DNA from: a virus | Length of the DNA: 32,366 nucleotides | Strand: one strand, 5' to 3' | Virus record (IMG/VR): IMGVR_UViG_3300032267_000329 | Span: 1 to 32,366 of that record | In this document: positions 1 to 32,366 of the stretch, piece by piece | Layout of the letters: every line of letters begins with the position of its first letter | Position numbering within the stretch: the stretch's first letter is position 1 | Position numbers and translations under genes: made by a program | The notes under the pieces: model-generated | Database searches by the model: none | Told to the model about the DNA's origin: nothing | Seen by the model: the letters and a program-made list of their open reading frames with translations, nothing else

Positions 1-2409
1 AAACTTATCATAAGACAAAGATTGTTGTGATTCTGGATCTGAGATATCTGCAAGTGCCCAGCCAGAGAAATTGCTTCCAATTCCTACCTGATCCAATGCT
101 TCTTTTACTTCCTGCGCTATAAACCCATAATGATTTCTTGTTCCATAGTAGTTTTTAGATGTATCAACCATTCTTGAGCCGTCGTCATTAAGTATAGGCT
201 GACCATTTTCATCTAAAAATGGCGCATTTGGCTCGTAGTATTTTTTGTATTTTACTGGCCTTAATAAATTAATAAAATTTAAACCTAAATCTGCGTCTAA
301 TATGTCTGTCTTTGCTCTTCTGTCTGACGTAACAATAGTTCCGTTTGTAGCTCTTATGTTTCTCCATATATAAGTGCTTGGAGAAACCACTCCAATATCT
401 GACTCTCCGCTTATAAATGGATACCAGTGTGATACCACTCCAGAGGTACTTACGCTTACCATTGCTATTCCATTGACTCCAAGTACAGAGTATGGACCAT
501 ATCCATTAGGACCAGTAGATCTAGAGTATGAAGTTTTAAATCTATTTGAGCTAGAGTCATTTCCAATTTCAATATCTCTGCCGCTTAGCATTCCTGTTGT
601 AATTTTAGCAGCATCTATGTTAAATGCAGATATAAAATCTGATACAACAGCCCCAGCAGAAATAGTACCAGTAGTTAGTTTTCCACCATTAATTGTAGTG
701 GTTGTAGAAGAACTATTAATGCTGTTAACAATTGCATCTCTATTAAAACTTGTAGATGGAAGTGCTGCATCTGCAGTTGCTTTTGCAGCATTTGCTGCAG
801 TTTTAGCAGTAAACGCATCTGTTGCAGCGGTTTGTGCTGCGGTGCTTGCAGTAGTAGCTTTTCCATCAACAGTAGTTAATTGTGAGGATGTAGCATACCC
901 ACCAATTACTGCGTTGCTAGCATACAGAGTTCCATCTGAAGCAACTCTAAATTTTGCATTTGCATCTGGAGTATTGTTTCCAGCCCACATCACGTAGTCT
1001 CCAGAAGACTTTAGGTAGACGCTGTTTGTTGCTGTAGCACCTATCTGTATTGATCCCGTGCTGTCTAAAGTAATATTGTTTTTATTTATTGTAGTATCGG
1101 CAATATTCCATCCGCCTATTGATCCTCCGTTTGCAGTAATGGTGCCAGTTGATGCGCTGATCGTTACTGATTTTGTTCCATTTGCTACTTTTAATCCTGT
1201 TGAGTTTAAAACAAATCCATTGCCAGAAAGGTTACTATTGGCATCGATGGTGCCATTATATATTGATGCTCCAGTAGTAGACATAAGTAAATTTCCACTA
1301 AACGTTCCACCTCTTGCCGTAACATTTCCATCTACTTCAAATGTAGATCCATCCCATAAAAGATAATTACTTGTTGCCCCGCCAACCTTAAGTCTAGAGC
1401 TATTTGTGGCATTAACATACCAATAGTTGCTGGCATCAAAATACAATCCCTTGTTTGTAGCAACTGATCCTACCCCTACTCCAAATTGAAATGGTCCACC
1501 CGATATGTAGCTTGATACAGATGGTGTACCAGTAACCGTAACATCTGTGCCAGAAATGTATGAAGATGATGTATTGTTGTACTCGTCATAAGTTGCAACT
1601 GCTATCTTATATGTTGATCCTATTGCTAGTCCACCAAGCCTATAAGTTGTGCCAGTGCCTGGGGAATTAACATAAGAGTAGGTTACTCCGTTGTCGTTAC
1701 TAAATCTAATTCTATATCCCCTTATACCTCCGCCTGTTACTGCTGGCCAAGATATGTCTGCATAAGCATTGAACCCTAAATATCCAGATGTGTCTATACC
1801 ACTGCTGACGCTAACTGATGTAACATTAGACGGACCAACTGTGTCTACGGTAATTGGATCTGATGCTTTAAACGGACCAGACACAACACTTTTTTTATGA
1901 TAATCTTGATCTCTTGTGTCTACACGAATCCACCTATTGTTTGTATTTGAAACTAAAATAGTAGCGGAATTTCCAGTTCCACTCCAAACTAAATACTCTT
2001 CTCCTGTAAATGATCCTGTAAGGCTTTCATAAATTTGAGCATCTATAAACCATTTATTAGTAGATAAACTTTTATCTAACGCATCCCATTTTACACCATA
2101 TAATAAAAGCCCTGGGGTAACTGTTAAATTTGAAACCGCTACAGTGTAATCTGGTGCCTGTAAATTAACTACAAAGTTTGCAGATCGTGGGCCAGATATT
2201 AGTTGAGATGGATTATTCGGGTCTTGATAATAGTAAGAAAATGCAAATTGATATTTACCATTTGCAATTACAGCTAACCCAGATCTTTCTACCTTAAATG
2301 CATTTGGATCGGTTTTCCCTGCAGCATTAGCGGCTTCTACATTTGTTGGGCTTAAATCTGCTGGAGAGACATACGTATTTCCATATTTGTCTAAACTATA
2401 ATTTGTCAT
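1..2409 (-). CDS. Large tail fibre with Fn3 and C-terminal S74 chaperone domain (3' end cut off)
   Basis: I translated this by hand. ATG at 2409 overlaps the upstream stop as ATGA, and the frame stays open for 803 codons to the window edge. An Fn3-like domain lies at about residues 185-290. Ser/Thr/Gly-rich beta repeats and an Ala-rich segment follow, then a peptidase S74 intramolecular chaperone domain from about Ser695 (motif S-D-R-R-A-K, later G-F-I-A-Q-E-V-K). In this family the chaperone trimerises the fibre and then cuts itself off just before that serine. By comparison with the S74 gene at 25966-27066, only about 25 residues are missing. Position after the hub and tail-tip genes suggests a host-recognition fibre. 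S74 assignment is firm; receptor binding is inferred. Confidence 0.88.
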   Translation of the reverse strand, partial: MTNYSLDKYGNTYVSPADLSPTNVEAANAAGKTDPNAFKVERSGLAVIANGKYQFAFSYYYQDPNNPSQLISGPRSANFVVNLQAPDYTVAVSNLTVTPGLLLYGVKWDALDKSLSTNKWFIDAQIYESLTGSFTGEEYLVWSGTGNSATILVSNTNNRWIRVDTRDQDYHKKSVVSGPFKASDPITVDTVGPSNVTSVSVSSGIDTSGYLGFNAYADISWPAVTGGGIRGYRIRFSNDNGVTYSYVNSPGTGTTYRLGGLAIGSTYKIAVATYDEYNNTSSSYISGTDVTVTGTPSVSSYISGGPFQFGVGVGSVATNKGLYFDASNYWYVNATNSSRLKVGGATSNYLLWDGSTFEVDGNVTARGGTFSGNLLMSTTGASIYNGTIDANSNLSGNGFVLNSTGLKVANGTKSVTISASTGTITANGGSIGGWNIADTTINKNNITLDSTGSIQIGATATNSVYLKSSGDYVMWAGNNTPDANAKFRVASDGTLYASNAVIGGYATSSQLTTVDGKATTASTAAQTAATDAFTAKTAANAAKATADAALPSTSFNRDAIVNSINSSSTTTTINGGKLTTGTISAGAVVSDFISAFNIDAAKITTGMLSGRDIEIGNDSSSNRFKTSYSRSTGPNGYGPYSVLGVNGIAMVSVSTSGVVSHWYPFISGESDIGVVSPSTYIWRNIRATNGTIVTSDRRAKTDILDADLGLNFINLLRPVKYKKYYEPNAPFLDENGQPILNDDGSRMVDTSKNYYGTRNHYGFIAQEVKEALDQVGIGSNFSGWALADISDPESQQSLSYDKF
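253..289 (-). repeat. Copy A of a DNA repeat shared by two S74 fibre genes
   Basis: A 12-base match (253-264) and an exact 22-base match (268-289) recur at 26221-26232 and 26236-26257. Both copies encode the L-G-L-N-F-I-N and following residues of an S74 domain. Most of the rest of the two domains has diverged at DNA level, so this is a conserved patch of paralogous or recombined chaperone modules rather than a mobile repeat. Confidence 0.75.
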
Positions 2410-3290
2410 AAATATCCAATATTTATTTTATATTCTATGTCCATCTCTACCCCTAATTTTTTAATTATAGGAGTTGTCAAAACAGATCTGCTGATTAATC
2501 CATACTGAGTATTATAGGAGTCGTCATCATTAACCCTCAGTCCGTCTAATAGCACGTTTGCTGTGCCGCTGGCCGCCTTAATTCCCACTTCAATTGTAGT
2601 TATTGCCGAGAAATCTACGGCATCTGTAGACGAATATGTAGAGTTAAATAGGTTAGACATTGATGTTTTTAATATTTTATTACCTACTGAAGACTGTGCT
2701 GGAAATCTAATTTCTTTGTATGCGGTAGGAGAACTATACATCTTAATAAATATATAATTTAGATTTAAATCTCTTTGATTAAAAGCAATACTAATTGAAT
2801 CATTTACTCCATATCCAGAAATATCAAATAGAGTATCTAGTTTATATGACTTAGAGTTTCCAGATGTTGCTGACAAAGAAAATAATGTTGAACCGATTAA
2901 TGGGGATGGGCTTGTTACCGTGGTTGGCTGATTACCACTTGAATCGTACCAGGGATAAACATTTTCAAATGAAGAGATATAGTTAGAAGAATAATCTGTA
3001 TTCTTTATGTCTACTGAAGGGAACAGACCCATTTCATATATTACACCCTCGACATCAGTAGGCAGCGTTGTTTTATAAACAACAGAATATGTAGTAACTC
3101 CAGTGCCCGTATTGGTTTGAATATCGGAGCTTCCTAGGAATACTCCAGACCTATAAAATTCAAACTCTAAATCTGTATCGTTAACAGAGGCAGCAGTAGA
3201 CCCTATTCCTATTGCTATGTCCTTTTTATTAAAATTTAATCCATTAGCCAAATAAGATGTTATAAACCTTTTACCAAATTTTGTTATCAT
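2406..3290 (-). CDS. Minor tail / tail-tip protein with possible carbohydrate-binding C-terminal half
   Basis: 294 aa; overlaps its upstream neighbour by ATGA and hands over to the fibre gene by another ATGA. Residues 25-60 carry an I-G-I-G-S-T-A-A-S...D-T-D-L-E-F-E pattern seen at the N-terminus of many tail-tip and baseplate proteins that carry fibres. Residues about 130-260 have alternating hydrophobic strands ending in L-L-D-G-L-R-V, which looks like a jelly-roll carbohydrate-binding module; that part is inference. The tight coupling with the fibre suggests it is the fibre's attachment partner. I do not recognise a named family. Confidence 0.7.
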   Translation of the reverse strand: MITKFGKRFITSYLANGLNFNKKDIAIGIGSTAASVNDTDLEFEFYRSGVFLGSSDIQTNTGTGVTTYSVVYKTTLPTDVEGVIYEMGLFPSVDIKNTDYSSNYISSFENVYPWYDSSGNQPTTVTSPSPLIGSTLFSLSATSGNSKSYKLDTLFDISGYGVNDSISIAFNQRDLNLNYIFIKMYSSPTAYKEIRFPAQSSVGNKILKTSMSNLFNSTYSSTDAVDFSAITTIEVGIKAASGTANVLLDGLRVNDDDSYNTQYGLISRSVLTTPIIKKLGVEMDIEYKINIGYL

Positions 3291-3703
3291 GCTAAAAACA
3301 CTCCCTTAACAATATCTCCAACGCTATTTTTTACTTCAAAAGTAACTCTTAAAAATCTATTATTATTTTTGTCATAGTATATGTCTGGATCAGTAATCAC
3401 TTGTCCAGACGAATATCGTGTTCCATTTTTTCCTATTAAAGTTATGTCTTCTAGATTTGGAGCAAGAAGTGATGAGTCTGATGTGCCAACAATATCAAAT
3501 AAATCTAAAATATCTTCTAGGTCATCGTCTTCAGATCCTGGGGTACTAGGAACAAATGTCTTTTCAACCTTGTTTGTATAGATATTTACAAGATCGTATT
3601 GATCTTTTTTGATTGTATCAAGTAATGGAGAGTCTATTGGTAACTGTGGCTTTACTCCACCAGCTACCTGGGATTTACCGACTTTTGGATTCTTTTTACT
3701 CAT
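3287..3703 (-). CDS. Small tail-region protein of unknown function
   Basis: 138 aa, not recognised. The N-terminal half is polar with an acidic stretch (E-D-D-D-L-E-D-I-L-D) near residue 60. The C-terminal half (about 85-138) is beta-rich and contains N-G-T-R-Y-S-S-G-Q. It lies between the hub and the tail-tip gene, so a minor tail role is likely. No Shine-Dalgarno precedes the ATG; instead an extended -10 box ends six bases upstream, so it may be translated from a leaderless mRNA. Confidence 0.6.
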   Translation of the reverse strand: MSKKNPKVGKSQVAGGVKPQLPIDSPLLDTIKKDQYDLVNIYTNKVEKTFVPSTPGSEDDDLEDILDLFDIVGTSDSSLLAPNLEDITLIGKNGTRYSSGQVITDPDIYYDKNNNRFLRVTFEVKNSVGDIVKGVFLA

Positions 3704-3709
3704 ATAAAG

Positions 3710-3720
3710 ATTCTACCATT
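3710..3720 (-). promoter_or_regulatory. Extended -10 promoter, leaderless type
   Basis: Minus strand reads AATGGTAGAAT, an extended -10 (TGG + TAGAAT), followed by exactly six bases and the ATG at 3703. No good -35 was seen. It is one of several near-identical boxes in the window. Confidence 0.55.
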
Positions 3721-3723
3721 TCT

Positions 3724-6700
3724 TTAAACATAAATCGACCTACATACAAGAGTTGTTGAGCTCATTTCCCCATACTCATTATTGGTATCTAAAACAATAT
3801 ATTTACCTGCTGTTTGTCCAGTGTCTTCGCTTGAGTATACTAGATTTTCTGGATAAGAAATTTCTACTACGTCTCCAATATCAATTAATGGGTTTGGGAA
3901 CACGTCTATTGTTAAAACTGTTTGCTGTTTAGACCATTGAGTTTTCATCCAGTCTGAAAGATTTTTAGCCTCTGATTCTTTTTGTATCCAGACTGAGTCA
4001 AATGAGACCTGCTCTTCCGTGCTGGTGGCTGACATGGATGGATCTATGTACTCAAATGGATCAAGAGGGGAAATGCTTTCTCCAACGACAACAAAACTTT
4101 TTTCTCCGCCATCGGCAAAATCTATAAATGTTCCAGTATTATTTAATATATAAGCCTCTATGCCAAATGAGTTGGCGTCGTAGCCAAGTATAGATGCGTT
4201 TGGGTTTAAAATAATTTGTGGATATTTTACAAAACCAGGTCGTGTAGCATACTTTGTAGATATCTTTTTAATTTCTCTTGCTACTGGTCCAAATTCTTTT
4301 ATCCACGGAGATTTTGCTAAACTAGATGACCATCCGTTTGACAGGAAGTCTCCAAATACATTTTTAATTGCTCCTGTAGACTGCAAGTAAGATCCATAGT
4401 TATCTGTGGAGCTTGAATTGAAAAAATCATCTTTATTTAAAACACAAGAGTATACATAGTCAAACGCCACTTCACCAGATATGGAAATCAAACCAATTTT
4501 ATTAGTAATAGATATTGGCTCGTTATCTGTAGCTGTAATTACAGTATTGTTAAATTTAATTTTAAATACTCTACTTAATGGATTTGCTTGAGAAACCTTA
4601 ATGTCTATCCTGTATAACTCTCCACCCGACACTCCAGTAATTGAGTTGTCTTCAGTTTTTTGTGTATCGGAAACTGCAGTTTCAACTCCATTTATTAATT
4701 TAAACAATTGAACATCTCTTGCCCCTAAACCTTTGTTAGCAACGTTTTGAGATGTTGCAATTTTTAAAATATACCCGTTGAGATTATTTGCAGATAGGCC
4801 AACTCCAATTGCTGCAGTAGACATTTGGTCACCAGTCGTTCTGCCTTGAGTAGTTGTTTTTAATTTAAAGAACATAGCTGATCCTACGGAAAAATATTTT
4901 TCAGTAGAGAAGGGATCTGAGTTAATTGTAGCAAAATAGCTTGAGCCAGATGAGGGGGCTGTCATGGTTAATAGAGAAGAAGAAATAGATTTTCCAGCAC
5001 TATCTGTGGACTGCAATGAAAATATAGAGTTATCTGCTGTATTTGTTTTTGATGCAAAATTAACTATTGCTCCAGACCATTCATTTTTTAAAGACGCTAG
5101 ATCAACCTGGTGCTGTGTTCCAACTCCAACTCCATTACCCGTGGCGTTAAAAGAATTTCTTTCTTTAATTCTATATCTTAATGTAGATTTAAAAGATCCA
5201 ATTTTACTTTCACCCAAATACTTTGCAATATCTGCATCAGAAGTTATCCATCTTTTTGTAGTAGTATTAGGAGCACTAAGCGGCTCATATTGAAACTCTA
5301 TTGCATCATACTCAACAACTTCATTATTAACTAAAAAATATCCAGACTTGTTATAGAATTCGTTGTCGGCTAAACTTGAATAAACGGTTATTGGTGATAA
5401 AGATACGGTGCCAAGTGGGCAATCTGTTTCTGCTGGCTGACTTGCATTTAGCGTAGATTGTAGGGCTGCTGCACCAAGCACTGACGGTGGAGACACATAT
5501 AAAAAGTCTGAAGAGCCTTTATAGTTTGTACTTATTATCGGGGTATATATTACTTTCACTGATTTAGTTGACGGCACAACTTCTTTATTCAATGAAATAA
5601 TATTAGGCAAATCTGTTAATTTTTTTGAATTTCTGAATTTAAAAACAGAAGATCTAGTTTTATCAAAAACATAATCTCTTGGATAAAACTGAAGAACATC
5701 ATTATTGTCAAAAGTTGCAATCATCTGTGTATCTTTGCATAGCTCTTGAATATGCTGCCAGACTGTCTTTGACCCATCTGTGTACCAATAGAGTGGAACT
5801 ATTGTTGCCGAGTCTGCTACTAAAGTATTATTTTTAGCATATGTATTAAAATTATAATTTGTGAATCCTATTGAGTCTAACAGTCTTCTAATGATTGCTT
5901 GTGAGGGAGCTGACTGTATTACAATGTCTGGTGCCAAGATCTCTTGTAAGAATTTTCCTCCGTCTAGGCCCTGTATCTCCATAGCACCGAATTCATTAAT
6001 GCTAAAAGAATCTATGTAGAATGTTCCTTGCGGTACTTTTTCTGATTCAATAACGTTATATGGGATTACTTTTACATTTTTATATAGATTAATTTTATTT
6101 TTATTAAAAGAATATGTTTTGTCATACTCTATTCCTGACCTATCAAACCCTTCCAGGGACAGGCTTAATGAATTAGAGGTAACCTGCCCAACGGGTACAA
6201 TTCCATAGGAGTCGCTTGATGATGTTTTTGATGTTTTAAAATTAATTAGTTTGTCAGATATATCCTTTATATATCTAGCCCCTACCTCGATAACACCTAA
6301 AAATGAATTTGCTACGCTTATTGTTTCTACGGATACAATTATCTTTTTTATATTAAATGGAGTTGAAGGAGAAGCAAATTTTGTAGTAGACCATGATGAT
6401 CCGTTATAGTATAAATTGAACACGCCATCATCTGGAACTACCCCATTTGTAGATATTGTAGACTCCGCTCCAGAATGATCCTGAATTTTTATAGACCAGT
6501 TTGCTGGCTTGGAGTATGCCGTTTCAAACTTTATAACTATTAAATTAGATACTGCAGTTTTTGCAACTGGGTACTCTACTGTAAAATTACAATTTGAAAG
6601 AGAGTAGTTTGCCGCTTGAGGAGATAGCCAAAACTTATATTGGTTTTTTGCACTAGAAAAGTATGTTCTTGTTTTTAAGTCTCCAGCAACATTATACTTT

Positions 6701-6981
6701 GGGATACTCGTAATAACATTTGGGTTTAAAATAAAATACTGAATGCCTGAAACGCTAGGCCTTCTTGGATCAATAATGCTTGTAAGAGGGAAAAGCTTTT
6801 TGAATGGTTCATAAGACTTGTTAGTAGATGGGTCTATTTTTACTTGTGAAGCAACTGGAGAAGATATAGATACCCCACTAATTAAATCGTTCATATTGTA
6901 CTCTAGCCAGCAACCTCCAGACATTGAGTACGATGATGATTGATTTATTTTATCGAGTACCGTTTGGCTTACAGATTGCAT
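3724..6981 (-). CDS. Tail hub / tail-associated protein with inserted jelly-roll domain
   Basis: 1085 aa; starts by a TAATG overlap with the previous gene. Residues about 235-435 look like the beta-rich core of siphophage hub (Tal-like) proteins, including W-Q-H-I-Q-E-L-C-K and F-D-N-N-D-V-L-Q-F. Residues about 1000-1085 have W-S-K-Q-Q...N-P-L-I-D-I-G-D-V-V-E-I, a pattern typical of the C-terminal hub barrel. Between them, residues about 640-850 resemble a concanavalin/jelly-roll insert that could bind sugar. The order tape measure, distal tail-like protein, hub agrees. The hub role is likely; the insert's sugar binding is a guess. No peptidase or lysozyme motif was noticed. Confidence 0.75.
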   Translation of the reverse strand: MQSVSQTVLDKINQSSSYSMSGGCWLEYNMNDLISGVSISSPVASQVKIDPSTNKSYEPFKKLFPLTSIIDPRRPSVSGIQYFILNPNVITSIPKYNVAGDLKTRTYFSSAKNQYKFWLSPQAANYSLSNCNFTVEYPVAKTAVSNLIVIKFETAYSKPANWSIKIQDHSGAESTISTNGVVPDDGVFNLYYNGSSWSTTKFASPSTPFNIKKIIVSVETISVANSFLGVIEVGARYIKDISDKLINFKTSKTSSSDSYGIVPVGQVTSNSLSLSLEGFDRSGIEYDKTYSFNKNKINLYKNVKVIPYNVIESEKVPQGTFYIDSFSINEFGAMEIQGLDGGKFLQEILAPDIVIQSAPSQAIIRRLLDSIGFTNYNFNTYAKNNTLVADSATIVPLYWYTDGSKTVWQHIQELCKDTQMIATFDNNDVLQFYPRDYVFDKTRSSVFKFRNSKKLTDLPNIISLNKEVVPSTKSVKVIYTPIISTNYKGSSDFLYVSPPSVLGAAALQSTLNASQPAETDCPLGTVSLSPITVYSSLADNEFYNKSGYFLVNNEVVEYDAIEFQYEPLSAPNTTTKRWITSDADIAKYLGESKIGSFKSTLRYRIKERNSFNATGNGVGVGTQHQVDLASLKNEWSGAIVNFASKTNTADNSIFSLQSTDSAGKSISSSLLTMTAPSSGSSYFATINSDPFSTEKYFSVGSAMFFKLKTTTQGRTTGDQMSTAAIGVGLSANNLNGYILKIATSQNVANKGLGARDVQLFKLINGVETAVSDTQKTEDNSITGVSGGELYRIDIKVSQANPLSRVFKIKFNNTVITATDNEPISITNKIGLISISGEVAFDYVYSCVLNKDDFFNSSSTDNYGSYLQSTGAIKNVFGDFLSNGWSSSLAKSPWIKEFGPVAREIKKISTKYATRPGFVKYPQIILNPNASILGYDANSFGIEAYILNNTGTFIDFADGGEKSFVVVGESISPLDPFEYIDPSMSATSTEEQVSFDSVWIQKESEAKNLSDWMKTQWSKQQTVLTIDVFPNPLIDIGDVVEISYPENLVYSSEDTGQTAGKYIVLDTNNEYGEMSSTTLVCRSIYV

Positions 6982-7430
6982 TATACTTCTACCAGTGAAA
7001 TACTAACGTCCCAAAAAGCCTGTGCCGCATCGCTTGTTTTCTCTTTTACATTTCTTTTTATTAATGAAAATGAGCAAGACTCAAATGATGCAAAAAATTC
7101 TTCTGTTCTTGATAAATTATATGCAATTTTTGCAGTAAATGTTGTTTGTCCAAGTGCGCTTGTGTAGAATGACTTTATGTCTTCGGCTCCCCATCCACCA
7201 TCAACGGTCATGGTTGAATATGATGGGACCATGCTCCACGAAACAGATAATGATTTTTTATCTGCAATGAATAATTTTCTTAAAGTTCCATTTGCCATTC
7301 TTACAGACTGATCAATTCTTTCTACATCAACCTGAATAGGAGATCTATTGTGTTCGGTTAATTTTTGAAATGTTCCAGTAGCATCCTTAACAAATAAGGC
7401 TGATCCGACTGGTAAAATTAAAGCTGCCAT
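6981..7430 (-). CDS. Distal-tail-like minor tail protein
   Basis: 149 aa, overlapping by single bases both the tape measure stop and the hub start (TAATG at each end). Beta-rich, with V-D-V-E-R-I-D-Q-S near residue 35 and W-D-V-S-I-S-L-V-E at the C-terminus, as in small tail proteins that join the tube to the hub. The family was not identified by sequence; the position immediately after the tape measure is the main argument for a distal tail role. Confidence 0.6.
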   Translation of the reverse strand: MAALILPVGSALFVKDATGTFQKLTEHNRSPIQVDVERIDQSVRMANGTLRKLFIADKKSLSVSWSMVPSYSTMTVDGGWGAEDIKSFYTSALGQTTFTAKIAYNLSRTEEFFASFESCSFSLIKRNVKEKTSDAAQAFWDVSISLVEV

Positions 7431-10400
7431 TATATAGACTTACTCTCCCCGACCATTTTTATATTAACCTTAGCCTTGTTTCCAATAACTGCTTCGGCTT
7501 TTCTAACAATCATATTTGCAAGAGCTGTTGTGTCCATTCCATCTGTTGCAGTTATGTATTGATTAAGTGTAACATATGAAGGACTATCCTGTCTAGACAT
7601 TGCCTGTGTTCCACTAATTTTTGATTGTGAAGGAACAGAGTATTGCATATTATTAATTTTTTCAAGTAATGGTAAGACTCCTGGCTGTCTAACAGCATTA
7701 GCATTTACAATAAATTCTCCGTTAGAAACATATGCACCACTAGCATATTTACCCTTTGGAAGACTTGGCATATATATTGAATCAGATGTTCCAGTTCCAG
7801 GACCAGAAAGAAGTCCTCCATCTTTATAAGACTTAATTGATGTTCCGTCTGGAGTTGAAGCATACCAGGCTCCTATTGCTTTTTTACCTTCATAAACTAA
7901 ACCATTCATCATATATGTATAGTCACCTTGAACCCATTGCGTTTTATGTAATTTAGCAAATGCTCTTGAGGCCTGTCCTCTATCTAGCCATGTCTTACCA
8001 GTTAATTTAGAATCTGGTATCACATAAGTTTCTGCCGCCCCAGCTGGGCCAGCAACTGGCATAGAGTTATAAGTCTTTTGATCAATTTCTTTACCTGCAG
8101 CATCATAATATTTACCTTTAGAAGATTTTCCAGCTACCTTTGATTGGTCTGCTTTAGATAGTGAAGATGGCCCAGTGCCTGTCATATCTACTGTCTTACC
8201 GCTAATAGTAATATTGCCATTAACAACTATTCCTTTTGCTAATAGGGCGGCTTCAATTGCATCTGGAGTACCTGCCATAATTTTAAGTGCCTTATCTGCT
8301 ATTTGACTTTGAGTTAAATTAGTTGGAGTTTTTTCTCCAGCAGCCGCCGCAGATGTAGCAATTAATTTACCTGAGTCAATTTGACCATTTGGTGTTTTAG
8401 TATACTCAGCAAGAGTTTTTCCTGCTATTTTTGCATTTGTATACAAAGTAGTCATTGCAGAATTTACATTATTTACAGCTGTTTTTTGATCTTCTAGTTT
8501 CTTTTTAAATGAGTCTAGGCTTTCGGCAGCAATTGCAGCTTTATCAGCTAAATCCTGATTTTTGTTTGAAATATTTTCAATAGCTTTCTTTAATGGTTCA
8601 TTAGCTTTTTCATTAGCAGTATCAATAGCTTTAGTCTGTGCATCTGTTTGTTGTTGAGAAGTTAAAGATTCTAAATCAATTCTTAATGACTGGGCAAGAC
8701 CAGTATCTCCAGTTGCATTAGCATTCTGTATAGCAAGTCTAGTCTTTTCAATTTCTCTTCCCAAATCAGCATCTTTTTGTTTTTCAGCTAGGGCCTTTTT
8801 TCTAGATTCAGCTAACTTATTGTTAGCTTCAATTTGTTTATTTAGAGAAGCAAGCATATCTCTGTCAGAAATTTGTTGTTTTGCTGTTTGTGTTTTTAAA
8901 CTTAAAACGTAACCCTTTACTTTTTTATCAAGAGCGTCAATAGCATCATATTGCTTTGATAGAATCCCTTTTCTATTTGATGCTTCAACTTGTGTGCCAA
9001 CTTCATTAAATACTTTAGCAAGTGCTCCCGCCTGCTCATTTGTAAGAGCATTAATATTTCCTCTAAATCCTTTTGCTGCAAGCTCAAGTTTAGCCCATAC
9101 GGTAACTAGGCTTTCTGTACCGTTAAATAGCTGTGCCATTTCTTTATTAGACTTAGACAATTCTTTTACAACATCTTTTCCAATTTGTCCTCTAGCACCT
9201 TCTTTTGCATTTATTTGATCAAGAACTATTTTTGTGGCTTCTGATATGCTTAATGATTTTAATTTGCCAGAAGTATCTTTATTTACTAGCTTTTCTCTTT
9301 TTTCAATCAAATCATTAATGGCAGTTTCTATTGCTTGTGTAGCAGTATTAAATGAAAGTGCCTGTTCTTTCTTACCTTCATTTTTTCTAGATGCTCCAAA
9401 ATCAACAACTGCCTGAACTGCGTTTGTCTGTGGATCTTTTATTGAATTGAATAATGGATTTTGCATAGTAGCAGATCTTGCTTGATTTGCTTGATCTGAT
9501 AGTTGCAAGGCAGCATACAGTTTTTTAGTTGCTTCTTCTGCGGACATTCCCGCAGCAATAAACTGTTCTTTTATTCTACGGACAGCATCTGGAATTTTCT
9601 CGCTGGGCTGCTTGTTAAGAGAAGCAATAATATCTGGCATTGTTGTTTTTACTTCTTCTTTTAATTTTTTATACTCTGCAACAGTTAAAGAAAATGGAGT
9701 CCCAGCACTTAGCATGCTATCGTAGATCAGCTTATTGGCTTCTGCCGTATCTTTTGCTGCTTGAACTGTTTCTTTTACTTTCTTTCCAAAATCTCTGAAT
9801 TGTAGCCCAGCTTTTTTAGCTGCTTCTTCTGTTAGCCCAAACGAAACTTGATTTAATCTTTGTCCTTCTTTATAGTTATTCCATGCCTTATATCCTGCAA
9901 CTAAGGCTGTTGTAACCCCAGCTAATATTAAATTTCCTCTTGAGAAAATCTTTAAGGTATTTCCTAATACACTACCTAGTCTAGCAAGTACTTGGCTGGA
10001 TGCCTTTCCTTCTTTTGACATACTTGTTAAATGTGTAACTGTTTTTGCAAAGATAGGATCTTTTAGGTTTGGAGTATTAAATCCTCCACTTTTAAGTAGT
10101 GGGCCTTCCATTCCCTCTGGCCTTGTAAAGCTAGGTGGCCTCTTTGATAATTTAGCAGCTCCCATATTACCCATAAGTAAAAATGGTAATAGGCTTCCGA
10201 GTTGGCTTATTATAGATCCAGAGGTTCCACCAATTTTCCCACCAAGGAAATTGGCTCCCATGCCAACTCCACCAAGCATAGCCAGCGATCCAATCATTCC
10301 GCCCATTCCATACGCAGGAATTTTTCCACCAGAGTTCATACCTGGAATAATTTTTCCACTTTGGCTTGGACTAAATAATTCTGGTCCCTTTTCTCCAACT

Positions 10401-13400
10401 AAATAATTTTGCCCTGGAGATACTGGACCGCCCATTTCTCTTTGACCACTAATACCAAATATCTTCTTTTTAAGTTCTGCTGTCATTGGGGTGTTTTGTT
10501 TTGAATCCCAATTTAAATATTTGTTTTTTAATATGTCTTTGTCTATTGGCGAAAGTTGTTTTAATACATTTCTATCTCCAACCATGTCTGAAGCCGCTGA
10601 TCTAATAATTGAATCTAATACGTCTGGCTCAAGTCCGTGTTTTAGGGCACCAGTATTTGCATCCTTAACATATCCGTATGGCTTTTCTTTGGCCATGGCT
10701 GCTGCAAATTTATCATAGAATAACTTTTGTGTATTTTTTCTTAAACCAGAATTTGCAAATAAAGTTTCTGCCATTTTAATTGATAAAGAATTAACTCCCC
10801 AGGGAGCTGATTCATACATGCTTGGCTTGGGTGCTCCTGTTGGACCAAATCCTGCGCCGATCCTTCTCATTGCAAGTCCCTTAAGAACATTACCTATTGC
10901 TCCACCGCCCACGTAACCTGGAATTTCTCCTCCAGAGTTTGCGGCAATTTTATTTTTAAACATTGGCTTTCGACCTATAGTTAACAGGCTTCTCAATTGA
11001 TTTAATATCAAGACTGGTTTATTAGCCTGTATATTTTTTATTACTGAAGGCAATTGTTTTTCTAAGGTTGCAGCGTCTTTATATCCCAATTCTCTAGCAA
11101 GCATCTCTGCAGCTGCTTTAGCTTGTTTTGCGCTTAGCGGAACTCGATCCTCAAACATTCCACCACTCATGGTATTTAAATGATTTGTAAATTGATTAAC
11201 AGTCTGGTCTCCAGCAATTGCTCGATAAATATTTCCTCTTGTAAGATTGGCTGTCTTTTTATCTTTAGATGCAGTGAACCATTCATTCCACCTATCGGTG
11301 TGCTCGCTAGCAAACTTTCTGCCACTTCTATAAATTCCCATAACTCTTTTTGTTGAAGATTTATCTATGTCAGACCTTTGTTCAAGAGCATGCACTAAAT
11401 CTATCTCAGGTCTTTTTCCACCAATTTGCGGACGGCTACCACGTAGAATATCTTTAGTATCTTTTATTAAAATGTCTTTATATCGAACTACTTCTTCTTT
11501 TCCGTCTGGCAAAGTTCTAGTAACTTTAGCACCTTGCATATTAATATATTGCTGCATTTGATTAGATTGAGCTATTCTAATTGATTTAAACTTCTGTCTA
11601 TCAATATCACCATCTGGCATTCTTGCTCTTGTAAATGCGCTTTCAATATCTCTTTTTGCCAGACTGATAGACTCGTCTGGAGAAAATCCAACGTCTTGTA
11701 GGACTGCAGCATCATGTAAAATAAATTGAAGCATAAGATCTTTTTCAAAATCTGGATTGTTTGCTCTATTCATATAGCCTTGTAATCCTTTTGCATGGTT
11801 AAGGGATAATGTTGGAGGCTTATTTCCATAAGCCCTTCTTCCGTCAATTTTTCCTCCGACCTGCATAAATGAAATTCGTTTTTTAGTTTTGTTAGCAACA
11901 TCATATGCATCTTTATTTTCAGCATAAACCTTTGGTGGAACTACTGTTTCGCCAGGGGTAACGACTGCATCAATCATTCCTCCAGACTGATAGCCTCTTT
12001 TGGCTTTAGCCACTAGAGGTGGGTTAACTTTAGATGCTTCTTGATTTAATACAAATCCGCCAATTGGCAGCTTAGCCATAGTGTTATCATAGTTAATACT
12101 TGTATCTCCTGGAACAACGGCTCCGTCTTTTTGGGGATGATAAACATATCCACCTGAGTTTAATTTTCTAGGCATTGTTGTTTGTATGCTGTATCCAGCA
12201 CCAGAAGTTCTTACTCCAAGGTTTTTAGCAATTGCATCTATTGTTGCAGCAGTTTCTGTTTTATGAAATAGCTCTTTCATATTAGATTGTCCAGTTTTAG
12301 ATACTACCGACTGTCCAGTTAAAGGGACCATTCCAAAATTAATATTTCTAGCCTGAGCAGTTGCAATTCCTTGTGCAGTTTCAACCATTAATTTTTCAAT
12401 TACTAGGTTTAACTCAGCTATTTTCATTCTTGCTTGTTCAGCTGTAATTTTTCCAGATTGTAATGACTTAACAATTAATTCCGTTTCGTCTGCGGCAAGG
12501 GAAGTAACTTTTGTCATTTCTGGTAAAAGCATTTGATAAGAGTCTGACAATGACTTAGTAATTGTTCCAGTTGCTGCTATTTCTTGTTTTAATAGGACAA
12601 GTTCTGCTTCTGATTGCATTGCAATTGCTGCAGTCATAGAGTGCCACTTGGCTGCTTCTGATGCTACAACGCCAGTCGACACGTTGTTAATAGATGTAAC
12701 TCCTGGAATTCTTGGCATATCAGCATTCATGTATGATTGTGGTGCATTTAATACTCTTTGATTTACTGGCTTTGGTCCTGGAACTGTTGAGAAAATAGTT
12801 TCTTGTGATCTTTGATCTGGAGTTTTAGAACCAGTTGGTATCATGTGAGACATATCTCTTGAATAAGGCTTTCCTACGTATGGGCTATTTTTATCTACAA
12901 CTCTTGCACCATTCATTAATACTGGGTTTCCAGCAACAGTAGACATACTGTTAGATGTGGCAATTGTTGATGACATTGCATTTTCTTTTAACTTAGCAAA
13001 TGATGATGAAAGAGTTAATACTGCGTCTGAAAATGTTGCTGCTGCTTTTGTATCGCTATAAAAAGATTCCTCTACTGTTTTAGCAGCAGCTGAAGCAGCC
13101 ATTAGCTCTGGGGTCAATAACTTAAATCCTGTCCCACCCTTGCCTATATTCTTTAAAGAGAATATTCCTTTTATAATGTATCCAAAGAAGTTTGCAAGGA
13201 CACCAGTAAGCATAATGATTGGTCCTGCAATAGCCGTTAGTGATCCAACTAGTCCAAGGACTGCTTTAATTGGCCCTGGGAGATTTCCAATAAACTTAAT
13301 AATTCCATCTACGGCATTTAATACGGTTGCTGCAACTTTTAAGAACTGCTCACCAACTGCTGACAAATCGGCTTTAATAGACTCTAGCGCTCTCTTGTAT

Positions 13401-14872
13401 CGGCCAGACGCAGACTCTGTCATCATTTTTAATTCTCGCTCAGAAATATTAGCTAAGTCTGTCGTGCTAGCTTTCATTAAATCTAAAACCTGAAGAGTTT
13501 GACTTCCTTGTTTTCCAAGGTTCTCAAATAATGCATTAATTCTTGCAAATTGAAATTTACCAAAAAGCTGCTCTATAGCTCTTGTTCTACTCAATGGATC
13601 TAGAGTATCTAGAGAATCTTTAAGTGCCATAATTGTGCCTGTTAAATTTCCAGCATTCTTTTCTACTATTCCTCCAAGATCTATGCCCATCTCCATGAAC
13701 ATTCCTCTTGCAACTTTAGTTGGGTTGATAATAGATGCTAAAGCAGACTTTAATGCGTTAGCTCCTTCAGATGCATTAATTCCGCCTTCTCTCATTGCTG
13801 TAAGATATAAGGCTAAATCTTTTACGTCTCCGCCTAATGCTTTAACAACTGGACCAGCTTTTGGAATTGCTTCTGTTAAATCTGCAAGGCTTGTTGATGT
13901 CTGGTTTTCAACTGCGTTAAGGAAATCAATTGTTCCAGTAAGTTCTTTTGCGCTTTGTCCAAAAGCAGTTTGAATTGAAAGAGTTGCTTTCATTGCATCT
14001 TGTCTATCTATCTCACCAAGCGTTGCTAACCTTGTTGATTCTCTTGTAGAGTCTAAAAGATCTTTGCCTTGTTTTCCAGTAGCTGCAATATCTGCTGCAA
14101 GGGAAATTGTTTCGGTAAAATTAGATCCCATTGTAGATGCTAGCTCTTTGGCAAGCGCTGCAACATCTTTTCTAACTTTTAATAAATCTTCACTTGAGGT
14201 TGCTGTTAATCCGCCATAAACCTTTGTAAGTCTTACAAGTTGTTGATCTGCGTCTTTAAATGCTTTTGCTGCTGCTGCACCAAATGCTACAAGCGGAACA
14301 GTTAGTCCTACTGTTAATTGACGACCTGCCCATTGAGTATTTTTACCCCAATTAATTAATTGGCCCGCTCCATCTTTCATAACTTTATTCATGATGGCAA
14401 GTTCTTGCCTCATTAAAGCAGTTTTATTTTTAGTTGCATCAAGCCCAGACTGGACCATAACATTGTATTGCATTAATCCTTGGGCGTTCTTGCCCAATGG
14501 TTGAATAACAGCATTTTGTAATAAGACTTGCTGCTTTGCTAAATTTTGGACTAAAGAACTAGTTTTTTGTGTATGGCCTTGCCAGGTTTTATAATAATCA
14601 CTTAACTTAAGTCTTCCAGAATCTAAATTCTTTCCAAACTTTGCTACGTCAGAATTTAAGGTAACAAAGTGTCTACTGAATTGCCCAGTAGAGCGCATGG
14701 TTTCATCAAACTGTCGGTTGATAACACCAACTTGATTGGCAAGGTTTTTATTAAGACCAATTGTTGATACTTGAAGCTTTTGCATTTGAGCAGCAACGGC
14801 TTGCAATTGCGCTGTAAGACTAGAAAAATTAGCCGTTGCGGTTATGTTGGTGACTATATTTTGATCGGCCAA
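7430..14872 (-). CDS. Tail tape measure protein, TP901 type
   Basis: 2480 aa. The start is TTG at 14872 with AAAGGAG six bases upstream. Residues about 190-460 are the TP901-type core, with D-A-D-Q-Q-L-V-R-L-T-K-V-Y-G and I-N-A-S-E-G-A-N-A-L-K. Hydrophobic stretches lie near 534-574 and 1650-1668, and a long coiled coil at about 1965-2135. Gly-Gly hinge modules of the form G-G-x-V-x-P-G recur near 910, 960, 1309, 1475 and 2349, and separate unfamiliar globular stretches (about 1005-1305 and 1345-1470). The last module has G-P-G-T-G-T-S-D-S-I and S-N-G-E-F-I-V-N-A, common at tape measure C-termini. It sets tail length and helps DNA entry. At about 0.15 nm per residue the tail would be up to roughly 370 nm, less if the globular inserts do not span it. 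Confidence 0.95.
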   Translation of the reverse strand: MADQNIVTNITATANFSSLTAQLQAVAAQMQKLQVSTIGLNKNLANQVGVINRQFDETMRSTGQFSRHFVTLNSDVAKFGKNLDSGRLKLSDYYKTWQGHTQKTSSLVQNLAKQQVLLQNAVIQPLGKNAQGLMQYNVMVQSGLDATKNKTALMRQELAIMNKVMKDGAGQLINWGKNTQWAGRQLTVGLTVPLVAFGAAAAKAFKDADQQLVRLTKVYGGLTATSSEDLLKVRKDVAALAKELASTMGSNFTETISLAADIAATGKQGKDLLDSTRESTRLATLGEIDRQDAMKATLSIQTAFGQSAKELTGTIDFLNAVENQTSTSLADLTEAIPKAGPVVKALGGDVKDLALYLTAMREGGINASEGANALKSALASIINPTKVARGMFMEMGIDLGGIVEKNAGNLTGTIMALKDSLDTLDPLSRTRAIEQLFGKFQFARINALFENLGKQGSQTLQVLDLMKASTTDLANISERELKMMTESASGRYKRALESIKADLSAVGEQFLKVAATVLNAVDGIIKFIGNLPGPIKAVLGLVGSLTAIAGPIIMLTGVLANFFGYIIKGIFSLKNIGKGGTGFKLLTPELMAASAAAKTVEESFYSDTKAAATFSDAVLTLSSSFAKLKENAMSSTIATSNSMSTVAGNPVLMNGARVVDKNSPYVGKPYSRDMSHMIPTGSKTPDQRSQETIFSTVPGPKPVNQRVLNAPQSYMNADMPRIPGVTSINNVSTGVVASEAAKWHSMTAAIAMQSEAELVLLKQEIAATGTITKSLSDSYQMLLPEMTKVTSLAADETELIVKSLQSGKITAEQARMKIAELNLVIEKLMVETAQGIATAQARNINFGMVPLTGQSVVSKTGQSNMKELFHKTETAATIDAIAKNLGVRTSGAGYSIQTTMPRKLNSGGYVYHPQKDGAVVPGDTSINYDNTMAKLPIGGFVLNQEASKVNPPLVAKAKRGYQSGGMIDAVVTPGETVVPPKVYAENKDAYDVANKTKKRISFMQVGGKIDGRRAYGNKPPTLSLNHAKGLQGYMNRANNPDFEKDLMLQFILHDAAVLQDVGFSPDESISLAKRDIESAFTRARMPDGDIDRQKFKSIRIAQSNQMQQYINMQGAKVTRTLPDGKEEVVRYKDILIKDTKDILRGSRPQIGGKRPEIDLVHALEQRSDIDKSSTKRVMGIYRSGRKFASEHTDRWNEWFTASKDKKTANLTRGNIYRAIAGDQTVNQFTNHLNTMSGGMFEDRVPLSAKQAKAAAEMLARELGYKDAATLEKQLPSVIKNIQANKPVLILNQLRSLLTIGRKPMFKNKIAANSGGEIPGYVGGGAIGNVLKGLAMRRIGAGFGPTGAPKPSMYESAPWGVNSLSIKMAETLFANSGLRKNTQKLFYDKFAAAMAKEKPYGYVKDANTGALKHGLEPDVLDSIIRSAASDMVGDRNVLKQLSPIDKDILKNKYLNWDSKQNTPMTAELKKKIFGISGQREMGGPVSPGQNYLVGEKGPELFSPSQSGKIIPGMNSGGKIPAYGMGGMIGSLAMLGGVGMGANFLGGKIGGTSGSIISQLGSLLPFLLMGNMGAAKLSKRPPSFTRPEGMEGPLLKSGGFNTPNLKDPIFAKTVTHLTSMSKEGKASSQVLARLGSVLGNTLKIFSRGNLILAGVTTALVAGYKAWNNYKEGQRLNQVSFGLTEEAAKKAGLQFRDFGKKVKETVQAAKDTAEANKLIYDSMLSAGTPFSLTVAEYKKLKEEVKTTMPDIIASLNKQPSEKIPDAVRRIKEQFIAAGMSAEEATKKLYAALQLSDQANQARSATMQNPLFNSIKDPQTNAVQAVVDFGASRKNEGKKEQALSFNTATQAIETAINDLIEKREKLVNKDTSGKLKSLSISEATKIVLDQINAKEGARGQIGKDVVKELSKSNKEMAQLFNGTESLVTVWAKLELAAKGFRGNINALTNEQAGALAKVFNEVGTQVEASNRKGILSKQYDAIDALDKKVKGYVLSLKTQTAKQQISDRDMLASLNKQIEANNKLAESRKKALAEKQKDADLGREIEKTRLAIQNANATGDTGLAQSLRIDLESLTSQQQTDAQTKAIDTANEKANEPLKKAIENISNKNQDLADKAAIAAESLDSFKKKLEDQKTAVNNVNSAMTTLYTNAKIAGKTLAEYTKTPNGQIDSGKLIATSAAAAGEKTPTNLTQSQIADKALKIMAGTPDAIEAALLAKGIVVNGNITISGKTVDMTGTGPSSLSKADQSKVAGKSSKGKYYDAAGKEIDQKTYNSMPVAGPAGAAETYVIPDSKLTGKTWLDRGQASRAFAKLHKTQWVQGDYTYMMNGLVYEGKKAIGAWYASTPDGTSIKSYKDGGLLSGPGTGTSDSIYMPSLPKGKYASGAYVSNGEFIVNANAVRQPGVLPLLEKINNMQYSVPSQSKISGTQAMSRQDSPSYVTLNQYITATDGMDTTALANMIVRKAEAVIGNKAKVNIKMVGESKSI

Positions 14873-14875
14873 CTA

Positions 14876-15235
14876 CTACTCCTTTTGGTAACCGAGACCT
14901 GCTCCGATACCGAAACCTTCTTGTTGTGCAAATTCACCTTGTAAAGAAACAACATCAGATGCATCTGCAGTTATACCAAGAGCTTTTCTTTTTATATCGT
15001 CAAAGCTCTTTCCTTCTTGCTTTTCTACACCGTCGAGCTGGATGCCCTGTATAGATGCCAGAAACTTTCTTTTCTCTGATTCAGTTTGTTGCATAGACTT
15101 GAAGGTTTGAATCAGTTCAGGCATTGAAAGATTTTCTTCTAATTCCTGATAATTCTTATAGTTTCCTATTAAGAATACTTCCCCTTCTAAAGCAGCGAGA
15201 TCTAGTTCTGACCAGCTAGAACTGCTGCCGCTAGT
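14876..15235 (-). CDS. Tail assembly chaperone, -1 frame extension (gpT-like half of gpGT fusion)
   Basis: This frame is -1 relative to the upstream chaperone gene and stays open from the slippery site at 15235-15241 to the stop at 14876. After AAT-TTA the ribosome would slip back one base and read ACT AGC GGC. The continuation runs through W-S-E-L-D-L-A-A-L-E-G-E and P-E-L-I-Q-T-F-K and ends G-L-G-Y-Q-K-E. The fusion would be 100 + 119 = 219 aa. An isolated ATG at 15124 exists, but the open frame upstream of it and the lambda G/GT precedent favour frameshifting. The fusion binds the tape measure during tail assembly and is absent from the virion. Its 3' end holds the Shine-Dalgarno of the tape measure gene. 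Confidence 0.85.
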   Translation of the reverse strand, partial: TSGSSSSWSELDLAALEGEVFLIGNYKNYQELEENLSMPELIQTFKSMQQTESEKRKFLASIQGIQLDGVEKQEGKSFDDIKRKALGITADASDVVSLQGEFAQQEGFGIGAGLGYQKE

Positions 15236-15534
15236 AAATTTGGATCATCCATTTTGATTCCGCCACAAACCTCAAGAATTCGGTTAATGGTAGGAACATC
15301 TAGGACATCTTCAAAAGCGTCTCTGTCTTTTGTTAGCTCTGGTAATTGTTTTTCAAGTGCTACTGCACAAGCATCAATAAGAACTGTTAGAGTTTCCTCT
15401 TCAGTAGTTACTTCTGCTGTTTTCTGGATAGCCGCCATAAACTTTCTAAGCTCTTTAATTGTTAAAGGCTTAAGTTTAACGGTTGCCCCATTTTGCAATT
15501 GAATTTCTTCAACGTCATATACTGTTGTTGCCAT
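15202..15534 (-). CDS. Tail assembly chaperone (gpG-like)
   Basis: 110 aa. ATG at 15534 with TAGGAGG five bases upstream. The sequence starts with a beta hairpin (V-E-E-I-Q-L-Q-N-G-A-T-V-K-L-K-P), followed by helices (L-T-I-K-E-L-R-K-F) as in small siphophage tail chaperones, and ends just after the slippery heptamer. It lies between the tail tube and tape measure genes, the usual place. Most ribosomes would stop here and make the short form; a minority would make the GT fusion. It has its own promoter directly after the tail tube terminator. Confidence 0.85.
   Translation of the reverse strand: MATTVYDVEEIQLQNGATVKLKPLTIKELRKFMAAIQKTAEVTTEEETLTVLIDACAVALEKQLPELTKDRDAFEDVLDVPTINRILEVCGGIKMDDPNLLAAAVLAGQN
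15204..15241 (-). promoter_or_regulatory. Programmed -1 frameshift site: AAATTTA heptamer plus stem-loop
   Basis: In the zero frame the minus strand reads CCA AAT TTA, so the heptamer A AAT TTA (15241-15235) fits X XXY YYZ exactly. Eleven bases later AGTTCT (15223-15218) can pair with AGAACT (15209-15204) around an eight-base loop, a possible stimulator. The zero-frame stop TAG (15204-15202) follows at once. Confidence 0.82.
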
Positions 15535-15561
15535 TTAATCCTCCTAGGATTTGTCTTAATT

Positions 15562-15590
15562 ATTGTATCATATTGCAAATATAAGGGCAA
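15562..15590 (-). promoter_or_regulatory. Promoter of the chaperone/tape measure unit
   Basis: -35 TTGCCC (15590-15585), 17-base spacer, extended -10 TGATACAAT (15570-15562), then a leader with TAGGAGG before the ATG at 15534. It begins directly downstream of the terminator stem, so the transcript restarts after the tail tube unit. Confidence 0.6.
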
Positions 15591-15591
15591 T

Positions 15592-15616
15592 AAAAAGCCC
15601 CCCAAAAAAGGGGGGC
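15592..15616 (-). terminator. Rho-independent terminator after the tail tube gene
   Basis: On the minus strand a perfect seven-pair stem GCCCCCC/GGGGGGC with a TTTTTT loop is followed by TTTTT. It lies 23 bases after the tail tube stop. Confidence 0.92.
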
Positions 15617-15639
15617 TTCTATTAATTAATGTTAATTAA

Positions 15640-16392
15640 TTATAGCCAGATGCGGTCTACGATTGTACCGTATTCCTTGCCTGCGTATGCTGAGTCACCT
15701 GATGGAAGCAAACGGAATGTTACTGGGAATGTTGATGCTGCGTTACGAGCCAAAGAGAACTGTGACTGTTGTACAGAAAGAACACGACGTGCATAATATA
15801 CACGCTCTGTCTTTGATGAAGCTGCGGTGGTTGGAGCTTGTCCAACTGCAACTAATTGACGCTCAACTGGAGCTTCTCCTAGTGCACCTGCTGCTAGACC
15901 AAGTGTTGATCCAGTAAGGGTAGCAGATGATTGTCCGAATACTGCAAGAACGTTCTCAAGAGTACCTTCTGCCATTTCTGTTGCAATCATAACTTCCATT
16001 GTCTCCTTGAAAAGTTTTGCTGAGTCAAGAAGCTGATCTACTGTTACTGAACCGTATGATGGGTTGTATGTAATTTGAAGACCGTTGTTTGTGTAACCTA
16101 CGTTACGGTATGCAGCGCCTTTTGTTGCTGATGCTGTTGCTGAATCTGTTTCTACATCGTTAAGAGTAGTGGTGTATGACTCTCCTGATGTTCCACCTGT
16201 TGGTGGTGTACCTGATCCTGCTGTACCATTTTTAAATGCTGGAACTGTTTTGTTACGGTTAACAGCGCCTGCAAGTGCTGCGCCTGGTACCATGTTTTCT
16301 ACATATCCTGATGTTGTTGAATCTTCTACTGATAAAAACAGTGGAGACGCACCAACAAGAATGTTTCTAGCATTACCAATATTTTGTGCCAT
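15640..16392 (-). CDS. Major tail tube protein
   Basis: 250 aa, with AGGAGG eight bases before the ATG. The sequence is beta-rich and Ala/Thr/Gly-rich, with G-L-Q-I-T-Y-N-P-S-Y-G-S-V and a helix L-D-S-A-K-L-F-K-E-T-M-E-V, as expected for a siphophage tube subunit. It sits between the tail terminator and the chaperones. Nine of its ten arginine codons are CGN (my hand count), whereas nearby genes prefer AGA, and a strong terminator follows; both fit very high expression. Its family was not confirmed by search. Confidence 0.85.
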   Translation of the reverse strand: MAQNIGNARNILVGASPLFLSVEDSTTSGYVENMVPGAALAGAVNRNKTVPAFKNGTAGSGTPPTGGTSGESYTTTLNDVETDSATASATKGAAYRNVGYTNNGLQITYNPSYGSVTVDQLLDSAKLFKETMEVMIATEMAEGTLENVLAVFGQSSATLTGSTLGLAAGALGEAPVERQLVAVGQAPTTAASSKTERVYYARRVLSVQQSQFSLARNAASTFPVTFRLLPSGDSAYAGKEYGTIVDRIWL

Positions 16393-16506
16393 GTGTAAAA
16401 CCTCCTGTTAAATAAACATATATATATATATTGACTTACTTTAAATCTAAGCTGGCTAAGCTTTTCCTCTTGACTAAGTTTATCCTAAAAGACGCCCAAA
16501 CGCAAA
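16393..16506 (-). promoter_or_regulatory. Tail tube leader: strong RBS and AT tract
   Basis: 114 bases between the tail terminator stop and the tail tube ATG. The ribosome binding site AGGAGG is at 16406-16401. An alternating TA tract at 16417-16431 could hold a -10 element, but no single promoter stands out. A five-pair inverted repeat AAGCT/AGCTT lies upstream (about 16449-16463) without a T tract. Confidence 0.5.
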
Positions 16507-17013
16507 TTAATAAAACCTGCCTTTGGGGGAGACATCTCTTGCATATTTAACCTCTAATATCACATCGGCCGATAAGAACCCTGCAAGCTCGTCTGAAGGC
16601 TCTGTGGGGGACATCTCTAGTATAAGGGTATTGAAAAAAATGATTTTATTGGTAGTCTTGGATTTATTTAAATCTTTTGCTGAATCGTCCATGCGTCTAA
16701 AAACATCTATCATCAGATTTCTAATTTTATTGATTTCAGAGTAATCTACTGAATATATTGTAAATGATATTTTTTCGCAACAGATCATCCAGTTGTCTTC
16801 ATAGGTACTTCCCATCTTATCATATACTATATGGGTCTTCCCACTTAGAAATTGATTAAGTTCTGGGGCCTGCTGAACTGGGATAATTGGGATTATTGCT
16901 TCTCCTAAATTATCACTATAGTATGAATTAGGATCTAATATATTATTGTCCTGAATTTCTTTCCACAGATGTTTACGTATCTCATAAATTGCATCTATTC
17001 CATAATCTACCAT
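16507..17013 (-). CDS. Tail terminator-like protein
   Basis: 168 aa; TAATG overlap with the previous gene and GGAGGTG upstream of the ATG. The mixed alpha/beta pattern has an N-terminal helix (Y-G-I-D-A-I-Y-E-I-R-K), a central I-S-F-T-I-Y-S strand and helix, and a closing A-D-V-I-L-E-V-K-Y strand. This matches the layout of proteins that cap the tail tube and end its growth. It lies directly before the tube gene, the usual place. The family was not recognised by motif, so the role is mostly from position. Confidence 0.65.
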   Translation of the reverse strand: MVDYGIDAIYEIRKHLWKEIQDNNILDPNSYYSDNLGEAIIPIIPVQQAPELNQFLSGKTHIVYDKMGSTYEDNWMICCEKISFTIYSVDYSEINKIRNLMIDVFRRMDDSAKDLNKSKTTNKIIFFNTLILEMSPTEPSDELAGFLSADVILEVKYARDVSPKGRFY

Positions 17014-17807
17014 TATGCGACACCTCCAAATTGTTTTATCAAGGCATCCTCGGCCTGTGATCTAATTGTACCTGGACTAAATGTATATTGCACTTTTTTT
17101 ATAGAAGAAGGAACTTTCATGGCTTGCTTAAACTTTGCACCAAATAAGCTTTGAAATCCAGAAGCCTTGATTGAGTTGCTAACAAGAGGTCCGCTAAAAT
17201 ATCTTGAATATGCCAGATTAAATCTATTTGTGGATGCTCTTCCTCCTGGGCTTTTTACGGTTACAGATTTACCCTTTGGCATAAACACAACATTTCCGTC
17301 TACCTCAAATACTAATCTTTCTGCAGATTTTGGAGATATGATTAAAGGCATTCCTTTTTCCATTATTGATGCTTTTTGAGAAAAAACATATCTACTTTTT
17401 TGAGATCTATTTTTTGAAGGAACTGATGTCTTAGATAACATTAGCTCATAGTCAATTTTAAAAGATAGCCCAGGTCCACCCAGTCTATTTAATTTAAATA
17501 ATCTCGCTGTACTGTTTCCAACCTTGTTCCACTCATATACGTGATGAAGAGATTTTGGTTTTGTTCTTGCCTGAGAATCTATAAATTTACCAAAGTCTTG
17601 ATTTATTTGATTGAATATTGTTTTCTTGAAAAGTTCTTGGAAGGCGGTGCTTGAAGTTAATTTTGCAGCTACGTTTGCCTGATAGTATAAAAAAGCAGAT
17701 ACCTGTGCAACCGTGCTATCTTTGAGCACTCCAGCCTGTGTGGCTGTTGTCATAAATCTTTCAAGACCTGATGCGGCCTGTAACAATGCTACGCTACTAG
17801 TCTCCAA
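17013..17807 (-). CDS. Neck / tail completion-like protein
   Basis: About 264 aa, basic and rich in Lys, Ser and Ala. I prefer TTG at 17807, which has GGAG ten bases upstream and overlaps the previous gene by 11 bases; a longer TTG start at 17834 has no ribosome site. Residues about 75-130 (A-R-T-K-P-K-S-L-H-H-V-Y-E-W) and a P-K-G-K-S-V-T-V-K segment recall HK97 gp10-like tail completion proteins, which join connector and tail terminator; it stands in that slot but is longer. The call is mainly by order. Confidence 0.58.
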   Translation of the reverse strand: METSSVALLQAASGLERFMTTATQAGVLKDSTVAQVSAFLYYQANVAAKLTSSTAFQELFKKTIFNQINQDFGKFIDSQARTKPKSLHHVYEWNKVGNSTARLFKLNRLGGPGLSFKIDYELMLSKTSVPSKNRSQKSRYVFSQKASIMEKGMPLIISPKSAERLVFEVDGNVVFMPKGKSVTVKSPGGRASTNRFNLAYSRYFSGPLVSNSIKASGFQSLFGAKFKQAMKVPSSIKKVQYTFSPGTIRSQAEDALIKQFGGVA

Positions 17808-18225
17808 TTTGTTGATTCTCCGACCTTTTCGCAATTGCGTTGTATGCGATTAGGGTTCCAAAAGGATCTGTTAATGGTGTAGAGCTTATGATTTCAAATA
17901 CGGTCGGCGTGTCGTTTGGATAATTTGATTCAAACCAAATTGCATTTCCAGCAGAATCTTTAATGTTAGTTATTTTTTGTCTATAGGTAAGCCTTGAACC
18001 AGTTCTGATTTCTATTGTTTGTCTATCTGTATATTTTGTAGAAAGCGTTTGGCTGTCCCCTCCTCTTGCAGATGAGGAATTAGATATAATTCCTTTAGCA
18101 AAACAAGGTACGGTTTTTTGATATATCCAGCTTTTTTTTATTGCCCCTGTATTAGGATCTTGATAATCCTCTTGTAGATATACATCTAGATTCATATTGA
18201 AAATAGAATCAACAATTGTATTCAT
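17797..18225 (-). CDS. Head closure / stopper-like protein
   Basis: 142 aa, one base after the connector stop. It has a beta-barrel-like pattern: V-Y-L-Q-E-D-Y-Q-D-P-N-T-G near the start, then Y-T-D-R-Q-T-I-E-I-R-T, and a final strand G-T-L-I-A-Y-N-A-I-A. Size and place after the connector match SPP1 gp16-like head closure proteins, which plug the capsid and receive the tail. No clear Shine-Dalgarno; translational coupling is likely. The assignment rests on order and fold-like pattern. Confidence 0.6.
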   Translation of the reverse strand: MNTIVDSIFNMNLDVYLQEDYQDPNTGAIKKSWIYQKTVPCFAKGIISNSSSARGGDSQTLSTKYTDRQTIEIRTGSRLTYRQKITNIKDSAGNAIWFESNYPNDTPTVFEIISSTPLTDPFGTLIAYNAIAKRSENQQIGD

Positions 18226-18226
18226 T

Positions 18227-19207
18227 TTAAATAACTACCATTTTATTAATTACATATGGAAGCAGTAGCTGATCTGCATAGTTGTTTCCAGTACCAGAAA
18301 AGGCAGATGTATCATACTGAAATTGCCAGTCAAATGTCTGTATACTCTTTATGTACTTATTTCGCCACTCTTTGTCTTTTGAAAAAAAGTCTTTCATTAA
18401 CTCAATACATGCAAGCTCAACATCGTCTGGAACTTCGTCCCAACCGTATCTACCAGCAACTTTGTATGTGCCTCCATTAACGAATGCTCCGTTTCCATTA
18501 TCATTAATACTTGGCGGAACCATTCCGTTAGCGGTATACACAGTATTATCCAGCATGTTGGCCCTATTTACTCTTAGTCCAAAACCACTTTCTGAAACAT
18601 TTACAGAGAAATTCCAATTATCAATATTATTAATTTTATCTACTAGGAGCACGTCATTTAAATAAAGCTCATGTAGGCTGTTTAATTTGTATGGCAAAGG
18701 TAACACGTCTGATCCAGTTGAATAAACAATATTTACATCATCATACAAATAGAATTGTTGCTGTGTATAATTTTCAATTAGCTTTCTGGCATATCTTTCT
18801 GCTGCAACTAAATCAAAAAAGGTTTTATAGTTTGGATCAGATTGATCAAACCCAAATCCTAAAGCGTCTGCAGCCTGAGTTAAATCAGTGTATGGCTTAA
18901 CTACAAAAATCTTATGTTCTTTTGTTACTGTCTGGCCCTCAATTTGATATTGCCATACTAGCTTTAATGATCTAGGTCGGTTGGTAAGAGATAATGGAGG
19001 GTACACACTGTACACTCCAAAATCCGTATCTACTTCTTCTGCTGTTTGAGTATGCAAAATAGTTACTGGATTTATAGATGGGGAAACTGCTGGGTCTTCA
19101 GTTATATCATAGAACTTAACTACTGGCAAAGAGTCTGCTTTGGATATTCCGCCCTTCCAAAAAACTCTTTGTTTTACTGGCGCATTGGTTCCTACTATAA
19201 TTTCCAT
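18227..19207 (-). CDS. Head-tail connector with extra N-terminal beta domain
   Basis: 326 aa. The C-terminal two thirds carry helices typical of gp6/gp15-like connectors (D-L-V-A-A-E-R-Y-A-R-K-L-I-E-N-Y-T-Q-Q, later D-V-E-L-A-C-I-E-L-M-K-D-F-F), which form the ring under the portal. The first about 105 residues are beta-rich and look like a separate sandwich domain, making the protein two to three times longer than a plain connector. That domain might decorate the neck. The connector call is fair; the N-terminal role is unknown. Confidence 0.65.
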   Translation of the reverse strand: MEIIVGTNAPVKQRVFWKGGISKADSLPVVKFYDITEDPAVSPSINPVTILHTQTAEEVDTDFGVYSVYPPLSLTNRPRSLKLVWQYQIEGQTVTKEHKIFVVKPYTDLTQAADALGFGFDQSDPNYKTFFDLVAAERYARKLIENYTQQQFYLYDDVNIVYSTGSDVLPLPYKLNSLHELYLNDVLLVDKINNIDNWNFSVNVSESGFGLRVNRANMLDNTVYTANGMVPPSINDNGNGAFVNGGTYKVAGRYGWDEVPDDVELACIELMKDFFSKDKEWRNKYIKSIQTFDWQFQYDTSAFSGTGNNYADQLLLPYVINKMVVI

Positions 19208-19222
19208 GTTGTGTGATTTAGA

Positions 19223-19618
19223 TTAGCTGTAATAATCCTGAACTTCTTTTGGGGTAGCTAAACGAAATCCCTCCTCTTGATCAAAAATTTTCTGTGCTAT
19301 TTCTTTGCTTACTGCAACAAAGGGATGTTCTTTTGTAAATGTTTGACTCAAAATATCGTATCTATAATTCTGTCTGTCCATTTTAACTAAAACTGTATCT
19401 TCTGCTGATATAGACTTAGGGTCAAATACTGGAAGGACCTCTACTTCTTCTTTTGCATCTTCTACCGCTTTTATTGTTTTTTGATAAACTGAATATGTTA
19501 CGCCTTCTTCTGATAGGGCGGCAATGATATCTTGCTTATTCTTTAGTTGAGAAGTTTCTACTCCAAAGTCTTCTGCAATGGTTTTTAGCTCTCCAACTTT
19601 TAATGTGTCAAATGACAT
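19223..19618 (-). CDS. Small protein with SAP/HeH-like N-terminus
   Basis: 131 aa; ATG at 19618 preceded by AAGGAGAT. Residues 5-38 (L-K-V-G-E-L-K-T-I-A...K-Q-D-I-I-A-A-L) look like a SAP/HeH/Rho-N helix-extended-loop-helix, often a nucleic-acid-binding fold. The rest is acidic then mixed, ending in P-K-E-V-Q-D-Y-Y-S. Proteins of this kind often follow the major capsid gene; their function is unclear. It is the first gene after the capsid terminator and has its own promoter. Confidence 0.6.
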   Translation of the reverse strand: MSFDTLKVGELKTIAEDFGVETSQLKNKQDIIAALSEEGVTYSVYQKTIKAVEDAKEEVEVLPVFDPKSISAEDTVLVKMDRQNYRYDILSQTFTKEHPFVAVSKEIAQKIFDQEEGFRLATPKEVQDYYS

Positions 19619-19645
19619 TTCGATCTCCTTTTTCTAGGTTCATCC

Positions 19646-19674
19646 ATTATAGCATTCTATAATTAAAATGAAAA
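19646..19674 (-). promoter_or_regulatory. Promoter for the neck and tail tube unit
   Basis: Extended -10 TGCTATAAT (19654-19646), 17-base spacer, -35 TTTTCA (19674-19669). The -35 lies inside the T tract of the capsid terminator. A leader with AAGGAGAT follows. Confidence 0.65.
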
Positions 19675-19694
19675 GCCCCCAAATACTTGGGGGC
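19666..19694 (-). terminator. Rho-independent terminator after the major capsid gene
   Basis: The minus strand has GCCCCCAA / TTGGGGGC (eight pairs, 19694-19675) around a four-base loop, then TTTTCATTTT. It lies 25 bases after the capsid stop. Confidence 0.9.
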
Positions 19695-19719
19695 CTTTCT
19701 TGCTAGTTAAATCCTATTA

Positions 19720-20766
19720 TTAGGAAGCAACCTTAACGTTTTTAACAACTACCCAAGCGTCTGCTTGCTCGATTTGAACGCCAACACGAGTATACATTGT
19801 GTACTCGATTGAGTCCTTACGTGGCCAGAAGAATCGGTAAACAGTTACGTCACGCTTAACACCAATAACTACGTTATTAGGGAATGTTAAGTGAACATCT
19901 CCGTGTGAACCTGATGGGCTTGCATAATCACCAGTCTGTGTCTCAGGAAGTAATGGCACTTCGACAATTGGAATACCAAATGCGAATGGTGCTACATAAC
20001 CTGCTGGACCTCCTAGTGGCTCTGTTGCTCCACGGATAATGCTTGAAGCAATATCTTGTGGAATTGTTTGGTTGGTACCAATGCTGTTAGCATATAGGAA
20101 ATCCTGAATTAGGTTTGATCCTGCTAGGAAGCGTAGGTCTCCACGGCGTTGCTTATACTTACGTGGCATCGCCTTAAGTGCCTTGTTGAATATATCACGA
20201 GATACTGCAGCACCTGCTGCGTCAACAACACGACCGTTTGCCTTTGATTTCTTAACAACACCATCAAACGCCATGTATAGTGGGTCTGATCCTGCTGAGT
20301 TACCATTAAGGATTACATCTTCAATGTCGTTACCAGCTTGAGTTGCCATCAAACGTGCGATGTGGTCTTCAAGATCTGGACCTTCGATATTATCTTCTAG
20401 GGATTCTGTTGAAAGTTCCCAGTCAAGACGTAGTTTCTTTGTTGTAAGAGATATCTTTGAGAAAGTTACAGCAGCGTTTGCGCCAGTGTTATCTGCCTCA
20501 GTTGCAAGTTTCATAAGCTTCTCGCCTACTCCAACTCTATCAATTTCTGTTGTATCAGATTTCATTCGAACGGTACGTGCGACTTTTCCAATTACGGTTG
20601 CATCGAACATATAGTCTAAGAAACGAGCTGATTGTTCTGGATTTAGAAGTCCACCATTTCCGTTTTCGGATGCACGGTGTACGCCTGTTCCTCCAGTGTT
20701 TGAAGCAAAGCCAGCTGTGGCTGTTGTGCCTGCTGCTACTGCCTTTTCTAATGTTTCATTGCTCAT
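19720..20766 (-). CDS. Major capsid protein, HK97 fold
   Basis: 348 aa, with AAGGATAGGTG before the ATG. After a flexible Gly-rich N-terminus come L-N-P-E-Q-S-A-R-F-L-D-Y and V-A-R-T-V-R-M, then an E-loop-like region, W-E-L-S-T-E-S-L-E-D-N and a D-L-E-D-H-I-A-R helix, all typical of HK97-fold capsid proteins. By my hand count, 17 of 18 arginine codons are CGN, against AGA in the protease gene next door, as expected for the most abundant virion protein. It follows protease and scaffold and ends at a strong terminator. Confidence 0.93.
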   Translation of the reverse strand: MSNETLEKAVAAGTTATAGFASNTGGTGVHRASENGNGGLLNPEQSARFLDYMFDATVIGKVARTVRMKSDTTEIDRVGVGEKLMKLATEADNTGANAAVTFSKISLTTKKLRLDWELSTESLEDNIEGPDLEDHIARLMATQAGNDIEDVILNGNSAGSDPLYMAFDGVVKKSKANGRVVDAAGAAVSRDIFNKALKAMPRKYKQRRGDLRFLAGSNLIQDFLYANSIGTNQTIPQDIASSIIRGATEPLGGPAGYVAPFAFGIPIVEVPLLPETQTGDYASPSGSHGDVHLTFPNNVVIGVKRDVTVYRFFWPRKDSIEYTMYTRVGVQIEQADAWVVVKNVKVAS

Positions 20767-20783
20767 AGTTTTTTCACCTATCC

Positions 20784-21317
20784 TTAGTTAAATATTTCGT
20801 TTACGGAACCGAGGAAAGTACCGTTCCACTTTGATTTTTTAATTGTGGACCCTGCAGACCCGCCAAGGTCTGAAGACTTTTTAATTGCTGTAGCGCCTTC
20901 GACGGCATCTACACGTTTCTGAACACCGTTAATGGTGTTTTTAATATCAGCAACAGCATCACTTAGTGTGCTGTGCTTTTCTGCCAACTCTATAATTTGA
21001 TCGTTTATGCTTTTGCTAAAACTCTCAACTGATACTTTAATATCAGCAACCTGAGCTTGGTTATCCTCAGTTGCTTTTGATAAAGTATCGGAGAAAAAGC
21101 CCTTTAGGTCGCCTAACATTTTTGCAAAATCAGGTTCATCAACCTTAACTTCTACTGTGTCGGCTGCTTTTTCAACGTTGTCGGCAGAGGTATCTTCTGT
21201 TGTCTCTTCAACAACTGCAACTTCTGCAACTGGTGCCTCTACAACATCGACAGACTTTTCAATAATTGTTTCTGCTTCTACAGCTTCTACAACTACATCG
21301 TTTGTTACGTCTGACAT
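20784..21317 (-). CDS. Nested scaffold protein from an internal start
   Basis: In-frame ATG at 21317 (Met263 of the protease fusion) is preceded by a perfect AAGGAGGT with six-base spacing. It would give a 177-aa acidic, coiled-coil-rich protein equal to the C-terminal part of the fusion: N-terminal half rich in Val, Glu and Ala, then K-G-F-F-S-D-T-L and K-N-T-I-N-G-V-Q-K-R. Lambda makes its scaffold Nu3 in the same way from inside the protease gene C. Expression is inferred from the ribosome site alone. Confidence 0.7.
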   Translation of the reverse strand: MSDVTNDVVVEAVEAETIIEKSVDVVEAPVAEVAVVEETTEDTSADNVEKAADTVEVKVDEPDFAKMLGDLKGFFSDTLSKATEDNQAQVADIKVSVESFSKSINDQIIELAEKHSTLSDAVADIKNTINGVQKRVDAVEGATAIKKSSDLGGSAGSTIKKSKWNGTFLGSVNEIFN

Positions 21318-22103
21318 TTTATTACCTCCTTCTACGTTTGCCTGTTTTGCGATTTGTGTTTCAGGCAACGGTAATCTTGACTTCTTGAATGAAGCAAGAA
21401 TTTTATCTATTTCTTTTGCTTTGTTCTGATCTGAGCTTTCAACCCATCCAATCAAAACTGCATCTTTTCCAGTTACTGGAGAAGAATATGTTTTATCTGT
21501 TGACATAAAAACAGAATCACTATCTTCGCAATAAAAAATGTTTTCTGTTACAACATCTGTTGCTATGCCTTTAAATATAAATTGACCATTTACTTTTTCA
21601 ATTGAAACAATATTACACATTTCGTTTGCTGGAGAATCAACAATAGAAAGCTCAACTAAATCGTATTCTTTAATAAATCTAATTGTTTCTCCTGTAGATT
21701 TGTTCATTTCGTTTTCGGAATCTTTAATTTTTCCTCCGATTGAAAATCCAGAAAGGGTACCGTCAAGAACTTTTTCCCAAGTATCTTGTGCGCCTTTTGA
21801 AATGTATGAAGTAACGTAGACTCCATTGTAAAATTCTTTAGTTTTTGCATCATAATATGTTTCTGGATTAAATGAAACAAGTTTACCTACAGCAAGTGGC
21901 TGATGCATTTCTCTGAGATTTCCTCTAAATGATTCAAATGCTTTTAAGCTTGCTTCTGCGGTTACAACGTCTCCAGTTTGATCTACATTATCTAGTGTAG
22001 CAAATCCAGACACCGTTCTTTTTTCTCTGTTAACCTTTGTGAAAGGTACAGATAAATGAATGTTTTGGCCGTCGTGGGACCATTGACTTTTTTCAATGTT
22101 CAT
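20784..22103 (-). CDS. Prohead protease fused to scaffold
   Basis: 439 aa. Residues about 25-160 resemble caudoviral prohead serine proteases (S78/XkdF-like): G-F-A-T-L-D-N-V-D-Q-T-G-D-V-V, His67 in R-E-M-H-Q-P, Ser118/Ser121 in L-S-G-F-S-I-G-G and E-L-S-I-V-D-S-P-A-N. Residues about 263-439 are acidic then helical (coiled-coil-like), as in scaffolding regions. The protease would cut scaffold and capsid N-termini during head maturation. The ATG at 22103 has no Shine-Dalgarno; a -10-like TAAAAT ends seven bases upstream, so it may be leaderless. An internal start is described separately. Six of seven arginine codons are AGA. Confidence 0.87.
   Translation of the reverse strand: MNIEKSQWSHDGQNIHLSVPFTKVNREKRTVSGFATLDNVDQTGDVVTAEASLKAFESFRGNLREMHQPLAVGKLVSFNPETYYDAKTKEFYNGVYVTSYISKGAQDTWEKVLDGTLSGFSIGGKIKDSENEMNKSTGETIRFIKEYDLVELSIVDSPANEMCNIVSIEKVNGQFIFKGIATDVVTENIFYCEDSDSVFMSTDKTYSSPVTGKDAVLIGWVESSDQNKAKEIDKILASFKKSRLPLPETQIAKQANVEGGNKMSDVTNDVVVEAVEAETIIEKSVDVVEAPVAEVAVVEETTEDTSADNVEKAADTVEVKVDEPDFAKMLGDLKGFFSDTLSKATEDNQAQVADIKVSVESFSKSINDQIIELAEKHSTLSDAVADIKNTINGVQKRVDAVEGATAIKKSSDLGGSAGSTIKKSKWNGTFLGSVNEIFN
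21324..21331 (-). promoter_or_regulatory. Perfect internal Shine-Dalgarno
   Basis: Minus strand AAGGAGGT, six bases before the internal ATG at 21317. It is the best ribosome site I found in the window, while the parent gene start at 22103 has none. Confidence 0.8.
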
Positions 22104-22110
22104 ATGGTCA

Positions 22111-22139
22111 ATTTTAATGCTTTATCTACTATAACGCAA
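22111..22139 (-). promoter_or_regulatory. Possible promoter, leaderless type, for the protease gene
   Basis: -35 TTGCGT (22139-22134), 17 bases, -10 TAAAAT (22116-22111), then seven bases to the ATG at 22103. There is no TGn extension and the -35 is weak. Confidence 0.35.
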
Positions 22140-22156
22140 ATCGTAGTCGATTAGGG

Positions 22157-23743
22157 TTAGTCAACCTGACTGCCGTCACCCTGCGGGTTCCTGGCCTCTC
22201 CAGAAATATCTGGCTGATTATTTTGTCTTTCTTTATCTCTTGTTCTAGTATTTCCAGCTTTGGATCTCTGTTCTGCAGCAGCCTGTGGCTTTAATTCAAT
22301 TACGTCATCTCCACCATCTAAAGGTATCATTCCTTTTCTAATTCTAACTTCATTTGGAGTAATAACCTGCATTCTTAAATATCTTTCATCAATTTTAGAC
22401 TGAGTATCTTCATCTGTAAGAGTAAGCTCTTCAAACTTAATTTTTAATGCATCTGTCTTTTCTTCAATAATAGAATTTATTCTTTTTTCAAGTCTCATTT
22501 GGGCTGGACGACAGACCTGTTCTTTAAATGTTTTGTCGGCATCACGAGCAACTGCTAAATTAACCCCTTCTGGAGTTCCTATTTTATTTATTGGAACTCT
22601 ATGCGCCAGCAAGATTTCATCTCTATTAGATTTTCTATAAATATTAAATGATGACTCTTGAGCACCAGCTTCAACTGGTTCCATCTTAAATTCAACTTTT
22701 GAGTCTGGAGTGTCTGGAGGAAGTGGGATATAAAGAGATCTATGATTTTTACCCTTTAGTCCAACCTGGAAAAATTCAAGCAATTTTCTTTCTGATTCTG
22801 GAGAAAGCTTTGCTCCTTTTACTGTAATAATATATCTTGGTACGGCTTTGTTTTCAAAATAATCTAGGTTATATCTTCCAGCAAATTCATTACCAGCAAT
22901 AGAAACTTGTGCTGCAATAATATCTGGTATTCCATAATAGTTATTCATTGGGGTGTATTTCTTTAAATGGATAATTTCATTTGGGGTATCTTCTGCGTCA
23001 CCAATTGGGTTGATAGTCTCTAAATCACCAAAGTTTCTAAAGAATACAGCCTTGCCGTATAGCAACTGCATAAATCCATCACGCAGCCTTCGCACACGCA
23101 TTGTTTTAGACGGTATATGGCCGATATAGCCTATATCTCCAGCAGTTGTACGTCCAACCTCAAGATAACCATTACCAGTGGCTTCCAGGTCGGTATAGAC
23201 CTTAATTAGGGTCTCTGTAAAGGTATCCTCTTTATTAGTAGAATCTAGCCATTCTTGTAAATCCTGCTTAAGCTTATTTAATTTTCTACGAGCCCTATCG
23301 AGTTGCCTAATATCTGTAATTGCATCAATAGCGTCATTTGTTTTTCTTGTTTCCATAAATCCATATCCTAGGCCAACAATGTTTGCAACCTTTGCATTAA
23401 TTGCGGCATAGTTGTAAGTAGATATTTCATATATTTGAGAAAGATATTCTAAATTATAAACTGGCTGAATAAGGTCAAACATTGCATAACCACTTACTGC
23501 TTGTGCCATTAAATTCTGTTGTGTCTGAGCTCCATCCTGCCCAGTAAAGGATTTTGTAAAGTCTCTATTAACTTTTCTTTTAAAATTTGTGCCTAGGCCT
23601 CTGACTTTTTTTAAGTCTTCAAGTCCTATTGAAAATGGATCAAAATGTTCTTTTTCTTTTTTGAAAGAAAATAAATCAGAGCTATTTCTTATAGCAATTT
23701 CTGATGTGCTATCTTGAAAATCATCCTCTATAGAAATTGTCAT
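22157..23743 (-). CDS. Portal protein
   Basis: 528 aa; ATGA overlap with the gene before. The middle (about 115-410) has typical portal features: Y-N-Y-A-A-I-N-A-K-V-A-N, G-N-G-Y-L-E-V-G-R, P-S-K-T-M-R-V-R-R, N-E-I-I-H-L-K and Y-Y-G-I-P-D-I-I-A-A, followed by the long helix (N-L-D-Y-F-E-N-K). The dodecameric ring at one capsid vertex would package and release DNA. The C-terminal about 60 residues are polar and probably disordered. It stands just before the protease gene, as in HK97-type modules. The terminase is not in the window. Confidence 0.92.
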   Translation of the reverse strand: MTISIEDDFQDSTSEIAIRNSSDLFSFKKEKEHFDPFSIGLEDLKKVRGLGTNFKRKVNRDFTKSFTGQDGAQTQQNLMAQAVSGYAMFDLIQPVYNLEYLSQIYEISTYNYAAINAKVANIVGLGYGFMETRKTNDAIDAITDIRQLDRARRKLNKLKQDLQEWLDSTNKEDTFTETLIKVYTDLEATGNGYLEVGRTTAGDIGYIGHIPSKTMRVRRLRDGFMQLLYGKAVFFRNFGDLETINPIGDAEDTPNEIIHLKKYTPMNNYYGIPDIIAAQVSIAGNEFAGRYNLDYFENKAVPRYIITVKGAKLSPESERKLLEFFQVGLKGKNHRSLYIPLPPDTPDSKVEFKMEPVEAGAQESSFNIYRKSNRDEILLAHRVPINKIGTPEGVNLAVARDADKTFKEQVCRPAQMRLEKRINSIIEEKTDALKIKFEELTLTDEDTQSKIDERYLRMQVITPNEVRIRKGMIPLDGGDDVIELKPQAAAEQRSKAGNTRTRDKERQNNQPDISGEARNPQGDGSQVD

Positions 23744-24075
23744 TGTTGTGGGCCCTTCTTAAATCCTTCTTTATAGACTCCAATATCTAGTGGATCTGGG
23801 GTTAGACCCCATTTAAGTCTTTCGTTTTGATGCTCAAATTCCTCATCATCAATTTTTCTGCGTCCAGATAAGAATTTAGGTGATCCTTCATAAATACCGT
23901 ATGATCTAACTTCTCTTGCTAAGGAATCTATTTTAGATCTATTGCCTTTTATTGCTGCAACTGAAAGGAAATTGCCATCATCATCACCAATCCATCGGCC
24001 ATCTGGCATCTCCCAGACATATATCCCTAGGGTTGTTTCTTCAATAACTTGGCTTTTTTGATTTAATATTTTCAT
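23740..24075 (-). CDS. Small conserved-looking protein before the portal
   Basis: 111 aa, not recognised. It has G-I-Y-V-W-E-M-P-D-G-R-W-I-G-D-D-D-G-N-F-L around residues 17-37, a compact beta pattern, then a basic helix (R-S-K-I-D-S-L-A-R-E-V) and a Trp/Pro-rich tail (W-G-L-T-P-D-P). It shares an ATGA overlap with the portal, so the two are probably coupled in translation. It could be a head-associated or packaging accessory protein. No Shine-Dalgarno; an extended -10 lies nine bases upstream. Confidence 0.65.
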   Translation of the reverse strand: MKILNQKSQVIEETTLGIYVWEMPDGRWIGDDDGNFLSVAAIKGNRSKIDSLAREVRSYGIYEGSPKFLSGRRKIDDEEFEHQNERLKWGLTPDPLDIGVYKEGFKKGPQQ

Positions 24076-24084
24076 ATGTATAAC

Positions 24085-24095
24085 AGTTTACCATT
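24085..24095 (-). promoter_or_regulatory. Extended -10 promoter upstream of the head genes
   Basis: AATGGTAAACT on the minus strand, nine bases before the ATG at 24075. This implies a leader of only two or three bases. No convincing -35 at 17 bases. Confidence 0.45.
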
Positions 24096-24147
24096 ATTTG
24101 TCATTTAAGTCCAGTTTTTGTCAACCAAAGTGACAATATTATTAATT

Positions 24148-25962
24148 TTATACCAGCTGGGAGTCTAAATATCTGACTGAGTAGGCCGTATTGTCTTCTC
24201 CAGATACGCTTTCGGATAGGCTTATTCCTGGGTCGGATATGGCTTTAATGTTGTTTGAGCAATAAAGGTTATAGTTTTCTATTGCCTCTGTCTCAGTAAA
24301 AGCACTTGGATATAGAGCTATGTTGCTATATGTATTATTAAGTCCATATTGAGTGCCCGCCTGATTTTGATTAAATTTAATATTGGTGGAGCTACTTGAT
24401 AGGACCAGGATAACGTGATGGAAAAGACCTGTTGTGAAAAATGTTGATATGTTAGTACTAGAAGTTACGTTCACTCCATTTACATATACTGCAGATATCC
24501 CAGAAGATTGAACTACGCCAGGACTGGTCCATTTGAAATCGGAGGTATTTGATGAAAACAAAATATTGCTGGTTCCGTTTGGCTTAAAAAATAATTCAAC
24601 TGTTCTTGATGCATTTGGAGTGTCTACCGAAAACCCACGTCCATCAATCATTGTTAATCCATTATAAGAGTTTTGTGATTTTACTGGGTAGTTGTAATTT
24701 CCCAAAGCATAGTCGTGGGCAGAATAAATTCTTGAACCACCATTATCTGAATAAAAGTCTTTATCAGAATACATGTCAATTTCTAATTTATCAAAATACG
24801 GTAAATCAAAAGAAGCGTCTGCGGTTGTCATTGTGACTCGTATATCTAAAATACTACTTTGTAAATTTTGATTCTTATTGTAATATGGAAGAGGAGAATT
24901 ATTGTTACAAGTTACCCACGGCTGTCCTGGGACCTGAACTTCTACCATTATGTTTTTTACATCTTGTCCATAAGATATGGTAGAAGACTGTATATTCTGT
25001 GGATTACTGACATAGATTCTATCTGTAAAAGAAAATGTTTTTGACTCAATACCCGTGGATTCTTTAAAATATATTCTATTATTTATTGAGTCGTAATATG
25101 TGTTATCTGTTAATAAGTCTTCAAAATTTTTAACCCCAGGGTACCTGTAAGATGCTATTGGCTGTATTGTCACAGAGTTTAATGAAAAAAATACTCCGTT
25201 TTTTGGATAAACAATCTGCGAGTATTTTCTTTCTTTGTACCCAGATACATAGTGAGATCTAACCCTGGACTCTTCAATTTCATAATTATAAAAAGCAACT
25301 CCATCAATGATGAAATTTTTATTTAAATTAGACGGGCCAATTGCGGGTGAAAAAATTGTATTCACAAATTTAAATCTATTTAAAAATGTTTTTTCTTTTA
25401 CTAAGTATCCATTCAAGTACAAACTAATTTTGTCTTTTGAGAAAACTCCGACTGCATGGATTACTTGATTCTTAGATATCTTGTAATTAACATAATTTAA
25501 AGCATTAACCTTAAAAACAACATTTTCATTTTTATAAAAAATTCCAATTTGATTAGATGAATCTGCAACTATTGGATACTCTAAAATATCTGTAGGGTCT
25601 GGTTTAAACCAAGCCTCCACGGAAAAAGCGCTATCTGGGTTTTTGTTTGTCGCTATTCCTAGTGCCTTTAACTTAATATTAGAGGTTGATTCAATAAGGG
25701 TTCCTCTTACCCCACTATTAATTATGGGCATTAGCTGCATTGATGAGGATTGTATTGCATATCCGTCTGAACCATTTCCAGAATAATCAATAATTGGTAG
25801 ACCGCTGATTGCTGCATAAGATACACCATTGTCTTTTAAATCTTGGTAAGTGCTATAGGTATTTTTTAATATTGTATAATTAGTTACTTCACCAGATTTT
25901 ACTTCATCTAGAAGGTAAAAAGATAAAGGATAGTCTTGCAAGACAGTATACTTGTATGACAT
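24148..25962 (-). CDS. Double LamG (concanavalin-like) virion protein
   Basis: 604 aa, with GAGG eight bases before the ATG. Residues about 80-240 form a LamG-like jelly roll (F-S-V-E-A-W-F-K-P, I-S-L-Y-L-N-G-Y-L-V, D-G-V-A-F-Y-N-Y). A second lies at about 455-580 (R-T-V-E-L-F-F-K-P, A-V-Y-V-N-G-V-N-V, then F-T-E-T-E-A-I-E-N-Y). The middle is beta-rich. Phage LamG proteins are usually surface lectins that bind host or environmental glycans. It follows the collagen/S74 fibre with a three-base gap, so the two are likely co-expressed and may form one appendage. Its place upstream of the portal is unusual for a tail fibre; it could decorate the capsid instead. Confidence 0.8.
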   Translation of the reverse strand: MSYKYTVLQDYPLSFYLLDEVKSGEVTNYTILKNTYSTYQDLKDNGVSYAAISGLPIIDYSGNGSDGYAIQSSSMQLMPIINSGVRGTLIESTSNIKLKALGIATNKNPDSAFSVEAWFKPDPTDILEYPIVADSSNQIGIFYKNENVVFKVNALNYVNYKISKNQVIHAVGVFSKDKISLYLNGYLVKEKTFLNRFKFVNTIFSPAIGPSNLNKNFIIDGVAFYNYEIEESRVRSHYVSGYKERKYSQIVYPKNGVFFSLNSVTIQPIASYRYPGVKNFEDLLTDNTYYDSINNRIYFKESTGIESKTFSFTDRIYVSNPQNIQSSTISYGQDVKNIMVEVQVPGQPWVTCNNNSPLPYYNKNQNLQSSILDIRVTMTTADASFDLPYFDKLEIDMYSDKDFYSDNGGSRIYSAHDYALGNYNYPVKSQNSYNGLTMIDGRGFSVDTPNASRTVELFFKPNGTSNILFSSNTSDFKWTSPGVVQSSGISAVYVNGVNVTSSTNISTFFTTGLFHHVILVLSSSSTNIKFNQNQAGTQYGLNNTYSNIALYPSAFTETEAIENYNLYCSNNIKAISDPGISLSESVSGEDNTAYSVRYLDSQLV

Positions 25963-25965
25963 GTC

Positions 25966-27066
25966 TTACGCCTCTTCTAGTGTTTTAACTCTCGCCGTAA
26001 GCTCTTGCACTGCCTTAATGAGCGGAGCAATAAACTCTTCATATCGTAATGCTTGTTCTGATTCTGGATTGGATTTATCTATTAGCACCCAGCCACCAAA
26101 ATCTACTCCTGAATTTTCTAATGCTTGTTTAACTTCTTGTGATATTAAGCCCCAATGTGTTCGTGTTCCTGCAATTGAATCTCCTTCTGGAGTTACAGAT
26201 CCTTCAATAAATTTATAACTTACTGGCCTTAAATCATTAATAAAATTTAAACCTAAAGATGAATCCAATATATCAGTTTTTAGTCTTAAATCAGATGTGC
26301 TAATTGTTCCTGTATTAGAATAAATTGTTTTCCAGAATTTATTTGAAGAAACTCCATTTGGCACATCAGCTGGTTGTCCAATTGAATATAAATTGTTTGC
26401 TAGCGGATACCAATTTGAATTTACTCCGTATGCAGATGAAGTGGGAATGTTTAATGATATTGTCCCAGGTATCGGATCAATAATTGGTGTATCGCCTGCT
26501 GGGCCTTGTACTCCCTGTGCTCCTGTTGCTCCAGTTGCTCCTCTTGGAATTGTAAAAGCAAATACTGCATTTGTAGAAGTGCCAGTATTTGTAACTGAAG
26601 CATTTGTTCCAGCCGTGCCAGTAGTGGTAGTTCCAATTGCAAGTGTTGTAGGTCCTGCTGGTCCTTGTGCTCCTGTTGGTCCTTGTGGTCCTGCTGGTAA
26701 AACTAAATTTAAAGTTTGAGATGGGCTAGTTCCAGAAATTGTAGCTGCTGCAGAGGATCCGCTTGTGACTGATCCTATTGATAAAATATTTGAAGGACCC
26801 GCTCCACCTACAACTCCATCGATTCCTCTTGGTAAAGTTAAATTAAGAATTGCGGCAGATGCTGTTCCTACATTTGTAACGGCTGCTGGAGTAGAAGCGC
26901 TTACCGTGGAAACAGTTCCTATAGTAATTGTTCCTGATGGCCCCTGTGGCCCTGGATGGGCGTCTAAATAGGCATCTACGTCTGCTGCTAGATAAGCCAG
27001 ATCTCTTGGTACGTCTGGGGTATCTGAGTAGACTGGGTATCTAAAACCTTTTCCTGTTGTAGTCAT
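25966..27066 (-). CDS. Collagen-like fibre with S74 intramolecular chaperone
   Basis: 366 aa. After about 40 residues come three cycles of a short beta module (I-G-T-V...N-V-G-T...L-T-L-P-R-G) joined to Gly-X-Y triplets (for example G-P-Q-G-P-T-G-A-Q-G-P-A-G-P). From Ser258 an S74 chaperone domain follows (S-D-L-R-L-K-T-D-I, W-G-L-I-S-Q-E-V-K), ending in a short coiled coil. Such proteins form trimeric fibres that cut off the chaperone. Prolines sit mostly in the X position of the triplets. The domain is paralogous to that of the large left-end fibre. It is the first gene after the oxygenase array, with a leaderless-type promoter only 20 bases after the last oxygenase stop. Confidence 0.9.
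   Translation of the reverse strand: MTTTGKGFRYPVYSDTPDVPRDLAYLAADVDAYLDAHPGPQGPSGTITIGTVSTVSASTPAAVTNVGTASAAILNLTLPRGIDGVVGGAGPSNILSIGSVTSGSSAAATISGTSPSQTLNLVLPAGPQGPTGAQGPAGPTTLAIGTTTTGTAGTNASVTNTGTSTNAVFAFTIPRGATGATGAQGVQGPAGDTPIIDPIPGTISLNIPTSSAYGVNSNWYPLANNLYSIGQPADVPNGVSSNKFWKTIYSNTGTISTSDLRLKTDILDSSLGLNFINDLRPVSYKFIEGSVTPEGDSIAGTRTHWGLISQEVKQALENSGVDFGGWVLIDKSNPESEQALRYEEFIAPLIKAVQELTARVKTLEEA
26221..26257 (-). repeat. Copy B of the DNA repeat shared by two S74 genes
   Basis: Matches 253-289: 12 bases at 26221-26232 and an exact 22-base match at 26236-26257, with a gap of three bases in both copies. Confidence 0.75.
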
Positions 27067-27072
27067 TTTTTT

Positions 27073-27083
27073 ATTATACCATT
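27073..27083 (-). promoter_or_regulatory. Perfect extended -10 promoter, leaderless type
   Basis: Minus strand AATGGTATAAT (TGG plus consensus TATAAT), then exactly six bases and the ATG at 27066. No good -35; a perfect extended -10 can work without one. Confidence 0.7.
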
Positions 27084-27086
27084 AAT

Positions 27087-27740
27087 TTATTTAGAGTATA
27101 TATGAGCTGGGCTCATCCATCTAGTACCGCTTGTTATTTTTGTAACCTCATGGATATACGGCTCTTGGGATGGGAAAATAATTATACTACCAGCCTTGGG
27201 TTTAATCCTAATGTTTTGATTTTTAAAATTAATCTCTCCGCCTTCGTAATCATCATTAATATATGCAACTAGCGAAAACGCAAGAGAATTATGCCCATCT
27301 TGTCCATCAAAATGAGGACCCATTGATTGACCAGAATTCCATTTTTTTATTAAAATGCCCTTAAGGTTTAGCGAATAATTTTCTTTATTTAATCCATTTA
27401 ATTTTAGGTATCTATCTGCACACATTTCAAATGCCGTTTCAAACTCATTAGATATGTATAGAACTTTTTTATCAATTAAGCTAATATTTTTAGTTGATTT
27501 AACAACATGAGTATCAATTTTTTTAGTTGCTCCATAAACTAAAGAGCTGTCATCACTTGCTGTCCATGGCTCCCACTTAGATATTCTGTTGTAAGACTCT
27601 GGCTGATCATCAATATACTCTATGTGATTTTTTAGTTCAGAGGGAAAACTTAATGCGTTTTCAAAATAAAAAATTTTGTCTTTCTGAATAGTTAATTTAA
27701 ACATGTGAAATTGCTCAAATCCTACTTCGTTATTATTCAT
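27087..27740 (-). CDS. 2OG-Fe(II) oxygenase, prolyl-4-hydroxylase-like (array member 5)
   Basis: 217 aa; overlaps the preceding oxygenase by eight bases, with AGAGGG before the ATG. The double-stranded beta-helix core shows the iron ligands His143-x-Asp145 (P-H-F-D-G) and His197 (Y-I-H-E-V), and Arg207 ten residues later at the position that binds 2-oxoglutarate. The signature I-N-D-D-Y-E-G-G-E-I lies between them. The enzyme should use O2 and 2-oxoglutarate to hydroxylate a substrate. Family members act on peptidyl proline or on other substrates; the target here is unknown, but the next genes encode a collagen-like fibre and a LamG protein. Confidence 0.88.
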   Translation of the reverse strand: MNNNEVGFEQFHMFKLTIQKDKIFYFENALSFPSELKNHIEYIDDQPESYNRISKWEPWTASDDSSLVYGATKKIDTHVVKSTKNISLIDKKVLYISNEFETAFEMCADRYLKLNGLNKENYSLNLKGILIKKWNSGQSMGPHFDGQDGHNSLAFSLVAYINDDYEGGEINFKNQNIRIKPKAGSIIIFPSQEPYIHEVTKITSGTRWMSPAHIYSK

Positions 27741-28497
27741 TTGTGCCCTCTACTTCGTAGGCTGGATAGAGTTCTGATTTTGGAGTTTGTCTTAAACCCT
27801 TTTCTCTTATTTCATTCCATTCTTTTTGTTCAACCGCTTGTCCATCTCTAACTTTTTTAAGCTCAATGGCCCATTCATCTCTAAGTTCCTGTGGATAATC
27901 AGACTCTTCTCTGTCGTCCCAGAAAGAACCTAAAGTGTACCTAACTTTCTTTTTTACCACAGTGACTTCATGCATATTGTCAAAACCTCCAGCAAAAGTA
28001 GCGAGTAGTCCAACTTTTGGAACAATGGTTAAATCAGTCTTTGTAAAATTTAATACCCCGCCTTCAAAATCATCATTTAGATAAATAAAGGTTGCGTATC
28101 TACTTCTAGTAAACGCTCCCGCAACTCCGTCGTTACTTGTATTATCTGAGTGAGGGTGTGCAAATGCACCTGGCTCCCATCTTTGTGAATGAAAGCTAAT
28201 TCTAGACATTTGTTTTGGATCTTTTCCAGCCATGTCGGCTGTAGCAACAATAACTCTTTCTCTTAGACTATCAAAGAAATCTCCTGGTAGGCCACAAGAT
28301 ATTACATCTGGATCATCTAGGTCTGGCATTCTTCCAGAATAAGACTCATAGAAAGATATTTGTTTCCATCCCCACTCATTTTTTGCTTCTTTGATTTTAA
28401 TTAGATTTAGAATTGCATTGCATTCTTGTTCCGTCAAAAAGTTTTCATGAGTAACAATATCATCACGGTGCCTTGTTATTACTATTTCTTTGGTCAT
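27733..28497 (-). CDS. 2OG-Fe(II) oxygenase, prolyl-4-hydroxylase-like (array member 4)
   Basis: 254 aa; GGGAG upstream and a three-base gap from the previous gene. An N-terminal helix (T-E-Q-E-C-N-A-I-L-N-L) of the P4H type precedes the core. Iron ligands are His116-x-Asp118 (P-H-S-D-N) and His176 (M-H-E-V); Arg186 in K-V-R-Y-T-L-G-S-F-W is the likely 2-oxoglutarate residue. L-N-D-D-F-E-G-G is at 140-147. A charged C-terminal helical tail of about 60 residues sets it apart from its neighbours. It is the member whose end most resembles bacterial P4H proteins. Confidence 0.9.
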   Translation of the reverse strand: MTKEIVITRHRDDIVTHENFLTEQECNAILNLIKIKEAKNEWGWKQISFYESYSGRMPDLDDPDVISCGLPGDFFDSLRERVIVATADMAGKDPKQMSRISFHSQRWEPGAFAHPHSDNTSNDGVAGAFTRSRYATFIYLNDDFEGGVLNFTKTDLTIVPKVGLLATFAGGFDNMHEVTVVKKKVRYTLGSFWDDREESDYPQELRDEWAIELKKVRDGQAVEQKEWNEIREKGLRQTPKSELYPAYEVEGTNE

Positions 28498-28500
28498 ATA

Positions 28501-29331
28501 TTACATACTCCCTTGATTGTATGGATTATCTTTTCTTGATTTATATGTATCAAAATCTACTGGAGTATCGTCTACCAAATAAACCATGTTTCTAGGATTA
28601 TCATAAGCAAGTCGATCAGCTTCTTTTTTAAACCAGTTGTGAGCTCCAAATCTTTTTTGTGATGCTAACCATTCTGGGCTTCCGTCGTATGGCACCATCA
28701 CGAAGTTTCTAACAAAGAATTTTTCTTTTCCTTTAATAATCTTAACGCCATGGAAATATGGAACATTTGAAGGAAATACCAAAATATCTCCCGCTACTGG
28801 CTTATGGTTAATTAATTTTCCATCAACATAAAACTCAATGTCTCCTCCATCATAATCATCATTGATATACATGGTACAGGTTATAAAAAATTTATTTCCT
28901 GGCATATCTTTTTCTGAAATAATATAGTCTGTATGATACTGCATGGTCATATTATTTGCCATGCTGTCTACATTTGGATTATACTTAGAATATGAGCATC
29001 CGCTGAATATCCAATCTGGTGGCAAAACAATACCTTGTTTTTGAATATAATCTGCTATTACCTTGTCATAGGCGCTCTCTACTTCTTCAATAAAATTCTT
29101 TTCTTTAATAAACATTGGATCGTTTATTAAATCTTTAGGGTAGTTTGATGCATGCTTTTTTTGAGTATATGTACCAAAGTGTGCCCATGGGTCCCAAGTA
29201 TTTAGAGCATACTTACCTTCAGATGTTTTTTCTGATTCATTCATTACATCATACATCTGCTTTGGGTCTTTTAATACGTTACGATAAACATAAATTTTTG
29301 GAAAAATTTCTACGTATTCTAATTCACTCAT
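28501..29331 (-). CDS. 2OG-Fe(II) oxygenase, prolyl-4-hydroxylase-like (array member 3)
   Basis: I place the start at ATG 29331 (276 aa): it forms an ATGA overlap with the previous stop and has GGGAG ten bases upstream. An in-frame ATG at 29367 would add 12 residues inside the neighbour. Iron ligands are His133-x-Asp135 (Y-H-T-D-Y) and His194 (F-H-G-V). Lys204 stands ten residues later where other members have Arg; animal collagen P4H also uses Lys there. I-N-D-D-Y-D-G-G-D is at 156-164. A C-terminal tail of about 60 residues is of unknown function. Confidence 0.88.
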   Translation of the reverse strand: MSELEYVEIFPKIYVYRNVLKDPKQMYDVMNESEKTSEGKYALNTWDPWAHFGTYTQKKHASNYPKDLINDPMFIKEKNFIEEVESAYDKVIADYIQKQGIVLPPDWIFSGCSYSKYNPNVDSMANNMTMQYHTDYIISEKDMPGNKFFITCTMYINDDYDGGDIEFYVDGKLINHKPVAGDILVFPSNVPYFHGVKIIKGKEKFFVRNFVMVPYDGSPEWLASQKRFGAHNWFKKEADRLAYDNPRNMVYLVDDTPVDFDTYKSRKDNPYNQGSM

Positions 29332-30005
29332 GGCTGTTTTTCTCCCGTATGTTTTTGAATCGTCCAAAAAAATGGCGACGTAAATCTATTTCCTGATTTT
29401 ATTGGTCTTACCCCGTGTGTGTAATACATGTCTCCAGGGAAGAAATATGCTGCCCCAGCTACTGGCTTAAATTCAATTCCATGTTGTGGGAAATATAATT
29501 CTCCACCCTCATAGTCATCATTAAAATAAAACAATCCCGCAAGGTCATACCAGGGGAAATCATTTGCTCTACCCTTTTCTGGTCCAGAGTGAAATTCTTT
29601 ATCTGCATGAGGTTCTTGTCTTGCGCCAACAGGCCATCTAACAATTGCGGGGCCAGTTTCTTTTGCGTCAACATTAAAGAATGCATCCACCTCAATTTTT
29701 AGTCTTGCAATCATGCTGTATATTAAATCTAAAATTGTTGGATCTGAAGCCATTAAAGAATTGTAAGTACAAACTCTATTTTCCCAAATAGTATGGTCAT
29801 ATAGAACTAGGCCGTCGGCATCTCTATGTGTTTCTGTTATGTCCCAAATTTTATTGTTTAATGAAAAACTCATTAACCTATCAATTTCTTCTTGTGTTAA
29901 AAAATTTTTGATTTCTATAATATTGTCTATTGAATTTCCAAAAAATCCAGAAGGCGTTATTGACTTGGGTCTGTTATCGCCCCAATCATTAGCTACTTTT
30001 TGCAT
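29328..30005 (-). CDS. 2OG-Fe(II) oxygenase, prolyl-4-hydroxylase-like (array member 2)
   Basis: 225 aa, with GGTG five bases before the ATG and a promoter at 30023-30051. An N-terminal helix (T-Q-E-E-I-D-R-L-M-S-F) precedes the core. Iron ligands are His133-x-Asp135 (P-H-A-D-K) and His197 (T-H-G-V), with Arg207 in S-G-N-R-F. F-N-D-D-Y-E-G-G-E-L is at 161-170. The G-V-R-P-I-K-S-G-N-R-F segment parallels member 1 (A-M-P-V-K-S-G-M-K-F), so these look like duplicates. The substrate is unknown. Confidence 0.9.
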   Translation of the reverse strand: MQKVANDWGDNRPKSITPSGFFGNSIDNIIEIKNFLTQEEIDRLMSFSLNNKIWDITETHRDADGLVLYDHTIWENRVCTYNSLMASDPTILDLIYSMIARLKIEVDAFFNVDAKETGPAIVRWPVGARQEPHADKEFHSGPEKGRANDFPWYDLAGLFYFNDDYEGGELYFPQHGIEFKPVAGAAYFFPGDMYYTHGVRPIKSGNRFTSPFFWTIQKHTGEKQP

Positions 30006-30022
30006 ATTATCACCATATACTC

Positions 30023-30051
30023 ATTTTACCATTATTCAAGACTATTGACAA
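30023..30051 (-). promoter_or_regulatory. Internal promoter within the oxygenase array
   Basis: -35 TTGTCA (30051-30046), 17-base spacer, extended -10 TGGTAAAAT (30031-30023), then a 17-base stretch with GGTG before the ATG at 30005. This is the most complete promoter in the window by -35, spacing and -10. It overlaps the end of the DUF6065-like gene. Confidence 0.7.
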
Positions 30052-30733
30052 ACAGTCTTATAGTTTTAACCTGATGGCTACCAATGCTTTCTTTTTTATG
30101 GTCTACGGCATCTCTATAGAAATTAGACCATACCCCGCTTGAATTAAGCTTCATAATTTCATTTGAGTACTCTGATTCATTATAGGGTGCTTTTGGCAAT
30201 CCTTCTAAATTTTTAAAATTAATTTCAGAATTTTGTAAATCATTTAAATTAATAGGAATCATGCTTGTAATTGGAGTACCAGCTTTAATTGTTATTATTT
30301 CATTTGGCTTGGTGATCATCCATGCCACTGGAATGTCAGTTGGAAAAAATGAACTACTAATTATAGTTGTAAATGGAGTGGCTCCATCAAAAAATAGGTT
30401 AGGAACTGGCATACAAAGAATACTGATAGATTCATCTGTAACCAGTCTTACCCCTGTTTTAAAACTTATAGTTGCGTTTGCTCTTCCAGCATAGGCATAT
30501 TTTTCTCCAGACAGTATCTTTACGTGTTCGGCATTGCTATCATTAATTCCATCCCAAATAAAGGATATATCTTCTGGAAAAGAAATTGACCATCCTAATT
30601 GATTTGTTAAACCTACTGGAAAACATTTATAAGCATGAGACTCCCAGGTGTTATCCATCCAGTCTCGCTTAATAGTTAAAGGTTTAACAATTCCTAGATC
30701 TGGTTGTGTTTGGTAAGCATCAATTTTATGCAT
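30032..30733 (-). CDS. DUF6065-like protein inside the oxygenase array
   Basis: 233 aa; eight-base overlap with the oxygenase before it. The start resembles DUF6065 as I remember that family: R-D-W-M-D near residue 23, A-Y-K-C-F-P-V-G-L-T-N near 34, then G-W-S-I and F-I-W-D-G. The middle is beta-rich (I-S-I-L-C-M-P-V-P-N-L-F-F) like a cupin or jelly roll. There is no HxD iron motif, so it is not a sixth oxygenase of this type. The family has no function I can state. Its place between oxygenases suggests a shared substrate or a partner role. Confidence 0.65.
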   Translation of the reverse strand: MHKIDAYQTQPDLGIVKPLTIKRDWMDNTWESHAYKCFPVGLTNQLGWSISFPEDISFIWDGINDSNAEHVKILSGEKYAYAGRANATISFKTGVRLVTDESISILCMPVPNLFFDGATPFTTIISSSFFPTDIPVAWMITKPNEIITIKAGTPITSMIPINLNDLQNSEINFKNLEGLPKAPYNESEYSNEIMKLNSSGVWSNFYRDAVDHKKESIGSHQVKTIRLFVNSLE

Positions 30734-31439
30734 TTGAATTTCGGCCAGTTGCAGAATCTTCTTGTACCCACTTGCTTCTCATTTCAACAAATTCTTGTCT
30801 ATGGGCATGATCGTTGTAGTCCAACATTGTTACCAATGAAAATTTCATTCCTGATTTTACTGGCATTGCTCTATGGGAAAATAGATAAGTTGATGGGAAA
30901 ATATATAAATCTCCTGCTGTAGCCTTAATGTTTAAATTAAGCTTTGGAAAATATAGCTCTCCGCCTTCGTAATCATCGTTTACATATGCAACTAGTGAGA
31001 CGGTGGCGCTGTAAGAAAATCCATGATCTGCATGCTCTTGAAAGTGTTGTCCTTCACCGTATCTGATGCAGTTCATCACTTCCCAATAATTCATCTTTAC
31101 GTTGTACATACGGCAATAATCTTCTACCGCAGGATCTTGTGATTTTTTTAAATCTTGCCATAAAGATGAAACTAACTTTTCTGTTTGTGTATTTGGATTT
31201 TTTATTTCACCAACTTTTATATCTTCACAATTTCTATAATCTGGTATTTTTTCGCTGTAGCCAACAAATCCAAAGGTCCATTTATATCTAGTATCTCCTT
31301 CGGCTTCGGCTGATTCGCCTATCTTGTTTAATTGCTCTATAACAGATATGTCTTTTTTAATTGCATTTCTATATACCCAGACGCCTGGGAATAGCTGCTC
31401 TTTTGATGTAAAGCCGTATTGATTATCAATATTATTCAT
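30726..31439 (-). CDS. 2OG-Fe(II) oxygenase, prolyl-4-hydroxylase-like (array member 1)
   Basis: 237 aa, first gene of the array. Iron ligands are His136-x-Asp138 (E-H-A-D-H) and His189 (S-H-R-A), with Lys199 (S-G-M-K-F) at the 2-oxoglutarate position where three members have Arg; Lys is also the residue in animal collagen P4H. V-N-D-D-Y-E-G-G-E-L is at 153-162. No Shine-Dalgarno: an extended -10 with a -35 at 17 bases ends exactly six bases before the ATG, so a leaderless mRNA is predicted. The gene directly upstream encodes the Pro-Pro-Gly-containing Hint protein. Confidence 0.88.
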   Translation of the reverse strand: MNNIDNQYGFTSKEQLFPGVWVYRNAIKKDISVIEQLNKIGESAEAEGDTRYKWTFGFVGYSEKIPDYRNCEDIKVGEIKNPNTQTEKLVSSLWQDLKKSQDPAVEDYCRMYNVKMNYWEVMNCIRYGEGQHFQEHADHGFSYSATVSLVAYVNDDYEGGELYFPKLNLNIKATAGDLYIFPSTYLFSHRAMPVKSGMKFSLVTMLDYNDHAHRQEFVEMRSKWVQEDSATGRNSNA

Positions 31440-31445
31440 AAAAAA

Positions 31446-31474
31446 AGTATACCATTTCTTTTAATGAATAGCAA
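31446..31474 (-). promoter_or_regulatory. Promoter of the oxygenase array, leaderless type
   Basis: -35 TTGCTA (31474-31469), 17-base spacer, extended -10 TGGTATACT (31454-31446), six bases to ATG 31439. The -35 sits in the 3' arm of a hairpin. Confidence 0.65.
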
Positions 31475-31493
31475 TAGGATATCTATTGTTATT
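31467..31493 (-). other. Hairpin between the Hint gene and the oxygenase array
   Basis: Eleven-base arms (10 of 11 paired on the minus strand) around a five-base loop, directly after the Hint gene stop. There is no T tract, so it is a weak terminator candidate. It could instead protect the 3' end of the upstream mRNA or affect the promoter it overlaps. Confidence 0.4.
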
Positions 31494-32366
31494 TTAAGCT
31501 ATTGTTAAAGTTGAATTAACAATAAACCAAGGGTTGCCCTCGGTCCTAATATCATAAACTCCAGACTCATTTTCATCAATTTCTACAGATGTGACTACTG
31601 TTTCTGTAATTATAGCATCTGGCCCAATGCCAATCAAAATGTCTCCAATTTGGATATCTTCTGAATTTTTATAAGTAATGCCATTTTCACATTTAATAAA
31701 TATTGGATGTTCTGTTGAGAAGTTTTTACCTAAGTTGTTGAATCCTACTAGTTTAGACATTTTATATTCTACTGATTTAACAAATGTTTGTACAAACTGC
31801 ACGGACCCAGATATTGAAGGAGAAGTTCTGTTTTCAGATATAGATTGAAGGTCTATAAAGTCATTGCTTATAGTTACTAGTGCATCTCCTATTGAAACAT
31901 CTTTGGCCTTTATCCAGCCGCTTGATGCGTAAACTAATGAGTCTGGTGCTAGGCACTTACCCTTAAATCCTGGAGGTGCAAAGAACACTGGAGGAAATGA
32001 TGGTCCTTTGAACAATGGTGGAAAGAATGGCGGAAAGTATGGAGGGAATCCTGGAGGTTGAAAGAACACTGGTGGAGCAAAGAATCCTGGGGGTGCAAAA
32101 AAACTTGGTGGTGAAAACACTGTAGTTACTTGATTTGACGAATTAGAATAATAAGAGTCACCATTACTGTTGGTTGCTTTTACTGTATATGTTTGACTTG
32201 TATTTCCTGTTTCGCTTAAGGTATAATTAAGAGATAATGTTGAATATGTTGGACCATCTGAGGATAACAATGTGTAACCAGTTATTGCAGATCCACCATT
32301 TGCTGGTGCTGACCATTCAACATAATCTTGATTAGTTTGTGCTGTAGCAATTGGGGGTCCTGGCTT
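31494..32366 (-). CDS. Fn3 - Pro/Phe-rich linker - Hint (intein-like) protein, 5' end cut off
   Basis: 290 aa visible; the frame is open to the right edge, so TTG at 32270 is not the true start. An Fn3 domain (W-S-A-P-A-N-G-G-S-A-I-T-G-Y) comes first, then a linker at 31956-32114 of repeating Phe/Pro with several Pro-Pro-Gly. A Hint domain of about 147 residues follows. It starts C-L-A-P-D-S-L-V-Y (Cys codon 31955-31953), has block B-like S-T-E-H-P, and ends F-I-V-N then S-T (Asn codon 31517-31515). Only six residues follow the Asn, and no homing endonuclease is present. Such domains cleave, splice or transfer their N-terminal part. The protein is probably a virion or surface protein processed by its own Hint domain; Val replaces the usual His before the terminal Asn. 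Confidence 0.82.
   Translation of the reverse strand, partial: KPGPPIATAQTNQDYVEWSAPANGGSAITGYTLLSSDGPTYSTLSLNYTLSETGNTSQTYTVKATNSNGDSYYSNSSNQVTTVFSPPSFFAPPGFFAPPVFFQPPGFPPYFPPFFPPLFKGPSFPPVFFAPPGFKGKCLAPDSLVYASSGWIKAKDVSIGDALVTISNDFIDLQSISENRTSPSISGSVQFVQTFVKSVEYKMSKLVGFNNLGKNFSTEHPIFIKCENGITYKNSEDIQIGDILIGIGPDAIITETVVTSVEIDENESGVYDIRTEGNPWFIVNSTLTIA
31956..32114 (-). repeat. Pro/Phe-rich repeat (coding)
   Basis: Tandem imperfect 18-30 base units encode F-F-A-P-P-G, F-F-Q-P-P-G, F-P-P-F and similar. Pro-Pro-Gly occurs three times, the sequence context classically hydroxylated by collagen prolyl 4-hydroxylases. Confidence 0.75.

Follow-up and report, generated by a model that had tools for sequence, protein, structure and literature searches.

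A conserved array of prolyl-hydroxylase-like 2OG-Fe(II) oxygenases beside an F/P-repeat tail protein in tailed phages

The 32.4 kb IMG/VR contig analysed here at its full length (32,366 nt; hereinafter the window) carries five 2OG-Fe(II) oxygenase genes, A–E, which belong to a cassette that also comprises a DUF6065 gene and an upstream Fn3-type tail protein with an F/P-rich tract (R). A standing gene order, retained catalytic residues and a relationship to prolyl hydroxylases characterize this cassette. Since the array adjoins the F/P-repeat tail protein, we propose that the enzymes modify these repeats, and regard a dedicated multi-hydroxylase module acting on this protein as a reasonably probable explanation.

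The oxygenase array and its conservation

The rest of the window codes for a portal, a head maturation protease, a major head protein, a head-tail adaptor and a tape measure protein. The portal is at best 56–58% identical to those of cultured phages, and the top matches come from Streptomyces phages such as BillNye, which makes an actinobacterial host likely; these phages appear to derive mostly from freshwater samples. The features of the array and its surroundings are as follows:

31494..32366, minus strand: Fn3-type tail protein R, cut by the window edge; F/P-rich tract, then a Hint/intein-like domain; proposed substrate
31965..32120, minus strand: F/P-rich tract VFSPPSFFAPPGFFAPPVFFQPPGFPPYFPPFFPPLFKGPSFPPVFFAPPGF, read from the sequence
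30726..31439, minus strand: 2OG oxygenase A; PF13640 1.5e-12, 48.8 bits; HAD...H...K
30032..30733, minus strand: DUF6065 protein; PF19541 3.8e-29; dUTPase-like fold predicted
29328..30005, minus strand: 2OG oxygenase B; PF13640 6.2e-7, 30.7 bits; HAD...H...R
28501..29367, minus strand: 2OG oxygenase C; PF13640 8.2e-8, 33.5 bits; HTD...H...K
27733..28497, minus strand: 2OG oxygenase D; PF13640 1.3e-8, 36.1 bits; HSD...H...R
27087..27740, minus strand: 2OG oxygenase E; PF13640 1.1e-12, 49.1 bits; HFD...H...R
25966..27066, minus strand: collagen-like fibre with a Peptidase_S74 chaperone (Pfam); a neighbour with no tie to the array

A LamG/concanavalin-like tail protein (24148-25962) lies between the fibre and the portal; it is ~27-60% identical among relatives, in which the adjoining genes are conserved.

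A first-pass annotation made from the letters of the window had read five neighbouring genes as 2OG-Fe(II) oxygenases and proposed a PF13640 profile search, in which all five (30.7-49.1 bits) lie above the curated cut-off of 27 bits; an independent six-frame search recovered the same five genes. The residues to which it had drawn attention are likewise present throughout: each of A–E has the HxD motif, the distal His and an R/K exactly 10 residues after it, and 5/5 possess the N-D-D-[YF]-[ED]-G-G motif. Within the ortholog sets (13-16 sequences per gene) the catalytic residues are invariant, the sole variation being an R/K exchange in E, and by these alignments the conservation of motif and catalytic residues is far beyond chance. 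The flanking Fn3-Hint protein and collagen-like fibre are also as described there, and the coordinates bear out that the genes overlap or nearly touch. The wording "five in a row" was inexact in that the span holds six genes, the DUF6065 gene separating A from B–E; because starts and stops overlap or lie within ~26 nt of each other, these six look like one translation unit. For gene C a TTG start was listed, and the true start is probably an internal ATG at 29331. Two features had escaped the annotation: the gene for DUF6065 and, in the Fn3 protein upstream, the (FFxPP)n tract, which is the feature that tracks the array.

Looking for the same array in related phage contigs, as had also been suggested, we found the cassette conserved in more than 100 IMG/VR contigs. 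Gene order at 80 portal-sampled loci (the portal patterns matched more than 600 IMG/VR stretches) and 80 DUF6065-sampled loci gave a standing order R-A-DUF6065-B-C-D-E, where R is the Fn3-type tail protein with the F/P tract, upstream of A. Lineage-specific additions include duplication of A, duplication or triplication of E and duplication of DUF6065, C is missing in one group, and elsewhere the cassette holds four to about eight 2OG oxygenases. A third and independent sampling used enzyme B, which is more conserved than A, C, D and E; all 43 of its loci with enough upstream sequence contained DUF6065, began with R-A (43/43) and had the core A-DUF6065-B (43/43).

A tree of 134 sequences groups A, B, C and D, each across loci, into well-supported ortholog clades; most E sequences likewise fall into a single clade, and further 2OG genes from these phages branch between and beside the A–E clades. 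The window enzymes are 20-27% identical to the first sequence of their alignment. By this phylogeny each of the five families is an ortholog group of its own, and an ancient one. The earlier idea of an array expanded by duplication thus holds in a deep sense only, as separate orthologous clades rule out a recent tandem duplication. That old paralogs have kept separate identities argues for separate roles.

Relationships of the enzymes and of DUF6065

We ran one profile per ortholog family against the sequences of the entire PDB and found the nearest solved relatives of A–E to be the Bacillus anthracis prolyl 4-hydroxylase (P4H) or prolyl 3-hydroxylase 1 (P3H1); P4H, P3H and LH enzymes are all among the solved relatives, and because prolyl hydroxylases dominate the solved relatives of PF13640, "nearest solved" is a biased pointer. 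Family A matched the B. anthracis P4H best (3itq, 3.5e-8), B the nearest solved prolyl hydroxylase at 9e-6, D P3H1 (1.5e-7) and E P4H (7.6e-7; top sequence match 3itq), and C gave a weak match to P3H1 (0.017). Structure prediction, another step proposed in the first-pass annotation, was carried out for B as the only enzyme folded, and there it agrees with the expected fold: the AF2 model (pLDDT 84.9) adopts a double-stranded beta-helix, and its top Foldseek matches are P4Hs, the nearest being PBCV-1 vCPH, the B. anthracis P4H, the Chlamydomonas P4H (including its (Ser-Pro)5 complex, 3gze) and PHD2. Judged by their profiles, A–E are prolyl-hydroxylase-like, weakly so for C, and B is also prolyl-hydroxylase-like by its predicted fold.

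The DUF6065 protein scores 102.3 bits against PF19541 (curated cut-off 26.6). Its AF2 model (pLDDT 88.5) has dUTPases as best Foldseek matches (E ~2e-4, TM to target ~0.65); we rejected an assignment as a dUTPase, as the fold is similar but no dUTPase Pfam model matches at E <= 0.1. Fusions of DUF6065 occur in alphaproteobacteria, with a Cupin_8/JmjC-type domain in two genomes (L426:1471-3168, L429:571-2220) and with SapC in one (L428:691-2340); they provide a lead on DUF6065 outside phages. The long N-terminal "fusions" of L430 and L436 appear to result from frame read-through and not to be domains, and an actinobacterial home for DUF6065 was considered and set aside (only 1/296 genomes). Elsewhere in the same phages as the tail cassette, we observed the order RecA - 2OG oxygenase - DUF6065 - PD-(D/E)XK nuclease (L408:501-4630, L406, L410), which constitutes a second 2OG/DUF6065 pair in a non-structural setting. 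Given the JmjC fusions and this second pair beside RecA, DUF6065 accompanies hydroxylases generally, beyond the tail cassette.

The fold of DUF6065, dUTPase-like with no match to that family, and the stoichiometry of five or more paralogs beside one repeat protein would also suit array proteins that are former enzymes and now have a structural or chaperone role, binding the F/P tract in tail assembly. We consider this highly improbable: across divergent phages all five families keep their iron ligands and the 2OG-binding Arg/Lys (with the R/K exchange in E), as is expected only under selection for catalysis.

The F/P tract and its association with the array

In array loci, the gene directly upstream of A codes for an Fn3-type protein that terminates in a long F/P tract. 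The usual repeats are of the (FFAPPG)n, (FFPP)n or FFPFFPP type, and in one close relative the DNA of the tract is an 18-bp tandem repeat. The window copy of R gives sub-threshold Pfam matches (Intein_splicing 0.0051, fn3 0.061), and fn3 lies above cut-off in three relatives (L022, L145, L130). The tract ends the protein in many relatives and is followed in others by a Hint/intein-like domain (Pfam sub-threshold), whose putative self-cleavage, if active, would leave the tract C-terminal there too. This Intein/Hint-like domain lies at 31497-31955 in the window and is present in many, not all, relatives; its TxxH block has the His in the window (TEHP) and a Gln in others (TQPI), so that its activity may vary among relatives. 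FFPFF-type tracts occur with arrays that have no C; a tie between enzyme C and the FFxPP sub-type is suggestive and we do not claim it, as C-less arrays with FFxPP exist (L201, L221).

The array and the tract are strictly associated. All 43 B-sampled loci, each with DUF6065, have an F/P-tract ORF at most 5.5 kb upstream of B. Among portal-sampled contigs with at least 8 kb of upstream sequence, the tract is found in 14/14 scorable array-bearing loci versus 0/16 array-less ones; in 13 of the 14 it lies inside the locus and in L033 just outside (= L401:1603-2568), and L034, whose contig ends too early, was left unscored. No FFxPPxFF was detected in five array-less contigs scanned whole. Conversely, a search of IMG/VR with FFxPPxFFxPP alone, the enzymes not being used, led back to arrays: of the tract ORFs followed by 3 kb of sequence (the adjacency threshold), 52/61 have two or more array genes in that interval, against 70/225 for other long ORFs of the same loci. 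Several of the remaining tract ORFs are second tract proteins several kb upstream of an array (L418, L419). Among twelve tested contigs with the tract away from an array, DUF6065 is present in all five of at least 36 kb and in none of the seven shorter ones. Along the portal tree at least three changes of array state can be counted, each one shared by the tract; although the counts are absolute, their statistical weight is limited, because there are only three independent contrasts (sign test p 0.25). A bacterial origin of the F/P repeat was rejected: among the matches listed from bacterial genomes, the pattern is scattered, mostly single, shadow-frame or low-complexity, and no array was found beside tract ORFs.

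The neighbour on the other side of the array offers a different substrate. The fibre at 25966-27066 directly downstream has GXY repeats (GPQGPTGAQGPAGPT and GATGATGAQGVQGPAGDT), and with P4H/P3H/LH among the solved relatives the array might hydroxylate this protein, much as collagen is hydroxylated by prolyl and lysyl hydroxylases in animals and giant viruses. However, collagen-like ORFs also occur in many array-less loci (e.g., L035, L039, L041, L049), a collagen-like GXY ORF went undetected in five array-bearing loci (L064, L066, L069, L079, L083), and more distant array loci have no relative of the window fibre by BLAST. With no association, and a GXY protein not obligatory alongside the array, we rejected the fibre as the best-reading substrate and regard its hydroxylation by the array as rather improbable. 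The first-pass annotation's dedicated modification module for virion proteins accordingly stands as far as conservation beside virion genes and prolyl-hydroxylase-like enzymes are concerned; the neighbouring collagen-like fibre as an obvious target is not supported.

The adjacency of array and tract could also reflect cassette transfer, with the enzymes having various targets in the virion or the host, such as further tail proteins, proteins of the host surface, nucleotides or sugars, and the F/P tract hitch-hiking in a swapped tail cassette. The array is indeed gained or lost as a cassette, more 2OG genes are found elsewhere in these phages, some next to RecA, and in cyanophages a part in 2OG/nitrogen control and DNA repair has been considered for 2OG genes (PMC3037559). 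Yet hitch-hiking is disfavoured, and this reading as a whole unlikely, since it leaves unexplained why array-less relatives keep the Fn3 protein without the tract and why DUF6065 is present in every long contig tested with an unlinked tract. In the array-less relatives L035 (929-3265) and L052 (1501-3147), the Fn3 protein has a Gly-rich C-terminal tract, not F/P; these ends in place of the F/P tract resemble modular swapping of low-complexity tail ends. Other 2OG genes of these phages lie far from any tract, some of them near RecA, indicating that phage 2OG enzymes also do other jobs. Additionally, relatives of ~110 kb carry three to six 2OG genes in second clusters well away from the tail cassette (L402:3805-9456, L403:526-9323), and one product of these clusters (L403:526-1677) is a fusion of an Asp/Arg beta-hydroxylase and a PF13640 protein.

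A proposed hydroxylation module and its implications

Returning to the preferred reading, a dedicated module for the F/P-repeat tail protein, we infer that the tract is the substrate, that it is modified and that several residue types are hydroxylated. A–E would hydroxylate the (FFxPP)n tract of the upstream Fn3 tail protein, and other F/P-tract proteins of the same phage might be modified too, with DUF6065 assisting as a presumed non-catalytic partner (scaffold or substrate presenter). Hydroxylation would precede virion assembly, or the joining of the Fn3 protein to the tail. The prolines of PP would probably be hydroxylated first, and each enzyme family may have its own repeat position or context, such as either Pro of PP, the residues of the spacer or perhaps Phe/Tyr. 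A very hydrophobic tract could in this way become a hydroxylated, soluble or adhesive tail element for host contact; this adhesion role, like the chemistry and the site specificity, we infer for the modified tract. Tentatively, we suggest that such a cassette might represent a multi-enzyme modification class new in phages, in which five to eight hydroxylases, encoded in order and dividing the labour among them, would together with a dUTPase-fold partner turn (FFxPP)n into poly-hydroxylated, extensin- or mussel-protein-like tail material.

PBCV-1 vCPH (5c5t/5c5u) and the B. anthracis P4H (3itq) share the double-stranded beta-helix 2OG fold and the HxD...H...K/R site; these are single enzymes in their structure records, whereas the phage array is ordered and includes a DUF6065 gene, and its repeat partner is (FFxPP)n on an Fn3 protein as against collagen in that comparison. 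Mimivirus encodes collagens together with its own collagen-modifying hydroxylases, L230 and others (PMC9546862), and so resembles the present phages as a virus with both repeat-rich proteins and 2OG hydroxylases that would modify them; however, it is a giant eukaryotic virus with a collagen GXY substrate, and here a tailed phage has another repeat and a single cassette with at least five paralogous hydroxylases. Cyanophage 2OG-Fe(II) oxygenases (phrog_61), with several copies per genome (table in PMC3037559), belong to the same Pfam family, and A, B, D and E match phrog_61; those enzymes, however, are discussed for 2OG levels and DNA repair, and in INPHARED enzyme B has matches only 23-31% identical, mostly from Synechococcus phages. 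No INPHARED record, and hence no cultured phage in that collection, matched DUF6065. The alphaproteobacterial fusions (L426, L429) physically join DUF6065 to a JmjC-like hydroxylase-type domain, but of an oxygenase family other than PF13640, and the bacterial stretches examined showed no PF13640 array beside DUF6065. The open-licence literature gave us no account of an F/P-repeat tail protein accompanied by an ordered array of hydroxylases, no paper combining prolyl hydroxylase, bacteriophage, tail fiber and hydroxyproline, and no paper naming DUF6065.

2OG oxygenases are common in aquatic phages, and their genes are known there but unexplained, the proposals being nitrogen control or DNA repair (PMC3037559, PMC10611076). 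In the present case the genomic evidence itself indicates a specific substrate, a repetitive protein, along with a fixed set of enzymes, which renders substrate, regiochemistry and purpose directly testable. The cassette also gives a first lead on DUF6065. Should the proposal prove correct, a hydroxylated structural polymer would be among the products of phages, and F/P peptides could be hydroxylated in bacteria with the cassette as a ready-made toolkit.
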